Assembly: GCF_014138265.1 (NCBI RefSeq)
Contig: NZ_JACGXL010000003.1
Location: forward strand, 248,001 to 312,000
Direction: 5' to 3'
Length of the DNA stretch: 64,000 nt
Source: Dokdonella fugitiva
Lineage (GTDB): Bacteria > Pseudomonadota > Gammaproteobacteria > Xanthomonadales > Rhodanobacteraceae
This document shows positions 1 through 64,000 of the stretch, one piece after another. The notes below the pieces were generated by a model. That model was not told the DNA's origin, ran no database searches, and saw nothing but the letters and a program-made list of their open reading frames with translations. The position numbers and the translations under genes are program-made. Each line of letters starts with the position of its first letter. Position 1 is the stretch's first letter.

Positions 1-1
1 G

Positions 2-1141
2 GTGCGCACCAACATGCCGGTCACGGTGATCGATCGCGAAGGCAAGCGCCGCAGCGCGAAGGTGTTGCAGGTGCTCGGCTTCATGGGACTGGAGCGGCGT
101 GAAGTCCCCGAGGCGGAAGCCGGCGACATCATCGCGCTCAACGGCATCGAGGCACTTGGCATCTCGGACACGATCTGCGCGACGGACGCGCCGGAACAGC
201 TGCCGGTGCTGACCGTCGACGAGCCGACGATCAGCATGACGTTCCAGGTCAACAACTCCCCGTTCGCGGGCAACCGCGACCATAGCGGCGGCAAGTTCCT
301 GACGTCGCGCCAGCTGCGCGACCGCCTGCTGCGCGAAACGCTGCACAACGTCGCGCTCAAGGTCGAGGAGACCGAGGACCCGGACAAGTTCAAGGTGTCC
401 GGTCGCGGCGAGCTGCACCTGTCGGTGCTGATCGAGACGATGCGTCGCGAAGGCTACGAGCTCGCGGTGTCTCGCCCCGAAGTCATCATCAAGGACATCG
501 ACGGCGTTGCGAGCGAGCCGATCGAGCAACTCGTGTGCGACCTCGAGGAGCAGTACCAGGGCGGCGTGATGGAGCGCCTCGGCATGCGCCGCGGCCAGCT
601 CGTCAACATGGAGCCGGACGGCAAGGGTCGCGTGCGCCTCGACTACATGATCCCGGCGCGCGGCCTGATCGGCTTCCAGACCGAGTTCCGCACGATCACC
701 GCAGGCACCGGCCTGCTGTTCCACGTGTTCGACCACTACGGCCCGAAGGCCGAGGGCGCGATCGCCAAGCGTCCGAACGGCGTGATGATCTCGAACGGCC
801 AGGGCCCGGCGCCGGCCTACGCGCTGGTGGGCCTGCAGGAACGCGGCCGCCTGCTCGTGAGCGAAGGCGACGAGATCTACGAGGGCCAGCTCGTCGGCAT
901 CCACGCCAAGGACAACGACCTCACGGTCAACGCGCTGCGCGCGAAGCAGCTCACCAATATCCGTGCCGCCGGCAAGGACGACAACGTGCAGCTGACGCCG
1001 CCGATCCGCATGTCGCTCGAGCAGGCGCTCGAGTTCATCGAAGAGGACGAACTCGTCGAGGTCACGCCGAAGGCGATCCGCCTGCGCAAGAAGCACCTCA
1101 CCGAGAACGACCGCAAGCGCGCCTCGCGCCAGGCGGCCTGA
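2..1141 (+). CDS. typA: GTPase TypA/BipA, C-terminal part (5' truncated by window start)
   Basis: Translational GTPase of the EF-G family that binds the ribosome and assists 50S assembly and stress or cold adaptation. The visible 379 residues begin inside the beta-barrel domain II, so roughly the first 225 residues, including the GTP-binding domain, lie outside the window; the GTG at the edge is not the real start. The EF-G-like domain (ELHLSVLIETMRREG near residues 135-150) and the BipA-specific C-terminal domain (RGLIGFQTEF, then GPAPAYAL) are intact, and the basic tail RKKHLTENDRKRA is typical. It converges with the TonB receptor gene across a 12-bp inverted repeat. Identity is certain from the C-terminal domain. 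Confidence 0.96.
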   Translation: MRTNMPVTVIDREGKRRSAKVLQVLGFMGLERREVPEAEAGDIIALNGIEALGISDTICATDAPEQLPVLTVDEPTISMTFQVNNSPFAGNRDHSGGKFLTSRQLRDRLLRETLHNVALKVEETEDPDKFKVSGRGELHLSVLIETMRREGYELAVSRPEVIIKDIDGVASEPIEQLVCDLEEQYQGGVMERLGMRRGQLVNMEPDGKGRVRLDYMIPARGLIGFQTEFRTITAGTGLLFHVFDHYGPKAEGAIAKRPNGVMISNGQGPAPAYALVGLQERGRLLVSEGDEIYEGQLVGIHAKDNDLTVNALRAKQLTNIRAAGKDDNVQLTPPIRMSLEQALEFIEEDELVEVTPKAIRLRKKHLTENDRKRASRQAA

Positions 1142-1147
1142 CGGTCG

Positions 1148-1173
1148 CGCGCACGCGCCCCGGCGCGTGCGCG
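1148..1173. terminator. Inverted repeat between convergent typA and TonB receptor genes
   Basis: A perfect 12-bp inverted repeat (CGCGCACGCGCC and its complement) with a 2-nt centre sits in the 42-bp gap between two convergent stop codons. There is no T-tract on either side, so it is a candidate bidirectional transcription barrier or 3'-end stabiliser rather than a canonical intrinsic terminator. Confidence 0.5.
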
Positions 1174-1183
1174 GACCTCGATC

Positions 1184-3835
1184 TCAGAATCCCTGCTCCA
1201 CGCGCAGGTAGACGACGCGGCCGACCGCGCTGTACGCGCTGCCGAAGACGCCGTTGTAGTCGATGAACGGCCGACGGTCGCCGGCGTTGATCGCGCCGAT
1301 CGCGAGCTGTGTCTTCGCGCTCGCGTGCCAGCCGAGCTGCAGGTCGAGCGTGGTGTAGGTCGGCACCCTCAGCGCACAGCTTTCCGATTCGGCATCGTAG
1401 GAATCGCAGTTGCGCTGCGAACCGATCACGTGCGCCTGCGCCGACGCGCTCCATGCACCGCCCTGCCAACTGACGCCGAGGTTCGCGCGATCGCGCGGAT
1501 AGCCGAGGTAACCGAGGGGAGCATTGGTACTGCCCTCGAATTCCTGTTCGGATCGCGTGATGCGCGACCACGACAGGTTCGCCTCGATGCGACCGAACGC
1601 GAAGTCGTGACCCGTGCGCAGGTCGACGTCGAAACCGCGCGTGAGCGAACTCACCGCGTTGACCTGCTGCGGCACGAGGATGCGTGCGATCTCGCCGTCA
1701 GCGTCGCGCTCGACCAGACCCTCGCGATAGACGTCGCAGGTGCGCCCGGCGTCGTGGCAGGCGATGTCGTTGAACAGCACCGTGTACATGTCGAGCTGCG
1801 TGATCGCGTTGTCGAAATGCGTGCGGAAGCCCTGCACACCGACACTGAAGTCGCGCGTCGGCGAGAACACCGCACCGATGTTCGACTGGCGCGCGGTCTC
1901 GGCACCGAGTTTCGGATTGGAGAAGAATACGAGCTCGCGCACCGGGCTGCCGCAGGCGATCGGATCGTCCGGGCGCAGCTGGCAACCGAGCAGGTCGGTG
2001 ATCTGCGATTCGCTCGTGTAGGTCGGCGCGCCGAGCGTGACGAGGTCGGGCACGTGGAAGCCCTTGCCGATGCTCGCGCGCAGCAGCAGCGAATCGGTCG
2101 GGCGCCACATCGCCGACAGCTTCGGGCTCGTCGCGCCGCCCGCGTCGCTGTAGTCGTCGCGTCGCAGCGCGGCCTTGAGCTGCCAGCGGCCGTTGTTGTT
2201 CAGCGCGACCTCGGTGAAGGCGGCATGGTGGTTGCGCGTGAGGTCGACCGGCGTCGCCGGCACGCCGCCGAACACGTCGCCGGCGAGCTGCTGGTCGTCG
2301 TAGCCGGTCGCGAGACTCTCGTGCGCGTAGTCGAGGCCGACCAGCACATCCAGTGGAACGTCGAACAGCGAGTACGAGCGCGGCTGCAGCTGGAACGACG
2401 CCCCCTGCGTACGGTGCACGGCCGTGCTCGAGATCGACGTGCGGAACTGCGAGAAGTCCTGCGTCGCGGGATCGGCGAACGGATCGAAGGTGCCGGCGGA
2501 GATCGCGTCGAGGAAACGCGAGACGCTCGCGTAGTTCGTTCCTTCGAGGTCTTCCGCGTAGCGCGTGCCCGTCAGGTCGAGGTTCCAGTCCGCTTCCCAG
2601 CCGCCGACGTGCGTGCCGCCGAGGCCGGTCGTGAGCTGCTCGACGCGGTCGTCGCCGCGGTTGATGCGCGGCCCGGCGGGTACGGGTCGATAGGCGAGGT
2701 CGAGCGAATAGCCGAGGCCGGGCGCGACTTCGCCGAGCGTCGGGTTGAACGGGCTGTCCGCCGGAATCGCATCGGCGAGCGCGCCGGTCGGCGCGGGTGC
2801 GAGTTCGGCGCGCGAGCGGTTGCGCGATACGAGCAGCAGCGCATGCGCGTTCATCGAGTCGCCGACCGCGGTCGAGCCTTGCGCGAGCAGCGTCTTGCGC
2901 TCGAGCGCGGCGCGCAGCTCGGCGTCCGCCTGGAAGTTGTACTGGCAGAACTGGCCATAGTCCTCGTAGTAAGGCCCGAGCGCGGAATTCGGATAGCGTG
3001 GGTCGCTGCCGAGCGTCTGCGGGCAGTCGGCCGCCGCGTGCCAGGTCTGGTCGACCTCGGGCGAGGGATCGTCGCGACGCCAGGTCGGCGGCGCGCCGTA
3101 CGACGACAGGCCCGGCGGAAGGTAGCTGCGCTGGCGCGCGAACAGCGGATCCTCCTTCGAGTAGTCGACGCTGAAGATCGCCTGGCTGCGCTCGTCGTGG
3201 AAACCGGCGAGCGCGCTCGCGCTGTTCGCGTCGGCGCCGCTCGCGGTGGGCCGATCGACCTGCGCGGTGACCGCGGCGCCGCTGAAATCGCGGCGCGTGA
3301 TCACGTTGATCACGCCGCCGACCGCGCTCGAGCCGTACACCGCCGACGCGCCGTCACCGAGGATTTCGATGCGATCGACGGCGGCCCACGGCAGCACGTT
3401 GAGGTTCTGCGCGTCGCCACCGAGCGACCCCTGCCCGATCAGCGGAATGCCGTTGAGCAGCACGAGCGTGTACTGCGCGCCGAGCCCGCGCAGGCCGGCC
3501 GTGGTCGTACCGGGCGCGCTCGTGGTCGGGTTGTGGTCGAGCGGCGCGCCGAAACTGTTCTGCGTGAGGTTCGCGAGCACGGCGCCGACCGAAGTGCGAC
3601 CCGATACCTGCAAGTCGTCGCGCGAGATGACGATGAGCGGCTGCAGGTCCTCCTGGTCGACGCGCTTCATGCGCGTGCCGGTGACCATGACCGGCGCGAG
3701 CTCGACTTCGTCGCCCGCCGGCTCGTCCTGGGCGATCGATGTCCGTCCGATGCCGAACCCGGCCAGCATGGCCAGGCCGAGCAACAGCGATCGGATGCGG
3801 TGTGCATGGACACGGTTCACATGGACACGTTTCAC
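1184..3835 (-). CDS. TonB-dependent outer-membrane receptor
   Basis: Outer-membrane beta-barrel receptor driven by TonB-ExbBD. The GTG at 3835 is chosen because GGGAGGAG lies 6-7 nt upstream; the open frame continues further but without a ribosome site. From this start the protein is 883 residues with a signal peptide ending near residue 36 (TSIAQ). The plug domain follows (VMVTGTRMKR, then LRGLGAQYTLVLLNGIPL and SAVYGSSAVGGVINVITRR), then a long barrel ending in phenylalanine (LRVEQGF), the usual C-terminal signal for BAM. No TonB, hydrolase or siderophore gene is adjacent, so the ligand is unknown. The first codons contain a 15-nt near-duplication. Confidence 0.93.
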   Translation of the reverse strand: MKRVHVNRVHAHRIRSLLLGLAMLAGFGIGRTSIAQDEPAGDEVELAPVMVTGTRMKRVDQEDLQPLIVISRDDLQVSGRTSVGAVLANLTQNSFGAPLDHNPTTSAPGTTTAGLRGLGAQYTLVLLNGIPLIGQGSLGGDAQNLNVLPWAAVDRIEILGDGASAVYGSSAVGGVINVITRRDFSGAAVTAQVDRPTASGADANSASALAGFHDERSQAIFSVDYSKEDPLFARQRSYLPPGLSSYGAPPTWRRDDPSPEVDQTWHAAADCPQTLGSDPRYPNSALGPYYEDYGQFCQYNFQADAELRAALERKTLLAQGSTAVGDSMNAHALLLVSRNRSRAELAPAPTGALADAIPADSPFNPTLGEVAPGLGYSLDLAYRPVPAGPRINRGDDRVEQLTTGLGGTHVGGWEADWNLDLTGTRYAEDLEGTNYASVSRFLDAISAGTFDPFADPATQDFSQFRTSISSTAVHRTQGASFQLQPRSYSLFDVPLDVLVGLDYAHESLATGYDDQQLAGDVFGGVPATPVDLTRNHHAAFTEVALNNNGRWQLKAALRRDDYSDAGGATSPKLSAMWRPTDSLLLRASIGKGFHVPDLVTLGAPTYTSESQITDLLGCQLRPDDPIACGSPVRELVFFSNPKLGAETARQSNIGAVFSPTRDFSVGVQGFRTHFDNAITQLDMYTVLFNDIACHDAGRTCDVYREGLVERDADGEIARILVPQQVNAVSSLTRGFDVDLRTGHDFAFGRIEANLSWSRITRSEQEFEGSTNAPLGYLGYPRDRANLGVSWQGGAWSASAQAHVIGSQRNCDSYDAESESCALRVPTYTTLDLQLGWHASAKTQLAIGAINAGDRRPFIDYNGVFGSAYSAVGRVVYLRVEQGF

Positions 3836-4047
3836 GTCGATCTCCTCCCCGTCGATTGGCGATGCGCCGTGACGCCGGAGGCAATCGGCGCGCCGTGGCC
3901 GCAACGAGGCGCACGACAGCCTGCCGCCGCATGCGAAGCATGCGGCAGTGCACGATTCCACCTTGTAACGTACGACGATAAACGTACTTTATGCCAGACC
4001 GGAGCGGCGACGCAATCGCCGGCCGGTGGCTACGTCGAGGGTCGAGG
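3836..4047 (-). promoter_or_regulatory. Upstream region of the TonB receptor gene
   Basis: This 212-bp gap holds the presumed promoter of the receptor. A heptamer AACGTAC occurs twice (3967-3973 and 3981-3987, 14 bp apart, same orientation), a spacing that would suit a dimeric regulator. A short inverted repeat GCATGC..GCATGC lies near 3935-3950. I see no Fur-box-like 19-mer and no convincing -35/-10 pair. Confidence 0.3.
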
Positions 4048-5436
4048 TCAGCGGGTCGGCGGCAGCGCGCCGCGCTTGCGTACGATCAGCATCGCGAGTT
4101 CGAGCGACTGCTCGTAGTTGAGGCGCGGGTCGACCTGCGATTTGTAGGCGCGCGCGAGATCGGTCTCGGTGAGGTCGCGCGCACCGCCCATGCATTCGGT
4201 GACGTTCTCGCCAGTGAGCTCCAGGTGCACGCCGCCGAGGCGGGTGCCGGCGGCCGCGTGCACGTCGAACGCGCAATCGAGCTCGCCGCGGATGTTCTCG
4301 AAGCGGCGCGTCTTGACGCCGTTGCCGACGGTCTCGGTGTTGCCGTGCATCGGATCGCACACCCACAACGGCGTGCGCCCGCCGCCCTTCATCGCGGCGA
4401 GCAGCGGCGGCAGCGCGCCTTCGATCTTGGTCGCGCCCATGCGGTGGATCAACGTGAGGCGGCCCGGCTCGCGCTCGGGATCGAGCGCGTCGGCGAGGCG
4501 GCGCAGCTGGTCCGGCGTCACCGACGGGCCGACCTTCACCGCGATCGGATTGCGGATGCCGCGGAAGTACTCGACGTGCGCGCCGTCGAGCGCCGCGGTG
4601 CGCATGCCGATCCACGGGAAGTGCGTCGACAGGTTGAACCAGCCGGCCTGGCGCGGCACCTGGCGCGTGAGCGCCTGCTCGTAGTGCAGCACGAGCGCCT
4701 CGTGCGAGGTGTAGAAGTCGACCCGCTGGAAGCTGCCGAGCGGCTCGCCGGCGAGGGTCTCCATGAAGCGCAGCGAATTGCCGATCGACTCGACCATCGC
4801 GCGGTATTCGACCTGCAGCGGCGAGTGCTGGACCCAGCCCAGGTCCCAGTATTCGGGGTGATGCAGGTCGGCGAAACCGCCGTCGACGAGCGCGCGAACG
4901 AAGTTCATCGTCATCGCCGAGCGCGCATGGCCGCGGATGAGGCGCTGGGGATCCGCGCGGCGCGCCTCAGCGGTGAACGCGGCGGCGTTGACGAGGTCGC
5001 CGCGGTAGCTCGGCAGCGTCACGCCGTCCCGCGTCTCGCTGTCGGCCGAACGCGGCTTGGCGTACTGACCGGCGAAGCGACCGACGCGTACGACCGGCAG
5101 CTTGAGCCCGTGCACGAGCACGAGGCTCATCTGCAGCATGACCTTGAGGCGATTGGAGATCAACGGCGACGTGCAATCGTCGAAACTCTCCGCGCAATCA
5201 CCGCCTTGCAGGAGGAACCGCTGTCCCGCCGCCGCTTCCGCGAGCAGGCGCTTGAGCGAGAGGATCTCCCACGAGGTGACCAGCGGCGGCAATTGCGACA
5301 ACTGGGAGAGCGAACGCTCGAGTTCCGCGGCGTCCGCATAGACGGGCTGCTGGGTGTGCGGGCAAGCCTGCCACGACGACGGCGACCATTCGACGGGAGC
5401 GGTGCTGAGCGGTGCGATGGGTTCCGGAGAGGCCAT
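4048..5436 (-). CDS. 3-deoxy-7-phosphoheptulonate synthase, class II (DAHP synthase)
   Basis: Catalyses condensation of phosphoenolpyruvate and erythrose 4-phosphate, the first step of the shikimate pathway, in the cytosol. Class II (plant and pseudomonad type) features are visible: GGDCAESFDD with the metal-binding cysteine, RVGRFAGQYAKPRS, NPIAVKVGPSV, and CDPMHGNTE with the metal-site histidine. The ATG at 5436 gives 462 residues; a TTG seven codons upstream (5457) is possible, and neither has a clear Shine-Dalgarno site. The gene seems to stand alone, with dsbB 83 bp upstream in the same direction. Class II enzymes are large and usually self-contained, with allosteric inserts. Confidence 0.95.
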   Translation of the reverse strand: MASPEPIAPLSTAPVEWSPSSWQACPHTQQPVYADAAELERSLSQLSQLPPLVTSWEILSLKRLLAEAAAGQRFLLQGGDCAESFDDCTSPLISNRLKVMLQMSLVLVHGLKLPVVRVGRFAGQYAKPRSADSETRDGVTLPSYRGDLVNAAAFTAEARRADPQRLIRGHARSAMTMNFVRALVDGGFADLHHPEYWDLGWVQHSPLQVEYRAMVESIGNSLRFMETLAGEPLGSFQRVDFYTSHEALVLHYEQALTRQVPRQAGWFNLSTHFPWIGMRTAALDGAHVEYFRGIRNPIAVKVGPSVTPDQLRRLADALDPEREPGRLTLIHRMGATKIEGALPPLLAAMKGGGRTPLWVCDPMHGNTETVGNGVKTRRFENIRGELDCAFDVHAAAGTRLGGVHLELTGENVTECMGGARDLTETDLARAYKSQVDPRLNYEQSLELAMLIVRKRGALPPTR

Positions 5437-5519
5437 GGCGATCGTCGTTTGCTGCAATGCGGAAAACGATCATGCCACAGCCTCTGGCCGCCGTCATACA
5501 GACGGCGGCGTATCGCCCG

Positions 5520-6038
5520 CTAGACAGTGCGCCGCCGGAATCCGGCCCATAGTGCGCCCGTGCCGAGCAGCACGTAGCAGATCAGGGTCCATCCCGGCAT
5601 CGTGATGCCGAGCAGGCGCCAGCTGCTTTCGCTGCAGTCGCCGCTCGCCATGAACGCCTTGCGGATCGCCTGGGCGAGCGGGAAGCGGTTGTCGAACAGC
5701 GTGTAGAAGTCCATCCCGCAACCGCCCATGAGCGGATCCGGCGGGTTCATCTGCATCCACAGGTGTTGCACGGCGATCACGCCGCCGACCACCGCGAACA
5801 AGGCCACGAGCAGCGCGTAGACGCGTCGACCGATCGTTCCGGGACGATGCAGCGCACCGACGAGGAAGAACACGCCCATGCCGACGAAGGCGCCGCGCTG
5901 GAACATGCATTTCGGGCACGGGACGATCCCCTGCTGGCGCTCGAGGATAAAGTAGGCGTAGGCGACCAGACCGAAGCAGATCAGTGCGCCGAGCGCGAAC
6001 TGCGCGCGGTAGGACCAGGCGAACGGGTTGGGATTCAT
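5520..6038 (-). CDS. dsbB: Disulfide bond formation protein B
   Basis: Inner-membrane oxidoreductase that reoxidises periplasmic DsbA and passes electrons to quinone. The 172 residues form four membrane segments. The first periplasmic loop carries the CPKC pair at residues 41 and 44, and the second carries cysteines at 107 (GGCGMDF) and 135 (SGDCSES), the expected pattern. A QRG follows the first pair, with Arg48 at the usual quinone-interacting position. No dsbA is adjacent. The gene ends 83 bp before the DAHP synthase start, and 45 bp separate its start from the upstream membrane protein. Confidence 0.95.
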   Translation of the reverse strand: MNPNPFAWSYRAQFALGALICFGLVAYAYFILERQQGIVPCPKCMFQRGAFVGMGVFFLVGALHRPGTIGRRVYALLVALFAVVGGVIAVQHLWMQMNPPDPLMGGCGMDFYTLFDNRFPLAQAIRKAFMASGDCSESSWRLLGITMPGWTLICYVLLGTGALWAGFRRRTV

Positions 6039-6083
6039 GCGTACTCCGGGCTCGATGCGTGGAAGTCTAGCGTCACGGCCGCA

Positions 6084-7316
6084 CTACAGGAAAAACCAGT
6101 GTGTCAGCGTGCCGACGTACATGCAGACCGCGAGCACGAGCCAAAGTGCCCACGTCGCGTATTCGACCGGCCGCGAACGATGTTCGCGGAACGCGAGCCA
6201 CAGCACGAGCGGCACCAGCACGTAGCGCAGCTCGACCAGCCACGACGCGGCGAGGAAAACGAGCGCGACCGGAAACAGCCAGTACGCCGACGATGGGCGC
6301 AGGCGGAAGGTCGCGAGCGAACAGGCGGCGCCCGCCGCGACCAGCGCGGCAAGCGCTCGTGCGTACCATCGTTGCTCGATCAACATGGGCAGATGGTTGT
6401 GCAGGTAGTACCACGGATAAGCGGTGTTGTACGGGTTATCGGCATGAAATCCGAACCAGAAGCCGCACGCGACCAGTACGGGGACGGCCGCGAGCAGCCA
6501 ACCCGGGCGATCGCGACGCAGCGCCGCGAGGAACGCGGGGAGTCCCTGAAGAACCTGCAGCGGGAGCAGCAGCCCGGCGACGAGCAGTGCGAATAACGGG
6601 TTGCCGGCGTGCAGCTTCGCGTCCGGATGCAGCGCGGCTTGCGTGCGCGACAGCGAGATCGAGCCGTTCCACGCCCAGAACGCGACGAACACCGCGAGCG
6701 GAACCACGTAGGGCCACAACGGCGCCAGCACGCGCACGGGCTCGCGCCGCGCGCGCTCGAGGGAATCGTCGCCGATCGCGAGCATGACGAGCAGGCCCGT
6801 CCAGACGACTTCGTGCTGGCGCACGCCGACGAGCGCCGTCGCGAACAACGCCGCGAGCACATGCCGGCGCGCGACGCTCGCCCACGCCGCCCACAGCAGC
6901 AGGGCGAGCGCGAGCACGTCGGTGTAGACGACGAAGAACAGTGGCACGAGGATCGGCAGCACGAGCAGCTGCGCGGTCGCGAGCGTCTCGGTACCGGGCC
7001 ACGCGCGTCGGCGCAACGCATGGAATCCTGCGACCGCGAACAGGCCGAACGCGGCATTCGCGAGGCGCGCCGCATCGAGCGAGGCCGCGCCGCATGCGCG
7101 CATCAGCGCGGCGACGAGCGCGTGGTAGCCCGGAATCGTCGTCAGCTCGGCGAGGATGCGATCCGTGCCGCGCAGGAACTGCGTGATCTGCGTGAAATGA
7201 TCGATCTCGTCGGTGAATGGCGCGCTGAGGCGTATCGCGACGATCGCGGCGACGTAGAGTGCGCCGAGCAGCAGTCCGAACGCCCACTGCGCTCCCGACG
7301 ACGATGCGCGTTCCAG
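6084..7316 (-). CDS. Polytopic membrane protein resembling ALG10/DIE2 glucosyltransferases
   Basis: About 410 residues with roughly ten hydrophobic segments. The motif order matches what I know of the eukaryotic ALG10/DIE2 family (dolichyl-phosphoglucose-dependent alpha-1,2-glucosyltransferase): FTDEIDHF (34-41), TTIPGYH (59-65), FFVVYTDVL (126-134), RQHEVVW (166-172), HADNPYNTAYPW (291-302) and ELRYVLVP (362-369). A GT-C fold transferase using a lipid-linked sugar is inferred; donor and acceptor are unknown. The start is unresolved: no ATG, GTG or TTG occurs in frame between the rplQ terminator and the first membrane segment. The CTG at 7316 is used provisionally; the next upstream option, GTG at 7463, lies inside rplQ and would add an arginine-rich shadow sequence. 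Confidence 0.7.
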   Translation of the reverse strand: MERASSSGAQWAFGLLLGALYVAAIVAIRLSAPFTDEIDHFTQITQFLRGTDRILAELTTIPGYHALVAALMRACGAASLDAARLANAAFGLFAVAGFHALRRRAWPGTETLATAQLLVLPILVPLFFVVYTDVLALALLLWAAWASVARRHVLAALFATALVGVRQHEVVWTGLLVMLAIGDDSLERARREPVRVLAPLWPYVVPLAVFVAFWAWNGSISLSRTQAALHPDAKLHAGNPLFALLVAGLLLPLQVLQGLPAFLAALRRDRPGWLLAAVPVLVACGFWFGFHADNPYNTAYPWYYLHNHLPMLIEQRWYARALAALVAAGAACSLATFRLRPSSAYWLFPVALVFLAASWLVELRYVLVPLVLWLAFREHRSRPVEYATWALWLVLAVCMYVGTLTHWFFL

Positions 7317-7321
7317 AAACG

Positions 7322-7343
7322 AAAAACCCCGGACAGGCCGGGG
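7322..7343 (-). terminator. Intrinsic terminator after rplQ (alpha operon)
   Basis: On the - strand CCCCGG, a five-base loop CCTGT, CCGGGG and then TTTTTC form a compact GC stem with a U-tract, 27 bp after the rplQ stop. This is a standard intrinsic terminator for the long ribosomal protein cluster. It directly abuts the next reading frame. Confidence 0.85.
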
Positions 7344-7369
7344 CTCTTCGCTGCTTGGCTGCCGTGGCG

Positions 7370-7759
7370 TCAATCGGCCGCCTGGTCGCCCGCATCGGAA
7401 CGCGGACGATCGACCAGTTCGACGTACGCCATCGGCGCGTTGTCGCCGGCGCGGAAACCGCACTTGAGCAGGCGCAGGTAGCCGCCCTTGCGCTCGCGGT
7501 AACGCGGGCCGAGTTCGACGAACAGCTTGCCGACCGCTTCCTTGTCGCGCAGGCGCGCGAACGCGAGGCGGCGATTGGCCACGCCGTCGGTCTTCGCGAG
7601 CGTGATGAGCGGCTCGGCGACGCGGCGCAATTCCTTCGCCTTCGGCAACGTGGTGCGGATGAGCTCGTGCTTGAACAGCGATGCAGCCATGTTCTTGAAC
7701 ATCGCTTCGCGATGGCTGCTCGTGCGGCTGAACTTGCGACCGGCCTTCTGGTGGCGCAT
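7370..7759 (-). CDS. rplQ: 50S ribosomal protein L17 (bL17)
   Basis: Large-subunit protein located near the peptide exit tunnel. The 129 residues begin [20 protein letters not shown], a typical L17 N-terminus, and include [13 protein letters not shown] and a C-terminal [15 protein letters not shown] segment. It is the last gene of the alpha operon, 254 bp after rpoA, and is followed by a U-tailed hairpin. Length and sequence are normal for proteobacteria. Confidence 0.98.
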
Positions 7760-8013
7760 GGTGGATTCCTCTTGCCTCGATTGTTATGAGAGGCCGGCAC
7801 CTGTGTCCGGCGACCCGCGGTTACCCGCTGATAAGCAGCCCTGTTTGCAACGAGCTGTCTTCCAACAGTACGGCCGTGCCGGCCGCTTTCGAACATCGAC
7901 GAGGATGCTTCCGCATCCTCTTGCGGCCAATCCGGCCGGGGTGGCGATCAAGGACGATCGCACGAGTGGACAGCAGCGACCGCGGGCGAAGGATCGCGCG
8001 CGGCCGCGGAAAA
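7760..8013 (-). other. rpoA-rplQ spacer with a GNRA-type hairpin
   Basis: This 254-bp spacer is long for a position that is usually short. It holds an 8-bp perfect hairpin at 7901-7920 whose transcript loop is GGAA, a GNRA tetraloop (stem GAGGATGC). No open reading frame with a ribosome site and no U-tract were seen. An mRNA processing or stabilising element is possible. Confidence 0.4.
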
Positions 8014-9012
8014 TCAGCCCAACTGCATACCGTGGACGAGACCCGGCGGCGGCCAGCTGTCGAGCTTCATGCCGAGCTGCAGGCCGCGCTGATACAGCAC
8101 GTCCTTGATCTCGGTGAGCGACTTCTTGCCGAGGTTCGGCGTCTTCAGCAACTCGACTTCGGTCTTCTGCACGAGATCGCCGATGTAGTAGATGCTTTCC
8201 GCCTTGAGGCAGTTGGCCGAACGCACGGTCAACTCGAGGTCGTCGATCGGGCGCAGCAGCACCGGGTCGACACCGCTCTTGTCGGTCTTCGCGTCGGTGC
8301 TTTCGCGGCGCGCGAAATCACCGAACACGCTGATCTGGTCCTGCAGGATCTCGGCGGCCTTGCGCACCGCTTCCTCGGCATCGATCGCGCCGTTCGTCTC
8401 GACGTCGAGCACGAGCTTGTCGAGGTCGGTGCGCTGCTCGAGGCGCGCGCTGTCGACGTTGTAGGCGACGCGACGAACCGGGCAGAACGACGCATCGAGC
8501 TGAAGGCGGCCGATCGGACGCGCTTCCTCGTCCGGCAGTCGGCGTGCCGTCGCCGGCTGGTAGCCGACGCCGCGCACGACCTTGAGGCGCATGTTGAGCG
8601 CGATGTCCTTGGTCAGGTGGCAGATCACGTGGTCGGGATTGACGATCTCGACCGAGTGATCGACCTTGATGTCGCCCGCGACGACGACGCCCTTGCCCTT
8701 CTTGCTGAGCGTGAGCGTGGTCTCGTCTTGGCCGTGCATGCGGATCGCGACATCCTTGAGGTTGAGCAGCACCTCGATGACGTCTTCCTGCAGGCCTTCG
8801 AGCGTGGTGTACTCGTGCAGCACGCCGTCGATCTCGACTTCGATGATCGCGCTACCCGGAATCGACGACAGCAGCACGCGACGCAGCGCGTTGCCGAGCG
8901 TGTGACCGAAGCCGCGCTCCAGCGGCTCGACGACGACCTTGGCGCGGTCGGTACCGAGGCGTTCGACTTGGATGCCGCGCGGACGCAGCACGTTGGTGGA
9001 CGATCCCGCCAT
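8014..9012 (-). CDS. rpoA: DNA-directed RNA polymerase subunit alpha
   Basis: Alpha subunit: its N-terminal domain dimerises and nucleates assembly of beta and beta', while its C-terminal domain binds UP elements and activators. At 332 residues it has normal length. The N-terminal domain shows [20 protein letters not shown] (about 32-51). The C-terminal domain carries [20 protein letters not shown] and the helix-hairpin-helix [13 protein letters not shown]. It follows rpsD by 77 bp in the alpha operon, as in other gammaproteobacteria. Confidence 0.99.
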
Positions 9013-9089
9013 ATGCAGTTGACTCCAAGAATCCTCGCGGATTCCTCAGTGATGTGTTCCTGCGAAGGTCCGGGCGGGGCCCGGCCTTC

Positions 9090-9722
9090 TTACTTCGAGT
9101 ACAGCTCGATGATCAGGCTTTCGTTGATGTCCGACGGCAGGTCGGAGCGTTCCGGCAGCGTCTTGAACAGGCCGCTCGCCTTCTTCGCGTCGACTTCGAC
9201 CCACGACGGGGTGAGGTCCATTTCCTGCGAGACCGTCAGCGATTCCTGCACGCGCAGCTGGCTCTTGGCGCGTTCACTCAGCGCGACCTCGTCGCCCGGA
9301 CGCACCTGGTACGACGGCAGGTTGACCTTCTTGCCATTCACGCGAACGGCGGCATGCGACACCAGCTGGCGCGCGGCAGCGCGCGTCACGGCGAAGCCCA
9401 TGCGGAAGACGACGTTGTCCAGGCGCGATTCGAGCATGCGCAGGAGGTTCTCGCCCGTGTTGCCCTTCTGGCCCGAAGCCTTCTGGTAGTACGAGTGGAA
9501 CTGGCGCTCGAGCAGGCCGTAGATGCGCTTTACCTTCTGCTTTTCGCGCAGCTGCACGCCGTAGTCCGACAGGCGGCCGCGCTTGGCGCCGGCGGCGCCA
9601 TGCTGGCCGGGCTTTTGCTCCAGCTTGCACTTCGAATCGAGCGCGCGCGCGGGGCTCTTGAGGCTGAGGTCGGCGCCTTCGCGGCGCGCGAGCTTGCAGG
9701 TGGGTCCGAGATAACGAGCCAT
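9090..9722 (-). CDS. rpsD: 30S ribosomal protein S4 (uS4)
   Basis: Primary 16S rRNA-binding protein that nucleates 30S assembly and, in enterobacteria, represses the alpha operon translationally. The 210 residues open [16 protein letters not shown] and include the S4 RNA-binding domain around [19 protein letters not shown]. Only two cysteines occur in the N-terminal region, so this is the zinc-free form. Fifteen base pairs separate it from rpsK. Confidence 0.98.
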
Positions 9723-9737
9723 GGTTCCTGTTTCCCC

Positions 9738-10130
9738 TTACACGCGACGCTTCTTCGGCGGACGGCATCCGTTGTGCGGAATCGGCGTCACGTCGATGAT
9801 GTTGGTGACCTTGAAGCCCGCATTGTTCAGCGAGCGCACGGCCGATTCACGACCCGGACCCGGACCCTTGATGCGCACTTCGACCGTCTTCACGCCGTAG
9901 TCGGCGGCGACGCGCGCCGCCTTGTCCGCGGCGACCTGCGCGGCGAACGGCGTCGACTTGCGCGAGCCACGGAAACCGGCGCCGCCGGCAGTCGCCCACG
10001 AAAGCGCGTTGCCCTGGCGGTCGGTAATCGTGACGATCGTGTTGTTGAACGAAGCCTGCACATGGGCGACGGCGTCCGTCACCACACGCTTGGTCTTCTT
10101 CTTAGGCTTGACTGCTACGGGTTTGTTCAT
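9738..10130 (-). CDS. rpsK: 30S ribosomal protein S11 (uS11)
   Basis: Platform protein of the 30S subunit near the Shine-Dalgarno helix. The 130 residues contain [20 protein letters not shown] and [20 protein letters not shown], and end [11 protein letters not shown], the conserved basic tail. The N-terminus [15 protein letters not shown] is lysine-rich. It lies 14 bp after rpsM and is clearly cotranscribed. Confidence 0.98.
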
Positions 10131-10144
10131 TTGCCCGGATATCC

Positions 10145-10501
10145 TTACTTCTTGATGGCGCGGCGCGGGCCCTTGCGGGTGCGCGCGTTGGTACGGGTAC
10201 GCTGGCCGCGCAGCGGCAGGCCGCGACGATGGCGCAGGCCGCGGTAGGTACCGAGGTCGATCAGGCGCTTGATCGACATGCCGACTTCACGGCGCAGGTC
10301 GCCTTCGACCGTGACCTTGCCGATCTCATGGCGCAGCTTGTCGACCTCGGCCTCGGTCAAGTCCTTGATCTTGGCTGCCGGATTGACACCCGCGTCAGCG
10401 CAGACCTTCTTCGCGCGCGAACGGCCGATGCCGAAAATGCTCTGCAGGCCGATCACGACATGCTTTTGAACCGGAAGATTGACACCCGCAATGCGTGCCA
10501 T
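10145..10501 (-). CDS. rpsM: 30S ribosomal protein S13 (uS13)
   Basis: Head protein of the 30S subunit that forms inter-subunit bridges and contacts P-site tRNA. The 118 residues run from [19 protein letters not shown] through [16 protein letters not shown] to the basic tail [18 protein letters not shown]. It is the first gene of the alpha operon. The 115-bp gap to secY contains a -10-like sequence and a hairpin, but no rpmJ. Confidence 0.98.
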
Positions 10502-10548
10502 GCTTGTTGATCTCCAGAAAAACTACTTAAGTGCGCAGAGAACTTGAC

Positions 10549-10585
10549 ATTATATCCGGTTTACCCCTGCCGGGGAACCCCCGGC
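10549..10585 (-). promoter_or_regulatory. Candidate alpha-operon promoter and hairpin (secY-rpsM gap)
   Basis: On the - strand a perfect TATAAT (10549-10554) lies 48 nt upstream of the rpsM start. No good -35 hexamer is spaced correctly (the position reads TTCCCC). Just upstream is a 7-bp perfect hairpin, GCCGGGG-GTT-CCCCGGC (10569-10585), with no U-tract. Together they could separate alpha-operon transcription from spc. The space normally held by rpmJ is occupied by this element. Confidence 0.45.
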
Positions 10586-10616
10586 CCCGAGGGCCCGGAT
10601 CTGGATCTTTTGCCGC

Positions 10617-11930
10617 TCAACGGCCGCGCAAATTCGCCTTTTTGAGCAGACTTTCGTACTGATGCGAAACCAGGTGCGCCTGGATCTGGGCGGTGAAGTC
10701 CATGACCACGACCACCACGATCAGCAGGGACGTGCCGCCGAAGTAGAACGGCACGTGCCACGCGTTGCGCAGGATGTCCGGCACCAGGCAGACCGCCACG
10801 AGGTAGAGCGCGCCGGCACCCGTCAGGCGGGTCAGGACACCATCGATGTAGTCGGCCGTCGCCTTGCCCGGGCGCAGGCCCGGGATCAGCGCACCCGAGC
10901 GCTTGAGGTTGTCCGCGGTTTCCTGCGAATTGAACGTCAGCGCCGTGTAGAAGTACGCGAACACGATGATCAGCAGCGCGTACAGCAACATGTGCAGCGG
11001 CTCGCCCGGACCGAGGGACGCGGTCAGCACCTGCAACCAGTGGATCTCGTTGGAATTGTTGAACCAAGTCGCCGCGGTCGCCGGGAACATCAGCAAGGAC
11101 GACGCGAAGATCGGCGGGATCACGCCCGACATGTTGATCTTCAGCGGCAGATGCGAACTCTGGTTCATGTAGGCCTTGCCCGCCCCACCCTGGCGACGCG
11201 CATAGTTCACCGTGATGCGACGCTGGCCGCGCTCCATGAACACGACGAACGCGGTCACGGCGAGCACGATCACGAACACGATCAGGACGCGCAGGATCGG
11301 CAATTCGCCGGTCTGCGCCATGCCGAGCGTATGCACGACGGCCGCGGGCAGCCCCGCCACGATGCCGGAGAAGATCAGCAGCGAGATGCCGTTGCCGATG
11401 CCGCGCTCGGTGATCTGCTCGCCGAGCCACATCAGGAACATCGTGCCGGCGGTGAGGCCGACGACGGTCGTGAAGATGAAGCTCGGGCCGGGCGCATAGA
11501 CGATGCCGGTCTGCGCCTGCAGCATCGATGCGACACCGAACGACTGGAACAGCGCCAGCGCGACCGTACCGAAGCGCGTGTAGGTGGTCAGCTTGCGCCG
11601 TCCCGCCTCGCCTTCCTTGCGCAGTTGCTGCCAGGTCGGGATCACCGACGCGAACATCTGCACGATGATCGACGCCGAGATGTAAGGAATCACACCGAGG
11701 GCGAAGATCGACAGTCGGCTCAGCGCACCACCCGAGAACATGTTGAACATGTCGAGCAGGCCGCCGCCCTGCTGGATGCGACGCGCCATCTCTTCCGGAT
11801 TGACGCCCGGCACCGGGATGAACGAGCCGAGCCGGTACACGACCAGCGCGCCGATCACGAACAGCAGGCGCTGCTTCAGCTCGGTCAACTTGCCGAGCGA
11901 AGCGAGCGGATTGGACTGCGAAGACGCCAC
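10617..11930 (-). CDS. secY: Preprotein translocase subunit SecY
   Basis: Central channel of the SecYEG translocon in the inner membrane. The 437 residues form about ten transmembrane segments, beginning after [20 protein letters not shown]. Conserved parts include [17 protein letters not shown], a cytosolic loop that contacts SecA and the ribosome, and [18 protein letters not shown]. It closes the spc operon after rplO (4-bp gap). Its partner gene secE lies near 38500 in the same window. Confidence 0.99.
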
Positions 11931-11934
11931 GCGC

Positions 11935-12369
11935 TTACTCCACGCTGCCGCCGGCAGCCTCGATCGCGGCCTTGGCGCCGGCGGTGACCGCCACGCCCTT
12001 GAGCTTCACCGCGCGCTTGATGTCGCCCTTCTTCACGATCTTCGCGCGTTCGGCGCGGGTCTCGATCAGGCCGGCGGCCTTGAGCACGTCGAAATCGACC
12101 ACGTCGGCCTTGAGCGAATCGAGCTGGTAGAGCAGCACTTCGCTGACCTCGTGGGCCTTCTTGGAACGGAAACCGACCTTCGGCAGGCGGCGCTGCAGCG
12201 GCATCTGGCCGCCTTCGAAGCCGGCCTTGACCTTGCCCTTGCCGGCGCGCGCGTACTGACCCTTGTGACCACGGCCAGCGGTCTTGCCGAGGCCCGAACC
12301 GATGCCGCGACCGACGCGGACGCGATCCTTGCGGGCACCAGCGGCGGGCTTGAGTGTGTTGAGACGCAT
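11935..12369 (-). CDS. rplO: 50S ribosomal protein L15 (uL15)
   Basis: Late-assembling 50S protein. The 144 residues show the diagnostic glycine- and basic-rich N-terminus: [20 protein letters not shown], then [17 protein letters not shown] and [17 protein letters not shown]. The C-terminal domain ends [11 protein letters not shown]. It sits between rpmD (65 bp upstream) and secY. Confidence 0.98.
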
Positions 12370-12434
12370 GTCAATCGACTCCAGAGAAATTGCTAGTTCG
12401 AGGCATTGAACGCGAGTTCAATGCCCCGGGCGTC

Positions 12435-12641
12435 TCAGACGCCTTCCTCGATGCGGACCAAATAGCTGACCTGGTTCACCAGGCCGCGCACCGACGGCGA
12501 ATCGACCAGTTCACGCACGTCGTTGAGCTTGCGCAGGCCGAGCGCGCGCACGCTGACGCGATGGCGTTCCTGGCAACCGTTGATGCTCTTGAACAGGCGG
12601 ACGCGGATCGTCTTGCCTGCCTTCGCGTTCGTCTTAGCCAT
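12435..12641 (-). CDS. rpmD: 50S ribosomal protein L30 (uL30)
   Basis: Small 50S protein, here 68 residues, with the family core [19 protein letters not shown] and [19 protein letters not shown]. The start ATG overlaps the end of rpsE by 8 bp, which suggests translational coupling. The N-terminal MAKTNAKAG extension is a few residues longer than in E. coli. Confidence 0.96.
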
Positions 12642-13146
12642 TGCCCATCACCTCGTCGACCGACTTGCCGCGCTTGGACGCGATGCGCTCCGGCGACACC
12701 ATCGCCTGCAGGCCGTTGATCGTCGCGCGCACCAGGTTGATCGGGTTGCGCGAACCGACCGCCTTGGCCAGAACGTTCTTGACGCCGACCACTTCGAGCA
12801 CGGCGCGCATCGCGCCGCCGGCGATCACGCCGGTGCCTTCGGACGCCGGCTGCATGAACACCTTCGCCGCGCCGTGGTTGGCCTTCACCGCATGGAACAG
12901 CGTGCCGTTGTTGAGGTCGACCTTGACCATGCCCTTGCGCGCGCGCTCCATCGCCTTCGAGATCGCGACCGGCACTTCGCGCGCCTTGCCGTAACCGAAG
13001 CCGACGCGGCCATCGCCGTCACCGACGACGGTCAGTGCCGTGAAGCTCATCTGGCGGCCGCCCTTGACGGTCTTCGCCACGCGGTTCACCGCGATCAGCT
13101 TCTCGAGGAAGCCGTCGCTGTTCTCACGTTCGTTCGTATTCGCCAT
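12634..13146 (-). CDS. rpsE: 30S ribosomal protein S5 (uS5)
   Basis: 30S protein that helps set decoding accuracy and mRNA unwinding. The 170 residues include the dsRNA-binding-like N-terminal domain ([20 protein letters not shown]) and [19 protein letters not shown], then [20 protein letters not shown]. Its stop overlaps the rpmD start. A 182-bp gap separates it from rplR upstream. Confidence 0.98.
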
Positions 13147-13328
13147 GTTTCACCTGTCATGCCGCCCGCCGGAGCGGTTGCGGACTTCTGCTTGCGGCAT
13201 TGCCGCTTGGAGTTGTGATGGAACGGTTCCGGAACGGCTCAATCCGGTTGTTGCTGCGCCTGCCCTGGCGCCCGGCGTGGTGCGCCGGTTTGGTGCATGT
13301 CGGCGCGGCCGCGGACGGCCGCGCGCGA
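13147..13328 (-). other. rplR-rpsE spacer with a UNCG-class hairpin
   Basis: A 182-bp spacer, long for the spc operon. At 13303-13324 a perfect 9-bp stem closes a four-base loop that reads UCCG in the transcript. The same 16-nt core recurs at 14784-14799 in the rpsN-rpsH spacer. No reading frame with a ribosome site is seen here. Confidence 0.45.
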
Positions 13329-13682
13329 TCAGAACTTCAGGCCCGCTTCGCGCGCAGCTTCCGCGAGCGCCTGGATGCGGCCGTGGTAACGGAAGCCCGA
13401 GCGGTCGAACGCGACCTTCTCGACGCCCGCCTTCAGCGCGGCCTCGGCGACGGCCTTGCCGACGGCGGCGGCCGCGGCCTTGTTCTTGGTGCCCTTCAGG
13501 CTTTCAGCGATCGCCTTCTGCGTGGTCGACGCGGCCGCGATGACCTTGTCGCCCTCGGCGGTCTGCACCTGCGCGTAGATGTGCTGCCCGCTGCGATGCA
13601 CGCTCAGGCGCGGCACGCCCAGCGTGCGGATGTGTGCGCGCGTGGACTTGGCGCGGCGGAGTCTTGCGATGTTCTTTTCCAT
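13329..13682 (-). CDS. rplR: 50S ribosomal protein L18 (uL18)
   Basis: Binds 5S rRNA with L5 and L25 to form the central protuberance. The 117 residues begin [19 protein letters not shown] and contain [15 protein letters not shown] and the conserved C-terminal [20 protein letters not shown]. It follows rplF by 95 bp. Length is normal. Confidence 0.98.
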
Positions 13683-13777
13683 GGTCGTTCTTCCAGAAGC
13701 GGATCGGCTGCGATGGGCTGTTCTTGGCGTAAAGTCCGGCGATCAACGGCCGCCCTTCACGCGCGCGGACAACGTCC

Positions 13778-14305
13778 TTACGCCTTCTTGGCCTCTTTGA
13801 GGGTGATCTTTTCGCCCGAGTAACGCACGCCCTTGCCCTTGTAGGGTTCCGGCGGACGGAACGAGCGGATCTTCGCGGCGACTTCGCCGACGCGCTGCTT
13901 GTCCGCACCCGCGATCAGGATCTCGGTCTGCGCCGGAACCGTGATCGTGATGCCTTCCGGCGCCTTGAAGACGACCGGATGCGAGAAGCCGAGCGTGAGG
14001 CTGAGGTCCTTGCCCTGCAGCGCCGCGCGGTAACCGACGCCGACCAGCTCCAGCTTGCGCTGGTAGCCTTCGCTGACGCCGGTGACCATGTTGTTGATCA
14101 ATGCGCGGGCGGTGCCCGCCATCTTCGTGTCGTTCGCGCTCTTCGCGCTGAGCTGGATCGTGCCACCGTCGACGGCGACGGAGACGCCGGCCGGCGAGGC
14201 GATCGCGAGCGTGCCCTTCGGGCCCTTCACGGTGATCGCGTCGGCCTTGACCTGGCACTCGACGCCCTTCGGCAGGGAAATGGGTTTCTTGGCAACGCGG
14301 GACAT
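13778..14305 (-). CDS. rplF: 50S ribosomal protein L6 (uL6)
   Basis: 50S protein at the base of the stalk near the factor-binding site. The 175 residues contain two repeats of the L6 fold. They start [19 protein letters not shown], continue through [20 protein letters not shown], and end with [20 protein letters not shown]. Twenty base pairs separate it from rpsH upstream. Confidence 0.98.
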
Positions 14306-14325
14306 GTCTTATTTCTCCAAGAAAC

Positions 14326-14721
14326 TTAGGCGACCAGGCCGATGACTTCGCCGCCGAGGCCCTTCTTGCGGGCCTGCGCGTCGGTCATGATTCCGGACGA
14401 CGTGGAAACGATCGAAATACCGAGACCATTGAGGATCTTCGGCAGCTCGTCCTTGCCGCGGTAAACGCGCAGGCCGGACCGGCTGACGCGCTCGATGCGC
14501 TCGATGACCGGCTTGCCTTCGTAGTACTTGAGGGCGATCTCGAGCTTCGCCTTGCCTTCGACCGTGCTCGTCTGCACTTCGGCGACGTAGCCCTCGTTCT
14601 TCAGCAGGTTGGCGATCGCGTGCTTGACGCGGGAGGCCGGCATCGCCACGGAACGCTTGCCCGTGGCCTGCGCATTGCGAATGCGCGTAAACATGTCGGC
14701 GATGGGATCAGTCATGCTCAT
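14326..14721 (-). CDS. rpsH: 30S ribosomal protein S8 (uS8)
   Basis: Central-domain 16S rRNA-binding protein; in E. coli also the translational repressor of the spc operon. The open frame extends upstream, but the ATG at 14721 is chosen because GAGGTGG lies 6 nt before it and the protein then begins [18 protein letters not shown], the conserved S8 start. This gives 131 residues. The C-terminal [20 protein letters not shown] loop, which binds helix 21, is intact. Confidence 0.98.
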
Positions 14722-14824
14722 GAAAAACCACCTCTGAGTGCACCGATATCCGCGAAATGCGAATGATCTATTTTGTGGAAGTCCGGCCGCGGACGGCCGG
14801 GCTCGCGCGGAGGATTCCGCGTGT
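14722..14824 (-). other. rpsN-rpsH spacer with a UNCG-class hairpin
   Basis: The 103-bp gap carries a 7-bp stem, CCGGCCG, closing a UCCG loop in the transcript (14783-14800). Sixteen bases of it are identical to the hairpin between rplR and rpsE. There is no U-tract, so termination is unlikely. Confidence 0.4.
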
Positions 14825-15130
14825 TTACCAGCTGGCCTTGCGCAGACCCGGGACGTCGCCACGCATGGTCGCTTCGCGCAGCTTGTGGCGCGCGAGGCCG
14901 AACTTGCTGTAGACGCCGCGCGAGCGGCCGGTCAGCTCGCAGCGGTTGCGCTGACGCGAAGGGCTCGAGTCGCGCGGCAGCTTCTGCAGCTTCACCGCGG
15001 CGGCGATCTTCTCGTCGTACGACGCCGTCGTGCTGGACACGATCTTCTTGAGCTCCTCTCGCTTGGCGGCATGCCGCTTCACGAGCTTGGTGCGCTTGAG
15101 ATCGCGGTTGATCATCGAGGTCTTGGCCAT
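14825..15130 (-). CDS. rpsN: 30S ribosomal protein S14 (uS14), zinc-free form
   Basis: 30S head protein. The 101 residues are the long, C-minus type: only one cysteine remains ([12 protein letters not shown]), so no zinc ribbon can form. The sequence starts [20 protein letters not shown] and ends VPGLRKASW, both typical of gammaproteobacteria. It follows rplE by 25 bp. Confidence 0.98.
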
Positions 15131-15155
15131 AATCCTGGGTCCTGCTGTCGCGCTG

Positions 15156-15695
15156 TCAGTTGCGGAACGGGAAGTTGAACGCTTCGAGCAGCGCCTTCGC
15201 TTCCTCGTCGGTACGGGCGGTCGTCGTGATCGCGATGTCCATGCCGCGCAGCGCGTCGATCTGGTCGAAATCGATCTCGGGGAAGATGATCTGTTCCTTC
15301 AGGCCCATGTTGAAGTTGCCGCGGCCGTCGAACGAACGCCCCGAGATGCCGCGGAAGTCACGCACGCGCGGCAGCGAGATGTTGATCAGGCGATCGAAGA
15401 ACTCGTACATGCGGTGACGGCGCAGGGTGACCTTGCAGCCGATCGGCCAGTTCTCGCGGATCTTGAACGTCGCGTGCGCCTTGCGGGACAGCGTCACGAT
15501 CGGCTTCTGACCGGCGATCTTCGCCATGTCGGCCACGGCGTTCTCGAGGATCTTCTTGTTGCCCACCGCCTCGCCCACGCCCATGTTGAGCGTGATCTTG
15601 GTCAGGCGCGGCACCTGCATCGGGTTGGTGTAGCCGAAACGCTGAGTCAGCTTCGGCACGACCTGTTCTTTGTAGATAGTCTGAAGGCGGGTCAT
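15156..15695 (-). CDS. rplE: 50S ribosomal protein L5 (uL5)
   Basis: Carries 5S rRNA into the central protuberance and touches P-site tRNA. The ATG at 15695 is chosen over a longer open frame because it gives the conserved start [20 protein letters not shown] and lies 10 bp after the rplX stop. The 179-residue product contains [11 protein letters not shown] and the C-terminal [20 protein letters not shown]. Confidence 0.98.
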
Positions 15696-15705
15696 GTCGT
15701 CAGCC

Positions 15706-16020
15706 TCAAGCGTCGACCACTTCGCCGGACGTGCGATACACGCGGACCTTGCGCCCGTTCTCGAGCGTCTTGAAGCCCACGCGCTCACCCTTGCCGGTGG
15801 CGGTGTTGAACAGCATTACGTTGGAAATATGGATCGGAGCCTCGCGCTCGACAATGCCGCCCGGCTGGTTCGCCTGCGGATTCGGCTTCGTGTGGCGCTT
15901 GACCAGGTTGATGTTCTGCACGAACACGGAATCACCCGCGACGCGCGTCACCTCGCCCTTCTGGCCCTTGTTCTTGCCGGCGATAACCAGGACCTGGTCG
16001 CCCTTGCGGATACGGTTCAT
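15706..16020 (-). CDS. rplX: 50S ribosomal protein L24 (uL24)
   Basis: Early 50S assembly initiator near the tunnel exit. The 104 residues begin [20 protein letters not shown], an SH3-like KOW motif, and include [20 protein letters not shown]. Thirteen base pairs after rplN, it fits the spc operon order. Confidence 0.98.
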
Positions 16021-16033
16021 GGCATCAACCTCG

Positions 16034-16402
<369 letters not shown>

Positions 16403-16430
16403 GTCGCTTTCTCCTCCAGTCCCGCCACGC

Positions 16431-16694
16431 TCAGGCTTCAGCGCGCGTGACGATTTTCACGACGCGCCAGTTCTTGGTCTTCGACAGCGGACGGCATTCC
16501 GCGATGCGGACGACGTCGCCTTCCTTGCACTCGCTCGCCTCGTCGTGAGCGTGCACCTTGGTGGAGCGACGCACGATCTTGCCGTACAGCGGGTGCTGCA
16601 CCTGGCGCTCGAGCAGGACGGTCACGGTCTTGGTCATCTTGTTGCTGACCACGCGCCCCTCGAGGGTGCGCTGCTTCTTCTCATTCTCGCTCAT
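16431..16694 (-). CDS. rpsQ: 30S ribosomal protein S17 (uS17)
   Basis: 30S body protein needed for early assembly. The ATG at 16694 is used: it abuts the rpmC stop and gives [20 protein letters not shown], the normal S17 start; the longer frame is a shadow. The 87 residues include [20 protein letters not shown] and [18 protein letters not shown]. It is the last gene of the S10 operon. Confidence 0.98.
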
Positions 16695-16695
16695 G

Positions 16696-16893
16696 TCACT
16701 GCCCCTGCTTCTTCGCGCCGAGCAGGTGCTTGACCTGCGCGATCTCGCGACGGACGCGGCCAAACTGATGGGTCTGCGTGAGCTGGCCGGAGCCCTTCTG
16801 CATGCGCAGGTTGAATTGTTCGCGGCGCAGTTCACCGAGGTGCTCGGCGAGCTGCTCTGCATTCTTCTGGCGGAGTTCTTTCAGTTCCATCAC
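16696..16893 (-). CDS. rpmC: 50S ribosomal protein L29 (uL29)
   Basis: Small helical 50S protein at the tunnel exit, part of the docking site of trigger factor and SRP. The 65 residues read [20 protein letters not shown] onward with [20 protein letters not shown]. Its start overlaps the rplP stop by 4 bp (ATGA), a sign of coupled translation. Confidence 0.97.
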
Positions 16894-17303
16894 AGCACCG
16901 TCCGGGCCACGAATTGGGTCTGCACCGACAGCTTGGCGGCGGCGAGACGGAACGCCTCGCGAGCCTCGATTTCGGCGATGCCCTCGATTTCATACAGCAT
17001 GCGGCCCGGCTGCACCGGAGCCACCCAATACTCGACGTTGCCCTTACCATTGCCCATTCGGACTTCGATCGGCTTCTTCGAGATCGGCTTGTCGGGGAAC
17101 ACGCGGATCCACAACTTGCCGCCGCGCTTGACGTAGCGCGTGATGCAGCGACGGGCGGCCTCGATCTGGCGCGCGGTCAGGTGGCCGTGCGTAGTCGCCT
17201 TCAGGCCGAATTCGCCGAAGCTGACCTTGTTCGAGACGTAGGAGAGGCCACGGTTGCGGGCCTTCTGGACCTTGCGGTACTTGGTGCGCTTGGGTTGCAG
17301 CAT
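16890..17303 (-). CDS. rplP: 50S ribosomal protein L16 (uL16)
   Basis: 50S protein that organises the A-site finger and peptidyl transferase region. The 137 residues begin [20 protein letters not shown] and contain [20 protein letters not shown] and [19 protein letters not shown]; the arginine of the last segment is the usual hydroxylation site in some gammaproteobacteria. It starts 3 bp after rpsC ends. Confidence 0.98.
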
Positions 17304-17306
17304 GAC

Positions 17307-18014
17307 TTACGCTCCCGCCTTCGGCGCGCGACGCTGCGGACGCTCTTCAGCGGCCTCGGCCTTGGCTTCCTGCTGAGATGCGTGGAGGTCGAAGATCTCA
17401 CCCTTGAAGACCCACACCTTCACGCCGATGATTCCGTACGTGGTCTTCGCCTCGGCGAAGCCGTAGTCGATGTCCGCGCGCAGCGTGTGCAGCGGCACGC
17501 GACCTTCGCGGTACCACTCCGAACGCGCGATCTCGGCGCCATTCAGGCGGCCGGCGACATTGACCTTGATGCCGAGCGCACCGAGGCGCATCGCGTTCTG
17601 CACCGAGCGCTTCATCGCGCGGCGGAACATGATGCGGCGCTCGAGCTGCTGCGCGATCGATTCCGCGACGAGCTGGGCGTCGAGCTCGGGCTTACGCACC
17701 TCGGTCACGTTGATGTGCGCCGGGACGCCCATCACGTTCGAGACTTCCTTGCGCAGCTTCTCGATGTCCTCGCCCTTCTTGCCGATGACGACACCCGGAC
17801 GAGCCGTGTGGATCGTCACGCGTGCGGTCTTGGCCGGACGCTCGATCTGGATCCGGGAAATGCCGGCCTGGGCGAGCTTCTTCTTCAGCAGCTCGCGCAC
17901 CTTGAGGTCGGCACCGAGGTATTCGGCGTATTCGCGCTTGTTCGCGAACCACTTCGAATTCCAGTCCTTGGCGATGCCGAGGCGGATGCCGATCGGATTG
18001 ACTTTGTGACCCAT
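17307..18014 (-). CDS. rpsC: 30S ribosomal protein S3 (uS3)
   Basis: 30S head protein at the mRNA entry, part of the ribosomal helicase. The ATG at 18014 gives the conserved start [20 protein letters not shown]; the frame remains open upstream inside rplV but that is a shadow. The 235 residues include the KH motif [15 protein letters not shown] and the catalytic-like basic patch [16 protein letters not shown]. The tail is rich in A, E and R. Confidence 0.98.
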
Positions 18015-18031
18015 CGTAGTCGTCCTGTGCC

Positions 18032-18361
18032 TTATTCGCCGACAACCACGGTGATGTGGCTGGTGCGCTTGGAGATGCGCGAGCCGCGGCCCTTCGCGCG
18101 TGCATGCATGCGCTTGAGGATCGCGCCTTCGTCGACGAAGATCTTCGAGACCTTCAGCTCGTCGACGTCCGCACCGAGGTTGTTTTCGGCGTTCGCGACG
18201 GCCGACAGCAGCACCTTCTTGATCAGGTGCGCCGCCTTCTTGTCGCTGAACTGCAGCAGGTTGGTCGCGCGACCGACCGGCATGCCACGCACCTGGTCGG
18301 CGACCAGGCGGGCCTTCTGCGGGGAAATGCGCGCGCTGCGCAGGATCGCTTTGGCTTCCAT
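18032..18361 (-). CDS. rplV: 50S ribosomal protein L22 (uL22)
   Basis: Lines the peptide exit tunnel; its beta-hairpin tip is the macrolide-linked constriction. The ATG at 18361 (GGTGAG 6 nt upstream) gives [20 protein letters not shown] and 109 residues; a GTG at 18376 overlapping the rpsS stop is the alternative. The hairpin region [20 protein letters not shown] is intact. Confidence 0.97.
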
Positions 18362-18372
18362 CGTGCTCACCG

Positions 18373-18651
18373 TCACTTCTTGGCCTCGGCGGCCTTCTTG
18401 TCGCCACCGTGGCCCTTGAACGTGCGGGTCACCGCAAATTCGCCGAGCTTGTGGCCGACCATGTTTTCATTGACCAGCACGGGCACGTGCTGGCGACCGT
18501 TGTGGATCGCGAGCGTGAAGCCCACCATTTCCGGCACGATCATCGATCGACGCGACCAGGTCTTGATCGGCTTCTTCGTGTTGCCCGCAACCTCCACCTT
18601 CTTCATCAGGTGATGGTCGACGAACGGGCCTTTCTTCAGAGAACGAGCCAT
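18373..18651 (-). CDS. rpsS: 30S ribosomal protein S19 (uS19)
   Basis: 30S head protein contacting S13 and the A-site tRNA. The 92 residues begin [20 protein letters not shown] and contain [20 protein letters not shown]. It follows rplB by 3 bp. Composition and length are normal. Confidence 0.98.
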
Positions 18652-18654
18652 TGC

Positions 18655-19482
18655 TTAACCCCTGCGGTCGCGGACGATGAACTGCGTCGTGCGCTTGTTC
18701 TTGCGCGTCTTGTAACCCTTCGTCGGCATGCCCCACGGCGACACCGGATGCGGGTTACCCTGGCCGGCCTTCGCCTCGCCACCGCCGTGCGGATGGTCGA
18801 CCGGGTTCATCGCGGCACCGCGAACGGTCGGACGCACGCCGCGCCAGCGCGACGCACCCGCCTTGCCCAGCTTTTCGAGGTTGTGCTCGCTGTTGCCGAC
18901 TTCGCCGATCGTGGCGCGGCATTCCGCCGGCACCTTGCGCATCTCGCCGGAGCGGAGGCGCAGCGTGGCGTAGCCCTGCTCGCGCGCGACCAGCTGCGCC
19001 GAGGCACCGGCCGAACGCGCGATCTGCGCGCCCTTGCCCGGCTTCATCTCGATGCAGTGCACGGTGGAACCGATCGGGATGTTGCGCAGCGGCAGCGAGT
19101 TGCCGACCTTGATCGGCGCGTCGTGGCCGGACATGAGCTGGTCGCCGACCTTCGCGCCCTTCGGCGCGATGATGTAGCGGCGCTCGCCGTCGACGAAACA
19201 CAGCAGCGCGATGTGCGCCGTGCGATTCGGATCGTATTCGATGCGCTCGATGCGGCAGGCGATGCCTTCCTTGTCGCGCTTGAAGTCGATCACGCGGTAA
19301 TGCTGCTTCGAGCCGCCACCCTTGTGACGGGTGGTGATGCGACCGTAATGGTTGCGGCCACCGGTCTTGGACTGCGACTCGGTCAGCGGTGCGTACGGCG
19401 CGCCCTTGTGCAGGCCAGGAGTGGCCACGCGCACGACGGCGCGGCGTCCGGCGGAGGTGGGTTTGACTGTAATCAGTGCCAT
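18655..19482 (-). CDS. rplB: 50S ribosomal protein L2 (uL2)
   Basis: Core 23S rRNA-binding protein required for subunit joining and peptidyl transfer. The 275 residues include [20 protein letters not shown], the RNA-binding domain, and the key C-terminal [20 protein letters not shown] with the conserved histidine. The gene starts 48 bp after rplW. Confidence 0.99.
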
Positions 19483-19530
19483 GATGTTTTTTCCTGATTT
19501 CCATGGACGCTCATCACGCCCATATCCACC

Positions 19531-19830
19531 TTAGGCCTTGGCTGTCACGTCGATGGTCTGGCCATCGGCGAGTCGAACGTACGCCTTGCGCTTGTTGCTG
19601 CGCGTGCCGGCGCGGTTGCGGAATGCCCTGGCCTTGCCCTTGACGTTGACCAGGTTGACCGACTGCACCTCGACGCTGAACAGTCCTTCCACGGCCGCCT
19701 TCACGTCGGCCTTGGTCGCAGCCTGCGCAACCTCGAACACGTACTGGTTGTTTTCCTGCAGACGCGCGCTCTTCTCGGAGATGTGCGGCGCGCGCAGGAC
19801 GTTGTACAGATGCTCTTTCACGCCAGCCAC
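19531..19830 (-). CDS. rplW: 50S ribosomal protein L23 (uL23)
   Basis: Tunnel-exit protein and main docking site for trigger factor. The 99 residues contain [20 protein letters not shown] and a conserved [19 protein letters not shown] stretch. Its start lies 13 bp inside the end of rplD, consistent with coupling. Confidence 0.98.
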
Positions 19831-20420
19831 TCCTCGATACGCTTGAGCGATTCGACCGTCATGACGATCTTGTCCGCACCGACCAGACTGACCGGATCCA
19901 GCGCGGCGACGTCGACGACGTGCAGGTAGGGCACGTTGCGCGCGGCGAGATACAGCGCCTCGGGCGCGTTCTCGGCGACCAGCACGACGCGGCCCGCGGC
20001 CTTCAGCTCGGCGAGCTTGGCGACCATCTGCTTGGTCTTCGGCTGCTCGATGCCGAACGACTCGACCACCGAGATGCGACCCTGGCGGTTCAGCTCCGAC
20101 AGGATCGAAACCATCGCGCCGCGGAACATCTTGCGGTTGACCTTCTGCGCGAAACTGCGCGGACGCGCGGCGAACGTGACGCCGCCGCCGACAAAGATCG
20201 GGGCACGGAAGTCGCCGTGACGCGCGCCGCCACCCTTCTGCTTCTTGAACTTCTTGGTCGTGCCGGACAGATCCGAACGCGACTTCTGCGCCTTCGTGCC
20301 GGCGCGACCGGCGTTGCGATATGCAACGACGACCTGGTGCACGAGGTCTTCGCGGAATTCCTTGCCGAACACCGCCTCGGAGACGGAAACCGGCTTGGCG
20401 CCGATGACGTTGAGTTCCAT
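19818..20420 (-). CDS. rplD: 50S ribosomal protein L4 (uL4)
   Basis: 50S protein reaching into the exit tunnel; in E. coli it also represses its own S10 operon by termination in the leader. The 200 residues show the extended loop [20 protein letters not shown] and [20 protein letters not shown]. It follows rplC by 10 bp. A long structured S10 leader is present here (see 21417-21808), so similar autocontrol is plausible but unproven. Confidence 0.98.
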
Positions 20421-20430
20421 GGCGTCCTCC

Positions 20431-21075
20431 TTACTTCGACTTCACGGCGGGACGCACGATCACGTCGCCGCCCGGTGCGCCCGGCACCGCGCCCTTGATC
20501 GCGATCAGATGACGCTCGGTATCGATCTTGACGATCTCGAGGTTCATCGACGAGCGGGTCACGTTACCCATGTGACCGGCCATCTTCTTGCCCGGGAACA
20601 CGCGGCCCGGCGTCTGGCGCTGGCCGATCGAGCCCGGCGCACGATGCGACAGCGAGTTGCCGTGCGTGGCATCGCCCATCGTGAAGTGATGGCGCTTGAT
20701 CGTGCCCTGGAAGCCCTTGCCCTTGCTGACGCCCTGCACGTCGACCTTCTGGCCGACCGTGAAGACCTCGTCGGCCTTAAGCTCGCCGCCGACGGCGAAC
20801 TTGCCGAGCTCGGCCGCTTCGACGCGGAATTCCCACAGGCCGCGACCTGCCGTCACGTTCGCCTTGGCGAAGTGCCCGGCGAGCGGCTTGTTGATCAGCG
20901 CAGCGCGCTTCGCGCCGGCGGTGACCTGGACGGCGCTGTAGCCGTCGGCCTCGATGGTCTTCACCTGCGTCACGCGGTTCGGCGTCGCTTCGATCAGCGT
21001 CACCGGCACCGAACGACCATCTTCGGTGAAGACGCGGCTCATGCCGCATTTACGACCTACCAACCCGATACTCAT
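20431..21075 (-). CDS. rplC: 50S ribosomal protein L3 (uL3)
   Basis: Early-assembly 50S protein whose loop reaches the peptidyl transferase centre. The 214 residues start [20 protein letters not shown] and carry the loop [20 protein letters not shown]; the glutamine in GQRQ is the usual methylation site. It lies 29 bp after rpsJ. Confidence 0.99.
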
Positions 21076-21104
21076 CGTCGTATCCCGTTACTTGTACTGG
21101 TGCT

Positions 21105-21416
21105 TCAGTGCAGCTTGATCTGGACGTCGACGCCGGCCGCGAGGTCGAGCTTCATGAGCGCGTCCACGGTCTTGTCGTTCGGGTCGACGATGTCCATCAC
21201 GCGCTTGTGCACACGCGTCTCGTACTGGTCGCGCGCATCCTTGTCGGCGTGCGGCGACACCAGAATGGTGTAGCGCTCGATCTTGGTCGGCAGCGGAATC
21301 GGTCCGCGGACCTGTGCGCCGGTGCGCTTCGCCGTCTCGACGATTTCGCTCGCGGAGCGATCGATCAAGCGGTGATCGAATGCCTTGAGCCGGATACGAA
21401 TCTTCTGGTCCGCCAT
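21105..21416 (-). CDS. rpsJ: 30S ribosomal protein S10 (uS10, NusE)
   Basis: 30S head protein, also NusE in antitermination complexes with NusB and a NusG partner linking transcription and translation. The ATG at 21416 gives [20 protein letters not shown] and 103 residues; the open frame upstream is leader. It is the first gene of the S10 operon. A promoter and a 295-nt leader with a strong hairpin lie upstream. Confidence 0.99.
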
Positions 21417-21808
21417 TGCCGTGTCCTTGAATCTGAAAGAACGCTGTTCATCGACGACAGGGCTCACTGAACCCCGCCCGCCGCACCCGACAGGGGCGGC
21501 CTTTGAATGCCTGTTGCAACTGCGCGAAAGAATGAGCGGACCGTTCCCGGTCCGCTCAAGCTTGAACCACCCTCGCAGCCGACCCGTCCTCGAGACGATC
21601 GCCCCGTGCCGGGGTCGCTACGGTCGACATCCTGTCGGCGAACTCGAAGCGCTTCCTGCGCCTCATTTCGCTGTCTGTTGCCGCCCCAGGCAATACCGGA
21701 GCGGTAGTGAGCTGTCTACTATAACAAGACACCCACGGAATGTGAAGCTTTTGCGTAGCAGAATCCCGAAAAATCCATTCCGGGAACCTGCCAGGTCCTT
21801 TTCTGACC
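21417..21808 (-). promoter_or_regulatory. tufA-rpsJ intergenic region: S10 promoter and leader
   Basis: This 392-bp region holds no gene. A strong promoter occurs on the - strand: TTCACA (21741-21746), 17 bp, TATAGT (21718-21723), with a start expected near 21711, giving a leader of about 295 nt. Within the leader a perfect 10-bp stem, GAGCGGACCG, closes a GGAA loop (21534-21557) followed by a weak U-rich ATTCTTT. In E. coli the S10 leader terminates transcription with L4 and NusA. The hairpin here could play that part, but no sequence match to that leader is claimed. Confidence 0.7.
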
Positions 21809-22999
<1,191 letters not shown>

Positions 23000-23033
23000 G
23001 ACTTGCAACCTCAAAGCAGACTATTTGGACAAT

Positions 23034-23083
23034 GCGGCCCCGAAGGGCCGCTTCTCTATATTCCGGCGACCCGCGAGGGTCGC
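23034..23083 (-). other. Two tetraloop hairpins between fusA and tufA
   Basis: Two perfect 7-bp hairpins lie side by side in the 89-bp spacer. GCGGCCC closes a loop that reads UUCG in the transcript (23034-23051), so the closing pair gives the very stable C(UUCG)G. GCGACCC closes a UCGC loop (23066-23083). Neither has a U-tract. Processing or 3'-end protection is possible. Confidence 0.5.
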
Positions 23084-23088
23084 GCTGG

Positions 23089-25179
<2,091 letters not shown>

Positions 25180-25217
25180 TGTGATTACCTTTCCCGGGAT
25201 TCCTTACCCGCGATGGA

Positions 25218-25290
25218 GCAGCCGTCCCGGCTGCGGTGCATGTTCAGACGCGGGGCTGAAGCCCCGCATGCCGCGATTCGGGCGAATCGC
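25218..25290 (-). other. Array of three hairpins between rpsG and fusA
   Basis: Three consecutive perfect 7-bp hairpins fill the 128-bp spacer. The stems are GCAGCCG (25218-25234, 3-nt loop), GCGGGGC (25250-25267, loop UUCA in the transcript) and GCGATTC (25273-25290, loop GCCC). No U-tract follows. Stem sequences differ, so they are not copies of one repeat. Confidence 0.5.
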
Positions 25291-25307
25291 CGGACGCGCG
25301 AAACCGC

Positions 25308-25775
25308 TTACCAGCGGTAGTGCGAGAACGCCTTGTTCGCTTCCGCCATGCGGTGCGTCTCCTCGCGCTTCTTCACCGCGCCACCGCGGTTCTCGGAAGC
25401 CTCGAGCAGTTCGGCCGCGAGCTTGCGCGGCATGGTGTTCTCGCCGCGCTTGCGCGCCGCGTCGATGAGCCAGCGCATCGCCAGCGCGGTGCGGCGCGTC
25501 GAGCGCACTTCGACCGGAACCTGGTACGTCGCGCCACCGACGCGGCGGGACTTGACCTCGACCGCCGGTGCGACGTTGTTGAGCGCCTTCTCGACCAGCG
25601 CGACCGGCTCGGCATGCTTCTCACCGATGTGGTCGAGCGCGCCGTAGACGATCTTTTCCGCGACCGACTTCTTGCCGCTCTGCATCACCATATTGATGAA
25701 GCGGGCGATGACCTGGCTGCCGTGCTTGGGGTCGGGCAGGAGGACGCGAGTCGGGGTTTGACCTTTACGTGACAT
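25308..25775 (-). CDS. rpsG: 30S ribosomal protein S7 (uS7)
   Basis: Nucleates 30S head assembly and lies at the E-site mRNA exit; represses the str operon in E. coli. The 155 residues begin [20 protein letters not shown] and include [20 protein letters not shown] and the C-terminal [20 protein letters not shown]. It follows rpsL by 76 bp. Confidence 0.99.
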
Positions 25776-25851
25776 AGATTCTTCTCAATGATGCGGCCAC
25801 ACGGGCCACTTGATACTCAAGCGCCGAAGCGCCTGTGGGAATGCGAGCGGA

Positions 25852-26226
25852 TCAGCTCTTCGGGCGCTTCGCGCCGTACTTCGAACGGCTCTGGCGACGC
25901 TTGGTCACACCGGCCGCATCGAGGCTGCCGCGCACCGTGTGGTAACGCACGCCCGGCAGATCCTTCACGCGGCCGCCGCGAATGAGCACCACCGAGTGCT
26001 CCTGCAGGTTATGGCCTTCGCCGCCGATGTAGCTGATGACTTCGAAGCCGTTCGTCAGTCGCACCTTGGCGACCTTGCGCAGAGCCGAGTTCGGCTTCTT
26101 CGGCGTGGTCGTGTAGACGCGCGTGCAGACGCCGCGACGCTGCGGGCAATTCGCGAGAGCCGGGGACGCGCTCTTGTACGTCTTCGGGCTGCGCGGCTTG
26201 CGTACCAGCTGATTGACTGTTGACAT
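25852..26226 (-). CDS. rpsL: 30S ribosomal protein S12 (uS12)
   Basis: Decoding-centre protein, the classic streptomycin target. The ATG at 26226 gives [20 protein letters not shown] and 124 residues; the open frame upstream is leader. The residues tied to streptomycin response look wild-type: [15 protein letters not shown] and [16 protein letters not shown], including the aspartate that RimO modifies in other species. First gene of the str operon. Confidence 0.99.
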
Positions 26227-26281
26227 GCGTTTGAACCGTGCCTGCGAGATCTTGGAAGAAAGCCCGGAATCGTCCGGGAAA

Positions 26282-26312
26282 CAAAAGGCAGGCCGAATGA
26301 ATTCGGCCTGCC
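26282..26312 (-). terminator. Intrinsic terminator after rpoC
   Basis: An 11-bp perfect stem (GGCAGGCCGAA and complement) with a 4-nt loop is followed on the - strand by CCTTTTGTTT. It lies 216 bp beyond the rpoC stop and 56 bp before the rpsL start. The likely str promoter sits just upstream of it, so the same hairpin would begin the str transcript. Confidence 0.8.
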
Positions 26313-26322
26313 GAGACAAAAG

Positions 26323-26352
26323 AGTATAACGTGCGCCTAACGCGACGGTCAA
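26323..26352 (-). promoter_or_regulatory. Candidate str operon promoter
   Basis: On the - strand TTGACC (26347-26352), an 18-bp spacer and TATACT (26323-26328) match the sigma-70 pattern closely (5/6 and 5/6). The expected start near 26316 lies a few bases before the terminator hairpin at 26287-26312 and about 90 nt before rpsL. Confidence 0.65.
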
Positions 26353-26527
26353 CCCGCCGCGCGCCCAGCGCCTCGCTCCCTGCCCTCGAACACGAGGCGA
26401 ATCCTTCGCCTCTTTTCGATGTCGTCGCCTCGCCCCGGCTGATCACCACCCCGCTGCGGGGAAGGCCCGGTTCACCCGGACGCCTGCTCTCGCAGGCCTG
26501 GTCGGATCAGCCCACACGGGGCCTGGA
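26353..26527. other. rpoC 3' region, upstream part
   Basis: Together with the promoter and terminator just downstream this forms a 301-bp gene-free stretch. It contains an 8-bp hairpin at 26394-26412 (GAGGCGAA stem) followed by TTTT on the + strand, and a small CCCCG-CTG-CGGGG hairpin near 26448-26460. No gene was found on either strand. Confidence 0.4.
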
Positions 26528-30733
<4,206 letters not shown>

Positions 30734-30813
30734 GTCTTAACTCCGGGATTCGAGGTTCGGGTTCGATGCGTCGGCAACGGGGCGCCGCCTTCCGGCGAAG
30801 CCCCGACCTGCCC

Positions 30814-34983
<4,170 letters not shown>

Positions 34984-35133
34984 GAGGGGCACACCTCGTA
35001 CAGCGCGCGACGGCGGCACGTCGCTGGAAGAAAACCGGCGGAAAAACGGACATCGGAAATGGCGCGGGGAACCTCTCCATATGAGGACTCCATCGCAATT
35101 TCCCATGCCCGCTTCGGCAGCGCCGCAACGGGC

Positions 35134-35162
35134 AAAGCCCGGGAGCTTTCGCCCCCAGGCTT
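35134..35162 (-). terminator. Attenuator-like hairpin between rplL and rpoB
   Basis: A 12-bp stem with two G-U pairs closes a GAAA tetraloop in the transcript (AAGCCTGGGGGC-GAAA-GCTCCCGGGCTT) and is followed by a short U3. It lies in the 224-bp rplL-rpoB gap, where E. coli has a partial terminator that lowers rpoBC relative to rplJL. A similar role is inferred from position and shape. Confidence 0.6.
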
Positions 35163-35207
35163 GGCTTTACTTGGCTGCAGCAGCAGGCAACGCGATTCGT
35201 GCGTCGC

Positions 35208-35579
35208 TTACTTGACTTCGACGGTGGCGCCGGCAGCCTCGAGATCCTTCTTGAACTTCGCGGCGTCGTCCTTCGACACGCCTTCCTTCAGGACGCCGCC
35301 GGCCTCGGTGAGGTCCTTGGCTTCCTTCAGGCCGAGGCCCGTGATCGCACGGACGGCCTTGATGACGTCGACCTTCTTCTCGCCCGCGCTCTTCAGCACG
35401 ACGGTGAATTCGGTCTGCTCTTCAGCCGGAGCGGCAGCGGCGGCAGCCGGGCCCGCGACGGCGACCGGAGCGGCGGCGGAGACGCCGAACTTCTCTTCGA
35501 TCGCCTTGACCAGCTCCATGACTTCCATGAGGGTCTTCGAGGCGACGGCTTCGACGATTTGTTCGTTGGAAAGGGACAT
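35208..35579 (-). CDS. rplL: 50S ribosomal protein L7/L12 (bL12)
   Basis: Stalk protein present in several copies that recruits translational GTPases. The 123 residues have the N-terminal dimer domain ([20 protein letters not shown]), an alanine-rich hinge, and the factor-binding C-terminal domain ([20 protein letters not shown]). It follows rplJ by 60 bp. Confidence 0.99.
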
Positions 35580-35639
35580 TGATAGTTACCTCGGTGAATA
35601 TTCTGGAATGGGTTCAGCGCAAGGTGCCCGCGAGCGGGC

Positions 35640-36158
35640 TCAGGCCGTTTCGGCCGGAGCGGCTTCGCCGCCACCCTGCTTGTCGGCAACCGCCTTGACC
35701 GCACGGGCGAACATGGCCGCCGGTTCGGCGAGCGCACGAGCCAGCATGCCGAGCGCCTGCTCGAGCGTCGGCAGCGAAGCGAGCACGTCGACGTGGCTGG
35801 CCGGATACTGCTGGCCACCGACGGCGACGACCTTCGCCTTCAACTTGTCGTTGCTCTTGGCGAATTCCTTGATCAGGCGACCGGCTGCACCCGGCTCCTC
35901 TTTCGAGAAGGCGTACATCAGCGGACCGACCAGCGAATCCTTGACGCACTCGTACTCCGTGCCGGCGACGGCGCGAGAGGCAAGCGTGTTCTTCGCAACC
36001 TTGAGGAACACGCCCGTCTCGCGAGCCTTCTTGCGCATCGCGGTCATCTGTTCGACCGTGGTGCCCGCGTATTCGACGGCGACGAGGGAGTGGGCCTTGG
36101 CGGCGACTTCTGCCAGTTCGGCGACAACTTCTTTCTTCTGGGACAGATTGAGAGCCAT
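35640..36158 (-). CDS. rplJ: 50S ribosomal protein L10 (uL10)
   Basis: Stalk base protein that anchors L7/L12 dimers and, in E. coli, represses rplJL translation. The ATG at 36158 is chosen because GGAGGAG lies 6 nt upstream and the product starts [20 protein letters not shown]. It has 172 residues, with [19 protein letters not shown] and a C-terminal helix for L12 binding. A long structured leader precedes it. Confidence 0.98.
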
Positions 36159-36563
36159 TAGCACTCCTCCAATTGAACTCCGCGCGCGGCTCACGCCGCT
36201 TGCGGTCCTGAACGGCATCCTTCCTGGACGCCGGGGACGCAGGAAGCGTCCCGGTGGTGGCCTGTCTGACTGGTCTGCCCAGAGGCGTTGAACCAGATTT
36301 TTTCCAGGAGGCGACACCATCTACGCAGGCTGGGCTTTTGAGGCCTGGCCGACAGGATCGGGACAATCCCTGCAATTCACGCATCCCTGCGTCCCGATCG
36401 CGCCGTCCCGGCCGCCTGCGGTCTTTGACGGCTCCCGCTCGCGCGGTCGCCCTCAAAATTTTCCGGTACTACCGGCGATCCATGGATCGCCGTCATGCCC
36501 CTGCCGGAACCCGGCAGGTAGGCCGGCGACGGAAACTCCCGTGCCGGCCGCTGTTTCCTTCGA
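36159..36563 (-). promoter_or_regulatory. rplA-rplJ intergenic region: L10 leader candidate
   Basis: A 405-bp gene-free stretch. On the - strand, in order: a 7-bp hairpin CCTGCCG (36500-36518); an 18-bp perfect palindrome GGCGATCCATGGATCGCC (36474-36491) followed closely by CCGGTAGTACCGG and AAAATTTT; a 9-bp stem GATCGGGAC (36356-36399) enclosing two ATCCCTGC repeats; and a 7-bp hairpin GGGACGC (36234-36252) before the rplJ ribosome site. L10 leaders in other bacteria are structured and bind L10-L12. I could not confirm that consensus here, and no convincing promoter was found. Confidence 0.5.
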
Positions 36564-37268
36564 TCAGGCGGCGGACACCGACGACGGATCGACGGCGACG
36601 CCGACACCCATCGTGCTGGAGATCGACACCTTCTGCAGGTACTGGCCCTTGGCCGTCGCCGGCTTGGCCTTCTGCAGGTCGGCGAGCAGTGCGTTGAGGT
36701 TGTCCTTCAGCGCGTTCGCCTCGAACGAAGCCTTGCCGATCGAGCAGTGCACGATGCCGGCCTTGTCGTTGCGGAACTTGACCTGACCCGCCTTCGCGTT
36801 CTTCACCGCGGTGACGACGTCGGCGGCGACCGAGCCGTCCTTCGGGTTCGGCATGAGGCCGCGCGGACCGAGCAGCTGGCCGAGCTTGCCGACCACGCGC
36901 ATCGCGTCCGGCGTCGCGATCACGCGACCGAAGTCGAGATCGCCGCCCTGCATGCGCTCGGCGAGGTCTTCCATGCCGACCGCGTCGGCGCCGGCGGCCT
37001 TCGCCGCTTCCGCCTTCTCGCCCGGCGGGCAGAACACCGCCACCTTGACCGTCTTGCCCGTGCCGTGCGGCAGCATCACCGAGCCGCGCACGCCCTGGTC
37101 GGACTTCTTCGCGTCGATGCCGAGGCGGATCGCCACGTCGACCGATTCGGGGAACTTCGCCTTGGCGCCGTCCTTGACGATGTTGAGGGCTTCGTCGATC
37201 GAGTAGACCTTGCCCGGGGCGACCTTCGCGCTGAGCGCCTTGTAACGCTTGCTGATCTTCGTGCTCAT
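36564..37268 (-). CDS. rplA: 50S ribosomal protein L1 (uL1)
   Basis: Forms the mobile L1 stalk that guides deacylated tRNA from the E site; autorepressor of rplKA in E. coli. The 234 residues include [20 protein letters not shown] and [19 protein letters not shown]. It lies 2 bp after rplK, so the pair is translationally coupled. Confidence 0.99.
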
Positions 37269-37270
37269 GT

Positions 37271-37699
37271 TCAGATCTCCGACACCAGGCCCATGCTGCG
37301 CGCGCTGCCCGCGATCGTGCGGACGGCGGCGTCGAGGTCAGCCGCGGTCAGATCGGGCTCCTTCGCCTTGGCGATGTCCTCGAGCTGCTTGCGCGTGACC
37401 TTGCCCACCTTCTCGGTGTTCGGGCGCTTCGAGCCGGAGGTGATGCCCGCGGCCTTCTTCAACAGGATCGTCGCCGGCGGCGTCTTCGTGATGAATGTGA
37501 ACGTGCGGTCCGAGTACGCGGTGATCACGACCGGGATCGGCAGGCCCGGCTCGAGCTTCTGCGTGGCGGCATTGAACGCCTTGCAGAACTCCATGATGTT
37601 CAGGCCGCGCTGGCCGAGGGCGGGGCCTACCGGCGGCGACGGGTTGGCCTGACCGGCCTTCACCTGCAGCTTGATGTAACCGACTACTTTCTTTGCCAT
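37271..37699 (-). CDS. rplK: 50S ribosomal protein L11 (uL11)
   Basis: Forms the GTPase-associated centre with 23S rRNA helices 43-44 and is needed for RelA activation. The 142 residues show [20 protein letters not shown], the proline-rich thiostrepton-site segment, and [13 protein letters not shown] -10-like TATACT lies upstream. Confidence 0.99.
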
Positions 37700-37886
37700 T
37701 GCTGTTTCTCCGGGTGCAAGCGCCTGTTGTTCAGGCTCCCCATCGCGCCGGGAATTTCGCGTGTCCCGGCTTCACGCATCGAATCTCGCGTGCGCCGACG
37801 GCCGCACGAGGCGGCCGGTCGGGTCCCGGCTTCACGCAGGGAGCCGGAAAGTATAGCAGGTTTTCGGCGCCCCGTCGGGGCGTCGA
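37700..37886 (-). promoter_or_regulatory. nusG-rplK spacer with candidate rplK promoter
   Basis: In this 187-bp gap the - strand has TATACT at 37850-37855; the -35 position is poor (CCGACG at 17-bp spacing). A small hairpin CGCCCC-GAC-GGGGCG lies directly after the nusG stop. A 16-bp direct repeat, GTCCCGGCTTCACGCA on the + strand, occurs at 37763-37778 and 37823-37838, exactly 60 bp apart. Confidence 0.5.
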
Positions 37887-38447
37887 TCAGGCCTTCTCGA
37901 CCTGGCCGAACTCCAGCTCGACCGGGGTGGATCGGCCGAAAATCAGCACTGCCACGCGCAGGCGGCTCTTCTCGTAGTTGACTTCCTCGACCACGCCGTT
38001 GAAGTCGTTGAACGGACCCTCGATGACGCGCACCATCTCGCCCGGCTCGAACAGCACCTTCGGACGCGGCTTCTCGGCGCCTTCCTGCACGCGCTGCAGG
38101 ATGCCTTCCGCCTCCGAATCCTTGATCGGCAGCGGGCGGTCGGCGGTGCCGCCGATGAACCCCATCACCTTCGGCGTTTCCTTGACGAGGTGCCACGACT
38201 CGTCGTCGATCTTCAGCGCCTTGCCTTCGTCGTGCGTCTCGATCTGCACGAGCACGTAGCCCGGGAAGAACTTTCGCTCGCTGCGGCGCTTCTGGCCGCC
38301 GCGCATCTCGATGACTTCCTCGGTCGGCACCAGCACTTCGCCGAACTTCTCCTGCATGCCGGCGCGCGCCACGCGCTCCTTCAGGGAGCGGGCGACCGTA
38401 TGCTCGAAGCCCGAGTAGGCGTGCACCACGTACCAACGCTTGCTCAT
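37887..38447 (-). CDS. nusG: Transcription termination/antitermination factor NusG
   Basis: Binds RNA polymerase through its N-terminal domain; its KOW domain links to Rho or to S10. The 186 residues start [20 protein letters not shown] and include [11 protein letters not shown], then the KOW domain [20 protein letters not shown]. It follows secE by 10 bp, the universal secE-nusG pairing. Confidence 0.99.
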
Positions 38448-38457
38448 GCCGGCTCCC

Positions 38458-38844
38458 TCAGCGCCCGAGCTTCAGCAGGTGGTCGAGGACCGCCCACTTC
38501 AGCATCAGGTCGATCAGACCGAGCAGGAGACTCAGGATGATCACGACGACGACGATGACGAGCGTCGTGCGCAGCGTCTCGTCCATGGTCGGCCACACGA
38601 CCTTGCGCAGCTCGAACTGCGACTCGGTGATGTACTCGCGCACCGTGCGACCGACGCCGGTGAAGGCGCCGACGGCGGCGGCGGCGATCACGCCGACCAC
38701 GAGCATGCCGAGGCGCGCCCAGCCGTTCCAGTCGGCGAAGTAGTAGTAGGCGACCAGCCCCGCCACCAGCAGCGCGCCGGCGAGCACGAGCTTCACGACG
38801 TCGAGTGCGTTCGACGCACCCGCTTTTTCGACCTTGGCGTTCAT
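38458..38844 (-). CDS. secE: Preprotein translocase subunit SecE
   Basis: Clamps SecY in the inner membrane. The ATG at 38844 gives [20 protein letters not shown] and 128 residues with three membrane segments, the gammaproteobacterial type. The essential amphipathic helix and third segment are visible as [20 protein letters not shown]. The longer open frame upstream runs through the tRNA-Trp gene and is not coding. Confidence 0.97.
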
Positions 38845-38927
38845 ATCTCGTGGCCACGTGGCCGATGTCGCGGTTGCGCTTTGCACGCACCGATCCACCG
38901 TCGTCCGTCGCCTGCTTCCTCGTCGTA

Positions 38928-39003
<76 letters not shown>

Positions 39004-39024
39004 ATCGATTTTCCCAAACGGCAA

Positions 39025-39048
39025 AGGCGGATCACTTCGGATCCGCCT
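39025..39048 (-). terminator. Candidate terminator after tufB
   Basis: A perfect 9-bp stem AGGCGGATC with a 6-nt loop is followed on the - strand by TTTGCCGTTT, a broken U-tract. It lies between the second tuf stop and tRNA-Trp and would partly separate them. Confidence 0.55.
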
Positions 39049-39106
39049 GCCCGGGGGTTCGTGCTCCGCTCGCGCGTCACCGAATCCCCAACTCTGCGTG
39101 CGGACC

Positions 39107-40297
<1,191 letters not shown>

Positions 40298-40361
40298 GGC
40301 GAAAACCCCGATCTGGTGTAAGCGACTGGTTGGATGGCGTGGCGAAAACGGACCGCTTGGA

Positions 40362-40437
40362 TGGTGCTCACGAATGGAATCGAACCATCGACCTCCTCCT
40401 TACCAAGGAGGTGCTCTACCGACTGAGCTACGTGAGC
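40362..40437 (-). tRNA. tRNA-Thr (anticodon GGT)
   Basis: A 76-nt cloverleaf with encoded CCA. The acceptor GCTCACG pairs with CGTGAGC, the discriminator is A, and the anticodon arm CCTCC-TTGGTAA-GGAGG gives GGU. It lies 64 bp upstream of tufB. Confidence 0.97.
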
Positions 40438-40555
40438 ATGTACTTCGGCAGCCTTCCATGACTGCGAAACCGACATCCTGTCGGACCTTCAAACGACATC
40501 AGGTCCACCTGCAACGACTCGAAGCCGCCTGCTTCGAAACCTGGAGTGCAATCAA

Positions 40556-40629
40556 TGGAGCGGGAGACGGGAATCGAACCCGCGCTAGTAGCTTGGAAGG
40601 CTACAGTTCTACCATTGAACTACTCCCGC
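40556..40629 (-). tRNA. tRNA-Gly (anticodon TCC)
   Basis: A 74-nt cloverleaf with encoded CCA. The acceptor GCGGGAG pairs with CTCCCGC, the discriminator is T(U), and the anticodon loop CTTCCAA gives UCC. It is the middle member of the tRNA cluster ahead of tufB. Confidence 0.97.
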
Positions 40630-40723
40630 GCCGGACGAACCTGCTTGGGTGTTGCACCGGCTGCATCAGCTGCCGGGTATCGCTTCCGATCGAGGCCACC
40701 TGGACCGCTTGGCACCCGATCAG

Positions 40724-40809
40724 TGGTGGAGGGAGGTGGATTCGAACCACCGAAGGCGTAAGCCAGCAGATTTACAGTCTGCCCCCGTTGGCCGCTTGGG
40801 TATCCCTCC
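40724..40809 (-). tRNA. tRNA-Tyr (anticodon GTA)
   Basis: An 86-nt class II tRNA with a long variable arm and encoded CCA. The acceptor GGAGGGA pairs with TCCCTCC and the anticodon arm GCAGA-CTGTAAA-TCTGC gives GUA. First gene of the tRNA-tufB unit. Confidence 0.97.
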
Positions 40810-40825
40810 GTTCACGGAGCCGCGC

Positions 40826-40855
40826 ATTTTCCTTGCATGGGGCCGCCAGTGTCAA
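40826..40855 (-). promoter_or_regulatory. Candidate promoter of the tRNA-tufB operon
   Basis: A perfect TTGACA (40850-40855), an 18-bp spacer and GAAAAT (40826-40831) lie on the - strand. The predicted start is about 10 nt before tRNA-Tyr. The -10 is weak (4/6), but the position is as expected for a stable-RNA promoter. Confidence 0.55.
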
Positions 40856-40917
40856 GGCGCCGGCGCGTGGAAAAACCCGAAATCGCGCGATCCGGCCCAG
40901 CCGCCGGCACGCCGGGC

Positions 40918-41409
40918 TCAAGGCGTGGGCGGCGGGCGGAAGCGCGAAACCTCCGCTTCCATCGATTTCGACAGCGCGATCAGCCGTTGCGCATAGTCGG
41001 CGAGCCGCCGGTCCTCTTCGTCCGTCGGCCGCCAGGGCGGCACCGCCGTCGGCTTGCCGTCCGGTGCGTCGAGCGCGACGAAGATGATCACGCAGCTCGT
41101 CGCGACGCGTTCGGCCGCGGTCTTGAGGTCGCGTGCGACGACGTCGACCGCGAAGTGCATGCTCGACGTGCCGGTGTGGATGAGCTTGCAGCGCACCGTG
41201 ACGAGATCGCCGATGAGGATCGGCTGCACGAACTGGATGCCGCCGACCGCTACGGTCACGCAGTACTGGCCGCTCCAGCCGACCGCGGCGGCATAGCCGG
41301 CCTGATCGATCCACTTCATGACCATGCCGCCGTGCACCTTGCCGCCGAAATTGACGTCGCCCGGCTCGGTCAGGAATCTGAACTCCACTTCGCGCTGCTT
41401 GCCCGGCAT
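40918..41409 (-). CDS. Acyl-CoA thioesterase, hot-dog fold (YciA/ACOT7-like)
   Basis: Cytosolic hydrolase that releases free fatty acid and CoA. The ATG at 41409 is chosen because AAGGAG lies 9 nt upstream; it gives 163 residues starting MPGKQREVEFRFLTEPGDVN. The hot-dog signature NFGGKVHGGMVMKWIDQAGY contains the helix with catalytic-type Asp, and GDLVTVRCKLIHTG is the central strand pair. Substrate length is unknown. No linked fatty-acid genes. Confidence 0.9.
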   Translation of the reverse strand: MPGKQREVEFRFLTEPGDVNFGGKVHGGMVMKWIDQAGYAAAVGWSGQYCVTVAVGGIQFVQPILIGDLVTVRCKLIHTGTSSMHFAVDVVARDLKTAAERVATSCVIIFVALDAPDGKPTAVPPWRPTDEEDRRLADYAQRLIALSKSMEAEVSRFRPPPTP

Positions 41410-41544
41410 CGGCGTCGACTCCTTGATTCGTATCCCGCCAAGCGTAGCGCCCCGCCCGGCGCATGTGTGATGGCCGTCGCGCCCGCAGGCCGCGCCAGCG
41501 CCTAAGCTGGAACCGCCGCGACGGCAGGGGACTAGGGGACGAGG

Positions 41545-42651
41545 ATGCGCACCACGGTCTGGCTGGGGCTCGCCCTGGCATTCGCCGGCCATGCCGGCGC
41601 GAGCGAAGTCACGATCAAGAACGATTCCCTGACGGATTTCGGCAGCGCCGCGATCGTCTGGGGCTTCGTCAGCGGCGAAATGGCCGGATCCTGGTTGACC
41701 AGCCCGTGCGACGGTAACCTCGTCGCCGTGCAGATATTCTGGCGCTCGCCGAGCGGAACGAGCGCCGACGTGATCGGCAACGCGATCCACATCTATCGCA
41801 GCGGCAGCTTCCCGAACCCGGGCGCCGAGGCGCAGACGATCGGCGGCCCGGTGCTGCAGGACAACGCGCTCAACGAATGGCGCTACCTCGACGACAACAA
41901 CACCCTGCCCCTGAGCGTGCCGGTCACGATGAACGAGACGCTGGTGGTCGCGTTCGAGTTCGCCGATCCGCCGCAGGCCGGCGTCGATCCGAGCGTCGTG
42001 AGGGACACCGACGGCAACACGTCCGGGCGCAACACGATCTACGCCGACCTGGGCACGTCCTTCGCATGGTTCGACAGCGCGACCCTCGGCGTGAACGGTG
42101 ACTGGGTCATCCGCGCGGTCGTCAACTGCACGACCGTCTCCACCAACGCGGACGTTTCGGTCGCGATGAGCGCCACGCCGACCGCGTACACGGCGGGCAG
42201 CGCGCTCCAGTACACGATCGTCGTCGCCAATGCCGGGCCCGCGTCCTCGCCGAACACGACGCTCGTCGACACCTTCCCGGGCGCGCTGCAAAGCCCGACC
42301 TGGACGTGCTCGAGCAGCGGCGGCGCGACCTGCCCCGCCGGCGGCAGCGGCAACATCATCGGCTCGACCTCGCTGCCGTCGGGCGGCCAGGTCACGTTCA
42401 CCGTGGATGGCACCGTCGCACCGGGCACGACCGGCACGCTCACGAACTCGATGACGGCGGTCGTCAACTCGCCCGCGACCGATCCGAGCGGAACGAACAA
42501 CACCGCGACTCTCGACCTCGAGGCGGCGACCAGCGACGTGATCTTCGCGAACGGCTTCGACGGTGCCCCGGCGGCGCTGCGCCCGGTGGCAGCACGCGCG
42601 ACGGGCCGGACACCCCGCCAGGACTCGTCATTCCGGCGCAAGCGGGAATGA
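41545..42651 (+). CDS. Secreted DUF11-domain protein
   Basis: 368 residues with a signal peptide (MRTTVWLGLALAFAGHAGAS). A beta-rich N-terminal region of unknown fold spans about 20-195. One DUF11 repeat follows (ADVSVAMSATPTAYTAGSAL, then VANAGP, and TNNTATLDL near 325), a bacterial surface or adhesin-like Ig module. It then reads DVIFANGFDG, like the C-terminal motif I associate with exported proteins of this order. The last 30 residues (RPVAARATGRTPRQDSSFRR) are basic and encoded by a palindromic repeat that also supplies the stop, so the tail may be recently added. Function unknown. Confidence 0.75.
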   Translation: MRTTVWLGLALAFAGHAGASEVTIKNDSLTDFGSAAIVWGFVSGEMAGSWLTSPCDGNLVAVQIFWRSPSGTSADVIGNAIHIYRSGSFPNPGAEAQTIGGPVLQDNALNEWRYLDDNNTLPLSVPVTMNETLVVAFEFADPPQAGVDPSVVRDTDGNTSGRNTIYADLGTSFAWFDSATLGVNGDWVIRAVVNCTTVSTNADVSVAMSATPTAYTAGSALQYTIVVANAGPASSPNTTLVDTFPGALQSPTWTCSSSGGATCPAGGSGNIIGSTSLPSGGQVTFTVDGTVAPGTTGTLTNSMTAVVNSPATDPSGTNNTATLDLEAATSDVIFANGFDGAPAALRPVAARATGRTPRQDSSFRRKRE

Positions 42652-42655
42652 CGAG
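42624..42655. repeat. REP-like palindrome overlapping the DUF11 gene end
   Basis: CTCGTCATTCC and its perfect complement flank a 10-nt centre GGCGCAAGCG. The sequence resembles the widespread ATTCC-CGC-GCAAGCGGGAAT family of intergenic palindromes in proteobacteria. It lies where two genes converge and contains the stop codon of the DUF11 gene. It may also act as a bidirectional terminator. Confidence 0.65.
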
Positions 42656-42672
42656 CCCGGATCGCACGCCCG

Positions 42673-43212
42673 CTAGCGAGCCGCGCGGCGCGTGAACGTG
42701 ATCTTGCCGAGCGGCACTTCCTTGCCGCTCTTCGCACCGATCGCGGTCATCGTCAGCACGCGCGTGTCACCGCGGAACTCCTCGGTCATGCGGTACTTCG
42801 CCGGCGGGTACGGATCGGGCTGGCGCAGTTCCGACGTCCATGTCATCGTCTTCGAAACGGCATCCCACGCGCCTTCGTCGATGCGGATGTAGTCCGTGTT
42901 GCTGTCGACCCAGGTGCCGACGTAGCGCTGCTTCTTCGGGTCGTATCCCCAGGTGCCGTGTCCACCGTACTTCGCGTCGACCTCGAAGTCGTTGCGGATC
43001 CAGCGCCTGCCGGTCACGAACGTGTTCGTCTGCACGCCGGTCGCGCGCGTCGGCGCCTGGTCCGGCGCCGCGGGCGGGAATTCGATCGCCGCGTCCCAGA
43101 CGCCCTCTTCCAGCTTCAGGACATCGAGTTCGGGGGCGGCGATGGGGGCGGTTCCGGCGGCGTGCGCGGAAGCGACCACGGATAGCAGGATGGCAGCGAG
43201 GGTGAGGCGCAT
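42673..43212 (-). CDS. Secreted DUF1579-like protein
   Basis: 179 residues with a signal peptide (MRLTLAAILLSVVASAHAAG). The body resembles the DUF1579 family: a leading LEEGVWDAAIEF, a TGRRWIRNDF segment, then YVGTWVDSNTDYIRIDEGAW and MTEEFRGDTRVLTMTAIGA, a lipocalin-like beta pattern. No function is established. It is convergent with the DUF11 gene and transcribed alone. Confidence 0.75.
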   Translation of the reverse strand: MRLTLAAILLSVVASAHAAGTAPIAAPELDVLKLEEGVWDAAIEFPPAAPDQAPTRATGVQTNTFVTGRRWIRNDFEVDAKYGGHGTWGYDPKKQRYVGTWVDSNTDYIRIDEGAWDAVSKTMTWTSELRQPDPYPPAKYRMTEEFRGDTRVLTMTAIGAKSGKEVPLGKITFTRRAAR

Positions 43213-43323
43213 GGGTTCCTCCGACAGGCGCCGCCGGGACGGCGGCTCGTCGCAGGAAAACGCGGTGGCGCCGCGAAACCTATCAGCGGCCCGGCGCGAT
43301 TCGCGCGCCGGGTCGTGGGGCGG

Positions 43324-44415
43324 TCAGACGTTGAAGCGGAAATGCAGCACGTCGCCTTCCTGCACGATGTACTCCTTGCCCTCGAGGCGCAGGCGACCCG
43401 CGTCGCGCGAACCGGCTTCGCCCTTGAACTTGATGTAGTCGTCGTAGGCGATCGTCTCGGCACGGATGAAGCCGCGCTCGAAATCGGTGTGGATGACGCC
43501 CGCCGCCTGCGGCGCGGTCGCACCCTTCTTCACCTGCCACGCGCGCACTTCCTTCTCGCCCGCGGTGAAGTAGGTCTGCAGGCCGAGCAGCTTGTAGCCC
43601 GCGCGGATCACGCGGTTGAGGCCGGGCTCGTCGAGGCCGAGGTCCTTGAGGAACTCGTCGCGGTCGGCATCCTCGAGCTGCGCCATCTCCTCCTCGATCG
43701 CGGCGCACACGGGCACGACCTCGGCGCCTTCGGCGGCCGCGCGCTCGCGCACGCGGTCGAGGTGCGGATTGTTCTCGAAACCGTCCTCGCGCACGTTCGC
43801 GATGTACATGAGCGGCTTTAGCGTGAGCAGGAACAGGTCGCGCACGAGCGCGCGCTCCTCCGCGTCGAGGCCGAGGCTGCGCGCGACGCGGCCTTCGTTG
43901 AGGCCGGTGGCGAGCTTCTGCAGCACCGGACGTTTCGCGAGCGCTTCCTTGTCGTTCGCCTTCGCCGCGCGCTCGACGCGGTTGAGCGCCTTGTCGACCG
44001 ATTCGAGGTCGGCCAGCGCTAGCTCGGTGTCGATCGTCTCGATGTCGGCGATCGGATCGACCTTGTTCGCGACGTGCACGATGTCCGGGTGCTCGAAGCA
44101 GCGCACGACGTGCGCGATCGCATCGACTTCGCGGATGTGCGCGAGGAATTTGTTGCCGAGTCCTTCACCCTTCGACGCACCGGCGACGAGACCGGCGATG
44201 TCGACGAATTCGATCGAGGTCGGGATCACCTTCAGCGGCTTGGCGATGCCGGCCAGCGCCGCAAGGCGCGGATCGGGCACGGGCACGACGCCGACGTTCG
44301 GCTCGATCGTGCAGAACGGGAAGTTCGCCGCCGCGATGCCGGCCTTGGTCAGCGCGTTGAAGAGGGTCGACTTGCCGACGTTCGGCAGGCCGACGATGCC
44401 GCATTTGATGCCCAT
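43324..44415 (-). CDS. ychF: Ribosome-binding ATPase YchF (OBG family)
   Basis: Ribosome-associated P-loop protein that hydrolyses ATP and affects stress response and translation. The ATG at 44415 gives [20 protein letters not shown] and 363 residues. The P-loop is GLPNVGKST (9-17), G3 is DIAGLV, and the C-terminal TGS domain includes [20 protein letters not shown]. It ends the lolB-ispE-prs-rplY-pth-ychF run, 98 bp after pth, a linkage conserved in gammaproteobacteria. Confidence 0.98.
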
Positions 44416-44513
44416 GTCGAGTCCGGGATTGGAGATTCGGGGTTTGGAGATTCGAGCGGAATCGTGACGCGGGATCGAGGAGCAGGAGAACCCGCTCTTC
44501 CGATGCCGAATCC

Positions 44514-45098
44514 CTAGTCGCCGCTCGTCGTGTGCAGTTTCTTCATCGCCGCCTCGAACTCGCCGGCGACCGCGAGCGGCAGCACGTCGAGCGAACGCGC
44601 GATCGCGTCGAGCATGAGGTCCTCGTCGACCTTCGACGGTCGGCTCAGTACCCAGCCGCTGACGCGGTCCTTGTGGCCGGGATGGCCGATGCCGATCCGC
44701 AACCGATGGAATTTGCCGTGGCCGATGTGCGCGAACAGGTCGCGCAGGCCGTTCTGCCCGCCGTGGCCACCGTCGAACTTGAGGCGTGCCGTGCCCGGCG
44801 GCAGGTCGAGGTCGTCGTGCACGACCAGCATCTCTTCCGGCTCGATCTTCCAGTAGCGCATCGCCGCGCCGACCGATGCACCGCTCGCATTCATGTACGT
44901 GACCGGCTTGAGCATCCACAGCGGCGTACCGTCGAGGACGACCTTGGCGGTCTCGCCGCGCAGCTTCGACTCCATGCCGAACCGCGCCGACTCGCGTTGC
45001 GCCAGCGCGTCGACGAACCAGAACCCGGCGTTGTGCCGGGTCCCGAGGTGTTCGGCGCCGGGATTGCCGAGGCCGACGATGAGGCGCAGGCCGGCCAT
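44514..45098 (-). CDS. pth: Peptidyl-tRNA hydrolase
   Basis: Frees tRNA from peptidyl-tRNA that falls off ribosomes. The 194 residues include [20 protein letters not shown] with the catalytic histidine at 22, then [15 protein letters not shown] and [20 protein letters not shown]. It lies 57 bp after rplY. Confidence 0.98.
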
Positions 45099-45155
45099 GC
45101 GGCGGATACGCGCGCACGCCGCCCGCGCGGACGCGGGCGGCGAAACGCAGCCTCG

Positions 45156-45842
45156 TTACTTCTTCTCGTCCTTCTTCGCCGGAGCCTTGGCCGGAGCCGC
45201 CGCCGGGGCCGCGGCCGCCGCAGCGGCGTCGCCCTCGGCCGGAGCCGCTTCGATCTCTTCCTTGACTTCCTTGGCGATGACGATCGCGTTGTCGTGCTCC
45301 TTGCCGAGGCGCAGCTCGGGGATCTCGACGCCCTTCGGCAGCTTGAGATCCGACAGGTGCACGATGTCGCCGGTCTTCAGCGCGCCGAGATCGACCTCGA
45401 TGTACTCTGGCAGGTCCTTCGGCAGGCACGAGATTTCGACTTCGTTGAGCTCGTGCGTGATGACCACGCCCGACGCCTTGCCGGCCGGCGACGATTCCTG
45501 GTTGAGGAAGTGCAGCGGAACGCGCAGGCGGATCGCCTCGTTCTCGTTGATGCGCTGGAAATCCAGGTGCAGCACGATCTGCTTGAACGGATGACGCTGC
45601 ATGTCACGCAGCAGCACCTTCTGCACGTCGCCACCGAGGCTGAGGTCGAGGATCGACGAGTAGAACCACTCGTTCTGGCTCGCGTGCCAGACGTCCTTGT
45701 GCTGGATCTGGATGCTGACCGGCTTGAGGTCGCCGCCGCCGTAGACGATCGCCGGGACGAAACCAGCGCGACGCAGGCGGCGGCTCGCACCCTTGCCCTC
45801 GTCGTTGCGCTTTTCGACATTGATGGTGTGTGTGGTTGCCAT
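45156..45842 (-). CDS. rplY: 50S ribosomal protein L25, general stress form (bL25/Ctc)
   Basis: Binds 5S rRNA. The 228 residues are the long CTC type: an L25 core ([20 protein letters not shown]), a TL5-like second domain ([20 protein letters not shown]), and a low-complexity alanine- and lysine-rich tail after about residue 195. It sits between prs and pth, its usual place in this order and in pseudomonads. Confidence 0.96.
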
Positions 45843-45889
45843 GTTCGCATTGCCTTATTGCAGTTGAACCGCCTCGCGGCGGCATGTGC

Positions 45890-45911
45890 GCTCCCCCGCG
45901 ACCAGGGGAGC
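45890..45911 (-). other. Hairpin in the prs-rplY spacer
   Basis: A 7-bp stem, GCTCCCC, with an 8-nt loop lies in the 133-bp prs-rplY gap. A second 6-bp hairpin (CCCGGC-GCT-GCCGGG) follows at about 45918-45932. Neither has a U-tract. Confidence 0.35.
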
Positions 45912-45975
45912 GTGTAGTCCCGGCGCTGCCGGGGTCCTTCGCGACGCGCGCCGTCTCCGTCGCGCGCCGAATCCT

Positions 45976-46944
45976 TCAATCCACGTAGAGCGAGCTCACC
46001 GATTCGCCGTAGGCGATGCGGCGGATCGTCTCCGCGAGCAGTTCCGCGACCGACAGCTGGCGGATGCGGTTGCAGCCGCGCGCCGCGTCCGACAACGGGA
46101 TCGTGTCGGTGACGACGAGCTCGTCGAGCGCGGAGCCTTCGATGTTGCGGATCGCCGGTCCCGACAGCACCGGATGCGTGCAGTACGCGACGACCTTGCG
46201 CGCGCCGTTCTTCTTCAGCGCCGCCGCCGCCGCGCACAGGGTACCCGCGGTGTCGACGATGTCGTCGACGAGGACGCAGACCTTGTCCTTGACCTCGCCG
46301 ATGATGTTCATGACGGTCGCCTCGTTCGCACGCGGGCGACGCTTGTCGATGATCGCGAGGTCGGCGTCGTCGAGGCGCTTGGCCAGCGCTCGCGCGCGCA
46401 CCACGCCGCCGACGTCGGGCGACACCACGATCAGGTTGTCCGCCGCGTAGTAGCGCCAGATGTCGGCGAGCAGCACCGGCGAGGCGTACACGTTGTCGAG
46501 CGGGATGTCGAAGAAGCCCTGGATCTGGTCCGCGTGCAGGTCGACCGTGAGCACGCGATCCGTGCCGACCACGCCGATCATCTGCGCCGCGACCTTCGCC
46601 GTGATCGGCACGCGCGCCGAACGCGGGCGACGATCCTGCCGCGCGTAGCCGAGGTACGGGATCACCGCGGTCACGCTCGCCGCCGAGGCGCGCTTGAGCG
46701 CGTCGACGAGGGCGAGCAGTTCCATGAAATTGTCCGCGCTCGGCGCACAGGTCGGCTGCACGACGAATACTTCCTGGCGCCGCACGTTCTCCTCGATCTC
46801 GACCTGCACCTCGCCGTCGCTGAAACGGCCGACGAGGGCCTTGCCGAGCGGCACGTTCAGCTCGGTGCAGATCGACGTCGCGAGGGCGCGATTGGCGTTG
46901 CCGGCGAAGACCAGCAGGCCGGATGTATCCATGTTGGGATCCAC
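45976..46944 (-). CDS. prs: Ribose-phosphate pyrophosphokinase (PRPP synthetase)
   Basis: Makes PRPP from ribose 5-phosphate and ATP for nucleotide, histidine and tryptophan synthesis. The GTG at 46944 is preferred: GGAG lies 7 nt upstream, giving 322 residues; ATG at 46932 is the alternative. Motifs: [28 protein letters not shown], the pyrophosphate loop [14 protein letters not shown], and the PRPP site [12 protein letters not shown]. tRNA-Gln lies 88 bp upstream. Confidence 0.97.
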
Positions 46945-47032
46945 GAGTCTGCTCCGTTGCGCCGTTCCGGCGGACACCATGCCTGCCGGGCCCTGCTTTT
47001 CGAAACCCGCGAACGCGACGCGCCACGCGGAT

Positions 47033-47107
47033 TGGCTGGGGCGGCAGGATTCGAACCTGCGAATGCCGGGATCAAAACCCGGTGCCTTACCACTTGGCGA
47101 CGCCCCA
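47033..47107 (-). tRNA. tRNA-Gln (anticodon TTG)
   Basis: A 75-nt cloverleaf with encoded CCA. The acceptor TGGGGCG pairs with CGCCCCA, the discriminator is G, and the anticodon arm CCGGG-TTTTGAT-CCCGG gives UUG. It lies between ispE and prs, a frequent arrangement in gammaproteobacteria. Confidence 0.97.
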
Positions 47108-47213
47108 CCACGAGCAATCCGGGCGTCCTGCCCGGCCTACATGAAAACGGACGCAGCGAAAGCCGCGCCACGCCTTCCTCGCCGCGTCGCGTCGAACGCC
47201 GCGGCAGCCGATC

Positions 47214-48098
47214 TCAGGCGACCTGCGCGTCCCAGCCGCGGCGCGCCTGAAGCAGCGGTGATTCCGCCACGCCCTGCGCGACCCAAGCCCGCATCCCTTG
47301 CGGACACTCGCGCACGACGGCTTCCGCCGCCTCGCGCGATTCCATCGCGACGAACACGCAACCACCGGTCCCGCTCAGTCGTGCTGATCCGTGCCCGGCC
47401 AGCCAGTCCAGCGCGGACGCGACCGCGGCATGGCGTTCGCGCACGATCGGCTCGAACACGTTGGCGGTGGCTGCGCCCGAAAGAAAGAGCGGAATTGTCA
47501 GACGTGCGGCATCCCGTGTCAATTCAGGGGCCTGGAACAACGCCGCCGTCGGCACGGTCACGCCGGGGGCGACCACGACATACCAGGCCGGCGGCAGGTC
47601 GAGCGGGGTCAAGCGCTCGCCGACGCCCTCGGCCCAGGCGCTGCGGCCGTGGACGAAGACCGGCACGTCCGCGCCGAGGCCGAGGCCGAGCGCAGCCAGG
47701 CGCTCCGCGCCGAAGCCGCAGCCCCACAGCGCGTCCAGGCCGACCAGCGTGCTCGCGGCGTCGGAGCTGCCACCGCCGAGGCCGCCGCCGAGCGGGATGC
47801 GCTTGTCGATCGCGATGTCCGCACCCAGGCGCGTGCCGCTCGCGGCCTGCAGCGCACGCGCCGCACGCACCGCGAGGTCCTGCTCCGCCGCGACGCCGGG
47901 CAACGGATCGACGCGCCGGATCGCGCCGTCGCGACGAAGGCGCAAGCGCACGGCGTCACCGCGATCGAGCAGTTGGAACACGGTCTGCAGCAGGTGGTAG
48001 CCGTCGGCGCGGCGGCCGACGACGTGCAGGAACAAGTTCAGCTTCGCCGGCGCCGGCCATTCGCTCCAGCCGGCGTCGGCGTCGACCGCCCGCGTCAT
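47214..48098 (-). CDS. ispE: 4-diphosphocytidyl-2-C-methyl-D-erythritol kinase
   Basis: GHMP-family kinase of the MEP isoprenoid pathway. The ATG at 48098 overlaps the lolB stop (ATGA). The 294 residues include APAKLNLFLHVVGRRADGYH, the ATP-binding IPLGGGLGGGSSDAASTL, and the C-terminal ARLSGTGGCVFV glycine motif. Coupled to lolB and followed by tRNA-Gln. Confidence 0.98.
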   Translation of the reverse strand: MTRAVDADAGWSEWPAPAKLNLFLHVVGRRADGYHLLQTVFQLLDRGDAVRLRLRRDGAIRRVDPLPGVAAEQDLAVRAARALQAASGTRLGADIAIDKRIPLGGGLGGGSSDAASTLVGLDALWGCGFGAERLAALGLGLGADVPVFVHGRSAWAEGVGERLTPLDLPPAWYVVVAPGVTVPTAALFQAPELTRDAARLTIPLFLSGAATANVFEPIVRERHAAVASALDWLAGHGSARLSGTGGCVFVAMESREAAEAVVRECPQGMRAWVAQGVAESPLLQARRGWDAQVA

Positions 48099-48706
48099 TG
48101 CAGCGACCAGTCGCGGATCGCGAGGCGGACCTGGTAGTCGCCGCGGCTCGCGAACACCTTGCTCGGCAGCGGCGGATCGCGCGTGGTGTCGTAGTCGAGG
48201 TAGCGCACCTTCCAACCGCCCTGCTCGATCTGCGCCGGCAAGCCGTCGTCGCGGAATTCGATGCGCGCGTCGCCGGGCGCGCGCAGGCCACGCGCCCAGT
48301 ACAACAGTTCGCCCAACGGGACCTTCCAGCCGAGTTCGCGTTCGAGCAGCGTCGCCGCGTCGCCGCCTTCGACCGCCTGCGCACGCAGGCCCTCGAGCAC
48401 GACGTGGCCGCGGTCGCCGCGGAGCACCCAGGTCTTGCCGGTGACCGGCGCGTGCACGCTGAAGCGGAACGCCGTGCCCTGCTGGCTCCATTCGAGCGAG
48501 CCGCTGCCGCTGTCGCGCGCATCGGCGACGCCGAGGCGGCCGTGCAGGGTCCAGTTCGTGCGGGTCGCGAGCGCGGACTCGCGCGCGGCCTGACGCGCGA
48601 GCGCGGCATCGTCCGCCGGCGGCGGTCGCGCGCGCGGCCCGGCGCACGCGGCGAGCACGAGCAATCCGCACAGCAGCGCGAGGCGCCGCAAGATCGGCCC
48701 GCTCAT
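48095..48706 (-). CDS. lolB: Outer-membrane lipoprotein LolB
   Basis: Accepts lipoproteins from periplasmic LolA and inserts them into the outer membrane. The ATG at 48706 overlaps the upstream stop (ATGA). The 203 residues have a lipobox LAAC with cysteine 21 and alanine at +2, consistent with outer-membrane sorting, followed by TNWTLHGRLGVADARDSGSG and FRFSVHAPVTGKTWVLRGD. Position before ispE confirms it. Confidence 0.95.
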   Translation of the reverse strand: MSGPILRRLALLCGLLVLAACAGPRARPPPADDAALARQAARESALATRTNWTLHGRLGVADARDSGSGSLEWSQQGTAFRFSVHAPVTGKTWVLRGDRGHVVLEGLRAQAVEGGDAATLLERELGWKVPLGELLYWARGLRAPGDARIEFRDDGLPAQIEQGGWKVRYLDYDTTRDPPLPSKVFASRGDYQVRLAIRDWSLQ

Positions 48707-50442
48707 CGGGTCATGCGCCGGATCGTTTCGAGCAACGCCTTGTTCTTCGCGTCCTTCTTGCGTCCTTCGTCCCAGATGCGCTTGGCTTCGTCGCGCTGCC
48801 CTTGCGCCCACAGCACTTCGCCGAGGTGGGCGGCGATGTCGGCATCGGGCTGCTTGGCGTACGCACGACGCAGTTCCTGCACGGACGCATCGAGCTCGCC
48901 GAGGCGATAACGCACCCAGCCCATGCTGTCGATGATCGCCGGCTCGTCCGGCTTGAGCTTGAGCGCGCGTTCGATCAGTTCGAGCGCCTCGCGCTGGCGC
49001 GGATCGCTCGCCGCGCTGCGGTCGGCGAGCGTGTAGCCGAGCGCATTGAGCGCTTCCGCGTCGTCGGGTCGCAGCTCGATCACGCGGCGCAGGTCGCGCT
49101 CGCCGGTGGCGAGATCGCCCTGGTCGACCGCGAGCAACGCGCGCGCATAGAGCAGGCGCGAATCGTCGGGCAGGGTCGCGAGCGCACGGTCGTACACGGC
49201 CAGCGCGTCCGCCTGCCGCTGCCGGTGCGAGAGCAGGTCCGCCTCGGCGAGCCAGACAGTACGCTGCTGCTCGCTGTCGCCGGCCGCCATCTCGGCGAGC
49301 CGGTGCAGCTGGTCGAGCGCCTGCGGCATGCGGTCGAGCTGGTCGAGCACGAGCGCGACGCGCAGCTGCGCGTCGAAGCCGTGCTCGTCCTCGATCGGCA
49401 CTTCGCGGTACCAGCCGAGAGCGGCATCGAGCCTGCCGGTCAACTCGGCGATCTGGCCGAGCAGGTACAGGCGCTTGGCACTGCGCTCGGATTTGTCCGA
49501 TTCGACCTCGCGGTAGAGCTCGGTCAGCGCGGCCTTGTCGACTGCGCGCGCGGCGTAGGCGGCGCGCGCGGCGTAGGTCGTGTCGTCCTGCGGTCCGGCG
49601 ACGAGCGCGTGCGCGGCGGCCGCGTTGTCGCCACTGTCGGCGAGCAGCGCCGCGTAGCCGCTGCGCAGGCGCAGGCTCTCGGGCTCGCGCTTGAGTCCTT
49701 CGGCGTAGATCGCGCGCGCCGACACCTTGTCGCCGCCGTCGATCGCGAGGCGCGCGCTCCAGGTGTAGGCGTCGATGCCGTGGAATCGCACCACCGCGGC
49801 ATCGACGATGCGCCGCGCGAGCGCCTTGTCGCCGAGCTTGAACGCGAGCTGGCTCAACGCGACCTGGTTCGATTCGCTCGCGCTCGACGCCACCGACTTG
49901 ACGAGATCGTCGAGCAGCGCGACCGCCGCGGGCTTGTCGTCGGCATTCAGCAGGAGCTGCGCGACGAGGCGCCACGACGCGTCGCCGCCACGCCGAGCGA
50001 GCGCGACGAGTTCGTCGCGCGCCGCGTCCTGGCGCTTCTCGCCGAGCGCGACCCATGCGCGCGCCTGCGCGACGCCGGCGTCGTTCGGGGCGAGCCGCTG
50101 CCAGCGCGCGAGCGAGCGCGTCGCCAGCGGCCAGTCCTTCTGCGACAGCGCCAGGCGCGTCGCTTCCTCGGAAAGCGCGGGATCGTCCGACAGCGCGGCG
50201 GCGGCGGCGAAGCCGCTCGCGGCCGCAGCGAGGTCGTTGTCCTGCAGCGCGAACTGCGCCGCGAGCAACTTCAGCATCAGGTCCTGCTCGGGCGCGACCG
50301 GTGTCACCGCCGCCGACGTCGGCGAGGGTGCGACAGCATGCCGCGGCGCGGGACTCGCGCACGCGGCGAGCACCGCGGGCAGGATGAGGAACAGCGCCGC
50401 ACGCGGCGCGGGGAGTCGATCGATGGACATCGTGAATCGCAT
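48703..50442 (-). CDS. TPR-repeat lipoprotein
   Basis: A 579-residue envelope protein. The start at 50442 is preferred because AAGG lies 5 nt upstream; ATG 50430 is possible. A signal peptide ends in a lipobox LAAC with cysteine 28. The body is alanine-rich helical repeats; clear TPR units occur around LALYDRAL-type and YTLADRS segments in the C-terminal third, e.g. RVIELRPDDAEALNALGYTL. Similar TPR lipoproteins often precede lolB in this group and in pseudomonads. Its stop overlaps lolB, so a role in lipoprotein or cell-wall handling is inferred, not shown. Confidence 0.85.
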   Translation of the reverse strand: MRFTMSIDRLPAPRAALFLILPAVLAACASPAPRHAVAPSPTSAAVTPVAPEQDLMLKLLAAQFALQDNDLAAAASGFAAAAALSDDPALSEEATRLALSQKDWPLATRSLARWQRLAPNDAGVAQARAWVALGEKRQDAARDELVALARRGGDASWRLVAQLLLNADDKPAAVALLDDLVKSVASSASESNQVALSQLAFKLGDKALARRIVDAAVVRFHGIDAYTWSARLAIDGGDKVSARAIYAEGLKREPESLRLRSGYAALLADSGDNAAAAHALVAGPQDDTTYAARAAYAARAVDKAALTELYREVESDKSERSAKRLYLLGQIAELTGRLDAALGWYREVPIEDEHGFDAQLRVALVLDQLDRMPQALDQLHRLAEMAAGDSEQQRTVWLAEADLLSHRQRQADALAVYDRALATLPDDSRLLYARALLAVDQGDLATGERDLRRVIELRPDDAEALNALGYTLADRSAASDPRQREALELIERALKLKPDEPAIIDSMGWVRYRLGELDASVQELRRAYAKQPDADIAAHLGEVLWAQGQRDEAKRIWDEGRKKDAKNKALLETIRRMTR

Positions 50443-50608
50443 GCAAAGCCTTGTCTTGCTTGATATCGCGGTAACGCGCCCGCACAATTCGCGGCGCGCC
50501 AACGCGGCGCAGGCCGCACCGGGTTAGCTTAGCCGATCCTGGCGCCTCGTTCGGGACGCAGACGACCCTTTACGAGGCGAAAACCGCGAACCCTTCGACC
50601 CTTCCACC

Positions 50609-51886
50609 ATGGCGCTGATTGCCCTCGGACTCAACCACCTGACCGCGCCGGTCGCCCTGCGCGAACGCGTCGCCTTCCCGCCGGAAGCGACCGGGCCCGC
50701 CCTGGCCGAACTCGTCGCGGAACCCGGCGTGCGCGAAGCGGCGATCCTGTCCACCTGCAACCGCACCGAACTCTATTGCACGGTCGAGGCTGGCGCCGAG
50801 CACATTCCAGCCGGCTGGCTGCACCGCCACCGGGAATTGACCAGCGGTCGCGTCGACGAGTTCCTCTACCGCCACCATGACGCCGACGCCGTGCGCCACC
50901 TGTTCCGGGTCGCGACGGGGCTGGAGTCGATGGTGCTCGGCGAACCGCAGATCCTCGGCCAGGTCAAGGACGCTTACGCGTTCGCGCGCGACGCGCACAC
51001 GCTCAAGGCGCCGCTCGAGCGCCTGTTCCAGAACACCTTCGCGGTCGCCAAGCGCGTGCGTTCCGACACGCGCATCGGCGCGAACCCCGTCTCGGTCGCG
51101 TTCACCGCGGTGCGCCTCGCCGAGCGCGTGTTCGCCGACCTCGCCGAGGCGTGCGTGCTGCTGATCGGCGCGGGCGAGACGATCGAGCTCGCCGCACGCC
51201 ACCTGACCGAGGCGAGGGTGCGCCGACTGATCGTCGCCAACCGCACGCTCGACAACGCGCAGTCGCTCGCGACGCGCTTCGGCGGCTACGCGATCGCGCT
51301 GTCGGACATCGGCAAGCATCTCGCCGAGGCGGACGTCGTGATCGCCTCGACCGCGAGCCGCGAGCCGGTGCTGCTGCGCGAACAGGTCGCCGCCGCGATC
51401 GCCGCGCGCCGGCGCAAGCCGATGTTCCTCGTCGACATCGCCGTGCCGCGCGACATCGAGCCGAGCACGGCCGAGATCGAGGACGTGTACCTCTACACGA
51501 TCGACGACCTGCGCGAGATCATCGACGACAACCTGCGCTCGCGGCGCGAGGCCGCGCGCGAAGCGGAAGCGATGATCGAATTGTCGGTCGAGCACTTCAT
51601 GGGCTGGTGGCGCGCGCTCGACGTGCGCAACCCGGTCATCGACCTGCGCCGCGTCGCCGAAGCGAACCGCGACGAAACGCTGGCGAAGGCACAGGCGCTG
51701 CTCGCGCGCGGCAAGTCGCCCGAGGAAGCGCTCGCGTTCCTCGCCAACACGCTCACCAACAAGCTGTTGCACGCGCCGAGCGCGAACCTGCGCGCGGCCG
51801 CGCTGCGCGGCGACGACGAATTGCTGCGCGCCGCCGAACGCCTGTTCGACTCCGCCGCGGAAACGCAGGGCGAACGCGAGCGTTAG
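50609..51886 (+). CDS. hemA: Glutamyl-tRNA reductase
   Basis: Reduces glutamyl-tRNA to glutamate-1-semialdehyde with NADPH, the first step of tetrapyrrole synthesis by the C5 route. The 425 residues contain the catalytic cysteine 50 ([12 protein letters not shown]), [19 protein letters not shown], and the NADPH fold [18 protein letters not shown]-terminal dimerisation region present. It diverges from the lolB run and precedes prfA by 107 bp; no good ribosome site is visible before ATG 50609. Confidence 0.98.
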
Positions 51887-51993
51887 CGTCGCGCACGCAG
51901 CTCCGGCGCCGACGCGCCACCATCCAAACCCGCACGCACCGCCGCCCCCGCCGCGCGGCGCGCCGCCTCCCCCGAATCCGACCGACGCCTCGC

Positions 51994-53076
51994 ATGCAAG
52001 CCAGCATCCGCCGCAAACTTGAACAACTCGCCGAGCGCCACGAAGAACTCGAGCACCTGCTCGCGAGCGCGGAAGTCCTCGGCGACGCCCGGCGGCTGCG
52101 CGATGTTTCACGCGAACACGCCCAGCTCACGCCGCTCACCGAGGCACTGCGCGCGTACGACGAGAATGCGAGCGCGCTCGAATCGGCGCGGGCGATGTTG
52201 CGCGACCCGGATCTGAAGGATCTCGCCGACGAGGAGATCGAGCTGCTGCAAGCCGAACGCGAGCGCCTCGAGGGCGAACTCAACCGGCTGCTGATCCCGA
52301 AGGACCCGCGCGACGAAGGCAACCTGTTCCTCGAGATCCGCGCCGGCACCGGCGGCGACGAAGCGGCGATCTTCGCCGGCGACCTGCTGCGCATGTACCT
52401 GCGCTACGCCGAACGCCGCCGCTGGAACGTCGAGGTGCTGTCGGCGAGCGACGGCGAGCACGGCGGCTACAAGGAAGTCATCGCGCGCGTCGAAGGCCAC
52501 GGCGCGTATTCGCGCCTGAAGTACGAATCGGGCACGCACCGCGTGCAGCGCGTGCCGGAAACCGAATCGCAAGGGCGCATCCACACCTCGGCGGCGACCG
52601 TCGCGATCCTGCCCGAACTCGACGAAGTCGACGAGATCGAGCTCAAGGATGCCGACCTCAAGGTCGACACGTTCCGCGCCTCGGGCGCGGGCGGCCAGCA
52701 CGTCAACAAGACCGACTCGGCGATCCGCATCACCCACCTGCCGAGCGGCATCGTGGTCGAGTGCCAGGACGAGCGCAGCCAGCACAAGAACCGCGCACGC
52801 GCGCTGTCGCTGCTGAAGGCGCGCCTGCTCGACGATGCCCAGTCGAAGCAGGCCGCGGCGCAGGCCGAATCACGCCGCCTGCAGGTCGGCTCGGGCGACC
52901 GCAGCCAGCGCATCCGCACCTACAACTATCCGCAGGGGCGCGTGACCGACCACCGCGTGAACCTCACGCTGTACCGCCTGCCGGAGATCGTCGCGGGCGA
53001 CCTCGACGAGCTCGTCGACACGCTCACGCGCGAGGACCAGGCCGACCAGTTGCAGATGCTGACCGCCGCGGGTTGA
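51994..53076 (+). CDS. prfA: Peptide chain release factor 1
   Basis: Recognises UAA and UAG and hydrolyses peptidyl-tRNA. The ATG at 51994 gives [20 protein letters not shown] and 360 residues. The catalytic GGQ is at 233-235 ([20 protein letters not shown]). The codon-recognition tripeptide is PET at 188-190 where E. coli RF1 has PAT; the PxT pattern of RF1 is kept. A PrmC methylase gene is not adjacent. Confidence 0.98.
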
Positions 53077-53077
53077 G

Positions 53078-53791
53078 TCAGAGCACGCGACCTACCACGT
53101 CGCTGTCGAGCCGCGCGGCCGGGTTCAGCGCGACCGCGTCGCTCCCGGCGCCCTTCGCACCGGTTCGCGGATTCTTCCACTCGCAATCGACCGGGTCGGC
53201 GCCCACGAGCCGGAAGCAGACCGGAATCGCGACGTCGCCGGCGACGGGGTGGCCGCCGACGAGCTCCGGTGCGAACGCCCAGTGCTTCGCCGACGACAGC
53301 GCGGCCTGCACGAGCCCGGCGTCGACGCGGTTGTGCAGGTCGTACGGCTTCGCCTCGGTGACGGCTCCGCTCTCGTCGTAGTGCGCGATCACGAGGACGA
53401 GGCCCTGCTTGTGGTTGCGCGCCATCCAGTCCGGATACGCAACGGTCGGCCTGTTCGCGTAATCGGGACCCGTCGAGGCACCCAGCAGCCGGATTTCGAA
53501 CGAATCATTGACGAGGCGGACTTCGATCTGCGAGCGCAGGTGCGTCTTCGTCGGCGCCGGCTTGCCGTTGAGGGTCCCCGGCGTGAACCGCCAGCCACGT
53601 ATCGCCTTCTCCAGATGCGCGTGCAGCTTCGGGACGGTGGTGTCCTTCGTCGAGAGTGCGGTGACGTGACCGTCGACGTCGAGCCCGACGTCCCAGACGA
53701 CGTCGACGACGGCCGAGGTGCGCTCGGCCGCCTGCAACGGAACGACCGCGGACGCCAGCAGCGCGAGTCCGAGCTTCATCATGGTTCCCAT
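53078..53791 (-). CDS. Secreted TonB-C-like protein, paralog A
   Basis: 237 residues starting at ATG 53791 (GGGAGG 7 nt upstream) with a signal peptide (MMKLGLALLASAVVPLQAAE). Two regions resemble the TonB C-terminal fold: an N-terminal LEKAIRGWRFTPGTLNGKPAPT and a second segment VQAALSSAKHWAFAPELVGG, which has the energy-transducer-like pattern. Near the end are two cysteines (192 and 203) in P-V-C-F and D-C-E-W, then ARLDSDVVGRVL. No transmembrane anchor is seen, so it is probably periplasmic. It is a tandem paralog of the next gene. Function unknown. Confidence 0.75.
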   Translation of the reverse strand: MGTMMKLGLALLASAVVPLQAAERTSAVVDVVWDVGLDVDGHVTALSTKDTTVPKLHAHLEKAIRGWRFTPGTLNGKPAPTKTHLRSQIEVRLVNDSFEIRLLGASTGPDYANRPTVAYPDWMARNHKQGLVLVIAHYDESGAVTEAKPYDLHNRVDAGLVQAALSSAKHWAFAPELVGGHPVAGDVAIPVCFRLVGADPVDCEWKNPRTGAKGAGSDAVALNPAARLDSDVVGRVL

Positions 53792-53811
53792 CGGCATGCC
53801 TCCCGGCCGGC

Positions 53812-54549
53812 TCACAACGCGTGCCCGATCACGTCGCTGCGCAGCTTGGCCGCCGGTGCGAGCGCGAAGGCACCACCGTTGTCGATGCGCGCGCGACTGC
53901 CCGGCGGTGTCCAGGTGCAGTCGAAGTCCGGCGCACGCAGGCCCTGCGTCACCGTGAAGCAGATCGGGATCATGATGCTCGAGGCGACGCCGTGGCCGCC
54001 GACGCGTTCGGGTACGACGCCCCAGTGCTTCACCGCGTTCACGGTCGCACGTTCGAGCGACGGCAACGAATTGAGCCCTTGGTCCGCCTGCGGTTCGATC
54101 GCGACGATGCGGCCGTCGGCGTCGTAGTCGGCCTTCACCACGACGCGCGCGACCAGCCCGACGCGGAGCGCGTCGCGCGGAATGCGCGGCGGCACCGTCT
54201 TGCCGGGCTTGACGTCGATCGTGCCGCCGACGCGCGCGTCGTCGATGTGCGCGGCGTAGTTGCCGTCGTCGGCGACCGTGAAAGTGACGTCGAGCGTGAG
54301 CGTGGTCTCGGTCGGCGCGGCTTCGCCGCCGATGCGGCCCGGCTCGAACGTCCAGCCGCGGATCGCGTGCTCCAGTGGCGTGCGGATCGCCGGATCGAGT
54401 TGCTCGTCGCCGCGCAGGTCGGCCACGCGTCCGGCCGCGTCGAGCGACAGGCGCCACGAGCGCGTCAGATGCAACGGAGCTTCGGGCTTCGCGGCCGCGG
54501 CGACTTCGAAAGCACACGCGAACAGTACGACGGGAATCGATCGACGCAT
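53812..54549 (-). CDS. Secreted TonB-C-like protein, paralog B
   Basis: 245 residues starting at ATG 54549 (GGAGAGG 5 nt upstream) with a signal peptide (MRRSIPVVLFACAFEVAAAA). It shares the layout of its neighbour: LEHAIRGWTFEPGRIGGEAA, a second module LERATVNAVKHWGVVPERVG, cysteines at 197 and 211 in P-I-C-F and D-C-T-W, and the C-terminal AKLRSDVIGHAL. Only 20 bp separate the two genes. Their equal structure and low identity suggest an old tandem duplication. Function unknown. Confidence 0.75.
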   Translation of the reverse strand: MRRSIPVVLFACAFEVAAAAKPEAPLHLTRSWRLSLDAAGRVADLRGDEQLDPAIRTPLEHAIRGWTFEPGRIGGEAAPTETTLTLDVTFTVADDGNYAAHIDDARVGGTIDVKPGKTVPPRIPRDALRVGLVARVVVKADYDADGRIVAIEPQADQGLNSLPSLERATVNAVKHWGVVPERVGGHGVASSIMIPICFTVTQGLRAPDFDCTWTPPGSRARIDNGGAFALAPAAKLRSDVIGHAL

Positions 54550-54627
54550 CCGGGCCTCTCCTTGTGCACAATGCGTCCAACGTAACGCACGCATTGCCGG
54601 CGCGTCAAAGAGCCGGCGCAACCGGCC

Positions 54628-55773
54628 CTAGGCGAGCATCCGCTCGGCGATCGCCCGGTACAGCACCGGCAGGCGCTCGAGCTCGTCGAGCGCGACATGC
54701 TCGTCGATCTTGTGGATGCTCGCGTTGCAGACGCCGAGTTCCACCACCTCGGCGCCGAGCGGCGCGATGAAGCGGCCGTCCGAAGTGCCGCCGCCGGTGC
54801 TGAGCTCGGGTTCCATGCCGCACAGCTCGTCGATCGCCGCGAGCGCGGCGCGACGCAGCGGCCCGGTCGGCGTCGCGAATGGCTCGCCCGACAGCCACCA
54901 GTCGAGCGTGCTCGCGCCGTCGCCGAGTTCGATGCCGTGCCCGCGCAGGATCGCTTCGGTGCGTTCGCGCAGTCCGCTCGCGCTGCTCGCGGTGCCGAAG
55001 CGGAAGTTGAACACCGCGCGCAGTTCGCCCGGGATCACGTTGTCGGCCCCCGTGCCCGCGTTGAGGTTCGACAGCTGGAACGACGTCGGCGGAAACGCTT
55101 CGTTGCCTTCGTCCCAGCGTTCGCGCGCGAGCGCGGCGAGCGCGGGCGCGAACGCGTGGATCGGGTTGTCCGCCTTCTCGGGATAGGCGACGTGTCCTTG
55201 CACGCCGCGCACGGCGAGTCGCCCGGTCAGCGAGCCGCGGCGGCCGATGCGCACGAGGTCGCCGAGCCGCTGCTTCGACGACGGCTCTCCGACCACGCAG
55301 GCGTCGATGCGCTGGCCGCGATGGCGGAATTCGTCGGCGACGCGGCGCACGCCGTCGATCGACGCGCCCTCCTCGTCGGACGTCACGAGCAGCGCGATCG
55401 TGCCGGCATGGCCGGGATGCGCACGCGCGAAATCCTCGAGCGCGACCACCATCGCGGCGACGCCGGACTTCATGTCGGCCGCGCCGCGGCCGTACAGGCG
55501 ACCGTCCCGCACGACCGGTTCGAACGGCGGCGACGTCCAGTTCGCGGCCGGCCCGCTCGGCACGACGTCGGTATGGCCGAGGAAGACGAGCACCGGGGCG
55601 CCGTCGCCGTGCGTCGCCCACAGATTGTCGACGTCGCCGTAGCGCAGGTGCTCGACCGCGAAGCCCGCACGCGCGAGCCGCTCGCCGATCACGGCCTGGC
55701 AGCCCGCGTCCTCGGGCGTCACCGACGCGCGTCGGATCAGCTCGCAGGTGAGTTCGAACACCGGCGACCGCAT
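54628..55773 (-). CDS. dapE: Succinyl-diaminopimelate desuccinylase
   Basis: Zinc metallohydrolase of the lysine and diaminopimelate pathway. The ATG at 55773 is chosen because GGAGG lies 7 nt upstream; a GTG at 55779 overlaps the previous stop. The 381 residues include [40 protein letters not shown] and [11 protein letters not shown], the M20 metal and catalytic motifs. It follows dapD and an Spx-like gene in one operon. Confidence 0.97.
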
Positions 55774-55775
55774 CG

Positions 55776-56138
55776 TCACGCCTCCGCGAGGAACAGGCGC
55801 TTGAACAGCGCGTCGCTGAAACCCTGGTGCAAGCTACCGTCGTCCTTGACCACGAGCGGGCGGCGGATCAGCGCCGGGTACTCCTTGATCAACAAGGTCC
55901 ATTCGGCCGCGCTACCGGGTGCCTTGCGCGCATCGGGCAAGCTGCGCCAGGTCGTCGACGCGCGATTGACGAACTTCTCCCAGCCGCCGAGCGCGGGTGC
56001 CCATTCCTTCAGCGCGACCGCCGAGATCGGATGCGCGCGGTAATCGACGAATTCGTACGGGACCTTGAAGCGGTCGAGCCAGTTGCGGGCCTTCCTGCAG
56101 GTGTCGCACTTGTCGAGGCCATAGATGCGCGTGGTCAT
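55776..56138 (-). CDS. Spx/ArsC-family thioredoxin-fold protein (YffB-like)
   Basis: A 120-residue protein starting [20 protein letters not shown], with CxxC at 11 and 14, and an ArsC-like C-terminal [18 protein letters not shown]. This matches the YffB/ArsC-like family, which lies next to dapE in many gammaproteobacteria; arsenate reduction is not established for it. Its stop overlaps or abuts the dapE start and it begins 2 bp before the dapD stop, so the three genes are coupled. Confidence 0.92.
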
Positions 56139-56140
56139 GC

Positions 56141-56959
<819 letters not shown>

Positions 56960-57002
56960 GTTCCCTCTCGGATGGCTTCGCGTGACGGTGCTGACCGGCC
57001 GC

Positions 57003-59663
57003 TCACGGCGACTCGGCGCCGAGCCGTTCCAGCAGGCTTGCGCGCAAGCGGTGGCGCGTCGCCTCGGTCAGCACCGCGTCGTTCTCGTCGGTCAGGACGA
57101 AGAAGTCTTCCACACGCTCGCCGAATGTCGCAATGCGCGCGTCGTGCACGCGCACGCGCGACTCGCGCAGGGCCTGGGCGACCTCGGCGAGCAGGCCGGG
57201 CCGGTCGCTGCAGACGAGCGCGAGCTGGGTCGCGCCTTCGACGTCGCCGAACTCGATCTGCGGCGGGCGCTGGAAGTGGCGCAGGCGGCGCGGCAGGCTG
57301 CGGCGCGCCACGCGCGCGACGAGTTCGCGCGCCTCGAGCACGCGCCGCAGCGCGGCCTCGAGGTCGCCGGCGCGCTGCAACGAGAGCGCGCTGCCGCCGT
57401 GTGCGTCGAGCAGCTCGAAGGTGTCGAACACGCGGCCTTCGGCACCGACGAGCAGGCGCGCGTCGACGACGCCGAGGCCCTGGCGGTCGAGCGTCGCGGC
57501 GATCGCGGCGAACAACCCGTCGCGATCCGGGGCGCAGACGAACAGCTCGCTGCCGCCGCGCGACGACTGCGGATTGACAGCGACCACGATGCCGCCCGGC
57601 CCGGCCGTCGCGATCGCGCGCGCCTGGCGCGCGAGCTGCGCGGGCCGGTGGCGCAGGAAGCTCGACTGCGGGAACGCGTCGAGCCAGCGCTCCGCCTGCA
57701 TGGCATCGACGCCGCCCTCGACGAGCAGTTCGCGCGTGCGCGCGCGGCAGTCGACGGCGCGCTCGTCGGCGTGCAGCGGACGCCCGAGGTCGGCGCGCAG
57801 CACGTAGCGCGCGGCCATGTGCAGGTCGGCGAGCAGGCGTGCCTTCCATTCGTTCCACAGTTTCGGGTTCGTCCCCGCGATGTCGGCGATCGTGAGCAGG
57901 TAGAGGTGGTCGAGGCGTTCGCGATCGCCGACCTGAACCGCGAACCGGTGCACGACGTCGGGGTCGGTGATGTCCTGCCGCTGCGCGGTCACGCTCATGA
58001 GCAGGTGCCAGCGCACGAGCCAGGCGACGAGGTCGATGTCGGGTTCGGGCAGGTCCATCCGCGCGCAGAACGCGCGCGCTTCCTCTTCGCCGAGTTCGGA
58101 GTGGTCGCCCCCGCGACCCTTCGCGATGTCGTGGAACAGGGCCGCGAGCAGCAGCAGCTCCGGTTTGTCGAGCGCGGCGAACACTTCCGCGGCGAGCGGC
58201 ATCGACGCGGCCGCGTCGGCGTCGGCGTAGCGCGCGACGTTGCGCAGCACGCGCAGCGTGTGCTCGTCGACCGTGTAGACGTGGAACAGGTCGTACTGCA
58301 TGCGGCCGACCACGCGGCGGAACGCGGGCAGGATCGCCGCGAGCACGCCGTGCCGGTTCATGCGCGCGAGCGCCTCTACCGCGGGCGCGCCGCGCCGGAG
58401 CAGCGCGAGGAACGCGCCGAGCACGTGCGCGTCGGCGGCGAAGCCGTCGCCGTAGTGGGCGAGCGCCTGCTGCAGGCGGCGCATCGTCTCCGCCGACAAC
58501 CCGCGCAGCTCCGGGTGGTCGAGCGGCACGACGAACACGTCGACCATCGCGCGCGGTCGGCGCAGGAACAGGTCCGGCTCGCGCAACTCGACGCGGGCGC
58601 CGAGCGCGACGAAGTCCCGATCGAGCTCGCGCGGCGATCCCGTGGCCGGCTCGAGCAGTTCCGTGCAACGCTCGAGGAACTGCACGCCGAGCCGCTCGGC
58701 GATCGTCGCGGCTCGGTAGTACGCCTGCATGAACTGCTCGACCGCGAGGTTCGTCGCGTGCTCGTCCTCGTAACCGAACTCGCCGGCGAGGCGGCGCTGG
58801 TAGTCGAACAGCAGGCGCTCCTCCGGCCTTCCCGCAGCGAGATGCAGCGCATAGCGGTAGCGCCACAGCGTCGCCTCGGCGCGTTCGAGCGCGGTGCATT
58901 CGGTGCGATCGAGCAGGCCGCGCTCGACCATCGCGTGGAAGTCGCCCGCGTCGGCGACGCGTCGCCCGAGCCAGCGCATGAGGTCGAGCGTGCGCAGGCC
59001 GCCCGGGCCGTCCTTGAGGTTCGGCTCGAGGTTGTAGGTGGTGTCGTTGTAGCGCGCGTGGCGCGCGCTTTGCTCGGCGCGCTTGGCGGCGATGAACGCC
59101 GGCGCCGGCCACAGCGCGGGATCGGCGACGAGGGCGGCGAGCGCGTCGGCGAGATAGCGTTCACCGGCGAGCAGGCGCGCATCCATGAGGGCGGTATAGA
59201 CGCTGACGTCATCGGCCGCGAGGGAGCGGCAATCGGTGAGCGTGCGCACCGCATGGCCGGGCTTGAGGCCGATGTCCCACAGGCAGGCGAAGAACGCCTC
59301 GAGCGCACGCGCCTGGCGCGCGAGCGCGTCCGGCTCGCCGAGCGCCAGCAGGTCGACGTCGGACTGGGGAAACAGGAGGCCGCGCCCGAAGCCACCGACC
59401 GCGACCAACACGCATTCGCCCGCTTCGCCGACGCACGAACGCCACGCGTGCACGACGACGGCGCCGACCGCGCGCGCGCGCAGGTGCACGAGCGTGGCGA
59501 CATCGGCACCCGCATGGTACGCGTGGGCGAGCGCGCGCTCGTTGTCGCCGAGGATCTGGCGCAGCGCGAGGCGCGCCTCGGGCGACACGCCGCTGCGCGG
59601 CAGCGCGGCGGGAAGTCGCGGCAGGTCGGGCAGGCGCGCGTCGATGGCCTCGCGCGCGTTCAT
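57003..59663 (-). CDS. glnD: PII uridylyltransferase / uridylyl-removing enzyme
   Basis: Senses glutamine and modifies PII proteins. The 886 residues have a nucleotidyltransferase domain with [18 protein letters not shown] (Asp 102 and 104 as metal ligands), an HD hydrolase domain ([20 protein letters not shown]), and two C-terminal ACT domains ([20 protein letters not shown] and [20 protein letters not shown]). It begins 4 bp after map ends. The map-glnD-dapD order is shared with other gammaproteobacteria. Confidence 0.98.
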
Positions 59664-59667
59664 CGCG

Positions 59668-60447
59668 CTAGGCGGCGCTCGGCCAGGCGGTGAGGATCTC
59701 GTAGCCGTCGTCGGTGACCGCGACGGTGTGTTCCCACTGCGCCGACAGCGAATGATCCTTGGTGACGACGGTCCAGCCGTCGGGCAGCAGGCGCGTGTGC
59801 GGCTTGCCCGCGTTGATCATCGGCTCGACCGTGAAGGTCATGCCCTTCTGCAGCTTGAGGCCCGCACCCGGCTGGCCGTAGTGCAGCACCTGCGGATCCT
59901 CGTGGTAGATCTGCCCGATCCCGTGCCCGCAATACTCGCGCACGACCGAAAAGCCCTGCGCCTCGGCGTGCTTCTGGATCGCGTGGCCGATGTCGCCGAG
60001 GGTCGCGCCGGGGCGCACCTGCGCGATGCCGCGCAGCATCGCCTCGAGCGTCGTGTCGACCAGGCGCTTGGCGAGGACCGACGGCGTGCCCGCGAAATAC
60101 ATGCGGCTGGTGTCGCCGTGCCAGCCGTCCTTGATCACGGTCACGTCGATGTTGACGATGTCGCCGTCCTTGAGCGCCTTGCCCGGATGCGGGATGCCGT
60201 GGCAGATCACGTGGTTGACCGACGTGCAGAGCGTCTTCGGGAAGCCCTTGTAGCCAACGTTGGCCGGCACCGCCTGCTGCACGTCCACGATGTAGTCGTA
60301 GGCGAGCCGGTCGAGCTCGTCGGTCGTGACGCCGGGTTTCACGTGGGGCACGAGCATCTCCAGCACCTCGGCGGCCAGGCGGCCGGCGACGCGCATCTTC
60401 TCGATCTGCTCGGGGGTCTTGACGGTAACAGCCATCGGCATTGCCAT
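59668..60447 (-). CDS. map: Methionine aminopeptidase, type I
   Basis: Removes the N-terminal methionine from nascent proteins, with two metal ions. The 259 residues include CTSVNHVICHGIPHPG, the metal ligands in NIDVTVIKDGWHGDTSRMYF, EYCGHGIGQIYHEDP, FTVEPMINAG and AQWEHTVAVTDDG. ATG 60447 or 60435 could start it; neither has a strong ribosome site. It heads the map-glnD-dapD-dapE run and diverges from rpsB. Confidence 0.98.
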   Translation of the reverse strand: MAMPMAVTVKTPEQIEKMRVAGRLAAEVLEMLVPHVKPGVTTDELDRLAYDYIVDVQQAVPANVGYKGFPKTLCTSVNHVICHGIPHPGKALKDGDIVNIDVTVIKDGWHGDTSRMYFAGTPSVLAKRLVDTTLEAMLRGIAQVRPGATLGDIGHAIQKHAEAQGFSVVREYCGHGIGQIYHEDPQVLHYGQPGAGLKLQKGMTFTVEPMINAGKPHTRLLPDGWTVVTKDHSLSAQWEHTVAVTDDGYEILTAWPSAA

Positions 60448-60826
60448 GAATCGGGGATCAGGATCAGTGTAGCGGAGGTGAGGGCCGGGTCGCTCGGCCG
60501 CAAGCCCCGCAGCACGCCGACGCCCGCTGCACAGGCGCGATCGATCGTCGAGTGCGCGCTCGACGACGGCAACGGCAGCGCGGGCCGGCGCGACGCACGC
60601 TTCGCGCCCGGCATCGCGGCGCTTGCACGCAACCCGCTGTCCCCGCTAGAATTCCGCGGTTCCCTTCCGTGGGAACAATCCACACACGTCTCGATACCGT
60701 TGTCGGGGTGCCTGCGCCGGACGCTACGCCGTCCCCGCGGGTCGCCAACGTTGGAGGCGTGGAGGTCACAACCCCGGGCCCGTGCCGCGCAAAGATCGCG
60801 GCCTCGCCCCTTTTTGGAGTTTCACC
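60448..60826 (+). promoter_or_regulatory. map-rpsB divergent region with rpsB promoter and leader
   Basis: A 379-bp gene-free region. On the + strand TTGCAC (60623-60628), 18 bp and TAGAAT (60647-60652) form a plausible rpsB promoter with a start near 60659 and a leader of about 168 nt. The leader is GC-rich with repeated GGCGTGGAGG-like motifs. In E. coli, S2 represses rpsB-tsf through its leader; similar control is possible but unproven. Confidence 0.55.
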
Positions 60827-61714
60827 ATGCCTCAAGTCACGATGCGCCAGATGCTCGAAGCTGGCGTGCATTTCGGCCACCAGACCCGTTACTGGAACCC
60901 GCGCATGGCGCCGTACATCTTCGGCGCGCGCGGCAAGATCCACATCATCAACCTCGAGAAGACGCTGCCGCTGTTCGGCGACGCGATGAACTTCATCTCG
61001 GCGATCGCGCAGAAGCGCGGCACGATCCTGTTCGTCGGCACCAAGCGCTCGGCGCGCGAAGCGGTGAAGGAAGAAGCGGCGCGCTGCGGCATGCCGTACA
61101 TCTCGCAGCGCTGGCTCGGCGGCATGCTGACCAACTTCCGCACGGTCAAGCAGTCGGTCTCGCGCCTGAAGGAACTCGAGACGATGGCGACCGACGGCAG
61201 CTACGAGCGCCTGGTCAAGCATGAAGTGCTCGGTCTGGTGCGCGAGCGCGAGAAGCTCGAGAAGTCGCTCGGCGGCATCAAGGACATGAACCGCCTGCCG
61301 GACGCGCTGTTCGTGATCGACATCGGCCACGAAGATATCGCGATCAAGGAAGCCAAGAAGCTCGGCATCCCGGTCATCGCGGTGGTCGACACCAACTACG
61401 ATCCGGCGCTCGTGGACTACGCGATCCCGGGCAACGACGACGCGATCCGCGCCGTGCAGCTGTACGCCAGCGCCGCGGCCGACGCCGTGCTCGAAGGCAA
61501 GGCCGCCGCTCCGGCGATCGTCGCCAGCGAGAAGGACGACTTCGTCGAACTCGACGCCGAGGGCAACCCGGTCGGCAAGAAGGAAGCGCGCGAGCGTGAC
61601 GACCGTCGTCGTCCGTCGGGCCCGCGCAAGCCGGGCGGCGACAAGCGTCCGCCGGCCGGCCGTCGCGGCGCCCCGCCGCGCGGTGGCAAGGGCGACGCCC
61701 CGACCGCCGAGTAA
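60827..61714 (+). CDS. rpsB: 30S ribosomal protein S2 (uS2) with RG-rich tail
   Basis: 30S protein that recruits S1. The ATG at 60827 (GGAG 7 nt upstream) gives [20 protein letters not shown] and 295 residues. The core runs to about residue 250 ([20 protein letters not shown]). The rest is a charged, disordered-looking tail rich in R, P and G ([20 protein letters not shown] and [12 protein letters not shown]). E. coli S2 has 241 residues, so the extension is about 45-50. First gene of rpsB-tsf. Confidence 0.98.
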
Positions 61715-61930
61715 GTAAGCGTCATGTCCGGGCCGCATGATCGCGGCCCGGCATCGGATCGCCGTCGCGACACGCCCCGCTCGGGCGCGCGGCGGCGTCC
61801 GGGTCCCGTCGAGATCGGGCCCGCGCGAGCGGGCATCCACTGATCGGCCGCGTGCGCCCGCGCGCGGCGATCGCCCAGTTTCAACGGGCGGCGCCATCCG
61901 CGCGCCGCCGCAGCAGCCATCGAGGACACC
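61715..61930 (+). other. rpsB-tsf spacer with strong hairpin
   Basis: A 216-bp gap with a perfect 9-bp stem CCGGGCCGC and a 6-nt loop (61728-61751), 14 bp past the rpsB stop. It has no U-tract, so partial termination or mRNA processing between rpsB and tsf is the likeliest role. Nothing else was seen. Confidence 0.45.
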
Positions 61931-62806
61931 ATGGAAATCACCGCTACCCTGGTCAAGGACCTGCGCGAGCGCACCGGCGCCGGCATGATGGAGTGCAAGA
62001 AGGCACTCACCGAGAACAAGGGCGACATCGACGCCGCGGCCGAGTGGCTGCGCAAGCAGGGCCTCGCCAAGGCCGACAAGAAGGCCAGCCGCGTCGCCGC
62101 CGAAGGCCGCATCGCGATGGCGCAGGACGGCGGCAAGGCCGTGCTCGTCGAGATCAATTCCGAGACCGATTTCGTCGCCAAGGACGAGAACTTCCTCAAG
62201 TTCACCGACGCCGTCGCCAAGGCCGCGCTCGCGTCCGGCGCGAAGGACGCCGAAGCGCTCAAGGCGGTCAAGCTGCCGAGCGGCGAGACGGTCGAGGAAG
62301 CGCGCGCCGCGGTCATCGCCAAGGTCGGCGAGAACGTGCAGGTGCGTCGCCTCGTCGCCGCGAACAGCGCGAACAACGTCGCGGCCTACGTCCATGGTGG
62401 CCGCATCGGCGTGCTGGTCGAGGTCAAGGGCGGCGACGCCGACTTCGCGCGCGGCGTCGCGATGCACGTCGCGGCGATGAACCCGCCGTACAACAAGGCG
62501 GCCGACGTGCCGGCCGATTTCCTCGCGAAGGAGAAGGAAATCGAACTCGCAAAGATGAGCGAGAAGGACAAGGCCAAGCCGGCCGAGATCCTCGAGAAGA
62601 TCATCGGCGGCAAGGTCGCGAAGATCGTCAACGAGGTCACGCTGTACGGCCAGCCGTACGTGCTGAACACCGACCAGACGGTCGAGGCCGCCGCGAAGGC
62701 AGCCGGCGCGGACGTCGTCGGCTTCCAGCGCATCGCGGTCGGCGAAGGCATCGAGAAGGTGGTCGAGGACTACGCCGCCGAAGTCGCGAAGGCGATGCAG
62801 GTCTGA
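61931..62806 (+). CDS. tsf: Elongation factor Ts
   Basis: Nucleotide exchange factor for EF-Tu. The 291 residues start [20 protein letters not shown] and include [20 protein letters not shown], the UBA-like N-terminal domain, and [19 protein letters not shown] in the core that contacts EF-Tu. GAGG lies 5 nt upstream of the start. A strong terminator follows. Confidence 0.98.
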
Positions 62807-62830
62807 TCCCGGTCGCCATCGGAGTCCCGG

Positions 62831-62862
62831 AAAAGGCCGCGGTTTCCGCGGCCTTTTTCTTT
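62831..62862 (+). terminator. Intrinsic terminator after tsf
   Basis: An 8-bp perfect stem GGCCGCGG with a TTT loop is flanked by AAAA and followed by TTTTTCTTT, 25 bp after the tsf stop. A classic strong terminator on the + strand; the A-tract also gives it some reverse symmetry. Confidence 0.93.
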
Positions 62863-62999
62863 GGCGCATCCCGCGTGGGCCGTGCGGCCGCGGCGCGCCG
62901 AGGCGAACGGTGGCCGCGCCGCGCCGAGTCGCGCCTGCGCGACGCCGAATCATCCTATGATTCCCGGATGGGTCTGAGCCGCCGCCGCACGCCGCATCG

Positions 63000-64000
63000 A
63001 TGATGAACCGCCAGCGCCAGTTCTGGTTGCTGCAAACCGGGGCGTGGACCGCCTATGGGCTCGAAAGCTTCCTGTCCGAGATCGGCTACGGCCGGCCGCT
63101 CGACATGTGGCGGCTCAACGCCTACGACGCCATCTGCGGCTTCCTGCTCACGCTCGGCATCCGCACCGTGCTCAAGGCGACCTGGTCGCAGCCACCGGCG
63201 CAGCGCGTGCGCTGGGGTATCGCCGCGCTCGTCGTCGCCTCGATCATCGGCGGCTATGCCTGGTGGCTCGCGGTGTCGAGCATGTGCGGCGACTGCAAGC
63301 CGCCGAAGAGCTGGCTCGGCTACCTCTCCTACTTCTTCGGCTGGCTGCAGCTGCTCGTCGCCTGGACCGGCGCCTATGTCGGCATCAAGCTCGCGCGCCA
63401 GCTGCAGCACGAGAAGGAAACCGCGCTGCAGGCGACCGCGATGGCGCACCAGGCGCAGCTGCGCATGCTGCGCTACCAGCTCAATCCGCATTTCCTGTTC
63501 AACACGCTCAACGCGATCTCCACGCTCGTGCTCGACGGCCGCAGCGAACAGGCGAACGGCATGGTCGGCGCGCTGTCCGGCTTCCTGCGCTATTCGCTCG
63601 ACAGCGATCCCGAGCAGAAGGTGTCGCTCGACCAGGAGATCGGCTCGATCCAGCGCTACCTCGCGATCGAGCAGGTGCGCTTCGGCGAGCGCCTCAGGGT
63701 CGGCATCCTCGTCACGCCGCCCGCGGGCGACGGCCTCGTGCCGAGCCTGATCCTGCAGCCGCTGATCGAGAACGCGGTCAAGTACGGCATTTCCCGGCGC
63801 GAGGAAGGCGGGCGCATCGAGATCATCGCGCGCGTCGTCGACGGTGGCGTGCTCGACATCGTGCTGCGCGACAACGGCCCCGGCAGCCTCAGCTACCGGC
63901 CCGAGCGCGCCGACGGACAGGGCGGCGTCGGCATCACCAATACGCGCGAGCGCCTGCGCGTGCTGTACGGCGATCGCCAGCATTTCGAGATCGCGCGCCT
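63000..64000 (+). CDS. LytS/AlgZ-type sensor histidine kinase, 5' part (3' truncated)
   Basis: The frame is open to the window end. The N-terminal part has about four membrane segments (LLQTGAWTAYGLESFL and ALVVASIIGGYAWWLAV, then LSYFFGWLQLLVAW). A short coiled region leads to the His_kinase motif LRYQLNPHFLFNTLN with the phospho-acceptor histidine near 164. The ATPase region shows LILQPLIENAVKYG and a DNGPG box. This is the LytS/AlgZ family, which pairs with LytTR response regulators; the partner probably lies beyond the window. ATG 63000 or 63003 could be the start. Confidence 0.9.
   Translation, partial: MMNRQRQFWLLQTGAWTAYGLESFLSEIGYGRPLDMWRLNAYDAICGFLLTLGIRTVLKATWSQPPAQRVRWGIAALVVASIIGGYAWWLAVSSMCGDCKPPKSWLGYLSYFFGWLQLLVAWTGAYVGIKLARQLQHEKETALQATAMAHQAQLRMLRYQLNPHFLFNTLNAISTLVLDGRSEQANGMVGALSGFLRYSLDSDPEQKVSLDQEIGSIQRYLAIEQVRFGERLRVGILVTPPAGDGLVPSLILQPLIENAVKYGISRREEGGRIEIIARVVDGGVLDIVLRDNGPGSLSYRPERADGQGGVGITNTRERLRVLYGDRQHFEIAR

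Follow-up and report, generated by a model that had tools for sequence, protein, structure and literature searches.

A bacterial member of the DIE2/ALG10 (GT59) family in Dokdonella fugitiva and a proposed role in periplasmic sugar transfer

The window analysed here, a stretch of 64,000 nucleotides from Dokdonella fugitiva, carries between rplQ and dsbB a gene whose predicted membrane protein has the motifs of ALG10, and the locus raises the question of what such a protein is and what it might do in a bacterium. ALG10/DIE2 (GT59) is the Dol-P-Glc:Glc2Man9GlcNAc2-PP-Dol alpha-1,2-glucosyltransferase of the eukaryotic ER. A 2016 survey (Lombard) reported that Alg3, 6, 8, 9, 10 and 12 appear unique to eukaryotes and that the prokaryotic matches in its profile searches were mostly PMT or DUF2029 proteins (PMC4973528), and searches of the open-licence literature turned up no account of an ALG10 or GT59 protein from bacteria. 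The branch described below, found in Dokdonella and several relatives, probably represents a membrane sugar-transfer enzyme that has apparently gone undescribed.

Organization of the locus

The alg10-like gene and its immediate surroundings are as follows.

7370..7759, minus strand: rplQ (ribosomal protein L17), closing the ribosomal protein operon; neighbour on the upstream side, named from sequence
7322..7343, minus strand: rplQ terminator-like hairpin, CCCCGG-cctgt-CCGGGG-TTTTT (CCCCGGcctgtCCGGGG then TTTTT), from sequence reading
6084..7373, minus strand: alg10-like gene for a putative polytopic membrane glycosyltransferase of the DIE2/ALG10 family, from the ORF, PF04922, codon bias and AF2 model
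5520..6038, minus strand: dsbB (disulfide bond formation protein B), neighbour on the downstream side, from NCBIfam PRK04388 and synteny

The alg10-like gene is a single minus-strand ORF that stops at 6084 and contains 429 codons when counted from its most upstream plausible start, a TTG at 7373 that overlaps the rplQ stop codon (ATTGA). The rplQ hairpin falls within the part of the ORF that could be annotated as its 5' end, and this arrangement, together with the TTG overlap, is kept in several Dokdonella genomes; similar hairpins are present at most syntenic loci, and the one in the window was not reported by the consensus scan. From the hairpin (7327-7343) to the first membrane helix the frame contains no ATG, GTG or TTG, and the conserved protein sequence starts near 7290. 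The translation start is uncertain because the first 28 codons show no codon-position bias (substitutions 4/5/4), are mostly poorly modelled (residues 1-25 of the AlphaFold2 model) and contain the hairpin; the start may be coupled or attenuated, or may use a non-standard codon. The protein has about 400-429 residues. Downstream of this region the ORF is genuinely coding and under strong purifying selection: in a comparison of 401 codons with an 85% identical copy from Dokdonella fugitiva (L003), the first, second and third codon positions carry 52, 24 and 132 substitutions, and 118 of the codon changes are synonymous against 55 non-synonymous. Its GC content (0.682) and GC3 (0.847) both match those of its neighbours.

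The order rplQ, alg10-like gene, dsbB, class II DAHP synthase (gene names from sequence reading) is shared by Dokdonella and loci from four further genera in the family, with the dsbB assignment resting on a PRK04388 match (E 1.6e-42) of 145 bits, slightly below the cut-off of 168. The same rplQ-to-DAHP synthase order is seen in a fifth genus, from a second family (G1014, locus L098), where it holds two alg10-like copies. Twelve relatives were checked at dsbB, and no copy was called in the gap between rplQ and dsbB in any of them, nor did tblastn find a remnant there; ten lack any family match, and the other two (G079 and G101) have copies elsewhere. A functional link to dsbB or the ribosomal genes was rejected, given the empty site in these relatives and the different location in other genera. 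The gene lies outside any glycan cluster in the window's genome, with no donor synthase or flippase linked to it. Among other features of the window, we note a TonB-dependent-receptor-like protein (1184-3784, minus strand; sequence reading) downstream of the DAHP synthase, and two tuf-like genes (21809-22999 and 39107-40297) on the same strand and about 16 kb apart, whose predicted products are of equal length and identical in their first 70 residues. Two tuf genes are common in proteobacteria.

Family membership, conserved residues and fold

The initial annotation placed the protein in the DIE2/ALG10 family, and profile searches bear this out. PF04922 (DIE2_ALG10, Pfam-A) matches with 88.2 bits (E=9e-25) against a curated cut-off of 27 and is the sole significant Pfam family; the match covers profile positions 3-167 and 207-389 of 391, in two stretches. 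Relatives score 85-151 bits, and in four the alignment runs unbroken from end to end (L101, 151 bits over positions 3-389; L099, 139; L048 copy 2, 116; L107, 85). The profile is specific, because none of 14 control genomes contains a match and because a PMT_2 GT-C protein encoded beside the alg10-like copies of genome G797 matches PMT_2 and not PF04922. No other GT-C Pfam model, PMT and PMT_2 included, was found for the alg10-like protein at E up to 10, NCBIfam models gave no match, and PDB sequence searches returned nothing relevant, whether started from the protein or from the alignment. By sequence, the protein belongs to the DIE2/ALG10 family, with a resemblance well beyond what chance would give (E=9e-25).

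Six ALG10-like motifs had been described in order across 6084-7316, with no strand given, and all six are present in the one minus-strand ORF, as listed here with their conservation among 39 bacterial members.

7194-7217, minus strand: FTDEIDHF, outer loop 1, residues 53-60; D55 and E56 invariant
7122-7142, minus strand: TTIPGYH, residues 78-84; H84 invariant
6912-6938, minus strand: FFVVYTDVL, residues 146-154; Y150 and T151 invariant, D152 in 38/39
6801-6821, minus strand: RQHEVVW, residues 185-191; R185 and Q186 invariant
6411-6446, minus strand: HADNPYNTAYPW, residues 310-321; N316 invariant
6210-6233, minus strand: ELRYVLVP, residues 381-388; R383 and Y384 invariant

The ALG10 motif set (DE..H, PG.., YTD, RQ..W, DN/N and E.RY) is conserved across the 39 proteins, in which 13 residues are invariant (D55, E56, H84, R103, P140, Y150, T151, R185, Q186, P271, N316, R383 and Y384). 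Most of these are in, or border on, loops placed outside by the model and by the distribution of Lys and Arg. The residue correspondence between bacterial and eukaryotic ALG10 is based on the profile match and on the motifs given in the initial annotation.

An AlphaFold2 model of the protein, built from 24 aligned sequences, has a pLDDT of 89.8 and a pTM of 0.89. The comparison with GT-C structures that had been suggested for such a model came out in favour of that class: the leading Foldseek matches in the PDB are GT-C enzymes (ArnT, STT3, Pmt4, ALG12, ALG3, GPI mannosyltransferase I, ALG9, PimE and EmbB), and the first transporter appears at rank 20. The E-values are weak, that of the best match, ArnT (5ezm), being 2.7e-3, and no ALG10 structure is listed among the matches. 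On these weak E-values the modelled protein is assigned to the GT-C fold class; the contrary outcome named in the initial annotation, the lack of a PF04922 match together with a best structural match to an unrelated permease or a GT39 enzyme, was not obtained. A search of BFVD gave weak viral matches only, the best (E 1.3e-3) being a Nitrosopumilus virus protein of unknown function.

D55 follows TM1, where it caps the first juxtamembrane helix. This is the position of D58 in PimE, the catalytic Asp that the authors of that structure equate with those of ALG6, ArnT and PglB (PMC12041525), and by analogy D55 is a candidate catalytic base.

Distribution and possible origin of the bacterial branch

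Genomes were sampled for carriers within the window's phylum. Carriers make up 11 of 16 genomes of the genus, 22/198 of the family, 8/43 of family f263 and 18/200 in an order-wide sample, two of these last being weak partial matches. Outside the order, 369 genomes sampled from the class yielded one strong carrier, G797, from a more distant gammaproteobacterial family, and the sole real match in a phylum sample (n=398) is the window itself. G922 and G470 are weak partial matches, the latter with internal stop codons, and were set aside. Tandem pairs occur in G064, G101, G797 and G1014. Identities within the bacterial branch fall as low as 26%, and a tree of 39 proteins, in which the root is arbitrary, sets a group of f262, f263 and G797 sequences against one formed by the window's family and G1014. 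Plasmids searched by tblastn and viral contigs searched with a 26-sequence alignment gave no match.

A bold reading of this pattern is that the bacterial branch is the sister or the source of eukaryotic ALG10, not a borrowed eukaryotic gene; we hold it as tentative and on balance doubtful. If it were true, the terminal glucosyltransferase of ER N-glycan assembly would have evolved from a periplasmic GT-C of bacteria acting on an envelope glycan, contrary to the published view that places the origin of the ER-luminal transferases within eukaryotes, from PMT-like enzymes. The several dozen bacterial sequences now make the origin of the ER enzyme directly testable by phylogeny. They also offer material for a first experimental structure of the GT59 type, no ALG10 entry being present in the PDB searched.

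Proposed function and alternatives

ALG10 is classed in GT59 as an inverting enzyme that uses a lipid-phosphate-monosaccharide donor (PMC3204403; PMC10920833), and GT59 is without an assigned structural subclass (PMC10920833). We consider it quite likely that the Dokdonella protein is a bacterial DIE2/ALG10 (GT59) inverting GT-C that acts in the periplasm, with an undecaprenyl-phosphate hexose as donor and an envelope acceptor. A plausible scenario is that a cytoplasmic GT2 synthase makes an undecaprenyl-phosphate-linked hexose, which would be flipped across the membrane and used by the alg10-like enzyme, a polytopic inner-membrane GT-C whose active site would face the periplasm. This enzyme would move one hexose, with inversion, onto a periplasmic envelope glycan or glycolipid, D55 serving as the base that activates the acceptor hydroxyl and the invariant Arg, His and Asn residues holding the lipid phosphate. 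Catalysis, the polyprenyl-phosphate donor and the periplasmic site are what we infer for the protein; glucose as the sugar and an alpha-1,2 linkage are a guess extrapolated from ALG10. The gene would thereby point to a step of periplasmic glycosylation, so far undescribed, in Xanthomonadales-type bacteria.

Bacterial three-component systems, composed of a lipid-phosphate-sugar synthase, a flippase and a periplasmic GT-C, are established for the decoration of periplasmic glycans (PMC11127046), an analogy that leaves the identity of the sugar unfixed. The polyprenyl-phosphoglucose donor put forward in the initial annotation is plausible, given the GT-C fold, the invariant outer-loop Asp, the GT2 proteins of the genome and the DPM-type GT2 of G797. 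In G797 the two tandem copies adjoin a DPM/Alg5-type GT2 (PF00535) that has no evident membrane helices and whose NCBIfam matches are largely polyprenyl- or dolichyl-phosphate sugar synthases, all below cut-off; the PMT_2 GT-C and putative GDP-fucose synthesis genes (sequence reading) are also nearby. The window's genome encodes GT2 proteins of DPM/Alg5 type on other contigs. The highest scores of these synthase-type GT2s are with the AglJ and PpgS models (hexose and HexNAc), every one of them under its cut-off.

A eukaryote-like N-glycan pathway is an unlikely setting in the window's organism because its genome has no STT3 match. PF02516 (STT3) finds no match in 12 of 13 carriers, the window's genome included, and a single PglB-like protein in G797. 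Alg6_Alg8 (PF03155) also has no match in the window's genome, a weak absence since no controls matched either. ALG6/ALG8 and STT3, the partners of ALG10 in N-glycosylation, were not found as a set in the carriers, the PF03155 part of this result being weak.

Comparison with known systems places the protein closest to ALG10, which it resembles in matching PF04922 over nearly the full profile, in motif order and in conserved outer-loop residues, and also in being a polytopic protein of GT-C type, about 430 residues long, that has 12-13 membrane helices. For ALG10 itself 12 or 13 helices are given, depending on the paper (PMC3204403 among them). It differs in being bacterial and encoded by a standalone gene in a genome without an STT3 match, and the Glc2Man9GlcNAc2 precursor is an improbable acceptor for it. 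The proposed logic of synthase, flippase and periplasmic GT-C acting on an envelope glycan is that of GtrA/GtrB/Gtr* O-antigen glucosylation and of the GT136 systems, whereas here the GT-C belongs to PF04922 and the three parts are unclustered in the window's genome. The GT-C fold and a lipid-phosphate donor would be shared with ArnT (GT83), the top structural match, and bacterial PMT (GT39), although the protein matches neither PMT nor PMT_2 by sequence profile. In PimE, a mycobacterial GT-C with an alpha-1,2 product, the first outer-loop helix likewise carries an Asp at its tip, the catalytic one, but PimE is of another sequence family and uses a mannose donor and a mycobacterial PIM acceptor.

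Several other explanations were weighed. Bacterial GT-Cs are numerous and ArnT is the best fold match, so that a generic enzyme of the PMT/ArnT (GT39/GT83) type with ALG10-like motifs gained by convergence might be imagined; this is disfavoured to the point of being hardly credible, with 88 bits to PF04922 set against no PMT, PMT_2 or other GT-C model at E up to 10, relatives reaching 151 bits end to end, and a true PMT_2 protein that misses PF04922. Only slightly better placed, and very improbable, is a non-catalytic scaffold like PIGU in GPI transamidase. PIGU is a GT-C-like non-transferase (PMC12041525), which shows that the fold need not imply glycosyl transfer, and chain U of GPI transamidase (8imx_U) is among the fold matches; the invariance of the outer-loop Asp and of Arg, Tyr, His and Asn residues in 39/39 proteins fits an active site instead. 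The patchy distribution (11/16 genomes in the genus, 22/198 in the family) could suggest a eukaryotic ALG10 gene recently captured by one bacterium, or assembly contamination, yet the ribosomal-operon site shared by Dokdonella and four other genera, the native GC and GC3, the strong purifying selection, and the deep divergence and resolved tree of the bacterial branch make this improbable. An old transfer of an ALG10 gene between bacteria and eukaryotes, in either direction, is still conceivable.

The identity of the donor admits a further alternative, in which family and fold are as described and the enzyme uses another lipid-linked sugar (Man, Gal, GlcNAc/GalNAc or a pentose) and is not a glucosyltransferase. 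GT-C families switch donor sugar readily, a pentofuranose-specific GT136 having been described (PMC11127046), the best models for the GT2 synthases of the genome are AglJ and PpgS (again below cut-off), and the divergent tandem copies in four genomes suggest differences in specificity. ALG10/GT59 is however described as glucose-transferring (PMC3204403) and the family motifs are retained, and we regard another donor as possible though rather unlikely.

Apart from the proposed inverting hexosyltransferase, a few proteins at other loci are worth recording. A 333-residue protein beside the G797 copies (L048:5379-6380, plus strand) is weakly STELLO-like (E 6e-5, below the curated cut-off). On contig C1 of genome G000 (L083:6705-9193, minus strand) a GT2 akin to polyprenyl-phosphate sugar synthases adjoins a DDEW-motif GT-C-like protein that has no Pfam family and a weak match to Agl23 (TIGR03663); the two are possibly a second lipid-phosphate-sugar pair in the window's genome. 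At L027, two adjacent TPR membrane proteins of about 600 aa (9591-11402 and 11520-13337, plus strand) lie directly 3' of the alg10-like gene; Pfam detects the TPR part only, and on sequence reading the pair resembles TMTC-type GT-C proteins.
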